From NCBI GenBank assembly GCA_026929865.2, contig CM049403.1:30859001-30923000 (forward strand): a DNA stretch of 64,000 nucleotides, in the 5' to 3' direction. This stretch comes from Hyperoplus lanceolatus (taxonomy: Eukaryota > Chordata > Actinopteri > Uranoscopiformes > Ammodytidae). The stretch's first letter is position 1; each line of letters starts with the position of its first letter. The notes under the pieces are model-generated. The model was given only the letters and a program-made list of their open reading frames with translations, did not search any database and was not told where the DNA came from. This document shows positions 1-64,000 of the stretch, in pieces. The translations under genes were made by a program, and so were the position numbers.

Positions 1-75
1 GAATGTATGTTGATACTAAAAAAAAATAAAAAAGTAATGAAAAAATATATTCTCTCACCCTCCATGTCTGAGTCA
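1..75 (-). repeat. Second copy of the relaxin-gene exon 1/intron 1 junction
   Basis: Bases 1-75 repeat about 140-262: both begin gaatgta, share 'tgttgatactaaaa', an A-rich stretch, and 'ctctcaccctccatgtctga', the last coding bases plus the splice donor of exon 1. The copy lies inside intron 1 and keeps a donor-like GGTGAGAG. Confidence 0.7.
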
Positions 76-247
76 GTGAGCAGTATGTTGTAAAAATAAA
101 ATAAAGACTGTTGATACTGTCACTCCCTCAATTCTAAGAATGTAGTCCTATGTTGATACTAAAATGTAAATACATTTTTTTTTTCTACTTATCTATTAAA
201 AAATAAATAAAAAAATCATCAAAAAATGTATAAATCTCTCCTCTCAC

Positions 248-419
248 CCTCCATGTCTGAGTCTTGCAGCAGCCTCCTCCAGCGCGACCCTCCACAGGTG
301 TAGACCACCGCCCGCAGGAACTCTCTCCCACAGAGCTTCACCGCCTTCACCTCCGCCTCGCTCCGCTCCACGTGCAACACCGCACACAACAGCAACGGCA
401 ACACCACGAGAGCGCGCAT
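248..419 (-). CDS. Relaxin-3/INSL5-type peptide, first coding exon (partial)
   Basis: This exon starts a relaxin-family prohormone. The ATG (417-419, minus) opens a hydrophobic signal peptide (MRALVVLPLLLCAVLHVERS) followed by a B chain. The B chain carries the relaxin receptor-binding pattern CGREFLRAVVYTCGG and ends in SRWRR, close to the relaxin-3 B-chain end. Its two cysteines are the ones that normally bond to the A chain. After the B chain comes the C-peptide start (LLQDSDMEG), then a GT donor at 246-247 leaving the exon in phase 1, the usual intron position in this family. The C-peptide remainder and A chain lie beyond the left edge. Retained GREF and TCGG favour relaxin-3 over mammalian INSL5, but fish INSL5 is similar, so no symbol is given. 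Family membership is very likely; the paralogue is unresolved. Confidence 0.88.
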
Positions 420-436
420 TGTGGAGACCTGAGTGA

Positions 437-438
<2 letters not shown>

Positions 439-471
<33 letters not shown>
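439..471. repeat. (GT)n microsatellite
   Basis: Uninterrupted GT run in the 5' UTR of the relaxin-family gene. Confidence 0.95.
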
Positions 472-472
<1 letters not shown>

Positions 473-573
473 AAGGGTTATCTTAGCGGTAGGATCTATG
501 CTGTTTTCTGTTGAGTATTTGTTGGTATTTTGCTGGTTGGTTGTCTCTGAAGATGGAGAGATCATTGTGGTTG

Positions 574-580
574 TTATATA
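574..580 (-). promoter_or_regulatory. TATA box of the relaxin-family gene
   Basis: Read on the minus strand this is TATATAA, about 155 bases upstream of the ATG. Transcription would start near 545-550. The 5' UTR then holds a short upstream ORF (ATG at 563-565, if included) and a (CA)n tract at 439-471. The position fits a core promoter; use is inferred. Confidence 0.5.
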
Positions 581-714
581 GGCGACCCGTCCAAGCTTTC
601 ACTTCATCAATAGCTGAGTAACTCTTTAGTCTCCACCTACTCACTCTCTAACCGGTGCTTAAGCCCATCCCAATCATATACACAAGGATGGACACACACA
701 GACACACACAGCCA

Positions 715-851
715 TGAACTCACACACACACACACATAGACATGGACGAACACACACATACACACTCTCGCTCTCTCTCTCACACACACACACCCACAAA
801 ACATAGACACACACACACTGTCTCTCTCACATACATAAACACACATTCTCA

Positions 852-915
<64 letters not shown>

Positions 916-917
916 CG

Positions 918-974
<57 letters not shown>

Positions 975-1030
975 CATAGACACACACACACACACACTGT
1001 CTCTCTCACATACATAAACACACATTCTCA

Positions 1031-1119
<89 letters not shown>

Positions 1120-1198
1120 TCTCTCTCACATCTAACACACATTCTCACTCTCTCACACACACACACACACACACACCCACCCACACACACAATCTTCA
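715..1198. repeat. Compound (CA)n/(CT)n microsatellite with higher-order repeat
   Basis: CA runs alternate with CT runs. A larger block (CA run, 'aaacatagacacaca', 'ctgtctctctcacatacat', CT run) recurs at about 797-860 and 970-1040 and, degraded, near 1117-1160, so the array grew by block duplication as well as slippage. The long His/Cys-rich reading frames here are repeat artefacts. Confidence 0.93.
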
Positions 1199-1200
1199 CT

Positions 1201-1732
1201 CTTTCATGACAGTCAAGTCCTTTTATGTTTCCAGTCGTCCCCCACTGTCCCTGTTTGTAGAGTGACTGGCGGCCGTCACCCTTATCTCACAACCCTCCAA
1301 CTACAATCACATTAGCCGGGGCCCATCCTCATCAGCCACACTATGATTATGTGACTGAAGTCTGTGATTGCACCGACCTCCACTAAACTAGATGGATAAT
1401 CACGCTATGCTAAGTGATCAAACATATGTCAAATGTGTTTACAATACTTTGATGGCCCACTCCTTTAAGCAGTTTGGGCCATATGAGTCAATGTTGACAG
1501 TACATCATGCAGGTCATTATGGGGAATCTGATGGTGCTTATGTGATACTTAAAAAGACATTTCACTTCGATCATTAGTGGTGGAGGTCCCACTTAGGATG
1601 TCGGTTAAATCATACTATGTTCAGTTGGACATGCTGTGCGGTCGTAGCTATTGTAGCAGGAAAAACAGACACATGTTTTTAGATTTTTAAGAAATGGAAT
1701 GGAAAAAAAATATTGCACTTGTTCATTTCATT
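1201..1732. other. No gene seen
   Basis: Unique-looking AT-balanced sequence. One 61-codon frame at 1392-1577 has no recognisable domain or splice context. Confidence 0.4.
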
Positions 1733-2220
1733 TAACTTTTATTTATCCTCGAGAGACCAATTGAGGGGTGACCATCATTTACAATGATGCCGAGTACAAA
1801 AAAAAATTCAGAGGAAAAACAACAATACATACAAAATATTCAATGCAAATACATCAAATACACAACAACAGATGAAGAGAAAAAACAATTGAAACATTTA
1901 CACAGTGGTGAAGAGTGGCAGCAATTAAAATGAAATGGGTGAAAGTACAATATAGCCTAATTAAAACAGTTACAGGTAGAGTTTGGCAGATTTAAGATAG
2001 TTTGTTTAAATTGGTTAAAGGATATGAAGGTATTTAATTTGTTGCTGTAAGTTGTTCCAGGAGTCGGGGGCACTGAAGTTAAAAGCTGTCTTTCCCAGCT
2101 CAGACCGGGCTTGTGGGACATAAAGCATAAGCATGTCAGTGGAGCGGGTCTGATAAAGCCCATCTGAGATTTGCAGCATTTCTGTTAAATAACGAGGAAG
2201 CTTCCCGGTCAAGGAACTTA
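1733..2220 (-). mobile_element. LINE 3' fragment (L2/CR1-like)
   Basis: On the minus strand, 2212 to about 1960 encodes a LINE reverse-transcriptase C-terminus: 'QTRSTDMLMLYVPQ', then 'KTAFNFSAPDSWNNLQ', the hallmark tail of fish L2/CR1-type proteins. One frameshift near 2030 splits it from 'FKQTILNLPNS'. Its 3' UTR reads 'cctcaattggtctctcgagg' then 'ataaataaaagttaaatg', also found at 13778-13850. It is 5'-truncated and inactive. Confidence 0.8.
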
Positions 2221-2832
2221 AAAGGTTGAGTTATTTTATTATTAGAATAATTTTTGTTATTGATATTTTTTTTCTTTATTAAAAATAAGCAACTTTATTG
2301 ACAAGTTTAGCAATTTGATGGAGTTGGAACAAATCTAACCAAGAAATAAAAATGTCTTAATCTCAAGTGGATGAGAGAGCCACAGTAATACTTACTAGAA
2401 TCAAACTGCACAGTTTTCCAGGTAAAGGCCTGTATCTATGCAAACTATCTACTTTTATATTTCTATAACCGACATACGTAACTGGCTGGATTTGGATTAT
2501 TTATGACATTTTTATGACAAAACTCTTCCTCCTGTCCGTCATGTTTTGTATTCTCTTGAGGTGAAGTTATCGTGCAGCATCAGCAGAAGTATTATTCATT
2601 TAGCCTGTCCAACCTACGCAGTTATGATGCTGATCTGGCTCCAATATTCACTCTCATGTTACCTCTGAGAACCATAATCAAATTCAGAAATGTTTGTTTT
2701 TATTGTTGTATGTGCTATCAAACTAATGTTTTTCCAACAGACAGTTGCCTAACAATGATTTTTAAGAAGAGCTGAATGTCTACATATCAATACTATTTAC
2801 CTGATTAGATCATTTAACAGCATTTTCTTTTT
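2221..2832. other. No gene seen
   Basis: AT-rich unique sequence. A 67-codon frame at 2572-2775 has no recognisable feature. Confidence 0.4.
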
Positions 2833-3020
2833 TAACCTTTATTTTACAGGTAAATCCCATTCTTCCCAAGTTCCCATTCACACACACGTTCATACACCAA
2901 TGGCAGGCTAACTATCGACACTCACACGAGGCAAGGCGGGTGAAGTGTCTTGCCCAAGGACACAACAACCGTGACACAGGTGGCAGGGCGGGGATCGAAC
3001 CGACAACCCTTAGATCATTG
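2833..3020 (-). mobile_element. tRNA-derived SINE, 5'-truncated
   Basis: Minus strand: a B-box-like GGTTCGATCCCCGCC, the body 'cttgggcaagacacttcacc', and a tail 'gggatttacctg' ending in 'aataaaggttaa'. It is about 85% similar by eye to the copy at 4925-5190 but lacks the A-box end. Confidence 0.8.
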
Positions 3021-3539
3021 GCTCCATTTCCAGCTGGATTGTCTATGGTCCTCCTGTGTGTGGAGCTGATGTGCTGTGTGCATCGATGGCTGTAATCAAA
3101 GCTACAAAGCTAATAATAAAGTATGATGGATGAGTGAAAGGCCTGGAGCGGCACAGTGACCTTACATTGACGCTAAATAACATTTAGGTAGGGTTGTTAC
3201 CAGGGTAAGTCATAATAACAAACTGAAAATACGTTTGTATCTGTAATTTAATGTCTTACTTAGATTTGACTATCCATCTAGCCTCTGACATTTGAATTGA
3301 AACAAGAATGCCATTGTTTATATTGCAATTTAACTGGTGCATTATAGACAACATTTGGTATTAGCAAACTGAACAGCAGCTGCAAATGCCCTCAACCCAT
3401 TATGTTGGGAAGTTGTTAACTCTTATTAAATTACAGATATGTTCCTACGGGTTTTCCTTTTTAGCATCAGGCGGTTATGACATGGCGGAATTTTTATTAT
3501 ACCTGAGCCTACCTGAGGTGAAGATTTTTGAAGTCCAGT

Positions 3540-3975
3540 GATTGTAGGTTAAGATTATTTTTCACATCAGTAAAAGCAGTGTTGGGGAGTAGTGAACTTG
3601 TAATCACACAATCAATCTCAATCTTTTGCCCCTCATCATGGTGTAAGCTACAGGAACACCTTAAACTTGAATCCTTTATCACCATGAACAATTACAAAAG
3701 CAGGATTAAGGACTATTTAACCACAAACTGTACATGCCCGGTTACTGATCACTGACTTACTGCCATGAGATTGATGCTTTGTGACTTTTTATTTTATTTT
3801 TATTTTTTATTGTGTTTTGTGTCTTGTTTTAAGTGTGAAATTTTGTTTTTTTTTAATGTGAAACTTTTATGTTTTTATGCTTCTCCTTCTTGGCCAGGAC
3901 TCTCTTGAAAAAGAGATTTTGAATCTCAATGAGTATATTCCTGGAAAAATAAAGGTTAATAAAAAAAATAAAAAA
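3540..3975 (+). mobile_element. LINE 3' end (L2-like), plus strand
   Basis: A decayed reverse-transcriptase C-terminus (about 3580-3755, 'SSWCKLQEHLKL', 'YKSRIKDYL') is followed by a T-rich 3' UTR and the terminus 'tctcttgaaaaagagatttt', 'aatctcaatgag', 'aataaaggttaataaa'. That end matches the tail of the SINEs at 2833-3020 and 4925-5190. Confidence 0.75.
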
Positions 3976-4420
3976 AACACTAGAAGTTTAAAGTAGAAGT
4001 AAGCAATATATTTTTGTATGAATAAAAAAATTCAAAAGAGGTGAGATCCACTTGTTTTTATTATTTGTACCTGTTTTTATCATCGTCTCCCTCAATTCTG
4101 AAACTAAACCTACTCATATAAAACCGTATATTTGAATATCAAACCCAATACCAGACATATTTTACAGAGCAGTTCCCAGAAAAGCTTAATCTTTACGACG
4201 GTACATTTCTTAAACTCTGTATCCCATATAAAGCCAAAACAGGCAATTGTGATGTTTGCAGATACATCTGTCCTAATCTTAATACCTGGTTTCGTCCTAA
4301 TGGGATTGTTGGTATCTCAGGGAGACATTCAGTCGCCATTTCTCTGAAGACCAAATCTTACAAGAGACACACGATAAATTAACAAAACAGGCTCATACCT
4401 TATTGGCTCAGGGAATACAT

Positions 4421-4592
<172 letters not shown>

Positions 4593-4794
4593 GTGCCTAT
4601 CTTCAATCAATGGACAATCAATGGACTGAACAATGTCCTCCACAGTTTCCTTAAAGAAGAGATGGCCCATGGAGACACCCTGAGCTCGGCTGTGTTTGCC
4701 ATGTGGGCAGCTTGTCTGTCATTGACTGACTGGGGGAGTAATGGTTTCAAACTGTTGACATAAAACGCAGTAAAGCCAGAACCAATGCATTAAC

Positions 4795-4870
4795 ACAGAC
4801 AGACAGACAGACAGACAGATCGACAGACAGACAGACACACACACACACTCACAAACACTCACAAACACAC
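4795..4870. repeat. (CAGA)n and (CA)n microsatellite
   Basis: About nine CAGA units pass into imperfect CA and 'cacaaacact' units. Confidence 0.9.
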
Positions 4871-4924
4871 ACATTCTGCAGAACTGTCGACAAAAGGCAT
4901 AGATTCCCTGTGAATAAAAACTCA

Positions 4925-5190
4925 ACTTTTGTCTTTTAACCTTTTTATTTATACAGGTAAATCCCATTGAGACCAGAGACTCTTTTGCAAGGGAGACCTG
5001 TTCCCATTCCCACATTACCATTCACACACCGATAGCAGGCTAACTATCGACATTCACACGAGGCAAGGTGGGTGAAGTGTCTTGCCCAAGGACACAACAA
5101 CTTTGACACAGGTGGCAGGGCGGGGATCAAACCTCCAACCCTTTGATCATCGGCCGACCCGCTCTACCAACTGAGCCACAGTCGCCCCTA
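4925..5190 (-). mobile_element. tRNA-derived SINE, full length
   Basis: Minus strand starts 'ggggcgactgtggctcagtt' then 'ggtagagcggg' (A-box region), then 'ggtttgatccccgcc' (B-box region), the body 'cttgggcaagacacttcacc', and a LINE-like tail 'ctcaatgggatttacctg' ending 'aataaaaaggttaa'. This is the classic order of a fish tRNA-head, LINE-tail SINE. Confidence 0.88.
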
Positions 5191-6590
5191 AAAGAACCAA
5201 TGGAGGGACGGGGACATCTTGGAGCACCAGAGAAGTTTAAAAAAAACAGTACAATTGAGGAGAAAGCATCCGTATGCTTCTCATTTTAAATTCTAAATTC
5301 TAAATCAAAGCTGAGTTACAATCCTGTCTTTTTTTGATTTTTCATCAAAGGGTGCTTGGTGAAATGTCCCTTTAATGATAATTGGAATATTGCCTTCAAC
5401 TTTAAAAACATACTTAACATAGTTATATGTTTTCTAGTTTGACATAACAGGTGGGAAAACAGTAGAAAGTGTTCACTGGCCAAACTGTGTAAATACTATT
5501 ATGTAGAAGGTTTGATGTTCTGTGCCATAGTGAGTAAATATACATCACATGACTCTGTGAGGAAATGAAGTGATGTCGACACCAAACGGCTCGTTAAATG
5601 TGTTTGCGGACCGTTTTGTTTTCATCATTTCGCCCCCTCGGTTTACGGCTGCCGCTTTCTCTTTCACTGTAAATGTTTCCTGTTTTCAGCTCAATAAAGT
5701 TTCCAAACAGACGGTGGCTGGAAAGTGCATGGGCTCAATTCTAAGGAGATATTTCTTTTATAGATTATTATGTACTATTTACTATTTTTTTTACATTTTA
5801 TTTTTTTCAATAAAGTTTAAAAACAGAGTGGCTTGGAAGTGGGCTCAATTATATAGAAGAAATGCACATTTAGTGAATTACAAAATATAAATGTCATTCT
5901 TATATCAAAGTTAAATTACTTTGATTTGTAGCCGATAGTTTTTAAGGCTCAGTTATTGAAATGTGTTTCAGCTGGAAAATTTGTGAAATCAATGTAAGCT
6001 CTTAGAAGCACATAGAGGTAATTGCCATGGTGATTACTGTGGTTGTGATAAAAAAAAAATGGTAGGGACAAAATATAACGTACAGACTGCACACCCAAAA
6101 GCATAACAACAACAAAAATAATTTATCAAAAGATTTTTAACTCATATTTGTTCTGGCGGTACATGTTATTTATACAGTTTCATCCTATGGTTTCTTCTCA
6201 TGACCATTTAGCTTTATAGTCTATTTGACACCGATGCCCTCTAGCGGTCAGTACAGTCCACAGCTATTCAAAAGCTGTTTTATTGTAGGCTACATGGGGT
6301 TTTGATTGTATAGTTGCACATCAACCACCACAGTGGATTTTAAAGCTTGCCTATTATGATTATATCTAAATATTGTATTTAAAATGGTACTATCTGTTAC
6401 TTGTAGTTATAGGCTACCCAAGTATAATCAGAATACGTCGTCCTCCACTCCACATGCATTATGATGATTCTGCTTTACCCCTCCTTGCCGGTCGGGGCGG
6501 TGTAACATGACAGCGACAAACCCCCAGACATGTTGCTAAGGAAGACAGCATGCTGAAGGCACCTTCAATGTATAACACAGTTAGTTAACT
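5191..6590. other. No gene seen; short direct duplication
   Basis: Mostly AT-rich unique sequence. 5690-5750 ('caataaagtttccaaacaga', 'gtggctggaaagtgc', 'gggctcaatt') is repeated at about 5807-5850 with the same word order. Each copy holds AATAAA, so this may be a duplicated 3' end of an unidentified transcript; no open coding region precedes it. Confidence 0.4.
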
Positions 6591-6668
6591 CTCCCAGGAA
6601 TGCCTCTCTTTGCTCGTTTACTCTGATAATCTACTGGCAACAATCACGCGGAGGTTTGCTGTCTCACG
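6590..6668 (+). promoter_or_regulatory. pars2: Candidate promoter and 5' UTR exon of pars2
   Basis: A relatively GC-rich stretch ends 'gctgtctcacg' followed by the strong donor gtgagt at 6669. It could splice to the acceptor 'cctcttaaag' ending 7455, 20 bases before the pars2 ATG. No TATA box is evident. Inference only. Confidence 0.35.
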
Positions 6669-7079
6669 GTGAGTCTCGCACTCTGTGTGCAAACTAAGAG
6701 AAGCTAACCTCAGCTAGCCACCAAGCTAAACTGACAGGGCAGGGCAGGGTTTGACTTCACACATGAGCTGTGGCTGCTGTGGACACTTCAAAATGATGTC
6801 ATCTACACAGACAGACAGCTTTCAGTCCTCTGCGTTTGTGTTGCACGTATATGGCGTATTACTAAATGAATAACTAGATAGACTGACACATATCCCAAAT
6901 AATGACGACCTTGGCTTCACCTGTTCACTTCTATAGTGATGTAATTGAGCTCTAGCTATGATCAGGTGTTTTTGTGTCAGTGGTGGGAGAAGCGCTCATC
7001 CTTTACTTAAATTAAATGTATAGTTCTTATGCAGTAAAGTAAATATTATCCTCCAATATGTCTGTATGAATATGCGAAG

Positions 7080-7305
7080 TAAAGTAACAGTGAAATTTAT
7101 TTATTTTATTCTATTTTATACTATTTTAACTTATCACTTACGTCTCTGCTTGTTTATATATTGTGTTGTATTGTATATATGATAGTCACTGTTCGTTCAT
7201 TGTTTATTGTCCTATTGTATGCAGCTTATTCACCAAGACAAATTCCTTGTTGGTGTAAAACCCTTCTTGGCAATAAACTCCATTCTGATTCTGATTCTGA
7301 AAATT
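7080..7305 (+). mobile_element. LINE 3' terminus
   Basis: A T-rich tail with 'caccaagacaaattccttgt', 'ttcttggcaataaac', ending in repeated 'attctg'. This is the terminal-repeat style of a fish LINE 3' UTR. No coding part remains. Confidence 0.6.
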
Positions 7306-7475
7306 ATGCCATTTCTTAAAGGCCACACACAACACTTTGACGTCTTCAAAGTGTGGTGTGTCCAAACCGATACATTAATGATCAAAGTATTACTTATTTA
7401 TTGTCTATCAATTGAGTAATTGTGGCACTTTGCAATCATTTCTCTCCTCTTAAAGGTCTGGATCTGCCATCTACC

Positions 7476-10061
7476 ATGGAGCCCATAATGAACCAGATTT
7501 GGCCCAGAGTTTTGCAGCACCTCCCCAGACTCTCAGTGCTTCCCAGACGGACACATTCGGCTTGTGTTGTTAAGCCCGCCATCACTGCTTCTCCTGCCTC
7601 TAACACACACACCAGACCCACTGGCACACACACTGCCTCCTCCGCACACACACGCACTAGCTCCACACACACTCGGCCCACTAGCTGCAGACCCCCCGCC
7701 CTGTTAGTGTCCCGTCTGTACCAGCCCTCCAACCTGCGTGACGTGGGCCCAGACACGCGACTGCAGGGAGAGCTGACCTGTAAGAGCCAGAGACTGATGC
7801 AGCAGGCCGGACTCATCCACCCGTCTAACCCGGGATGTTACTACTATCTACCGGCTACTGTCAGAGCCATGGAGAAACTGGTGAGATCATGGTTGTTTTG
7901 ACATAAAAGTTATAGCCATCATAGGAGTGTGCTGAATACTGTCTGAGAATAATCTATGACCTAACTAGATAAAACCAGAATAGAATTTTTTTTTTTTTGC
8001 TGTTTCCTATTTAGGAAGCTGATGATTATCCAAATAAAAATAATAAATCATATGCATTTGGAATTTCAGTTTATAGGTAGCACGTTATTGTTGCAGACTA
8101 CTTATATCAATGAAAAGGTAGTCATTTGTCTTCAGATTGATTGATTTATATTTCTCTCGCCGTGGCCCCTCAGTCCTCTTCTGTAAAATAGTTTAGTAAT
8201 TCATGAGAGAAAAAAACATTAGATTTCAGAAATATATACAGTATATATTTATGTGTAATATTCTTTCAATTATTTAAATCATTGTGAGATGATCCACGAT
8301 TCATATCTAAGTGTAAATATTCTCATTTTCGATCCTACAAATATAATAACTTCATTTTCTAACCCCCCAGATGAGAGTAATAGACCAGGAGATGCAGTGT
8401 ATTGGAGGTCAGAAGCTGGACATGCCCAGCCTGTGCTCTGCTGAGCTGTGGAAGGCCAGTGAGCGCTGGGAGCTCATGGGGAAGGAGCTGCTCAGACTAA
8501 AGGACAGACACGGGGCCGACTACTGCCTGGCTCCCACACACGAGGAGGCTGTCACTACCCTGGTCGCTCACCAGACCACACTGTCCTACAGACAGCTGCC
8601 TCTGCTGCTTTATCAGGTACAATTCACTTTGTGGCCACTAGTGTATCTGTTGTAATGACATAATTATAAAGAAAAGATGGCCAACGCAAATAAATATTGC
8701 CCCAAGAATTCTTTATTCTATGTATAGCATCTTTAATATAAGAAAGGAGCTCAAAAATCTTGACATGTTAACGGACATGCAGTGATTTAGTTTGTATACT
8801 TCGTTTGGAACGTAGGCTGCATTCAGTAACATTGTGATGTGTTCAAATGCTGTTCAGTAAAAATGAGTATCAGGCAATCTGGTAAAGGTAATCTGGTAAA
8901 ATGAAGGTTTAGAAACTTTAACAAATAGGCTACAGCTGAAGTAGAAATAGATATTTGACGACAGATATATGACAACTTGTACCAGGGTAGAATTTGTGGA
9001 ATATTTAAAGGTATCAAAATCTGGATACTGCACAACCCTACTGTGGTTCTTGTGTTCTAAAAATAATAATAATATTGTATTGGATTTTCATAGCGCTCTT
9101 TTTGAATCTCAAAGTCGAGTATTCAGATAAATTTTCTTACTGTTTTTTTTTTTCTTTCTTTTCTTCTTTTTATAAACAGATCACACGCAAATTCCGAGAC
9201 GAGCCCAAGCCTAAGTACGGTCTGCTGCGAGGGCGTGAGTTCTACATGAAGGACATGTACTCGTTCGACGTGAGTGAAGCAGCGGCCTACCAGACCTACG
9301 AGTCAGTGTGTGAGGCTTACACACGGCTATTCTCCCGGCTCGGTCTGCGGTGCGTTCAGGTGCAAGCGGACGCGGGAAACATCGGCGGTACGCTCTCCCA
9401 CGAGTTCCAACTACCGGCGGAAATCGGCGAAGACAGGCTACTGGTCTGCGGGAACTGCTCCTTTTCCGCTAACGTAGAAACAATGACGTCAGACGCAACG
9501 GACTGCCCCAAATGCAACACCGGCACACTGGTTGAATCGAAGGGTATAGAAGTCGGTCATACGTTTTACCTGGGGAAAAAATACTCCCAAATATTCAATG
9601 CCACTTTCAGCAACGCCCAAAACAAGCCTAGTGTAGCCGAGATGGGGTGCTATGGTCTTGGGGTGACGCGGATTCTAGCAGCCGCCATTGAAGTGCTGTC
9701 AACGGAAGAGGGAATCCGTTGGCCAGGCCTTCTAGCCCCTTACCAGGTGTGTGTTTTACCCCCCAAAAAGGGCAGTAAATCGGACGAAGCAACAGTTTTG
9801 GCCGAAGAACTGGTCTCTACTTTGGGTGAGACTTTGCCCCGTTTGAGAGGTGAAGTTGTACTGGATGATCGCACTCAAATGACCATTGGAAAGAGGCTGA
9901 AAGATGCTAACAGGCTAGGCTATCCGTATGTGGTTGTAGTAGGCAAGGGAGCGCTGGAAGAAATGCCAAAGTTTGAGGTGATTTGTCAACAGACGGGCGA
10001 GACCATGTTTCTCAGCAAAGAGGGACTGTTGGATCTACTGGGAAGGGTGGAAACTGTATGA
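7476..10061 (+). CDS. pars2: Mitochondrial prolyl-tRNA synthetase
   Basis: Class II aminoacyl-tRNA synthetase that charges mitochondrial tRNA-Pro with proline in the matrix. Coding exons 7476-7880, 8371-8616 and 9180-10061 are all phase 0 with GT-AG ends and give 510 residues (human about 475). Residues 1 to about 75 are rich in R, S, T and H with few acids, as expected of a targeting presequence. The catalytic core shows 'LAPTHEEAVTTLVAHQ' (exon 2), motif 2 'FRDEPKPKYGLLRGREFYMK' (about 222-241) and motif 3 'GLGVTRILAAAIE' (about 376-388). Two CxxC pairs lie near 307 and 327. The anticodon-binding domain starts near 'APYQVCVLPP'. The joined exon 2/3 sequence LPLLLYQ-ITRKFRDEP is the ProRS signature and confirms the splice. 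The ATG at 7476 is preferred to 7422, which would include the probable acceptor. ttc4 follows 1.1 kb downstream, as in human. Confidence 0.96.
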
Positions 10062-10066
10062 ATAAA
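10061..10066 (+). terminator. pars2: pars2 poly(A) signal overlapping the stop codon
   Basis: AATAAA begins on the last base of the TGA stop (10059-10061). A second AATAAA is at 10082-10087. Either would give a very short 3' UTR. Another at about 10210 belongs to an (AATC)n LINE-like tail. Confidence 0.6.
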
Positions 10067-10089
10067 GACTGTGGGTGTGGAAATAAATG

Positions 10090-11137
10090 TTTAATGTTAT
10101 GCGAGTGTGTTCTTTGTCATTTAGAACAACGTGTAAGTTACATGTTTTTTTTGTCATTTTTGTTTATTGTATTTTCAGGCTTTTCATTTGTATTTTGATA
10201 TGTCTGAAATAAATTGAATCAATCAATCAATGTGAATGATGCATTCTGGGAGGTGATAGATACATAAAAAGTAAATAAATAATTTAAAAAAATACTTCTG
10301 TGTTTTGTAAATTTGGTCGTGACTGTGTGTTTGTCATTGTTTCAAAAAAATGTATAAAGCTTTTAATTTATTTTAAATTTACATACTGGTGGAGAAAAAC
10401 TTAAAATGGTCCAAAGGATATTACACTTTATTTGTTCACTATGATATATTATACACAAGCCTTTCGTTTTCCCATGCCAATAAAACTATAAGCAGACAGA
10501 GGTGAATAGAAATAATAACAATGTACTTTTGTGGAGTAGTTGAAAGCACTTTTCACGTTTCCTTCCTAATTACAGTGAAGTATTAAGCTATTAAAAAACG
10601 ACAACCACCTTTAAAAATGTTTAGACATGATAAACAAATCAAACAAAACACAAATGATATTTGAAAAATAATTATAGCCTGCCCTATATATATGTATATA
10701 TTTTTTTTTTTATTTAGTAGTTGGTTTATTTCTTAATTGAATCACTATTCTATAATAATGCCATTTATAATAATACATGCACACTTTAACACTCCGTAAT
10801 GACATTGAATTGACCAAATCGTTATAACAAACACATATTTTATTTGACAGAGTGAATACAACACCGCCAATGGATGTTTCTGCATTTAAAAAAAACTACC
10901 TTAAATATGTGCCGCGTAGTTTCCCTTTTAGCTGAAGTGCGACAGAAATCGTTGTCACACCGGTACTCTGTTTCCGCACGGACCTCTAGCCCGGTTGCAC
11001 CGCCGTGTGTACATGGTGTACATGTGTAAACAAGAAGTGGTGTGATAGCGAGAATAAGCAGCATTACTTAAAGCTGTGTATGCTGGATCTATTATAACAT
11101 TTTATATTTGGATTGTAAACAAAACAGTCTTTGAGAG
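10090..11137. other. pars2-ttc4 intergenic region
   Basis: AT-rich; a LINE-like tail with (AATC)n at about 10205-10232. A more GC-rich patch at 10910-11050 just upstream of ttc4 is the likely ttc4 promoter; no TATA box stands out. Confidence 0.45.
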
Positions 11138-20100
<8,963 letters not shown>

Positions 20101-20202
20101 AAACATCAGCCTTCAAATGCACTAAAAAGAGACTGGCTATGTTCTCGAAAAAAAAGGACAAATAATGTTTTACTATGTCTCTTATGGCCAAAAGAGCAGG
20201 AC

Positions 20203-20208
20203 AATAAA
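20203..20208 (+). terminator. ttc4: ttc4 poly(A) signal
   Basis: AATAAA about 100 bases after the TAA stop; first such signal downstream. Confidence 0.7.
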
Positions 20209-20558
20209 ATATCAATATAATTGAGTTGGAAACGAATGAGATCTCTGAAAGTAATCCATGTGGATGCATTGTGTTTCTGTCTGTACAAATATAAACTTCA
20301 GATTTAAAACAGCGTTTGTTTGTTTTTTTGACCAAATGTTTATGGATTTATAAAATACATACATGTACATAGGAGCAACAATAACAAAGACATGAGACGG
20401 ACCTTCATACCACCCACCCACAGGACTTGCAGACAAAATAATACATTATAGTTACATTATAGTAAATAGTAATGTGTTGACACTTTCCGTGGCGTCCACT
20501 AATGCATTCAAGTTCTTAGGTTTGCACTCCGTGTGATTTTGCAAACTACTTTTCAATG

Positions 20559-20885
20559 TTAAAGGCCTACTTCACCAGTGGGAATATGAAGGTGTATAGA
20601 ACTCTGAGATCCTATGTAGTATAGACGTGCAAACATTTTAGAAATCAGTTCTTCCTAGCCTGAGAAAGGGGAGAAAGAGTGTTTTATTGTCTCACTGTCT
20701 AACCCTACATTTTGTACAGTTGTGATGTCACAACTGTGCAAAATTTATGTAAATGTAAAACACTCTTTCTGCCTTTTCTCACGCTAGGATGAACCGATTT
20801 CTAAAATGTTTGCACATTTATACTACATAGGATCTCAGAGTTCAATACACCTTCATATTCCCACTGGTGAAGTAGGTCTTTGAGA
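20559..20885. mobile_element. Palindromic MITE, TTAA type
   Basis: Starts TTAA-AGGCCTACTTCACCAG and ends CTGGTGAAGTAGGTCT-TTGA. Arms of about 150 bp pair across a centre at about 20715-20735 ('acagttgtgatgtcacaact'). No coding sequence. Confidence 0.85.
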
Positions 20886-21399
20886 ATGTCCAAATAAAAA
20901 GCAGCGTGAAGACATTTTTATTCAAGTATTTATTTAGACAAATCAATGAATAAACAAAATGACTAAACATGTCTACAAGGTATAAACAAGTGATATAAAA
21001 TGCTTATCAGAAAAAAACTTTGACATTTTAAGGTCCCAGTCTTATAAATTAATTTCAATGTCATAATTCTTCGAAGCACTATTGACTAGGAAATGAAAGC
21101 AATAGATGTGACTAGGTTTTGCTGTGAGTAGGGATTTCTGGGAAATGCTCTGTGCACATTACTGTTTGCCAAGTTAGAGGTTTGAATGACGTCAACATTG
21201 CGGCTAAACCAGCTTTTCGTCTTTGATTAGCACGCTTTACTTTTATGCCGGTACTTGACAATAGAACAGCTCAGCCCGGCATTATTTCCCTCCAGCAATA
21301 TGTTTTGTTAGGAGATCTCCCTGTGATTGTATGATGTCATTAATGTGACTGTTGCTGTGGGAAGCCTGTGGGTTCTATTTTAATAGAGATATCGGTCCG

Positions 21400-22677
21400 C
21401 CAGGGGCCTGTTTCAGGTAGCTGGTTTTGAGGCCACCCGGAGTTTGTTCGCTCTGAGTTGGTGGAAACTCTGGGTTTTCCGTTTCAGGTAGCAGGTTCAG
21501 TGCAACCGAGAGTCAGTTACTGCGGCAACATACGCCGTGGGTCTAACCTGCTGGATAGGTGGTTAGACCTACCCGAGTTTGTTTTCACTTTACGCTGCAG
21601 CTCCGACTGAAGAAAGAGTGTCACTGTCACACGCGTGACTGTACAGTTTGAAGCAAAATCACTCTATAGAAATCTCCATCGGGATGTTTTTATCATTTCC
21701 TGATGATTTTACGTTTGACCAATCATTTATCTGATCAGTAGCCTTGTTCTCAGCCCTCGGTCCGTTCATATAGGCGGCCACCTTACACATCGTGACATGC
21801 TCTACATTCAGATTAATAAACCTATTTGTAGCCTATTGTATGTTTTTTAACGTCTGTGCCACTGAACAGATTTATGTCAGGTGGATTCATGTAACGCTGC
21901 GGCTGCACGCGATCGTTGTAGTTCACTTGTGCATCCTAAAGTCACAGACAAGCCTCGTTAAATAGCCTAATATGAATATAAAAATGATATAATAATTTAA
22001 ACTGTGATCACTTGAGGAAAATGGATCTGGTAATAAATCAATCAGGCTCTTCAATGGAAACTGTCACCTAATGTGTCTTAACGTTAATGTATTTCACTCC
22101 TCATTTAAAAGAAGCGACAGTCTGTTCTGTTTACTGCACAGTAGGCTTTAGGCACTGTCAGCAATGCTGTGTCGCGCCAGCTTTATTACTTTACAGCTGA
22201 TATGCGTAACTTTTTAAAATAGCTTCTCATACGGAAGGAAATGATTATCTTGACAAAAAATGTTTGCTCTGTTTTTTTCTGAATTGCCGAGGAGATTAGA
22301 TCAGAGTTATGAGACAATATCCCGTTAATTCTTCTCCATAGGCTACCATAAGCTCATTCGTTAATATTTCTAACTCTAGTGGGAGGAGCGGAGATTTCTT
22401 TTTTCTTTTTTGAGAAGTGGAGAAGTGGGAGGATCAATCATTTGTTTCTTCTGTTTCCATGGTGAATCATGTTATCAGCGATCCATTGACGATGGCTTTT
22501 ATGCACACGCTCCACCCAGAGTGAACACGCTCAGAGTTGATTAACCCAACGCTGATCCACTGTTCTGAAACCCAAAACCCAGAGTTGCTTATCAACCCTG
22601 CGCTCTGAGTTTACCAACTCAGAGCGCAGGGTTAAACCCAGAGTATGTAAAACCAGCTACCTGAAACAGGCCCCTGG
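21400..22677. mobile_element. Non-autonomous TIR DNA element
   Basis: Terminal inverted repeats CCAGGGGCCTGTTTCAGGTA (left) and its reverse complement (right, ending 22677) continue for about 28 bp. Next to both ends lie 'actctgggtt' / 'aacccagagt' words. About 1.28 kb with no open frame. Superfamily uncertain; no clear target duplication. Confidence 0.8.
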
Positions 22678-23353
22678 TAACAACTGACACAAACACATTC
22701 CCCTTTAATTGGCCCTCTCTTACAGTAGATCTAAACAAAAGGCTCTATATATAATACAAGTCATGTACAGAGACAATTGGTCCCTTCCAAACTATATATA
22801 AAGACGAACAGAATGCAAAATGTATGTTCATAATGGCTTGCCAATTGACTGGGAGTCCTCTGTACATTTTATTATTTATTTTGGTTTATTTCAGCACTTT
22901 CATACAGTTCATTGGTTGTTGTTAGTGTCTACATCTGCCTCTCTATGTAGATATCTGACCAGTATCATAAACTGTTGCATCTGACAGTGTAACATTGGCT
23001 AATTGAATGTCTCATCGCATTAGTAAAATGTCGGATTCTTTTTTTGCTAAAATCTTGGGAAGATAGCACTTAACATTTTGGAAAAATAATAGTAAAATTC
23101 ACAAAAATATTAATGCCCAAAATGTTTTACTTCAATGTCGGCGAAAAGAAGTCAACAAAAAATGTTTTATTAGAGTGGCTGGGAAAATAATTGTGAATTT
23201 TGTCTGTTTAGACTGTTTCAGAAATATTTAAAAGTTCCTCGTGGCTACTTTAACTTTTGGTGTAGCTGAAAAAACGGCAGCATGATCTGAGCTACCTACA
23301 GTATATCCTTTTGCAAGACACAGCAGACCAATGCAAAGGCACAAGGCTCAGTA

Positions 23354-24588
23354 TTAATTGACGACAAACCCTGGTTGGGTCATGTAACTAACTTGGGGCA
23401 TGGGTGCAGGGACCATCATGACCGGATTGGGCTGCATGATGACGGTCGGATTGGGCTGCATGATGACGGTCTGATTGGTCATATTAACCACGACAGGAGT
23501 TTGTCTCTGATGTTTGATCTCGCGATGCATCTGACACCACGAGCACCACGGGCAGAAACAGGAGACCGCAATGTCCTTCCAGATATCGCCCTGAGGAGAA
23601 CCAGAGAAAATACATTTAAAAATGGCTTCACTTTTATTATGCCATTAGGCATAATTGAAGGCGGATGTCTGTTGAAGTTTAAAACTATTGGATCTGCCCA
23701 GTGCCACTCTGGATCTGCCAACCAATCGCATAACGTTTGGTCGTGACATACTGAATGTCATGCGCCGGCTTCTGACTACAATTGAAACTGGCGCACAACC
23801 TCAACGTCATTGTTCTCAGCAACTCCCTCTATTCGCTGATCGGAGAAAACCCGTGAATATACCGCAGACCCAGACTGACTACTGAAGGGAAATGACAATT
23901 GAGCGGAAGTAGGTAGGTGGGCGGCGTCAAGCATAGTATACCTCGTGGGGGCATATAAACGCCAGGCGGTAATTCAATACAATGCTGGAAATTAATCAGC
24001 TTGCAATGCATCATACCTTGATATTATATCTGTTTCTCATGGAAGCCCTCATACCCAGGGCTGCTCCAGGAGCAAAGCAAGGAATCCCACAGAGTGCCAG
24101 TACAGCAGGGCCGCAGTAGTCACATAGCGGGAGGCAGTAGCATTCTCCAAACTTCCCTGACACCGTGCAGGCCAAGCAAGGGCCGCACCAGAAACCATAG
24201 CAACCTGAAAAACACAGAAATATACCAGCGTAGTGTTACCAAGTAAGTACTATGTAAGCTTACATTTAAACTTACATTTCATTTTTTAAATCAGTGTTTT
24301 ATTTCTCCTACTGCGAGGTTAAATTTAATTATTTTTGCAAGGTTTAATATTCATGTCATTTGTTAACACTGAGTTATTATTCCTCTTGTTGTACAGTTTT
24401 AACGTGACAGAGGTAGGTGTGGGGGGGGGGGGGGGGGGGTTGTTCTATGTCTATCCATCTATCCATACATCCATCCATCCTTAAAATACAAACGTGTTAA
24501 AGTTAAGTTATTTCTTCTTACATGTACTGACGTCCTCAAAGCAGTCACAGAGTTCACTGTTCCACTCTCCTGTTGGTCGGTCTGCCAT
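23354..24588 (-). CDS. PLAC8/cornifelin-family protein, copy 1
   Basis: A cysteine-rich PLAC8-domain protein. Members are small, often membrane-linked proteins (PLAC8, cornifelin, zebrafish ponzr). Exons in transcript order are 24522-24588, 24017-24204 and 23354-23590; GT-AG ends and phases agree, giving 163 residues. It opens MADRPTGEWNSELCDCFEDV. Exon 2 encodes 'CCYGFWCGPCLACTVSGKFG' and 'RNRYNIK', and exon 3 'DIAVSCFCPWCSWCQMHREI', the family's CPxCxxCQ signature. The tail has an in-frame 24-bp repeat (QPNPTVIM twice) and ends MTQPGFVVN. A possible 5' UTR exon with donor lies at 27046 and above. Poly(A) candidates on minus are at 23166-23171 and 22875-22880. The nearest relative is the gene at 28393-29772. 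Which family subgroup is uncertain. Confidence 0.9.
23408..23482 (-). repeat. In-frame 24-bp tandem repeat in copy 1
   Basis: 'ggattgggctgcatgatgac' recurs three times with a 24-bp period, the third diverged. It encodes repeated Gln-Pro-Asn-Pro-(Thr)-Val-Ile-Met, absent from copy 2. Confidence 0.85.
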
Positions 24589-24829
24589 CGTTAGATTAAT
24601 GTTGATTAATGTCGCCTCAGATAGTGAACAAGAAACCTGTGAGAATCAGGGAATGAGGAAAAGAAACACAGATTTAACAGATAAAGGTTATGCGTAAACC
24701 ATTGTATTGTTTGTTTACTTTTTTCTCATGTGTGGGTATACATGCACATACAGTATAGCTATGTAGCAATTTGTCAACAATGTGTAAAGATATGATATAC
24801 ATATGAAGCCAATATGATGGTTATTTAAC

Positions 24830-25005
24830 TACTTTATGCTTCTTCCTACTCCTTTTCGGACATGTTAAATGACTATATTTAATTTATATTTAATTTAATT
24901 TTTTGTTTTGTGTTATTCAGCTTTTGTTACTGTTTTCTTTGCCCTTTTATTGTATATTGTTTTTTATGTTTGACTACAACCTTCATTCATTCATTCAAAG
25001 TTGAG
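24830..25005 (+). mobile_element. LINE 3' terminus
   Basis: 'cttcttcctactccttttcg' 'gacatg', a T-rich stretch and terminal (ATTC)n, typical of the 3' UTR of fish Rex/RTE-type LINEs. It is non-coding. Confidence 0.6.
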
Positions 25006-25671
25006 CTAATATCATGTTACACAGATCCTGGTTCAGTGGCCTTTATGATACAAGATCAAATAACTTGCTCCTGGAAAAAAAATTTAAATGCCACAACCAC
25101 CTAGAACAGGCTTCAACAGTCACTTAACGTAGCTACGAGGAACTTTTATATATTTCTGAAACAGTCAAAAATTTTCTCTGATGATCATAAATTTCATGTA
25201 ACAGCAAACGAGACCATCGGTGCAAAAATGCTATTTTATATAGTGTTAATGCCTTTGTCATGAGTATGCTCACCCATGGGTAGTTCAGAGCAATGCTGGC
25301 TAAATATTCCTGTTTCCTCAGGAATTGGTATATTGCACTTTTTGCATTGAGGTCTTTCTTTATATTTAATTTACTGTAATCTAGGCTACATTGACAATGA
25401 GGGTTTGCCATCAACTGTACCTTCAAGAACTAAATAAAGGTTAATTGATAGAATTGAAAATGTCCTTTGTGTTCGTGCCCAATATACTGCATTTATCTTC
25501 AACAGGAGATTATCTGAATAGATTTTGAAGCAACTTGTTGCCAAACTTGTTCATGAGAAAACAAGCAGTTGGTGGCAACCAGTGATGGCTAAGTTTACGT
25601 AAAGTAAAATGAAAAAATACAGATCAAATTTGACAAACTCTAATGGTACAAGCACAATATACTTTAGTTAA

Positions 25672-25853
25672 AGCTGGGGTGGAGAATTTGGGGAGAAAAT
25701 AGCAGTTGGGATAGAGATTTGAACAGTTAACAGTCCCAAAAGCCAATAAGAACAGAGAATCAAATTTTCTTTTTTTTTTTTATCGGAGCCTCGCTCTGAT
25801 CAAAATCAAACACAATTAATACTGGTCAAAATCAGGAATCACATACCCCACCT
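25672..25853. mobile_element. TTAA-type MITE
   Basis: TTAA at 25668-25671 and 25854-25857 flank inverted ends AGCTGGGGT and ACCCCACCT. Internal words ('ccaataagaacagagaatc') match, in reverse, the copy at 50262-50518. Confidence 0.75.
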
Positions 25854-26601
25854 TTAAGGAAAACATTTTTTTAGGTACCCCTACCATACCTGATGCCATT
25901 ATTTTTTTATAACTTTAAGATGTTTCCCATAATCAAATGGAAAATCACCATTTTTATTTTTACTGTGAAAGTTATTCCATTCATTAATAAAGTGATTCAA
26001 CACGTGCAAAAAAAAAGTACAAAAATACGCTGTCCTGAAAGAGGAAGTAAGACAAAGTCAATCGTATCTGGTTTTCTTTTTACATAATATTTGCACAGAT
26101 TCTCTACAGGTGGTGTCTCTACTTCTAACAAAAACCGGAATGTCAAAATATAGTCCTGTTGAGAATCAGCAGCCTTTTATACAAGGCCTTATTATAGGCG
26201 GGAATATATATACGGGAGTTAATTTCTCTAAAAAAACACTCACTTCGATCCTATTAAAAAAAGATTCTAGGGGTAGAACTAAGACATTACCTTGTTTTTC
26301 ACAACTTAAAGATCATCAAATGGCTCGTCATAATTTTTTATTTTACTAAGAAAATTCATTAAATTCATCAATAAGGTGATTCACCACACATGAAGAAACG
26401 TGCAAAAGACGCCAGTCCACACAACCACTGAAATCCCATTATAATCAATCATTTTTTATACAATTTGATACATTTGATTGTGTTTTTATATTTCAATATA
26501 CTGAACAACCCAGCTGGTAACATATAGAAATACCCAACATGCCTCAGTCGCTGTGGTATAGTTTTAGTTTATGAATTAACTTTTACAGCATATCAGATTA
26601 A

Positions 26602-26965
26602 AGGTGCACTATGCAGTTTCAGAGGAGGGGGATTTGTTGAGCAAGAGCCTGCAGTTAGTTTACTTAACATATTTTTTCTTTGTGTAATTCTTAGTTTTGA
26701 ATTCTATCATCATAAATCGAAACAATATTATTGAACCTGGAATCAAACATAAGACTAGAATATGTTTACAAACCAAACTGTGGGCCCTGCTGCTGTAAAC
26801 AACAACAGTGAAACAGTAACTCTTCAGGAAGCTTTCTAACTTCAAACAGTGTTCCAGGGATCCAATTTTCCTGTGAGCAAAGTTTGTTTATTAAATTATG
26901 AGAATACAGTATAGCTAAGAAATGTTTTCATTTATCTGGCAAACCCAAAGTTACGTAGCGCACCT
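26602..26965. mobile_element. TTAA-type MITE, long form
   Basis: TTAA at 26598-26601 and 26966-26969; ends AGGTGCACTATGCAGTTTC and, reversed, AGGTGCGCTACGTAACTTTG. Confidence 0.8.
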
Positions 26966-27045
26966 TTAAGTAATTTCTCCCTAAAACTGTTGGGATAAAG
27001 ATGGAAAGATGGGCAATCAAATCAGACAATTTTTTAAGTTTTTAC

Positions 27046-27160
27046 CTGATCAAGCCAGACGTGCTTCTGTGCAGCTGTGATGCCGGGGATGAATGAAGTG
27101 AAGTGACGGGCATCAGGAGTGGCATGACAAACCAAACACAAACATGTTGGCAAACCTGAA
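27046..27160 (-). promoter_or_regulatory. Candidate 5' UTR exon of PLAC8-family copy 1
   Basis: Minus strand 'gtctggcttgatcag' meets a GTAAAA donor at 27045. Copy 2 has a similar 'gagtcgtatcag'/GTAAGA junction at 31493 in the same relative place. The upstream limit is a guess; an AT box (tatttaaat) near 27211-27222 might be the core promoter. Confidence 0.35.
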
Positions 27161-27365
27161 TTGTTGTACATGGGGAAATGAAATCGAAAGTAGATTCTAA
27201 GACTTGTATGACATATTTAAATAGTACCGAAATGCAGATTGAAATACTTTAAAATGTACCTGTTTCCCAATTCAACACAGATACACAGACTTCCCCCATT
27301 CTTGGACTTTGCAAATACTGACACATGGATTGGGATCAAATGTGTTTAACTGTCTATACTGTATA

Positions 27366-27368
<3 letters not shown>

Positions 27369-27427
<59 letters not shown>
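27369..27427. repeat. (GT)n microsatellite
   Basis: About 29 GT units between the two PLAC8-family genes. Confidence 0.95.
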
Positions 27428-27428
<1 letters not shown>

Positions 27429-27821
27429 ATGATTTAAAAACATTAATTTACCTCAGATGTTCGTTTATGTTGTTGAGGATTGTGATGTTAAACAATTTTC
27501 CATGTAAACGGTCAAATAAAGTTTTTATCTTTGTTGAAAAAACAATTGTGAAAGGATCAACAGATTTGACTGATATAAGATTTTTCTTTTCATTTAAATT
27601 TGATAAATGCAAATGAGAATGGTCTTAGGTGTATTAGTTTATTCCTGAAAAAAGCATCTTAGAAGTCTTGCACCTTGACGTATACATGTGACTTTGAAAG
27701 AGCAAGTCAGTTTCGTTTACAGCAGCGAACTCAGACGAGGTCATCTGAGGTTTCATTGCTTGAAACGAAGATCAAGAGATTATATAAAACTCACTATTCT
27801 GCTGGTACGCTGAGTCATATA

Positions 27822-28048
27822 AAGCTCTAGAAAAAAGAGACCAGTCTGGATTTTTCTTCAATCTTCATCTCTACATTACTTAATGGAAATGCTCTAAATG
27901 ACAATATTGTTGGGGGGAATTTGGTAGAAATGTTGTCAGCAGTTTATATAACAAAAAAAAAGTTAATTCTACTCAAACATACGACTGTAAATTGTAAAAC
28001 GAGAGACACTGAACACTTGGAGTGGTCTCTTAATTTTTTCCAGAGCTG
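27822..28048. mobile_element. Tc1/mariner-type MITE
   Basis: 'aagctctagaaaaaagagac' at the left and 'taattttttccagagctg' then TA at the right. Reverse-oriented relative of 11334-11563. Confidence 0.7.
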
Positions 28049-28357
28049 TATACTGATGCTTTCCTGTTGTCTTCATAACATCATGTTTCTTACTTGCTTT
28101 CATGTAGTGTACATTTATTGGCAAAACTTATTTTTACAGTACAGTAATTACCAAGTATTTATGTGGTATTGACATTTTAATTGTGTTACTTTTTTTTTCT
28201 TGTAATAAGTACGTTATTGCACAGAAACTACAGTTGAAATAGTATGAAAAGCCTAATGCCTAAAAGGGTTAAAGTCCACACACTAAACACAACTTATGAT
28301 GTGTCAGAGGCAGGGCACAGTGAATGTAATCATATGTTCATGAAAAAACATTTATCA

Positions 28358-28363
28358 TTTATT
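28358..28363 (-). terminator. Poly(A) signal of PLAC8-family copy 2
   Basis: AATAAA on the minus strand 30 bases after the stop codon at 28393-28395. Confidence 0.6.
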
Positions 28364-28392
28364 CAAATGACATATAGAAGGATTTAGTGGCT

Positions 28393-29772
28393 TTAATGGC
28401 TGATATAAACAGCAGGTTGAGCCATTATCACTGGGGCCGGCTGCATGTTGACGACGACCACAGTCGTGTTTTTCTTGCGATATTTCAACTCGCGCTGCAT
28501 CTGACACCAGTTGCACCAAACACATGCACAGGAGGTTGCGATGTCCTTACAGAGAGTCCCCTGTTAAAAAAACAAAGTACCAATTATGTACCTTTTTATG
28601 TGTTATTCAGTTATTATTTAAAGAGCACTTATTGTGCTATTTTTCAGGTTCACACTGGTATTGCAGTTTAGCCTCTCTGCGAAAAATCATTCTGTTTAGA
28701 GCCTTAACACAACTCTCTAAGACCCCCCAACTGCCCTCTGCCTAGAACCTGGCCAATCTGCTCTGATTGGCCAGGTTCCCTCATGGCAACCGGATAGCAA
28801 CAAGCACCGCCCCCTAGCTTCACCGCTACACTGAGCGGACTGCCTGCAAGCCAGGGCAGAGTTGAGCAAGTTCCTCGTAGCACCTTTAAAATTAGAATTC
28901 AGTGAACGCTGGTTTCACACGTGCTTTACCTTGATGTTATATCTGTGTCTGATGCCGACCCTCAGGGACACTCCGGCGGGCGGGACACACAGCGGGATCC
29001 CCACTGCGGACGCTATGGCCGGGCTGCACATGTCACACAACGGCAGATAACGGTTCTCTCCAAACTTTCCTGCAACCGTGCACGCGAGGCATGGGCAGCA
29101 CCAGAAACCATAGCAACCTGAGAAAAACAAGCAGTTTTGGTAACACTTCACAATAAGTGTACATTAATTAACATTTTTTTTCTCTGCATTTTCAAGCTTT
29201 ATTTGATAGTACAGAGTTGAAATGGGGAGACAGAGAGAGAGGAGGGATGACATACAGTAAAGGTCCACGGGTCGGATTTGAACCCGCGACCACTGCAACG
29301 AGGCCTCAGTGATCAATTAACTGTTATTTAATGCTTCAACTAACTATGCTATTAATGGTTAGTTACTGCTAATTAAGCCTTAACTAACTGTTGATGCTTA
29401 GTTATTAATGGTTAGTTAATGCATGGTTAGGTTTAACTACACTTAGTTAACTAACTTAAGCATTAACTAAGCATAATGGTTAGTGCATGCTTTGTTAATG
29501 TGTGTTAAACATTAGATAACAGTTAATTAATGTACCCATTTGTGTTACAGCAGTTTTAGGTGGGAATGCATCTTAGTCTTAGTGGCTTTATTTGACTAAA
29601 GAAGGACATACACATCAGAAAAACAATTTTTTTTCAAGTTTTAACACAAAAGTTGACATCATTATGAAAAAGTACAATTGAAAGTTGTGGCGATTGTTTT
29701 CTTACAAGTACTACAGTCTGCACAACAGTCGAAGAGGCCAGTGTGCCAGTCGGTCAATGGAAGAACCGCCAT
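28393..29772 (-). CDS. PLAC8/cornifelin-family protein, copy 2
   Basis: Tandem paralogue of the gene at 23354-24588. Exons in transcript order are 29706-29772, 28930-29117 and 28393-28560. The first two (67 and 188 nt) match copy 1 exactly in length, and all intron phases are the same, giving 140 residues. It begins MAVLPLTDWHTGLFDCCADC. Exon 2 encodes 'CCYGFWCCPCLACTVAGKFG' if the split codon is included, and 'RHRYNIK'; exon 3 'DIATSCACVWCNWCQMQREL'. The C-terminal tail is shorter (VVVVNMQPAPVIMAQPAVY) and lacks the repeat of copy 1. Both intron and exon flanks keep 'gaaaccatagcaac' at the exon 2 acceptor. Intron 1 contains no element; intron 2 is short. A candidate 5' UTR exon is at 31493 and above. 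Confidence 0.9.
29136..29549. mobile_element. TTAGTTAA-rich TIR element split by a SINE
   Basis: Left 'ggtaacacttcacaataagt' plus 'gtacattaattaac', right 'gttaattaatgtacccattt'. The interior is made of 'taactaa'/'ttagtta' words. A SINE (29180-29308, minus) interrupts it. A second copy is at 31190-31462. Confidence 0.65.
29180..29308 (-). mobile_element. tRNA-derived SINE (second family)
   Basis: Minus strand 'cgttgcagtggtcgcgggtt', 'caaatccgacccgtggacc', ending 'ctgtactatcaaataaagct'. Same family as 19305-19480. Confidence 0.8.
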
Positions 29773-29973
29773 TGGCTCTTGAACTTTACCAGAGAGAGAA
29801 AGAGAGAGAGAGAGAGAGAAGACAACTAACCTGTCATCAAACAGGAATCAGTATTCAGCAAGAACAAAGGGTTTAATGCATGAAATGCAATTCTTACAAC
29901 CCATATTCATCCATAAGAGTTGATGATCTGAGTGGATTACAAAAACATCTTGTGATATTAATTTTTATATTAA

Positions 29974-30040
29974 AGGTGCACTATGTAACTTTGGGTGTGT
30001 CAGAGAATTGACATTGCAATTGAAACTGCATAGTGCACCT
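29974..30040. mobile_element. Minimal TTAA-type MITE (67 bp)
   Basis: Flanked by TTAA on both sides; only the two termini of the 26602-26965 family remain (AGGTGCACTATGTAACTTTG and, reversed, AGGTGCACTATGCAGTTTCA). Confidence 0.8.
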
Positions 30041-30102
30041 TTAATTGAAAAAATGTTCAAACTAACACATTCTTGATTTCATAAGGATATTAGAAACACT
30101 AA

Positions 30103-30103
<1 letters not shown>

Positions 30104-30135
<32 letters not shown>

Positions 30136-30147
30136 GGGGGGGGGGGA
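30104..30147. repeat. (GT)n followed by poly-G
   Basis: About 14 GT units then 14 G. A similar poly-G run is at 24420-24440. Confidence 0.9.
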
Positions 30148-30424
30148 TATAGTAACTTTATGATATTCCATTTGCCTAGTTGTACAGTCAGTGGAAGTGC
30201 TAGTTCTGGTCATTCTAAACCAGTGTTTATGAGTGGAGTATGAATGGGGTAGATATTAAAAAGCCAAATTCTGAATCAACTTTTTGCCACAAAAAAAATC
30301 AAATAATTCACAGCATGAATTGCATAATTAAGCAACAATTTTTTTTTTAGACTTCAAAACACAGTGGCTTCTTAAAGGCCACCCCTCATTATCTGTCTGT
30401 CTGACTCACACCTCACCTGTTTAA

Positions 30425-30628
30425 ACAGGAGCCTCCATATGAAAACAAACGGTGATGCAACAAATATAAAAGCAAGAGGCAAGATCAAGGCGCAATGTTA
30501 TGATGAAATAAATAAGTAAAAGTATATCCCAGGTGTATGCCTATTGCATCCTAACTAGATTCTTATTATGGTCAGATGTAGTATGTAGAATAGAAGAAAG
30601 GAAAGACTATGCGATTTGGAACGCAGGG
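30425..30628. mobile_element. Truncated copy of the 12727-13090 MITE
   Basis: Reverse complement matches the first half of that element: 'ctgcgttccaaatcgcatag', 'ctaactagat'-type words, and 'ccgtttgttttcatatggag'. The other terminus is missing. Confidence 0.75.
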
Positions 30629-31189
30629 TGGGAAGCTGGTTTGGAAGTTTAGCCTTTTTGGAGTTAAATGGATAGAAACATTTGCATTTTATCCTATTCT
30701 AATACAATAATTTTTATACTGTATATTCATAGTAATGTTTCACTACATGGCTCTATACTGTATGTGCCGCACATACAATTGTGCCATAATATTTCAGGAA
30801 AAAGGACAAAAAAAATACTTTAAAACTTTTTAAAAAAGTAGAAAAATTTAAACTATTTCCACGTTATACATTTGAATATATAACATGGCCTCATGAAGCT
30901 AAAACATAGATAGTGTTTTGATGGTGTTGTTTCACATTTTACAAACCACTAATGAGTTGTTGCTCTGTCAGATATATCACATGATAGCTATGAGAAGACA
31001 GAACGTAGTTTGGAATGCTGTGTTTAATTTTTGCATAATCCTTCTGGAAAAAAATTGAGGAAATGGTCCAACTCTTTATAGTTTTAAGAAATGTAACGGG
31101 AGTTTTAGAAATTCTGTCATAACAATTTGGCAGAAAATGCCCAGCAGAAACTACCATGATGAAAAAATAATAATACAAAGACTTCAATA

Positions 31190-31462
31190 AACATTTATTA
31201 GGCATTAACTAACCATTAATAACTGCTTTGTTAATGCTTATTTTATAAACTAAGCATCGACTTACCGTTATGCTTGGTGAATGCTTAACTGAACATAATT
31301 TAACAAAGCATATATTAATGCCTAACCGAGCATTAACTAACAGTAGATAACCAGGCATTAACAGTTGCTAATGTTTAATAAGAATTAACTACACATTTAC
31401 TAACGGTTAATAGCATTAAATAACAGTTCATTAATGTACCCGTATTGTAAAATGTTGCCCTG
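31190..31462. mobile_element. TTAGTTAA-rich TIR element, second copy
   Basis: Ends 'ttcattaatgtacccgtatt' plus 'gtaaaatgttgcc', the reverse of the left end of 29136-29549; interior of 'taactaa'/'ttaatgc' words. Confidence 0.6.
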
Positions 31463-31492
31463 TTTTTTTATTAGCATATCAAAACGTCTTAC

Positions 31493-31600
31493 CTGATACG
31501 ACTCAAAATGCTTGTTGCCACTTCAGAAAAATGTGAAAGAGAATATGCCTTGTGTGAGGAGCGGCACCTCATAGACACTATGTAACTGGGCCTGTGTATA
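31493..31600 (-). promoter_or_regulatory. Candidate 5' UTR exon of PLAC8-family copy 2
   Basis: Minus strand 'tgagtcgtatcag' followed by donor GTAAGA at 31492. The upstream limit is not visible. It supports a spliced leader shared by both PLAC8-family genes. Confidence 0.35.
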
Positions 31601-33204
31601 TCTTGGACAGTCATTTTAGTACATCTTTGTAAACACTGGGTGTGTCTCACCTCTTAGATGTTTTTACACAGTCTTGTTGGTTTCCAGGGCATTACCAGGA
31701 TGTTACACTGTTCAATGAAAAAAAAAAAGTTTAAGAGATAATATTTTTTTTTCAATTAATAACATTTAATATTCATTTAAAAATAGTAAATCTGTTGAAT
31801 GAGTGGAAAACCGAACAAATAATCTTGATAAATGCTGAAATAAGAAATGTGTAACTATTTATTTCCTCTTTTTTCCATTTGCCTAAAACCACACTAGTTA
31901 TTTCTAGCCATGCTGGTCAGAAGCACAGTACCTGTTCTTTGTGTGACTCCAACACATCGTCATTGTGCCATTGACTTGTGTCGCCCTTGAGTGTGTAAAA
32001 TATGTTAAACTGTATTTTGTTTATGATTTAAGTCAGACAAATTTGTCATGTGCTATCCAGTCATATCGGTGGACAGGGCGTGGCTTATTATGTTGATGAA
32101 GGCCTTGACAAATATGAAAATGTCAATTAATGTCAACTTAAAAAAGTTTTAGCAATATATACAAACTGAATGACTCTTAGCCTGCTACCAATACAGCTAA
32201 ATATAATGGTATTCTGACAGATATCAACATAAGGTCATACTGTCATGATCTGCTATGTTCCATATTGTATGCTTGATCTAGATTTTGATATAGACCTTAA
32301 TACCATCTAGTGGCAACCCTCTGAACTACAAAAATACAACAAAGTAAGTAGTAGTTGATTACATACTGTAGAATCTCTTGTTTGTAAAATATTTTTTTGT
32401 CATTTTATTGTGATTTCAACTTCATCAACACAGACACCAAATAGTAATGTTTACGTGATAATAGATGCAGATTAAAAATTAATAATAATACAATCATTTG
32501 TTTTTTAAATTCTTCACAAAATGTCACATGTATTAATCACACATGATTTATTCAACATAAATGTAAACATGAAACGGTGACAGACAAGGATAGGAAGATA
32601 ATTTAAAAACATATACAGACATCAGCACTTCCACATATTCAAATGCACATTTTTGATTTTTCTCTTTTCATTTTGAGCCACAAGTTTACAACAGTATTTC
32701 ACCTTAACACAGATAAAACCTAAGCCTTTAGAAAGAGGGAATAACTCATTATATACCAACATCCACCTTAGAATTCTCACAATTATCATCATTGCAGCAT
32801 TGAGGATTATCAGTGGATTTCAATGATAAATGCTACACTTCTGTCTTTAGTGCATTTAAAAAAAAATGGAAATTAAGGTCAAAGCCAGGATTGTATTGTC
32901 CCTGTCATCCCCACACCTAACCCAAAATAATAATTATAAAATAATAATTATAAATGTTTTGTAGTGAAAAAGTACAACACGGTTGCAGGACAGACAATTG
33001 GCTTTAAAGCCCCTTGAAACCTGGTCTAAAATAGTAACGATAAAAATATGATATCAAAGTTGGTCGTCTCAATAAGCTTTTTTTATAACACCTTGTAAAA
33101 AAACAAAAGGTTTTACTGTCTATTGTTTGCCAGGACTGTGTGGGCGTGGCCGTATCAAATAGTCTCCATCGCAACAGTCACTGTTTTTATAGTGATAGTG
33201 GAGG
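31601..33204. other. No gene seen
   Basis: AT-rich sequence without coding signature or clear element boundaries. It lies upstream of PLAC8-family copy 2. Confidence 0.4.
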
Positions 33205-33381
33205 TTATAGGTTAAGGGGACAGCTAAACTTCAAGGTCCACCGCAACCCTAACTGTAAACTACACCTAAGTCTACCCTTACCATAAAGAAAATAATGATA
33301 TGGGGACTTCCATTTTGTCCCAAAAAGGAAGGCACGTCCCCACAATATCGCTGTGAAAATAGAAAAATGTCCCCACAACTC

Positions 33382-33440
<59 letters not shown>
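33205..33440. repeat. 'ggggacttccattttgtccc' repeat with (CA)n end, copy A
   Basis: Order: 'ccctaactgtaaact', 'taagtctacccttacc', 'atatggggacttccatttt', 'cacgtccccacaatatc', then (CA)n at 33382-33440. Parallel copies at 33855-33981 and 34055-34301. Confidence 0.8.
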
Positions 33441-33854
33441 TTATATATCAAAATTTATGTGACACTTTTATGAAGGAGAATTTATTCATTCATGGTGTTC
33501 AGGAGGCAAACTAATCCAAGGAAGCGTGCTACTGCCACCTTGTGGCCTGATGGCGATGTGAAGGCTTATCTGAAACAGCAGCCAAATTAGATGAACCACT
33601 GTCTGATCATAGGCTTCAAAACTATTCAAACCTCTGATAACTTTATTTCAAATCATACAACATTACATATTTATGATTTAAGTAGCAATTTAAATAAAAA
33701 TAAAAAATTATAAAGGAGAATTACACTTTATTTAAAAAATATATCAAATTTGTTTTGACAGGTGCCTGGGAACTTAAACAAAACAACAACTATCATAATT
33801 TTGATTAAAATGTTGCTGAATCCTGCAAAGTATTCACCCTAAAATGTCATTATT

Positions 33855-33981
33855 ACATTATGGGGAATTTATATTTATTTTGTCCCTAAAATGAAGGTAC
33901 GTCCCCACGATATCACTGTGTAAACAGAACAATGTCCCAACAACATTAGTAATACCAGCCCACACACACACACACACACAC
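33855..33981. repeat. Same repeat, copy B (short)
   Basis: 'attttgtccctaaaatgaag', 'cgtccccacgatatcactgt' and a short (CA)n at 33960-33981. Confidence 0.7.
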
Positions 33982-34054
33982 AGTCGTGTTTTCTTAACTT
34001 AAGTGGACATTACATACTTACATTCATATCCTGGAGATTTACTCTAGCCATGAC

Positions 34055-34303
<249 letters not shown>

Positions 34304-34408
34304 TAAAAATGTTGCTGAATCCTGCTGCCCAGAAGAACAGGATATCAGCTTTTGTCCCCCCAGCCTTTCAGATGTTCATTTTACAAGCCCTCATCACTTT
34401 ATGTCTCT

Positions 34409-34939
34409 ATTGGCGCTTTTCCACCGCACATGTAGCTCGACTCGACTCAACTCGACTCGACTCAACTTGGTTTGGTAGCAGCACGGGTCGTTTTCCACCG
34501 CAAATAGTACCTCCTGAACGTGGGCGGGGTTGTCGTAAGGGGCTGAAAGCCCACTCCGGAGCAAAGTAGCAAAGCAGAAATTACGAGCAGTTGTTGCACT
34601 AACTGAACCAAACGCCAAAAACACGGATGAAAAATGTTTAAGAAATACCCCCCTTGTATCTGTTTGCTAAAAGAAGTAGAAGAATATTGCTACGGGCCAT
34701 TAAAAGGGATGGTTGGTGTCCCGATGTGTGACTCTGCCACACAGTCAGCTGTAGGGATGCGTCACGTACATCCTAGTCTGGCATGACCACTTCTGCCAGC
34801 GTCTATTCGCTTGCGGCGGCAAGCTACGCAGCCCTGACGCAGCCCCCTCCTTTTCCGGTTGCTGGCTTTACCCTATTGTGATCCCCCTCAAATTCGGAAA
34901 CAATTCGCTCACAGTCAACCCGTGTGCTTATGTGCAGCG

Positions 34940-34985
<46 letters not shown>

Positions 34986-36520
34986 GTGTGAGAAGTCACA
35001 TTACTGTAGACAGAAATAAAGTGTGGCAATACTTAATAATATTGGCGGCGGTGGTCCGGGACACAGCCTAGCCTAGCTGTCCAACTTCATTGTACAACTA
35101 CCCCCGGGCAGAAATACCCTCATAAACTCTGGAAAATGAAGCGTGGGGGTTTGAATTGAGCACCGGACCTTATAACCAGCTAGATTAAGATCCGCCGTTC
35201 CCTTTCTTTGGTGAATTAGGGACTAAGCAGCGGTGTTTTAGCGACGGGGAAAGATTCCAACGGCTTCCACTATCACCTAGCAACTCTTACGGCTACTTGC
35301 TGCAGTTGGAGTAGCGCTCACAACGTCAAAATCCTGTTCTGCCTGTAAACAGACGGACTACGGCTCTGACTACAGCGATAGGAGGTGGTGACATAAGTTC
35401 TCGAATGCTAAAAATTCTACTCGACCGCCGTAGCCTTGCCTCTCAACCACCGATGATAATGTTACCAGAGATAACACTACGTGGCTAGTTAACTCCGGTT
35501 AAGTTATCCCGTGAGCTCCTCGGGGGCTAAAATGTATGGTGTCTTGACATGCTGGTTAGAAAGCAACACACTATGTATATTCCTTTTGTCTTTAATAGTT
35601 TTTGTGTGGCGTTTGGGGGTTTAGCCATTTCTCTGACAGTCTCTGGACGTGAAGACGTTCCATCAAAATAAGTCCCCCCCCGGCACTATTTTGCAGGACA
35701 CCGCTGCTGCTTCCCGGGGTTAGCCCCGCCCTAGATGATTGTGATTGGTTTAAACAAATACAAACAGGCTAGCCCAGTTTCCCCCGGTTTCCCCACCCGA
35801 ATAGACGGCTCTAAACAGAGTGCTTCCAGACCATACTACTTGCTGTAGTTTGGTCTGGCTTTGCGAGACTACGTACATCCCTATGCACGTAAACACGGGC
35901 ATGATAAAGTTGACTGTTTAGTGCTTGTTTCAGGATACGTGTTTTCAAATGCAAGCCGTGTCTCAGCCTGAATATTTTACTGAGGTAATCAGTTCAGTCC
36001 GAGGCTTGTAATGTAATCGCTCGCCATCATGTCTGTCCCAGCTGGCTACTATTTAGCCTAGCTGCTAGCTGCCCTACATGTCTCCTCTCGTATGTTAAAA
36101 GTAACTTCCCCAACAACCAACACTGGGTGAGCTTAGCGAATATATGGAGAAAAATTCGGATCTGTGATGCAAATCAAATGAAAGAAAGTCAGAGTAGGCT
36201 GCACGCGGCGTAAATACACTCAAAAGTCCCGGAGAGTTGGGGAGAATAAAGAACAGAATGAAGCCGGTAGTCTCTGGCCAATCAGAAGCGTCGGCAGACC
36301 ACTGATTGGCCAGACAATAGTCTCTGGCCAATCAGTGGCCGGCCGTCTGCCGACGTCACCTTTTAGCATCGGCTCAGCTCGCTTGGAACCTAGAGCGAGG
36401 CGATACCAAAAAAGCAGCCGCTACCAGGTACCAGGTACCATGAAATTGCGGTGGAAACGCCAAAAATGCGAGTTGAGTCGAGTCGAGTCGAGCTGATACC
36501 ATGCGGTGGAAAAGCGCCAT
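34409..36520. mobile_element. hAT-type non-autonomous element with nested element
   Basis: Termini ATTGGCGCTTTTCCACCGCA and, reversed, ATGGCGCTTTTCCACCGCAT are flanked by the perfect 8-bp duplication ATGTCTCT (34401-34408 and 36521-36528). Subterminal (GACTC)n runs occur at both ends. It has no coding sequence and hosts another element at 34774-35872. Confidence 0.88.
34774..35872. mobile_element. Nested hAT-like element
   Basis: GTACATCC duplicated at 34766-34773 and 35873-35880. The right end reversed reads GTAGTCTCGCAAAGCCAGAC, the left TAGTCTGGCATGACC. The interior is shared with the shorter copy at 44056-44467 ('aaaccaatcacaatc', 'caaaatagtgc'). A (CA)n lies at 34949-34982. Confidence 0.82.
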
Positions 36521-36528
36521 ATGTCTCT

Positions 36529-37570
36529 GGAACTGACTCAGACTCCTTGTTTGACTGCAGCAGGACAGGATTGACTGTAGCAGTGATGCACTGAGGGGCT
36601 TCTGTACGTAAACTCCCTACCACGGCTGCTGTTTGTACTTGGAAGACCTTGCTTTGCATTCCTCTCACTTCTTGTTCTTACCGAGAGGCGGGGGGAGGAA
36701 GGCTGGGTCCCGGGTTCAGCTGCTTGTTCTCCCAGGGTTCTGACTTCCTCTTCGATGTGGTTGAATTTTGAAATATTGCACTTACATGTAGCAGGAGTGT
36801 GGTGCCTTCAGAGGGGATATGTGAAAAGACAAATTTAAATTTAGCCTTGTGTTAATTTACATAGAAAGCAACTTAACTTAATTCAAACAATGCTGCAACA
36901 TAATAAAAAAAAATTACAAAAAGTAGAAAATGTGTGTGCATGAAAGGGACAAGTGATGATCCAAGATGCCTTTGTACCCTATTTGTCTGGTCTGTGCTTC
37001 TCTCCCTTGCCCCGCAGCAACACGGCTCCACCTCCTACTTCAGATCTGTGTGTACAGTAGAAGGCAGGTGAAATCAGGACACTGCAACACAGGTTCATTA
37101 GACAAAGTTTTTTAAGGTCAACAAAAGCTGCTTTTCACTCTTTGAGTGCATTGGGCCCTAATACGTGCATGGTTTATTATTAACATACAATGCCTGTAAA
37201 TTGCATAAATGGCAGTAAGAGGTAGTGGAGGGTTAAATGTACAATTTAATATGAAAAGAAAATAGCAGAAATTATTCAAATTAACTTCTTAACGAGACAG
37301 CACCCTTAAAAAGCGGAAATGATATCCAATTAATTTATATCAGTCTCATTCAAATGTGGGCTGTATTTGGGCTGAGAGCAGCTGATCTGACAGAGACATT
37401 GTCTTTGTGTTGGGACATTTGTTTGCATTTATGACCAGTCCCACTTTCTGGATCCACTGAAGAACACCAGAGAGTTGTTGGATTTAATCATAGGTCTCAC
37501 TGAACACCTCAATGTCATCAGCGCATGCCTCTGATATGTTTTTTTTAAAATTTCATTTAAAAAGTATATA
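36529..37570. other. No confident gene; possible old coding remnant on minus
   Basis: On the minus strand 36770-36530 keeps open frames of 40-75 codons, one of which ended in TAA just where the hAT element inserted. No family match is recognised and splice sites are ambiguous. Confidence 0.3.
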
Positions 37571-37844
37571 TTTCTTTCTTGTATTTTTGTTGCTGGTTCA
37601 GGTTGTTAAGTGTCATTTCATAGCTCAGAACAAGTAATTACTGTTCATGTGCTGATGAAAGATGACAGGTTATAATTATATAGAGGTGTTAGGAGTGTCC
37701 TACACCTGTGCCTGGGGCGTCAATGCAATTAAAAAGGATTCTGAGGCATGTTTATGAGATGAGCATCAGTGTATCGTCCAGGAAATGAACTAACAAAGCA
37801 ACCCATTGAGATTGTATTAATCAAGCAACAATCCTATGCATGTG
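37571..37844. repeat. Local duplication, copy 1
   Basis: 'gtatttttgttgctggttca', 'tgttcatgtgctgatga', 'tagaggtgttaggagtgtc', 'gtttatgagatgagcatcag', 'tgtatcgtccaggaaat' occur in the same order in 38661-39055. Confidence 0.85.
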
Positions 37845-38660
37845 CTGAATACATTTTAGAGGACATAATCATCCACAGGTTTAAGAAGTGTCCTGCACCT
37901 GCACCACTCCCTCATCAATAAAGATTCTGCGGCATGAGGACGTGTGGGTGGTAACAGGGTGTATGATAAAAAACAAATTCCTTAAGTTATCAGGGTAAAT
38001 CACATTGAACATTAAAACCTTCAGGATGTTGGAATCTAATGCAATATTGTTGTTTACTGACTGTACTAGTTTTAGCTTGTTTGTTTGTTCCAATTGAGTA
38101 CTATATATTTGCATGTCTTTCCCTATTTTGATTAGGCTTGCTTTTAATTACAAATGTAATGTAATTTATTTTTTAAACTATTGTATGTCTGGGGGCTTAC
38201 TGACAACTGGCCAGGATTTCAGCTGGAAATTAACTATTTAGGCTAAAGCTGTTAATTTTACTGTAAAGTTAATCGAAGGGGACTTTCCACAAAATTATAA
38301 AATAAAATAAATACTTGTAATTTACGATTTTATAAGGTGGAATTAGAAAAACAGCAACGTAACTGATCACAGTAGAACACAGATTAGATCTCAATTAATG
38401 AGCATTGAAAATGTGTTTATATCTGATACATTATATCCTAGTGTGTTTTAAATTATTTATTCAATGTTCATTTACTGATAATACTTGGTTGATAGAGGAA
38501 AGGTTACAGTACACATACAGTAGAACTAACTCAATAATACTATCAATACAGGCATTTATGTAGAGTCCTCTGTCAACTGTATCCACTCTAGATTTCCCTC
38601 TGTACTATACTGAATTCACTCACTACACATGAAATTCATTTTTCTTCTTCACATTTCTCT

Positions 38661-39055
38661 TTTCTTGTATTTTTGTTGCTGGTTCAGCTGGTAAAGTGTC
38701 ATACTGTCAGCACTAAGGGCAGGGTAGGACATTAAATGTTTTCCCCCTTTGAAATGTCTCTAATACAACGTATACGTGAACAATGTATACGTAGTTCACC
38801 AAAAATTTTATATTTGTTGATCTTGATTTTATTCAACTAATAACTGTTCATGTGCTGATGACAGATGACAGGGTATAATTACATAGAGGTGTTAGGAGTG
38901 TCATACACCTGTGCATGGAGCGTCAAGCGTCAAAGGAAATTAAAATGATTCTGAGGCATGTTTATGAGATGAGCATCAGTGTATCGTCCAGGAAATTACT
39001 ACACAAAGCTACCCATTGAGATTGTTTTTAATCGAGCAACCATCCTATGCATGTC
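38661..39055. repeat. Local duplication, copy 2
   Basis: Direct repeat of 37571-37844 with about 120 bp of extra sequence near its start. Confidence 0.85.
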
Positions 39056-39528
39056 CACCCACAATGGAATGTTTGGTTCAGTTGTTGTGAAGAAGCATCC
39101 AAATATTCGGAGCACCTGAATTTGCATAAGATCGTTTTACCCACGGTCAAATGTGATGCCTTCAGTGTTGGTATTCTACTTTGAAAGCGTAACTATGCCA
39201 ATGACTTCACACTGGAAAAATACTAGCTACGCTAGGGAGAAATCTAGTTTGGTTAATTAAAGCTACTTAGACAAAAGTATTTCAAAGTACTTTGTAAATA
39301 TAATGATAGTTTATCTACCAGTTAAATTACATGTAGTTAACTGCTCCCCAACACCACATTGTTTCACATTGAAATTAACATGGGCTTTACACATCACACC
39401 ATCAAAAAGTTTCATAAAACCCATTTCACATGTTGCCACATTCATTTTAGTTTTAGTTTTCTTCTGTGCCTGTAACTGGTTAAACAGTGCCATACATACA
39501 ATGTATGGCACTGCGCCAGCTTTCACTG

Positions 39529-39534
39529 TATAAA
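39529..39534 (+). promoter_or_regulatory. TATA box of the tectorin-like gene
   Basis: TATAAA followed after about 30 bases by a purine-rich leader exon (about 39560-39601) that ends at a GTAATA donor. The leader can splice to the acceptor 'ggtcaacag' ending 40239, 23 bases before the ATG. TATA spacing and splice sites agree; the exact start site is inferred. Confidence 0.65.
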
Positions 39535-40262
39535 GCTTTGGTTCGGACCTGCAGTTCAACAGAGGCAGGAGGCACTGGAACAAAGAAGTACATGTGAAAA
39601 GGTAATAACACATTTTAATTTAATCTATTTAGTCAGACATTATTTAATTAAGTTCTGTTCTTCTTTTTGTTAAAGAACAATAGTGATTATTTCTAACTGA
39701 ATTATATTTACAACTTAATTTAATAATTTTCATTTGATTGGAGACAATAGTGAGAAAAACATTCTGCACATTGCACTATGTATTATAGCTAAAATAGATT
39801 ATATTTCAAAAGCAATGTGTCAGCCTTACCTGACATGGTAAATATTTCAGTTTAACTGATATTATACCTCAGACACATAGGTGACGATTACTTATGTGAT
39901 ATTAACAAGTTTGTTCGCTTGACAGTTAAAAAGTTATATTTGTTCAAACAGATAAAAATTATTTTTTTTAAAAAGTAGAAAAAAAAGTAAATCAGATGAA
40001 ACAACAATAAAAAAAAAAAATAGACGCCACATGCAAGCCAGAATGTAAAAATGGGTTTTAGGAAGAGTTTGAAAAGAAGATACCGATTTGTCTCTCTTTA
40101 TTTTAAGGGTTGCACATGCATTTGCTATAAGAATCTTCAATAATTGTACAGGTGCAACCTGAGTGGGTTATGCACACTTATAGTGTTTTCTAGTTTGTTT
40201 TATTGAAGTTGAATTTAAGTTATTTTATGTGGTCAACAGGTTCTTATTTTGGGCTTTGGAGA

Positions 40263-43200
40263 ATGGCATATCTAATCATGTTGCCTGTTCTCTTTCTGGT
40301 GATGATAAGTAAGTATTTTTTAACTTTTATTTTGGTTGATAATAAATTGTATGTAAATTCACAAAAATATTTTCTCTATTGATGTTAGCATTCTCAAATG
40401 TTTGGTTTGCGTTTGTTTGTTCACAGGCAACGTGACTCCTCAGATGACTTCAGGTAGGCAAAGTGAACTTTGATTACCTCTTAGCTTTCATTCAGTGCGG
40501 TTACATGGCACAACTAGATTGGATTATCACATATATCGAACAAGACACTCGAACGGACCATGTCACTTGTCTGAGTATACATGGCCTTTCAGAAATCGGA
40601 TAAATGTCCGATGCATGGCTGTCTCCACTATGCTAGGTGGCGCTGTAGCCCTTTCAACCATGCTTTCAACAAGTGGTTTTAGAGCCACGTCCGCTTCTCT
40701 TCCGTCAATAACCCATGGTGTAGCCTATCACGTGCAGGCACACAAGCACAGAACGAGAAGTCCGATATGCGATATCCGATCCCTGTATACATGCAGAGAG
40801 AAAGCCGACAATGAACGAATTATCTAGGTGTTCTTATCCGACTTCTCTTGTCCGTTATTGTGCCGATTTGTGTCCGAAGTAGATCGGATAAAGGTGTTTA
40901 CATGCAGGTTAAAAGTCCTGTTGAGGTCTTGTTCGTTTAGTTATCCGATTATGAGTCTGCATGTAAACGAGTGTTTCATTTCAAATGTTTGAAATATATG
41001 CACAGTACATAGGAATTTCACATGTAACATCTAGATGTAGACAATGACTAAGTATAAAGACTAAAAAGCCACAACCTAAAGTCTTGTACATTCATGTTAG
41101 GAGTCTCCGAATTTCATCCAATCATGTTTTTGTATTTGTTTTTCACAGGTTTTCACTTCTCATTAAATAGTAAGAATGGGTAGTTTTGAAGCAAATACCA
41201 AGTCAAATTTAAATTTATCTGTCCCTTTAAAAGATTTGAAAAAACATGTAGCCTACTACATGGTGAAAATAACTAATTCATGTAATAGGCTAGTTGGTGA
41301 TGTTTAGAGAGCACAGCGCGAGTGGTATGGAGATGAGGAATATATAACATGCATGTGTTGCACATGCTATTACAAAAAGATAAGTGTGTACCTAGGATCA
41401 ACATTACGAAATATCTCGCTCGACTCACAATGAAAAAGAAAATTAATGACGAAAAAACTCGGTACTACTACACATACAAAAAAAAAACAACAACCCTGTG
41501 GCATTTCACAGATATCAAAGAAACAGATTTAATTGAACTCAGCTGAACCTCATCCAGAGCGGCTCCACCTGCTAAAGGCGTTGCCAAAGTCCGCGCGTGT
41601 GAGAAACCATGGCTGCAATACAACACATTCTCGCTGCAATACAACACCTTCTCGCTGCGAACCAACAGCCTCGCCGTGCGCGAAGCCAGACGGTTTACAT
41701 AAATGCATACGTGCGTCTGCACTTTTCCACACTGGACGTGCTATCAGACCGGGCTGTACAGGCAAAGTAGTACCGGCTGCCCCGTGTGGAGATCCAACGG
41801 CTGATCACTCTGGTGTCTCCACACATCCAGAGCAACCCGCTGCAATTTTGCCTTCAGCCCGGAGATGCAGCTCCTGGCTGCGCTGCGTTTTTAGGAACAT
41901 ATCAACCTCTTCTGAGGTCCAACAACCCCCAGCCCCTACCCCTTTACCACTAGTCACCAAGCACTGATCACTAAACCATAAACCCCACAACCACCACATC
42001 ACCCATATCACCTCTCAGGCCTGAAGGCTGAAATAAATAAACAGAACCAGCAGATGTAGGCTACATGTAACGTCCTGCACACTATGATTATTGCTGCAGT
42101 GTCCGGGTGCTTTCCAGGCAATTTGTAATGTATCTAAGTGTAGGTTAATGACGTGTGCGTATTGTGCGCCCTTTCAACAGCATTCCAGTGCCAGACTTTC
42201 AGGTAAAGCACCCGGACACTGCAGCAATACTCATAGTGTGCAGGGCGTTACATGTAGCCTACATCTGCTGGTTCTGTTTATTTATTTCAGCCTTCAGGCC
42301 TGAGAGTTGATATGGGTGATGTGGTGGTTGTGGGTTTATGGTTTAGTGATCAGTGATTGGTGACTGGTGGTAAAGGGGTAGGGACTGGGGGTTGTTGGAC
42401 CTCAGAAGAGGTTGATATGTTCTTAAAAACGCAGCGCAGCCAGAAGCTGCATCTCCGGGCTGAAGGCAAAATTGCATGTGTGTGGAGACACCAGAGTGAT
42501 CAGCCATTGGATCTCCGCACGGGGCAGCCGGTACTTTGCCTGGACGGCCCGGTCTGATAGCACGTCCAGTGGGGAGAAGTGCCGACGCAGGTATGCATTT
42601 ATGTAAACCGTCTGGCTTCGCGCACGGCGAGGCTGTTGGTTTGCAGCGATAACGTGTTGTATTGCAGCCATGGTTTCTCACACGCGCGGACTTTGGCAAC
42701 GCCTTTAGCAGGTGGAGCCGCTCTGGATGAGATTCAGCTGAGTTCAATTAAATCTGTTTCCTTGATATCTCTCAAATGCCACAGGGTTGTTGATGTTTTT
42801 TATGTGTAGTACTATAAACTCTTGTGTGTGGAAAACGTAAACGTGTAATTCATTAAAACATTTTTTTTCTCTACTATTAGTTTATGTTTATTGCGCCAGG
42901 TCCGCATTGAACATTGTTTTATTATTTCGAAAAGTGGAGGAAATAAATTTCCCTGACACGCCATGATCACTGACGATTTGGTCGCTAAGAAGGTTGAAAG
43001 AGTGGGTCAGCTCCATCGTACAGTTCCGTCTTAGTGAAAGTACTACTTTCGCTAAGAACGAATCTGGGAAACGCATTCTTCTTTCACAGCGTTCTTAAGA
43101 GCGCTCCAAAGAAGTACTTAGCCCAAAGAGGCTCTTAACAAATCTGGGAAACGTGGCCCTTATCTTTGCGCTCCTTCTTAGGCGAACCCTTCTTTCGACC

Positions 43201-46200
43201 CTTCTTTGGTCCCAAAGAACGATCGAATCTGGGAAACGCGGCCAATAACTGAGCATTGAGACTAAAGAACCACAACCTTAAGTCTTGTACATTGATGTTA
43301 GGAGTCTCCGATTTTCATCCAGTAATATTTGTGTTTGTTTTTTCACAAGTTTTCACTGCTTGTTTAATGGTGGTCTTGAACACTAGTTTTGTACCTAATA
43401 CCAAGTCCAATTTCATTTTATCTGACCCTTTTAAAAGGTTTGAAAAATATGCACGGTACATGGAAAATTCCAATGCTCTAACTACATGATGAAAATAACT
43501 CGCTAATAACTTTGAACCGACAGCCACAACCTGAAGTTTTGTTTATGAGTCATGTTATTACATTACACAATTTATATCCCTTAACAGTGTTCTGTGTGCA
43601 CAGTGCAAGGAGTCTGGATATGTGGTAGATATTACATTCATGTATCACATGTGCAAATACAGAAGCATAATTTTGCACATCAGGATCAAACATGAATTGT
43701 AAAAAATGTATGTTGGATGATCATTCTATTCTGTAATTTTTTTTCTTTTTTAAACTTTTGTTTAATGTTAGATTTTTTGTTCTTTCTAGGACCCCTCTAC
43801 CAAATGGCTAAAAACTTAGCTTTTGGCCCAACAGATGATGGAAGTTCTCCTCGAATTGAACTAAAACAGCCTTTCCTTTACTTTGGAGAAATATACCGTT
43901 ACATTTACGTATGTAATACTTTTTTTTTTAAACAACAAAATCCATATCTTTTTGAAGGTTTAGGAAATTCTGGTATGTTTTGTAGGGGAATCATTTCTTC
44001 AACCACAGATTTGTAGGTTATAATAGTACTGACTTAGTAGTAGTCTATGTATTTAAGTCTCGCATAGCCAGACCAAATTACAGCTAGTAGTATGGTCTTG
44101 ATCCAGACTAATATGTTTGTATTATACAAGGTAAAACTGGGCTGGCCTGTATTTATTTATTTAAACCAATCACAATCGTTTTGGGCTGCGCTGAGCCCAG
44201 GAAGCTGCAACGCGTCCTTTCAAAATAGTGCAATTTGATGCAGATCATGGACCCAAAACCATTAATGACACGCGTATGTGTGCAGCAACATTATGAGCTG
44301 GATACTATCAAACCGTATCAGACACACACGTGCACTTGCTGTTGTCTCCCGTTCTGAGCGGAGCATAAACGGTAGGCTACAGCGGGGAAGAGGAAGGGGA
44401 GGAGTTTGACAACGCTCCTGGCTCCATTTTCCGGGAGCGTTATACTATATCCGTTCAGCCAGACTAATGTATTTTATATGCTATATCTATAATATGGTTA
44501 TAAAAAAGTATGGCAATCAAAATGTCTATATTTTATAACATGTGTGTAAATTACTGAAGTTGATGACTTCTAATTCTTTATTAGTAAAAAAAAAATATTC
44601 ATTTGGTTTCAGATCAACAACAATGGACACTTGACCTTTGAAGAGGAATATGACGAACATGATCCTTTAAGGTTTCCATTAAATGGTTCCTTTGGCATAA
44701 TTGCTCCATTCTGGATAGATTTAGACACCAGGGATCGTGGTGCAGTGTACTCCGACCAATACACCAATGGAAGTGTTCTCCAACAAGCTACTGAAGACAT
44801 TAATGAGTATTTCCCATGGTTGAGCTTTACTGCCAGCTGGGTCATGGTAGTAACATGGAATGACGTGCCCTTCTATGAGGAATCAGATAGAGTAAGTGAA
44901 CTTAATCCTTCATCACACCCAAAAAATGGACACACTCAATGAAAAATATACACACACTTGTATGATGTGTATAGGTTTAATGCAGAACAAAAACACAATG
45001 TCCTAGAACTGTATTTTGTGTTACGAGTGTTAAAAATTGTTGTGTTGATCATAATCCGATTCATTATAGTCATTCATTCTGTGACGAAAAAGTGGCTCCT
45101 TAAGCAACACAGTGCATTCTCTGTACATAATGCATTTTATAGCAGGAAACATGCATTTTGTGTTTAAGGCGAGACACTGCAGGTTAATAGGGTAAAACAC
45201 TTTTAATTATAAATATCATCATGCATGAAACCTTTTCAGTTGCTTACTTACATTAAAACAAGTCTCTTTTGCGTTACAATTTTTTCAATAAACGTTTCAA
45301 CCAATATGAAAATTCGGCATCATCAGCTAATTATGTGAACATTGCATATCTTGAAAAAGTAAAAGTCTCAATGATCGATAAGCCTTTGAAATAGAGTTAA
45401 ATCTTTATTTCATTTTTACAACATATTAGTCTCCAAAATAGTCACAGAACAGATTTTGGAAACAGCCTTTTTTTCATTGTTTAAATACGTTTTTTTTTAA
45501 AGATGTAAATCTATCATAAATCACACAATTAACAAAATATGAACAGACAATTCTGTAACAACCTTCAGAACAGTGCTTAGAATGATTATGTAAAATTAAG
45601 TTGATGTTAGTGGATGAGATAATGTCCATTAAAGATGGTTGACCATTCCTAAAAAAACAATGTTTTGCCTGCCATGGCTCGCCTTATACTATAAAAGTAA
45701 AATGAGCGTAAAAGGAACATAAGAACATGAAATAATACAAAAACTGAGGCAGTGACAAAATGTTTCTTAGTTGCAGTATATACTGACCATCATAAAAGCA
45801 GTACATGTGTTAATGAATTAATAATTTTCCAGACCGCAACTTTCCAAGCTGTGTTGATCTCTGGAGACGAGGACTCGTTTCTGCTGATGAATTATGGGAG
45901 AATTGACTCAATACCTGATGATGTTCAGGTAAGAGCCCTTAAAATGATACGCAAAGTTCTACTAAAGATATTAAGTGGACATTTCTTACTTAAATCTGAA
46001 TGCAGTTGTGGAAAATGTATCATTCCTTTTTTAATGTAGGGGAGAGTGAGTGGAGTTGTGCCAGTGGGGAAGTAGTGCCACCCCTTGTTTCTAGAAAAGC
46101 ATAGAAGAATTGGAAATGTGACCACAAATTTAAGAAGAGCCATCCTTTGACTCATCCTGTAAAGAAGGGAGACACATGGAATAAGATATAAGCACATTTA

Positions 46201-49200
46201 AGCTCAAAACACTTTTTTTGCCTTTCAAAGTAACATTTCCATGATCAAGGTTTTTTGATCATTGTGCCTGAACAATTATAAACACGTTTGGAAACATTTG
46301 ACACATGTTTTAGTGCTTTAGTATGCTACACTTTGAGTCTATACAGTTAGCACGATGTCAGCCCTAAACTGCTGCATCATGCTAATTATTCAAAATTCTG
46401 GGGTTGGGGTGATTTGTGCCAAAGGGCCTGGGTGAGTTATAAGTAAGTAAGTAAGTAAAATGTATTTATAAAAGCACATTTTTAACAGTTCGCACTGTCC
46501 AAAGTGCTGTACATAGCGCATTCAGTAGGTAAACAATGAAGTTAAAATAACAATAACAAAAATAATAGACATAAAGCCCAGACATCCACATATAAACAAA
46601 GATAGTAGTGCAGAGGTAAGATAGTTAATGGAGGAAAAGCCAGGTGTACAGATGGGTTTTGAGCCTTGAAATAAAGGCAGAAATGGAGGGGGAATCACGT
46701 GTCAGGTGGCAATTGGTTCCACCAGCACGGAGCAGTGCAAAGTAAATTTCTGAGAGTTGTGCCAGTGGCATGGCTGTATACGCTGGTCACCAAAAAGAAA
46801 GTGATTTTCTACAGTAGCTCAGAAGAGACTGACATCTCCATTCCGCTTAACGACACCACTGATGAGAGTACAGATGCCCATAAAGATGATGATGGTGACT
46901 TTGTCATTGTGAGCTTTGCAGGTAAAACCACCTCGATCTGCTAAGCCTTGTTTAAGAAAATGGACCTTCAATCTTTGTAAAATATTTGCTTCATTTACTT
47001 TAAATCAGGGGTTCTCAAACTTTTGATAGCTGAGGGCCAATTTAGGAACCCAACATTGGACCGAGGTCCGACGAAGGAATACAATTGAAAAAACTTAAAT
47101 AATTTCAATGGCCAGCGTCTTTGCGTCTTTACCGTTTACATGTATTGGTCTGCATCCAATAATGTGTAATTAACACATTTTAATTAATAAATGAAGGGCT
47201 AGGTTTCATTTCAACATTGGAGGGGTCACATTGAAAGCGGGGGTCTGGGGGCATTCTGTATTGCATTCAAATATTTATTCTACTTTATTGTTCAAAACTT
47301 TCTGCACATTGAAAAATCACCTTTTGGAGTGTTTTTTTGTAGGACTCACTACTCATGATGCAGCAGCAGTGTTAACTATTATGACACTATACATTGGAAA
47401 TAAACAGGGTGGGCTATCAGCAGTCAACTAAGCAGATAGTTCCATGGCTATTAGCAGCTAGCTAACGTTAAGGTGAGAAAGTGCATCGTATTGGGCTTAA
47501 CAAGCTCACTATCTAACAACTTACATTGGGACCACTACACTGCCTGCTGCATTGCGGGAGGCTGACCAGCCATCTGCAACGAGAGGCAGAGGCCAGCCGA
47601 ACTTCGCAAGTTTAAGATGGTACGGTCCACTGTAGGGGTGTTATTATTAATAATTGGGAAATGAATATAAACAATTAGGAGGGATATTTAAGTGTTTCGA
47701 CCTCTGTACTGTTTTTACTGTTACGGGGGACGCATCCCCTCCGTGCGTTTCAATTACATTTTTATTTTTTATTTTGATAATTCATAATTCAATGCGGGCC
47801 GCCAGATATGTTTCGGCAGGCCGCCATTGGCCCGCGGGCCGCACTTTGAGAACCGCTGCTTTAAATAAACCTTAAATAAGTAATTGTCTAATGGATTTGT
47901 CTTGCATTTCAGTTTATGAGATATATATCAATCGCACAATTTACCCTATGGTATTCTTTTCAAAGGCACAACTTACACCACACTGGGGGCAAGTTGTGCC
48001 ACAAGTCAACTTTTTTTTCCAAAAGCTTTATTTCTTAAACAGTTTATTTCAGGTCCAAAGTTATTGTTCCCAGGGATGCACCACACCCTGAAATATACAT
48101 ACATATTTCAGTTGGATACATTACTGTCAACGCCTCACTCTAAAGTCACTTTGACTAAAAAGTGGCACAGCTCCCCTCACTCTCCTCTATGTGTCATGTA
48201 TATCTAGGCTGGATTTGACACAGTCAACTCCACTCACCACGTCATCCTCCCTGGATCATTTGTCTTTGATACACCGACTAACACCACAAGTTTCCACCTG
48301 AGCAGCAATGTTAATGAAACTGGTCGCTGGGCTTTCAAGACAGGAAAAGGCTGCTCTTTCAATGGTAAGACCAGCATTGGACGTGTTAAGTAATGCTATG
48401 TAACTTCATTTAAACGGAGACAATGTACAAAATAAACATTAACCTTGTTTATGTCAAGGAGAGATACCGGGTTTAAGCAAACTGCTATTTTCCACCTGTA
48501 GTCGGTGGGCAGGTCAGGAGAATAAATACTACAAAACTAAAAAACAAGATATATCATAAAAAGATGGCAAAACTTAAAAATTCAAATTGTTTCAATGAAC
48601 ATTGAAGTGAATGCCTTTTATCTCTGACCTGTCATACAATTACATTTTGTCATCACTGACAACTGCTTTCCTGTTATCATGTTGTTTTTCTGCAAATCTT
48701 CGCCATCCTTTCTGTCTGTTCCAACTTAACATTAATTCCTGTAATGTCATATTTTCTCTGCACATTACATTTCTACCCATTTACGATTTTATTTCAATAT
48801 TTATTAATCACAGCTTATTCTCGTTTAATCTCCATGCATATTTTGTGTTTAATTTTCCATTTTTGCCCCATTCAGAATCACCGAACCTTTTCAGGTAAGG
48901 TACAATATTATTTTCTTGGGGGGCTTATTCTGCCCCTCAATCATGATGTCACAGGGTTTTTAATTGCTATAGACTCCAATTCTACCGTATATCTAATAAT
49001 TGTATTTATTTATTATGACTGAATTGCAAAACAGTGATGTCAATGTCAGTTTTTCATGATTATGTTGAAAGTTCCCATGCCAGATTTCAAAACAATTGTG
49101 TGTAAATGAAGTCAGACAAAATGTTCAATGTTTAACATATTTTCTAGATGCCCAGATGACTGTCCCCGCCTAGAGGAATACTCTCAGCTCTGTAGCATCA

Positions 49201-52200
49201 TCAACAACAGCAGCGGCCCATTCGCAGCCTGTCACCAGCAGTCTGACCCCCAGCCATTTTTCAACTCCTGTGTCTACGATCTCTGCCGCCTCACTTCAGC
49301 CAATGGCACGCTGTGTTCTGCTGTCTCAGCCTATGAAAGAACCTGCTCTGTTTCAGAGTTGAGCATCCCAGAGTGGCGCTTGGCTTCTCAATGTGGTATG
49401 TTTGCATTGATCTAATGGTAGGGGAGAACAGGGTTATATGTCAAACGGGTTGGTTGTCACATTCGTTATATCTAGGCACCAGAAGGCGCTGTCTTGAAAT
49501 TTTGGTTTGGAAATGTCCAGAATTGGGATCAGAGGTCACCTACATAGTCCTCTTTGGAGTAAGACAGCTACATTTGAGCTGAGAGGACGTTTTGCGTTTT
49601 TCATGTCAAATTGAAAATATTTAACTCCTCAGTATTTTTCTTCTAGGCTTTTACACAATGGGTTTATAACAAAACACTTGTTACCCTTAAACACTGTGAA
49701 GGGAAAGCTATAGTTTAGATTGTTGTTAGCTAGCTAACTAGTCGTTGGATGTTATCCAAAGGCTGCAGCCAGGAAAGGAACCCAAAAACTAACGACAATG
49801 TCAAGCAGTATACTCACTGACACGAAAAAAAGGGCAACACAATCAAAACGACCCAGTGCATCCCAATCTAGACCAGCTAACAAGGCTACTGCACCCCAGT
49901 GCACTCCACCCCAGCTGGGGAAGAAGAAACAGAAGAGAAAGAGACAGGAGGATGAATCTTCATCAGATGAAGAGGATAGTTTTTGTTTGGTTTGTATGGA
50001 AACGTTCTACAAAAGCCATTCTCGGGAGGTATGGGAGATGTGTTGGATGTGCAACAAGTAGGCACACAAGCTCTGCTTAGTTGGAGTGAGCAGACCCGAA
50101 ATTTGCCATTGCTGTAACTCAGATAGTGAATGTGTGTAGCCTAGGTGAGTAGGCTATTATTGTTAGACCTATTTATTTTGTTCTTTATGTTGTTACATGG
50201 GTGGTCTTAATATGGGTTTCCTGTTCGTCTCCCTTGCTCATTTTGTGTTAAGATACATTAAAGCTGGGGTATATGATTTCTGATTGGTCAAAGTTATCAT
50301 GAGTTCACACTTTGACCAATCAGAGCGAAGCTCCGATTCTCTGTTCTTATTGGCTGCTGGGACTGTCCATTCACTTTGGCACGACTTTGTTGGGTGTAGA
50401 GCGTGTCAGGGTGGGACCATAGGGGAGAGACCAAAGAGAACAAGTGGAGCGGTTGAGGTATTTTGATTCAAATCTCTATCCCAACTGCCATTTTCTCCCC
50501 AAATCCTCCACCCCAGCTTTAAGTGATGTATGCCCATTTGTCAGTTTGACAATGCAATGCAACTTACAAATTTAGTTCTGCCTTCTTTTTAAGATTTTTC
50601 CCATTAAGATAACATTGTGACAAACAACCCCATAGTGTGTGACAACCGACCCCTTGATGGGGTCTTTGACGGTCAATTACTTTTTCATTACAATAAGTTG
50701 GAAAGTGAGGGATACACATTTCAAGCCAACACCTTAAGCTTCAATTTTTGTAGGAATTACTATTGAAAGATGATTTGGTGATGAGCAATTCTCACTAGAG
50801 CAAAAAGTGTGCCAACTAACCCTGTTCTCCCCTACATACAAATGAATATGAAAATAGATCTTGAGGTAATTAAGGATTCCAATTGTCCATTTTATGGTAG
50901 AAAAATATCTTCTGTTAATTTTCCTTTATCTCTGTTATGGATATTAATGTTGTGTGTATGTATATATATAATATATATTATATTGCCATAAATTGTGAAT
51001 CTTCATACAAGTAACCTGTCTGTTAAGATGTTCTGACCTTAGTCTTGTGTAAGATAAAGTAAGGTTGTTTAACTGAGATAGTAGGTACTGAAGACTAAGA
51101 TTGCGTCTAAGTATGTTTGTTATGGCTCACTATGTTAACTCTGATAAACTCTATTACGTGTGCAAATGCTTGTGTGTTCATGTAACAGATACAGTTTACT
51201 TTATCTTCTGAAGAATGACTGCCATTCTTCAGTCAATTCTACAGTCCCCTTGATGATTGTGTCTTGACTCTTGCTGGCAAGTGATAAAAGATCTTAATGA
51301 TTGTACTTGAACATTGTGTCAACTGGTATTTCATTACCAACTCTCATCTGAACTAGAGAAGCTGATTTGTAGTTCCACGACATTTGTCTTACCCTTTCTC
51401 CACTATTCCCATAACTGAGTCAGAACCCTGTAAGGAGCTGTACTGCACAGAGTTTGAGCGTTGCGGTGAGAAGGACGGTGTTTACGACTGCTTATGTGAT
51501 GAGAACCATCAACGGCCAGACAATGAGACCTTCGGTGAGTGCAGCTTCTCCTAAAACCCTGCTTTTGTTTTTCAGATTACTTGCAGGTGCGTTCCGGGAA
51601 AAATATAATTTCTAATCCATAGCAATGTCAGCCAATGTACATGGGTATTGTAGTAATGTGATTGACCAGACATGATTCCTCAGAAATTATGTTTAAATAA
51701 CTTAAACTGATTTTAAGTAACCTAGGGACCACAATGGAAAATAAGCCTTCGGGCTTTTTTGTGTTTTTATCCTTGGCTTTTTATGTATTTTAATGTAACA
51801 GAGTGCTGTTCTTGTTTTTATATACAGTATGAAATGGTCGAATAAAGTAAATCAATCAATCAACCTTTCACTTCACAACTCTATTGTCTTTGGGTTTGTC
51901 ACTACAAGCAACATCTTCCAGACATCGACAAGTGCACCTTTAACCAGGAGATAAGCTTTGTAAAAACTAAATAAAGTTTTACTTCTATTTCACTTTCATA
52001 GAGTCGACCCTGACTTGTGCCGGAAGTTCAGCCAATATATCTGTGTCACGCTGCCAGCTGTTTGAAGAAGGCTTTCACTCTAGCGCCCTCCACCTCAAAA
52101 ATGAGTCCTACAAGGGACAACTCCAGGACGGATGACTGATTTTCCACTTTAACAATGATGACCAACTGTGTGGGACAGTTCTCAGGGTACATTTCATTAT

Positions 52201-53891
52201 GTTTATCAACTCTGACTGAATGGGATTTCAAATTTTGATGTTCTTTATAAAAAATAAAACAACAATAATCATCTTATTTCATTCTGCATTTTCATTTCAA
52301 GAGCAACGGAACCCATTTCATCTATGAGAACTCCATCCATGGTAACGTGGATCCCAATGAAGCTCCAATCAGCCGCCAAAGGCACATACATCTGCCTTTC
52401 CAATGTGCATACCCTCTGAACCAGTCCCTGGATTTCTCTGTGGGCATAAACCCTGTAGAGAGGTGAAAATACTGTCCTCTCTATTTTATTTGATCTATTT
52501 CTCAAATTAGAGGTTACTAACTAAGTCATCAACATATGCTTTTTTATGTATAGTGCCCTCTGTCAACAGTGATATATCATGGTGTATGCAATGTATGTAA
52601 TGGTAGTCGGTTTTCAATATTTAAATCCCTTACAAGGAACTTTAAGATTAAATAAGTTAGTCTAATTTTTCTACAGATGTTTATAAATGACCTAACTTAA
52701 CCATCATCTGAAAGTTCATCGTAGACAATTGAAGTATTCCAATAACAGTATATTTACCAGTGCTAGATCTGCACATCAGTTTGTGCATACTTTTTCTATG
52801 GCATTGGGGCTCCATATTAACAGGGACAATAATATCATAATAATATTAATCACTAACAGACATACCCTTCAAACCAAACAAAACCACCCTGTTCTAACGG
52901 GGGAAATGTGAATGCATCAAATATTCTAGGCGCTTTGTATATATCATGTTGTATTACTGTAATTGCATCCACTATTTTTAACTGTAAAGTATTTATTAAT
53001 GAATAACTCTTAATCTTTAAAATGACCAGAAACCTGTCAGCTCATTATTCTTAATGTGTGGTCACAGTATTTGTGTTATGTTTTTTGTAGCTTTGTGACC
53101 AAAACACTTCCATCCGGCGATGCAAACTATCGTTTGAGGATGACACCCTACAAGGATTCTGGCTTCATCAAACCCCTTTTCAATGACAATAACACACTGA
53201 AGGAAAAGGAAATCTCCAAGCCAGTGTTTGTGGAGGTGCTGACTGAAGATCTTGATGCAAGTCAGATGTCCATCTTCCTGGACTCTTGTTGGGCCACACC
53301 GGTCAACATCGCCAACAACTCTGTTCGCTGGGATCTCATTATTAAAGGGTAACTGAGCTATTGAAGCTTCACCTCGTCTTCACATAATGTCTTGTTGATT
53401 ATCAAAGTTTGAAAAACGGGGCTCTCTACTTGCTCCACGTATCCTGTCTTACAAACTAACGCGGTAGTACAGTCTAATAACATTGTAACCTTGTCTTCCA
53501 GCTGTCCTAATACAGCGGATGGTTCCGTGGAGATTCTTAAGAATGGCGTCTCCCTTGCAGCCCGATTCTCCTTCAAGATGTTCACCTTCATCGACTCTCC
53601 GTCCATCTACCTGCACTGCAGGGTGCATCTGTGTCTTGGGAACTGCTCCGCTGTAAGTACTACTGTGTTTTTGTGTTTGTAGAGAGATATGATAGATTTA
53701 CAACAACAGATGCATTAGCAGAAGCTTCTAATGTTGTTTTCCTGCAGAGCTGCTCCGGCATGCGACGTCGGAGGGAACTTTATGGTTCCAAAAAGAGATT
53801 TCAGAGGCAAGCAATGTACCACGACACTACAGACATCTCAGTCGGACCACTTGTCTTGACGGGATTGGGCAAAGCTAGAGCACGAAGATAA
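40263..53891 (+). CDS. Secreted NIDO-C8-EGF-ZP protein (alpha-tectorin-like), with in-frame TGA
   Basis: Resembles extracellular-matrix/mucosal ZP proteins such as alpha-tectorin. Exons: 40263-40308, 40427-40453, 43790-43908, 44613-44891, 45833-45928, 48208-48364, 48876-48894, 49148-49395, 51424-51534, 52002-52186, 52302-52462, 53091-53348, 53502-53652, 53748-53891. All are GT-AG and in phase; total 667 codons. Domains: signal peptide (MAYLIMLPVLFLVMI), NIDO about 65-240 ('APFWIDLDTRDRGAVYSDQY', 'ETGRWAFKTG'), C8-like cysteines about 249-330, EGF-like 331-367 ('ERCGEKDGVYDCLC'), ZP about 370-620 ('CQLFEEGF', 'QLCGTVL', 'DSCWATP'), furin-type RRRR at 625-628, hydrophobic patch ISVGPLVL at 649-656. 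No membrane anchor. Exon 10 has TGA at 52133-52135 (codon 412), while everything downstream stays intact. The gene may be a recent null allele, a sequence error or a young pseudogene. Unlike alpha-tectorin, no VWD domain precedes C8. Confidence 0.9.
40490..40975. mobile_element. Probable TIR MITE in intron 2
   Basis: Flanks are 'tgcggttacatggcacaact' and, reversed, 'cactcgtttacatgcagact'; the interior is rich in 'atccgat'/'atcggat'. Exact ends not fixed. Confidence 0.5.
41040..41275. repeat. Intronic duplication, copy 1
   Basis: Matches 43250-43503 in order: 'aagtcttgtacatt', 'atgttaggagtctccga', 'ttttcacttctcattaa' against 'ttttcactgcttgttta', 'tacatggtgaaaataact' against 'tacatgatgaaaataact'. 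Confidence 0.85.
41475..42805. mobile_element. Palindrome made of PIF-Harbinger transposase fragments
   Basis: Arms of about 660 bp mirror each other around about 42145: outer 'caacaaccctgtggcattt', inner 'tgtaggctacatgtaacg'. Each arm holds a Harbinger-like transposase N-terminal segment, clearest on minus at 42671-42423 ('SDRAVQAKYRLPRAEIQWLI', 'FSPEMQLLAALRF'); the left arm has the same text with a TAG. No catalytic domain remains. Confidence 0.82.
42880..43244. mobile_element. Harbinger-like element end
   Basis: 'cgaatctgggaaacgcggcc' at 43224-43243 and internal copies 'gaatctgggaaacgc' (43061) and 'aaatctgggaaacgtggcc' (43140) are typical of the terminal and subterminal repeats of fish PIF/Harbinger elements. 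A matching opposite terminus was not found. Confidence 0.5.
43250..43503. repeat. Intronic duplication, copy 2
   Basis: Direct copy of 41040-41275; the Harbinger palindrome and element end lie between them. Confidence 0.85.
44056..44467. mobile_element. hAT-like MITE in intron 3
   Basis: Flanked by TGTATTTA (44048-44055) and TGTATTTT (44468-44475). Ends AGTCTCGCATAGCCAGACC and, reversed, TAGTCTGGCTGAACG. Same family as 34774-35872. Confidence 0.8.
46039..48187. mobile_element. pogo/Tc1-like element in intron 5
   Basis: TA at 46037-46038 and 48188-48189. Ends GGGGAGAGTGAGTGGAGTTG and, reversed, GAGGAGAGTGAGGGGAGCTG. A plus-strand remnant at about 46760-46920 ('VAWLYTLVTKKKVIFY', 'KDDDGDFVIVSFAGK') looks like a transposase C-terminus. 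A hAT element (47006-47858) and a dispersed repeat (about 46440-46700) lie inside. Confidence 0.75.
47006..47858. mobile_element. hAT element nested in intron 5
   Basis: Ends CAGGGGTTCTCAAACTTT and, reversed, CAGCGGTTCTCAAAGTGC, with perfect 8-bp duplication CTTTAAAT (46998-47005, 47859-47866). Non-coding. Confidence 0.9.
49421..50832. mobile_element. pogo/Tc1-like element in intron 8
   Basis: TA at 49419-49420 and 50833-50834. Ends GGGGAGAACAGGGTTATATG and, reversed, GGGGAGAACAGGGTTAGTTG. The plus-strand frame 49798-50061 ends in 'SSDEEDSFCLVCMETF' and 'WEMCWMCNK', a cysteine-rich tail like that of fish pogo/jerky-type transposases. A TTAA MITE is nested at 50262-50518. Confidence 0.78.
50262..50518. 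mobile_element. TTAA-type MITE nested in intron 8 element
   Basis: TTAA at 50258-50261 and 50519-50522; ends AGCTGGGGTATATGATTTC and, reversed, AGCTGGGGTGGAGGATTTG. Confidence 0.85.
52133..52135 (+). other. In-frame TGA in tectorin-like exon 10
   Basis: Context GAC GGA TGA CTG ATT TTC. Phases of exons 9, 10 and 11 leave no doubt about the frame. ZP proteins of this type commonly carry Gly-Arg followed by hydrophobic residues at this strand, so CGA to TGA is the simplest origin. Confidence 0.8.
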
Positions 53892-54218
53892 CTCGGCATG
53901 GTAAGGGAGCAGTACTTCAGGCCAGTTGACCTCCTTGGGGATCCTGCTAGTCAGTTTGCTGACTGCCACGACTCTGACCTGAAGAGATCCAAGATCAGCA
54001 CACACAAGTACACAGAGGGATAAATGCATTTAACACAACAACATATTAATCAGCCAGCAGTAGCTAAATCCCTTTGCATTGATTTGGGAATGGGCATTTA
54101 TTATTAAGAATGGTTATAATCTATATTGTGATTCAATTAAAAGGTCTAATGAGTTAATGATAACAGAATATTTCAAACTATATGATATAAATTCATCTTG
54201 ATTTGAATTCCACTCTTA

Positions 54219-54735
54219 GAGGCCTCCTCTACAGTTGTGGCAGTTGTCTTTATAACATTAGAGGGCAGCATATAATCAGATACACATTTGTCTCTGATTT
54301 CATGAACATTTTGTGTGCTGCTCAACTTTCTCAATTCAGTACCGTTTTTATCGGTTGTATCCCAGGATTTCTGATGTGATACTATATTATCCTTAAATCA
54401 ATATTTTCTATTTGATGAATATGAAAATGATAAATGAACTATAGAAAATATATACTCTGATTCTTTGGGTGATTCTTGTCAATGAAACTTATAAAAAGTT
54501 ACTGTGTATAATGCAGTTTAAAATTTGAAATAAAGTGTGGAATGTGGATCATATTTGTTGCCAAGGATCTTTTGTACACAATCCCAGTCCTTTCCAATCA
54601 ATTATGTGTAATGGTATTAACCATTTTCTTTTGTACAAAGTCGATTGTTCTGTGGAATAATTATCAAATCATCAATACAGGCACAGTTTAATGAAAATGA
54701 TCGTTACAAAGAACACTTAAATCAAATACAATATG
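54219..54735 (+). repeat. 3' UTR/flank duplication, original copy
   Basis: Words 'gaggcctcctctacagttgt', 'attagagggcagcat', 'gtggaatgtgg' and 'tacaaagaac' recur in the same order at 55296-57690. Confidence 0.85.
54529..54534 (+). terminator. Poly(A) signal of the tectorin-like gene
   Basis: AATAAA 638 bases after the stop; no earlier AATAAA was seen after the stop. The surrounding 3' UTR is duplicated further right. Confidence 0.6.
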
Positions 54736-55295
54736 TTAATAAGTTATATCTCTGCACCTCATCCCAAAAATTTTAAAATACTTTTTTTTATTCCTTCATT
54801 AAGAAAATACAATTACATTGACTGCTACTTACTGCAGAGTTAAAATATGTGTTGGGAATTCACACCTTTAAGTTTTCCTTGAATTTGTATTAAATGCAAT
54901 AAGAGGTCATATAGTGTGTAAAGCCTAACAACCGGCTCTACATTAGCCTGTTTGGTGCGGTGTGGGCGAACTCTTGTTGTACGCGTGATGTGGTGCCAAT
55001 AATAAATGTCTGATAACTCTTTCTTGTTTGAGTGCTGTGACCCATTTATTTCATCAATTGGTCGAGAGCAAACAAATGAGGCGACACGCTGCCACGGTAC
55101 AAACGGTTTGCTTTTCCCCAAAACACACACACGTGCCCGGTGATTAGCTATATGCCTTTAGTTGAGCCCAAAGCTCCACCCAGTGGTCACACACACAACT
55201 ACATATCACAAAATAAAACAAACAAAAGAGTGGCATAATGGCTCCAACATAGTGTTTATCCTCTATTTCCAGCTATCAAGAAAGTAATAAAAGGT

Positions 55296-57690
55296 AGAGG
55301 CCTCCTCTACAGTTGTGGCAGTTTTTCATTATAACATTAGAGGGCAGCATTTAATCAAATACACATCTGGCTATGATGTCATCAGGGGTTGACACTAAGG
55401 TTTCAAAAGCATAGGGCAAGTACAGGTAATGTTGTACTTGCCCGAATGTCGTGTTCACTTGCCCAAAAAAAAAATAAAAAATTTAAACAGTGATATATGC
55501 TTATTAAAATATACATTTTAGCGAACCTTATCTCTTAATGCAAACACTGCTTACTTGTCTCATCCTGACCACATACAACCAACAACAATTCATATAAGCC
55601 TAGATATCATGACATCACACATATAGCCAAGCGCTTGGTCCTGCTGCAGCATCGTGAAAGAGCCTCTTTTTGCCATGCAACTGGCCTGGTTTTGGGGGTC
55701 TCAGAAAACTCAGTCTAGCTCAGAGTCAAGCTGAATGTTAGCTTCCACACACATGTGTTCAGAAAAAAAAATACTTATTTTACTTATGTAAAACGGTCAC
55801 ATTGTGCCAAAAAGTGATCGTCTGCCATAAAATGATTAAAGTCCACCATGTTAAAGCTATTGCCCGGTTATACTATAAGTAAGGAGGGGCATCATTAATT
55901 TCTTTTCATATTGATACCATTATAAAGACTCCACAAACCAAATCTTTATTGATACTTTTGTATTATTTTGTTAAAAGAGAACTGGTATTATTGCTATACT
56001 TGCTTATAAGATGAGCAGAGCTAAGGATAGGACTTTAAACAGGTCATAATTCCATATTTAGGCCTACTCATTATTTTATATTGCTGGGAAAACAAGTTTT
56101 TCACCCAAACTGTATTATTCAAGCTTCTCGCGAAAAAGTAAAACATTTTTTTTCTTGATATTACATTTGAACACATCATGATGCCATTTTATTGACCTTT
56201 GCCTAATAATCATTTTACTGAGCCGACCTGAACACATCACATTTGAACTTTTGCGATTTTTTTTTAAGCTAACTAGTTATTATCCTGCAGATTTTAATAT
56301 GGATTTAGGGACTTGCTAAACAGTCTCTCGTTTGTTGATCACCGCTGTTTTGAATGAATGAAGAGACGGTGCCGAGCCCGTCTGCAGCGGCTCAGCGGAC
56401 GGGTTTTTTTTTTTTTTTTTTTGGAGACGGAGAAGCAGGTTGAAGGAGTTTCTTCAACCTTGTCGAAGGTACAACACTATAGTTGAAGATGACCCGACTC
56501 TACTCGATATTTAAAATGACTTCATGTGCCCGACTGGACTCCATAGCGGTATCGACAAGCTCAAACGTTGTTGATTTCTGGGTTTTGAATATAGCGGAAC
56601 CAGGTCCGTATAGCCTAATAGAGCCGGTTTTCGGAACGTAGACAGCGAAACTGCGCGCACACAGGCTGTTTTGTGTGTGTGAGAGATAGAGAGCGAGAGA
56701 AAGAGAGCGTGATGCTGCTGGCTGCCGCGCGCAGCTGCTCAATTGCAAATATAGCATATCTGTTTTGTGTGGGTTAGCGGGAATTTTCTTTTTTTGCGGA
56801 CTCTAAAACACATGAATAAATAGCCTAGACTACTGACAACCCCTCTAATATTCACTTGCCCGTCCGGGAAACCAAAAAGCAATCTCAACTTGCCCGAACA
56901 TAATTTTTACTTGCCCCGGGCAAGCGGGCAACCGTTAGTGTCAATGGCAAAATCTACCAATGCTTAAAAAAAACTATGCTTTGGCCTGTAGTGTCTCACC
57001 TTAAATCAATCATTTGTATTGATTAATTATGAACATGAAAATTATAAATTAAGTATATTTGATACATCCTGTGATTCTTTGAGTGATTCTTATCAATGCA
57101 ACCTTCTCATATAAAAAGTTACCGTTTACAAAAATGTTTAAAAGTGTGAATAAAGTATGGAATGTGGAATGTTGATCATATTTGTGTAGAAAATGTTTAA
57201 CACATTTCTATTGTACAATGTAGAGGGTTCTATGGAAGAATCTGCAACTTGTCAATAAAGGCAGTGTAGTGACGTTTCTCAGATTTTCCTGGTTCCAATA
57301 AACATCATTGGTGACTGCAGACTAGAATCTAACAATGTTTGAGTCCAACAAATATAAATGTCCAGAGGTTTGTTGAGTTTGCAAAAAGGTCTTGTGGTTT
57401 ATTTTGTACAAAAAGTAAAGAAAACTGACTTATAATACTTAAAACAAACAAAGAAGCAGAATGTGGGCTTAGCCATTGTAGAAAAAACATTTTGCTGTGT
57501 AATCAGCCACTCCTGGCATTCTGTTCATCTCCTATGATATGCACACTGGCACTTAAGACCTGTAGAGGTCGCCATAATCAAGCATAGCACACACAAATAA
57601 TATTAAACAGAATATGGCTCCTACAGGCACAGTATAATGTAAATTACTTTTACAAAGAACGCTTAAATCAAGTGCAAGATTCAATTTGAT
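55296..57690 (+). pseudogene. Second copy of the tectorin-like gene 3' region
   Basis: Pieces at 55296-55382, 56990-57260 and 57620-57690 match 54219-54300, 54390-54660 and 54680-54740 in order. A transposon (55383-56947) and a second insertion (about 57280-57620) interrupt it. No ZP or other coding exon is found beside it, so only the 3' part was duplicated or kept. Confidence 0.75.
55383..56947. mobile_element. TIR DNA element (probable hAT)
   Basis: Left CAGGGGTTGACACTAAGGTT, right reversed GCCATTGACACTAACGGTTG. Subterminal 'acttgcccg' words occur at both ends. No clear coding region; a poly-T run lies at 56406-56422. Confidence 0.7.
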
Positions 57691-58159
57691 TTAAAAAAAA
57701 ATTATTGTCTCTCACATAGTGACAGAAAATTGCCTTCAGTTTGAGGCCCACAAAATAAATACAACACTGCTTTCCCTGAAACCTCATAATGAATTATCTC
57801 CATATATAGTCTACTGGAGAACAGTACACTATATTTGGTTTATTAATGTACACAATTACATACAAGTCACACACATAACAATGATCATCATAAGACATGC
57901 CTAAGATTAGCGTCTAAGCCATTGTTTCAAAGCCTGTTTAAAACTGCCTATGTTTCTTAAGGCCCTGTTACCGGGCAGAACGAGAAACTCCAGGATCAAA
58001 TCTCTGACCTTCACTCACAGAACGCCAAAGTGTCATGTACCAGGTAACCTGTTCCAAAGTGTAGTTCTAGCATAAAGAAAACTCTGGGGGGTACAAAATC
58101 TGTTGGAGCTACCCCTAGTCTAGTGGAATGCCTGTGAACTTCACTTAAAATAATATTAC
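57691..58159. other. No gene seen
   Basis: Sequence without recognisable domain. A 61-codon frame at 57719-57904 has no support. Confidence 0.35.
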
Positions 58160-58552
58160 TTAAAGGTCTCATATTGTACTTTTCTGTCAATATTATATGG
58201 TTTTAGAGGTCCCTAATACTTTTTTCTTTAGTTGTTTGCTGAAAAAACCGTTCAGATCATTTATTGTAGTATGCCTCTATACCCTGATTTTCAGCTAATC
58301 TCACGATGGCCTATTTTTGAAACCGAGCTGCAGCTCCCCTCGTAAATATACAATCTATGAGCTCCCCCCGCCCCTGTCCTGAAGCGAAGCCATTGGCGTC
58401 TGCCCATAGGTCCATAGCTTGCCGTGCCTGTACTGCATGTTACCACGGTTAGGTTTACCCTGAGAAGAACCATGTCTAGTGCTAGTAACGCAGGAGCTCA
58501 GCCGCACTTTGAACAGTTTGACATAACCGATCCTTGTCTACATGAAAAACTA

Positions 58553-59072
58553 TTGCTGTGTCTGAAATCGCGCACTTACGTAAGTGCATTTACATTAAGT
58601 GCACTTTATTATCCCTACAGTACACTTACTTATAAACGCAGTGCTCTCATTTCTACAGTGTTCTGTCCAAACTGCCGTCGCGCACCTACCGGACATGAGT
58701 TTGCATTTTGACGGTTCTTCTTCTGTGGTATTTTTTTCTGCTTGCGTTACCGATAGCCAAAACAGACACATTAGTCGCGGAAAAACAAAACAAATGTGTA
58801 AGTTAACTTTTGTAGAGCGCGTCCGCCTCCACAGTTGCTTCAAGCTCCTCTATTTTGATTAGAATGTCCCGCCCCTCTCCGCTACGTAGGCAAGATGGCG
58901 GTCGTTGAGTGTGGAAAGTGTCCATCGCTCCACACTCAAGTTTTAGACCGTTTTGAGTGCACGACCGAGGATCTTACAGTGCACTGCATTTTGGCACACT
59001 CTCCGGTTTTGCGCAAAGTGCACTCAAAAAAGTAAGTTTAAGTACAGAAGTGCGCGATTTCAGACACAGCAT
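58553..59072. mobile_element. Nested TIR MITE
   Basis: TGCTGTGTCTGAAATCGCGC at the left and its reverse complement at the right, flanked by TAT on both sides. Confidence 0.85.
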
Positions 59073-59149
59073 ATGTTCATACAGATGCACTGACAGCCAC
59101 AAGCTAATGTTCAAAGCATGTTCACAATAAAAATGCAGCAAAAGATGGA

Positions 59150-59680
59150 GGCTACTGCGAAGCTACTCGGGGGCTAACGGTTAAAAATAACACTAAAATC
59201 AGTGAATAAATTAGCTTCATAGTTTGACTTTGACCATTACCTTCCAATGCTTTGTCTTGCAAAAACGCGGCATTGTCAGACTGCTGTGGGGAATATAAAC
59301 AGCTTGTTACGAGCAAAAGATCAATGCTTTTCCCGAAGCTAGCTCGGAAGCTAACGGCTAAAAATATCACTAAAATCTGTGAGAAAATGAGCTTCAAAGT
59401 TAGACTTTGACTCTATTACCTTCGTCTTGTTAAAAACGAGGCATTGTCAGACTGCTGTGGGGAATACAAATAGCTTGTTATGAACAAAAGCTGGTTGCTT
59501 GTCCCAAAGCTAATAGCTATACACCAGTCAGGCAAAAATACCAATGAAAACAATTCTTTTAGTTTCACCGTTTAAAAAAAAGCACAGGTAGCTTCCTATC
59601 CGTTGTGTTATCAAAAATGAGGCATTAATAGACTGCAGTGGTTAAGATAAATTAGTGGAGTATGAGCAAAAGCATTCTGT
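59150..59680. repeat. About 178-bp tandem repeat, nearly three units
   Basis: 'ggctaacggttaaaaat' (59171) and 'gctaacggctaaaaat' (59350), and 'cattgtcagactgctgtggg' (59270 and 59443), recur at about 175-178 bp. The third unit is diverged ('cattaatagactgcagtgg'). Confidence 0.8.
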
Positions 59681-61010
59681 GTTGGTGTATGTAACATTCA
59701 GCATGCTTTGCTGTACTACGGGCATCTTGTCGCATAGCGGGGAAAACAACATGGCTGTCGCTCGGAATATTTTCCAGAGGATCTCAGGGCCATGGACCAA
59801 TACGAAATGGGGGGGTGGGGTTTTCATAGACTACTGCACGGTGGAAGTTTCTGGTTACTAATGTGGGGGGGAAGCATGGGGAAGTGGCTGTGCCGACTGT
59901 GACGTTACAGTCGGCGAGAATTCTGACTGGAGTATATTGGAGAGGTTTTCAGAAAGGAGGAGGGTGAGGAAAGGAGAGATTTTTTTTTTTTAGGCACACC
60001 GTGGACCCATAGTTATGTTCCAACACATTTAAAAAGTGTGTTTTGCATAATATGGGACCTTTAAAACAATATTTAAATCATTTCTGAAATATTTAGCCAT
60101 CCAAACTTTTTTATAATGTCCAGTAGAGGCGGAACAGATTATTTAGACTGCGAGAAGAGCAATATTATATCATCAGCAAACAGGGATATGTGGTGATCCA
60201 TCTTACCAAGGTGTACGGGGGCCTTTTGTTTTTTTTCTGATGCCAATAGCCAGGGGCTATATGCATAGGGCAAACAGCAATGGGCTCAGGGGGCAGCCCT
60301 GCTGGATACCACAATGTAAACTGAAAGGGGGAGATCTTTTCGAGTTGGTAAGAACGGATGCAGTTGGATCGGCATAGAGCATCTCTACTAACATTTTTGC
60401 CCAGGCCGAACTCTTCAATGGTTAACAGCATGTACCTCAACTCCACCTGAACAAACGCTTTATGTGCATCAAGCGCAAGGACTGTAGATTTTGACTCGTT
60501 CCGTTTGCTGTATACAATATTCAATAGTCTATGTACATAAAAAAAAGAAAATCTTCTATGGATAAAACCCACCTGGTCTGGGTGAATGATGGTTGAAATG
60601 TGGTTATTTAGTCTTATAGCTTAAATGTTTGTTAACACCTTTACGTCGCTACAGAGAAGGGATATGGGCCGAAATGATGACGGGTCAGTTTCGTCTTTCT
60701 TCTTTTTCAAAATTAAGGAAATATTTGCAATGTATAATGACTTTGGTAGCTTTTTGTTTTTAATTGACTCTTTAAGCATTCTCAACAATAGAGGGGCCTC
60801 GTCATTTGCATATGCCTTATATAACTCTATACCAAGGCCATCAGGGCCAGCTGTTTTTCCTTTTGGGATTTCTTTCATTTGAAACTAGTTTGGGAAGTGG
60901 CAGAGAATGCAAAAATGTAAGGATATCCTCGAGCAAGATTTTGGGAGCAGTACAAATCTTCATAAAACTTCCTGAAAGAGTAATATATTAACAGGGTCTG
61001 TGACTAATAA

Positions 61011-62738
61011 GGGCCCACTCACACTAGGGCCGTTTGCCTGTTCCGTGCTGCAGGAAGATTCAGCACGATTTCAGAACTTTTTGTATGGGCAGAGATCGTT
61101 TTTTTAAGTGTCTTTATAAAGTTTATTGTTAAAACTTAGTGTAGGCTACTGTTTCCTTATCACCGGGCCGCGGTGTGTTGTTTTGGGTGAGTCTCCACCG
61201 CCATGCGTAAAGGCAGTTATGACAGCTGACGGGAGGAAAAAGAAAAAAATCATCTGACGAACGTGAGTAAACACGAAAACCTTTTTGCTTTGCTTTCTGC
61301 GCTCACCTATTTAGCTCTCTCCCTCTTTTATTAGCCCACACCTAGGCCTACACACACGTTAATTCTCACACATTTTATGTAGCTACAAGTCCAAGTGGTG
61401 GGCAATTCTGGTGCCGACTAGTAAGGCAGCGGACGTTAACGGACTATGCATCCTTAATGAATTCACGTCAGGAACGCCGCCTGTGCGCTTGCTTGTGCGC
61501 ATGTCATCTCATTTGCATCTGTACTTTGGCCACGGCACACCTCTCCCAGGTGTGCCGTAGCCAAGGGGCTGTTCCGTGCTGGAATACAAGTTGGCGTGGT
61601 CACACTAGCCCAGTGCTTCTCAATTATTTTCTGTCATGCCCCCCCTAGGAGACTGAAATTTTTTCGCGACCCCCCTAAATTGAAATACTATTGAGAACCT
61701 GCTAATATTTATTTATTTATCTGTATAAGAGTTATATATGAGTTTGAGTTGCTAGCACCAGCATTCTGCATACAATCACCTTATTATTAAAATAGATTAA
61801 TAAAATTTGCTGACATCTGCAACATCTTAAAACAATTTCCAAGTTTATTAACTCAATTTGTAACATTTAAACAAGACCGTTCAGTATGTGTGAATCTCAA
61901 AACACAGAAACAAGAGCAAATGTTTCACTGGGGTTTTCATTTAATTAATAACATTTTTAAACAGTAAACATTGGTCACTTGTCAGTCAGCTTCATCAGCT
62001 TATTCCCTTTAAAAAATATATATGACTTAAAAATAAACATTACTCTTTGTGTGCAACATTTGCAACAATATTTAATGTACAATTTGCATACTTTCCCTGA
62101 ACATAACACAAGACATTAAAACAGCCTTGAACCCTGAACCATTTGAAACTGGCAGCTACATCAGTTTGAGCTTTTTTAATATAACTAAGTTCACCTTCAC
62201 AATTATTTTGAACTTATTTCCCTATTTGTCTGTTTTATATGAACACATTCTGCTTATAATACACAAAAATACAATTTGCTCTGTATTCTAGTGGCTGCAG
62301 TGAGCCCTCTTTGCAGTGCACATCATTCCAAATCTGGGCTTCAAACTAATGTTAAGCTGGGACCTGTACTTTGTCTTGAGTGCAGCAACAGTGGAAAAGC
62401 CCATCTCACACAGATAGGATGTGGCAAAGGGTAGTAAGATGTTGACAGCCTTTTGTCCAATGAGTGGATACTCCCTTTCTTTGTAAGATCTAAATTCTGT
62501 TACACTTCTGACCCTTGGTATAATGTTTATTTAAGAAAAAAAAAAAAAATATATATATAAAAAAAAAAAAAAAAACACCAAGTCCCCCCTGCCGCTCGCG
62601 CCCCCCCTGAGACCCCACCGCGACCCCCCAGGGGGTCGCGCCCCACCATTTGAGAAGCACTGCACTAGCCAAACGTTCTAGACTTTAGTATGCAAATGAG
62701 TTTTGGCACGGGGCCGCGGCCCTAGTGTGAGTGGCCCC
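61011..62738. mobile_element. PIF-Harbinger-like element inside the LINE
   Basis: Inverted ends GGGCCCACTCACACTAGGGC and GGGGCCACTCACACTAGGGC (reversed), with 3-bp TAA at 61008-61010 and 62739-62741. A TAA duplication is typical of this superfamily. It hosts a hAT at 61611-62662. Confidence 0.8.
61611..62662 (-). mobile_element. hAT element with transposase C-terminus, nested
   Basis: Ends CAGTGCTTCTCAATTATT and, reversed, CAGTGCTTCTCAAATGGT, with perfect 8-bp duplication CACTAGCC (61603-61610, 62663-62670). On minus at about 62440-62300 the frame 'LLPFATSYLCEMGFSTVAAL' and 'KTKYRSQLNISL' is the hAT dimerisation region. An AT-rich tract of A runs is at 62535-62576. Confidence 0.9.
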
Positions 62739-63420
62739 TAAAGAACTTGAATTAGGTTTAATCTTGGGAATATCCTACTGGCTTGTGCACCTTTCAGCTG
62801 ATGCGGGAGCAATCGTCCAGGTTTCTCTCCCAATTCAAACTGCTTGTGCTTAATTTTCAGAAGTAAAGTACTAACTTGTTTGGAAAGAATTATATTCATG
62901 TTTCAATTTAACAACATACTTCAGTTCAGGTTAGGAGGGAGCCTCTCTATACTGTTTTTCAAGTGAGCTGTAATTCTGAAAGCCTATGTCTCCTTTGCTT
63001 TTTTGTGCGACTTCATATGATATCACAAATCCTCTTAGTACTACTTTGAAAGCATCCCACAGAGTTGAATCTGAAACGTCGCCTGTGTCATTGAAAGCCA
63101 CATACTCCTTAATAAAACCTGAAAATATTTTGCAGAATACTTCATCATTAAGTTAGTAAGAATTAAATTGCCACTTGTAATGGGCCTTTTCCATTCAACA
63201 TCGATGCCAATAGTGACAGGACTATGATCTGATATTAATATATTATGGTATGGTATTTTGATGCAGGGAATGCTGATGTCTGTTCTTGTATAGGTGCCAT
63301 GAACTTGCGAGAAGAATGAGTATTCATCCTCGGTGGGACGCTGAATTCTCCAAATATCGACAAGGTTTAACGATTTCATCAGATTATTCAGTACAACTGT
63401 GGAGTCCAAAGGGTTAACTG

Positions 63421-64000
63421 GGGCGAGAGGACGATCTATTCATAAATGTATCCAATGCTGGGCTTACACTAGAGGACTTTGAAAAGATCAAAGACTGAAA
63501 CCCTCTCAGGTCTAAAGAGAATCAACTCACACCTGAAGACAATAAATCATTAGTTCTCTGAGTTTTCAGTCACAGACTGATATTTTGCAAAGACAGGGGT
63601 CTCATATTGCAAGACTACAACTGGATTCCTTTCGAGATTAATATTATTTCCAATCCTACTACCGGGGAATAAAAGTGATTTCAGTCAAATAAAAAGTTTT
63701 ATTTTAGCAGGTAAAATGGACTGAGTGGACTCTAATCTTAAATAAATATAAACAACTATATGCCGTCATCACGTAGGCTAAATGTCATGCCCGATCACGT
63801 TAAAAACAGCAAACGCGATTGTGATTATTTAATTAAAAAAAGTTAATTCAATACTCCGAGCGGGGGACATCCTGTAGTTATTTGACCAGTTTTATTTGCT
63901 TATCCCCCAATAACTCTAACTCTAAATGTGATGCTAGGCTGCGCAGTTGTCAGCCTGGTTCTTCAGCCGAGGCTGCTAGATAAAAGTGTCCGAAAAAGGT
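63421..64000. other. No gene seen
   Basis: No domain, splice pair or element boundary is recognised to the right edge. Confidence 0.35.

Follow-up and report, generated by a model that had tools for sequence, protein, structure and literature searches.

Alpha-tectorin (TECTA) of Atlantic salmon is described as a protein with NIDO, VWD, C8, TIL and ZP domains (PMC2386828). Omcins form a tandem cluster of EGF IV-ZP genes in teleosts, varied in length and related to uromodulin and GP2; omc5 is predicted to be GPI-anchored, and zebrafish omc5 mutants are sensitive to bacteria (PMC11415648). Loss and pseudogenisation of ZP genes are well known (PMC13361971). Among the literature matches listed we found no description of the NIDO-C8-EGF-ZP cluster reported here; the nearest was the omcin paper, and a term search of its accessible text returned neither "nido" nor "tectorin" nor "pseudogene" (PMC11415648).

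The window analysed here, a stretch of 64,000 nucleotides from Hyperoplus lanceolatus (C9:30859001-30923000), contains a gene with multiple exons at 40263-53891 (+ strand); coordinates below are window positions on that strand unless stated otherwise. The gene model has 15 exons and 14 introns, all GT...AG and with matching phases, and its 674 codons (including the last stop) contain a sole internal stop, at codon 419. Splice sites and phases placed exons 1-5 at 40263-40308, 40427-40453, 41149-41169, 43790-43908 and 44613-44891, exons 6-10 at 45833-45928, 48208-48364, 48876-48894, 49148-49395 and 51424-51534, and exons 11-15 at 52002-52186, 52302-52462, 53091-53348, 53502-53652 and 53748-53891. 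The initial annotation was right about the matching phases; its 14 exons and stop at codon 412 agree with the present model once the 21-nt microexon at 41149-41169 (seven codons) is omitted.

A NIDO domain is encoded by exons 4-7 (43790-48364, residues 69-242; Pfam PF06119, E 1.8e-42) and a C8 domain by exon 9 (49148-49395; PF08742, E 7.3e-19). Exon 10 (51424-51534) encodes a segment directly N-terminal to the ZP module in which five cysteines are kept in seven of the seven copies compared below; Pfam gave no EGF match for this exon at E<=0.001, and we call it EGF-like because of its position and its likeness to EGF IV of uromodulin. Exon 11 (52002-52186) encodes the first part of ZP-N, as placed by Pfam (PF23344, E 3e-14) and by the seven-copy alignment, and exons 12-14 (52302-53652) encode the remaining ZP-N (PF23344 to residue 474) together with ZP-C (residues 501-629; PF00100, E 9.3e-31). 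With the internal stop written as X, NIDO, C8, ZP-N and ZP-C each exceed the Pfam cut-off, the ZP domains scoring 53.6 bits (cut-off 24.7) for PF23344 and 107.1 bits (24.6) for PF00100. Downstream of the stop, exon 15 encodes RRRR (53763-53774), found in exon 15 of all six C9 copies, and then a conserved hydrophobic stretch; we take the former to be a furin-type site and the latter to be EHP-like. An AATAAA poly(A) signal stands at 54529-54534, so that, as had been claimed, both the furin site and the poly(A) signal are preserved. The gene is a teleost NIDO-C8-EGF-ZP gene and its protein is of a secreted, filament-forming type.

We searched the assembly (806.7 Mb, 527 contigs) with a DNA query of 301 bases spanning exon 11 and the greater part of its intron. 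The seven matches were the window itself, five others on C9 and one on C17, placing six gene copies within about 93 kb of one chromosome and one on another contig. Besides the window, the comparison drew on the 100 kb that follow it and on a 30-kb piece of C17. In coordinates counted from the window start, copy B68 lies on the + strand of C9 at 67.7-83.8k and copies C90, D101, E111 and F128 follow on the - strand, up to 133.5k; copy G17 is on C17. C90, D101 and E111 have a signal exon, an EGF-like exon and ZP exons and gave no NIDO or C8 match; F128 gave no C8 match, and in G17 four C8-like exons separate NIDO from ZP. The mapped paralogue exons repeat the borders and phases of the model, all comparisons referring to these exons and the paralogue microexons being placed in part, and length differences are multiples of three (G17 exon 15 was not aligned). 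In F128 the acceptor of exon 10 is lost, and an AG nine bases upstream would preserve the frame. Exons 10-14 are free of internal stops and frameshifts in six of six paralogues, G17 exon 15 being excluded. The cluster also holds a broken partial copy, consisting of exon 14-15 pieces in both orientations (L011:476-1468, or 94476-95468 from the window start); the exon 14-15 fragments near window-start coordinate 95,000 were excluded from the alignments.

The window gene resembles alpha-tectorin in having NIDO on the N-terminal side, C8, ZP-N and ZP-C, and differs from it in having one C8 and an EGF-like exon before the ZP module and in giving no Pfam match to VWD or TIL at E<=0.001. NIDO, C8 and ZP are thus all present in the window, but the frame is broken in ZP-N, and the GPI-anchor tail of alpha-tectorin is missing since a TAA closes the frame before the hydrophobic stretch (tail type judged by eye). 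The relative on C17 has a longer, tectorin-like layout, its four C8-like exons bringing it close to Atlantic salmon TECTA as that protein is described (PMC2386828). Among proteins of solved structure, uromodulin and GP2 come closest in sequence. As in these proteins, the EGF-like segment of the window gene adjoins the ZP module and a cleavage site comes after it, and C90, D101 and E111 resemble a shortened GP2, with signal, EGF-like and ZP exons. In contrast, the window gene has NIDO and C8 where uromodulin and GP2 have D8C/D10C, and it lacks both the tail and the third ZP-N cysteine. With the omcins, compared by their published description, the locus shares the arrangement of a teleost tandem cluster of EGF-ZP genes, whereas Omcin5 carries D10C domains (PMC11415648).

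The in-frame TGA reported by the initial annotation at 52133-52135 was located by the gene model in exon 11 (52002-52186), at codon 419, where it interrupts the reading frame through the ZP module of the window copy. At this site the codon is CGA in five of the six paralogues (B68, D101, E111, F128 and G17) and CAA in C90; the TGA is private to the window copy. The proposal that a CGA (Arg) codon changed to TGA at a CpG is supported because the paralogues, which provided the whole of this comparison, have CGA or CAA. A single methylated CpG within CGA is expected to give two transitions, one to TGA and the other to CAA, depending on the strand. A second CGA codon, two before the end of the frame, is CGA in the window, B68, D101 and F128, TGA in E111 and CAA in C90 (G17 could not be aligned there). 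Human uromodulin was also tried as a guide to the ancestral codon; its aligned residue is Trp, which was uninformative, and the paralogues decided the matter. Between the TGA and the last exon junction lie 621 coding nt. A stop well upstream of the last junction leads to nonsense-mediated decay by the usual rule, and nonsense-mediated decay is therefore predicted here. That the product loses the ZP polymerisation module follows, as annotated, if the stop is obeyed.

The expectation that the stop is the sole lesion of an intact gene did not survive alignment with the paralogues. Eight codons upstream of the TGA, codon 411 is TAC (Tyr, 52109-52111) in place of the third of four ZP-N cysteines; the codon is TGC in six of six paralogues, the aligned residue of human uromodulin is likewise Cys, and the Tyr is private to the window copy among the seven. 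The four-cysteine ZP-N set is thus incomplete in the window copy, and with this cysteine missing the gene is not otherwise intact; in addition, the terminal TAA shuts off the hydrophobic tail, an anchor-type tail that was probably lost earlier. Across exons 10-14, 15 alignment columns have Cys in at least six of seven copies, and 104 of their 105 cells are Cys, the sole loss being the window Tyr; the ZP cysteines downstream of the stop are, as had been claimed, all present in the seven-copy codon alignment. The second and third ZP-N cysteines pair with each other. The ZP-N disulfide described as invariant is that between the first and the fourth (PMC7737619). ZP modules gain and lose disulfides over evolution, the evidence coming mainly from ZP-C (PMC7456536), and the Tyr on its own need therefore not be fatal.

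The model ends with a TAA at 53889-53891 that is also found in C90, D101 and E111. B68 and F128 have GAA at this site, and their frame continues to SASGQLTS(V/M)VILL(V/L)SLLTATTLT and then a stop; G17 has a similar end (SASGQWIST, the remainder read by eye from the DNA) behind a putative splice. Judged by eye, the hydrophobic tail of B68, F128 and apparently G17 looks like a GPI-anchor-type signal. Besides the TAA, one extra base farther on is common to the window, C90, D101 and E111. We infer that the TAA is a shared stop gain and that the tail was lost rather than gained, because the divergent F128 and probably G17 retain it; the tail of the window copy was then probably gone before its private lesions arose. 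C90, D101 and E111 are tailless and unbroken in exons 10-14, and thus a copy could lose its tail and still be functional.

The codon analysis was carried out on exons 10-14 of the seven copies, leaving out exons 1-9 and 15. Across the 21 pairs dN/dS ranged from 0.58 to 1.19 (simple counting, stop codon excluded), and the ratio of exon to intron difference was at least 0.8 in 12 of 21 pairs (0.054 and 0.064 between the window and E111; 0.196 and 0.184 between E111 and F128) and 0.4 at its lowest (B68 and C90, 0.081 and 0.203), all of these being ratios that exchange between copies distorts. Given that frames and cysteines are kept, these ratios are consistent with weak constraint at the majority of residues as well as with diversifying selection. 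The C9 cluster together with the C17 copy displays fast protein change within a cysteine-constrained frame. In trees of separate segments E111 was nearest to the window over exon 11 plus its intron (support 0.91) and again over exons 14-15 (0.99), and D101 was nearest over exon 13 plus its intron (0.82); for exon 10 plus its intron no nearest copy stood out (0.19). A nearest copy that differs by segment is the pattern that gene conversion would give.

Within exons 10-14 the window copy has five private changes (one synonymous, three missense and one nonsense), the fewest of the seven copies, and it departs at 2 of the 137 residues that are invariant in the other six, also the fewest. A comparison of residues in exons 4-7, covering four copies, gave 6 odd-one-out residues in the window, 3 in F128, 26 in B68 and 23 in G17. 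These low counts speak against decay. Faster evolution of the window copy was considered as proof of decay and rejected, its private changes in exons 10-14 being the fewest. The case for decay rests on the kind of change and not on the number. Since private changes are few and exons 1-10 retain an open frame and intact splice sites, any decay must be recent.

Taken together, we think it probable that the window gene is a recently disabled and decaying member of a tandem cluster that evolves by birth and death. As in duplicated (non-processed) pseudogenes, its introns are kept, it has relatives with open frames, and its disabling changes are private. The course of events may have begun with a stop gain, common to the window copy and three neighbours, that would have removed the membrane-anchor-type tail; the shared difference is observed, and its direction is suggested by the copies that keep the tail. 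The window copy alone would then have acquired, in either order, the Cys to Tyr change in ZP-N and the CpG change of the Arg codon to TGA, both observed to be private among seven copies. The TGA would probably trigger nonsense-mediated decay of the transcript, and any protein made would be expected to end inside ZP-N, unable to polymerise. Neighbours with unbroken ZP frames could make such a loss tolerable. The evidence comes from one assembly, in which the window copy was compared throughout with paralogues, among which sequence appears to be exchanged.

A base-call or assembly error at the TGA, with a ZP frame that is truly open, would agree with a single substitution among otherwise open exons and with the small number of private changes. 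We regard it as unlikely: the change is a CpG transition of a kind also found at other CGA codons of the family, and 23 bases away the window copy has another private change that is non-synonymous and replaces a cysteine invariant in the other copies. The seven assembly matches include no apparent copy from a second haplotype, the nearest other match being 93% identical. The shared tail loss moreover remains regardless of the base at 52133; with the ZP-N cysteine gone and the tail probably lost earlier, an error at that position alone would not restore a normal gene. A distinct matter is whether the TGA coexists with functional versions as a segregating null allele, which is a special case of a decaying duplicate and does not exclude it. 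This is a possibility of some weight, though we do not favour it. The lesions are private, private changes are few, and one assembly fits a fixed as well as a segregating state; against this, the added Cys to Tyr change somewhat lowers the chance of a functional sister allele, unless both lesions lie on one haplotype.

Ways of making a full protein in spite of the stop fare worse. TGA followed by C is a leaky stop context, and the frame downstream is open to its end, as would be needed for readthrough or decoding as selenocysteine. Either is highly improbable, the ZP-N cysteine being gone anyway. For selenocysteine, three weak Rfam matches (E up to 5) were found within 40000-58000, none of them a SECIS, and the paralogues have Arg or Gln at the site and not Cys; the selenoprotein reading was rejected on these two grounds. 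That splicing removes the stop is scarcely credible, and an examination of the exon phases and of the GT sites of exon 11 found no support for it. Exon 11 is 185 nt long and runs from phase 1 to phase 0, while exons 12-15 begin in phases 0, 2, 2 and 0, so that none joins exon 10 in frame; the suggestion that relatives might share the TGA and skip the exon fails likewise among the paralogues, on which this check was run, as none of six shares it. Seven GT sites precede the TGA within exon 11 and only the one at 52043 would join exon 12 in frame; its context as a donor is poor by eye (tct|GTGTCA), and its use would leave a single one of the four ZP-N cysteine positions. Finally, the cluster might have split a parent protein, with C90, D101 and E111 as its EGF-ZP half and the window gene as a soluble NIDO-C8-EGF half. 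We hold this to be very doubtful; if it were true, the window half could act with or compete against the ZP halves of its neighbours at a mucosal or egg surface.

The finding at the window gene, which we read as a recently disabled duplicate, is an ordinary case of decay, and it is the surrounding cluster that merits a look. As a worked example, the locus illustrates how an apparent lone stop, once aligned with paralogues from the same genome, turns out to adjoin a lost structural cysteine and an earlier tail loss. With its fast change, apparent exchange, tail loss and microexon array, the cluster is a fair system in which to follow the gain and loss of parts in extracellular filament proteins of fish.

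The microexon array lies in B68, between exons 9 and 10 (L008:6711-10000 and L009:1-7890). By a strict pattern, this stretch of about 10 kb contains eleven 27-nt microexon-like units with AG/GT borders and phase 1-1, all encoding the same protein sequence, (A)TVAPQTTT, and possibly amounting to a repeat-coded, threonine-rich stalk. BLAST with window exon 2 and its flanks found 20 places in the same stretch, and window exon 2 itself resembles the B68 unit in diverged form. In the window, a second stretch resembling the 21-nt exon 3 and its flanks (82% identity) lies at 43328-43371; by eye its acceptor is shifted, its unit is 20 long and it looks decayed. Intron 3 contains a long open frame on each strand (41533-41967 on the + strand and 42343-42747 on the - strand); their translations are similar, and they look like an inverted pair of pieces from a mobile element. 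Further open frames on the - strand, at 60165-60884 and 63041-63439, resemble by eye pieces of a LINE-type reverse transcriptase and endonuclease.
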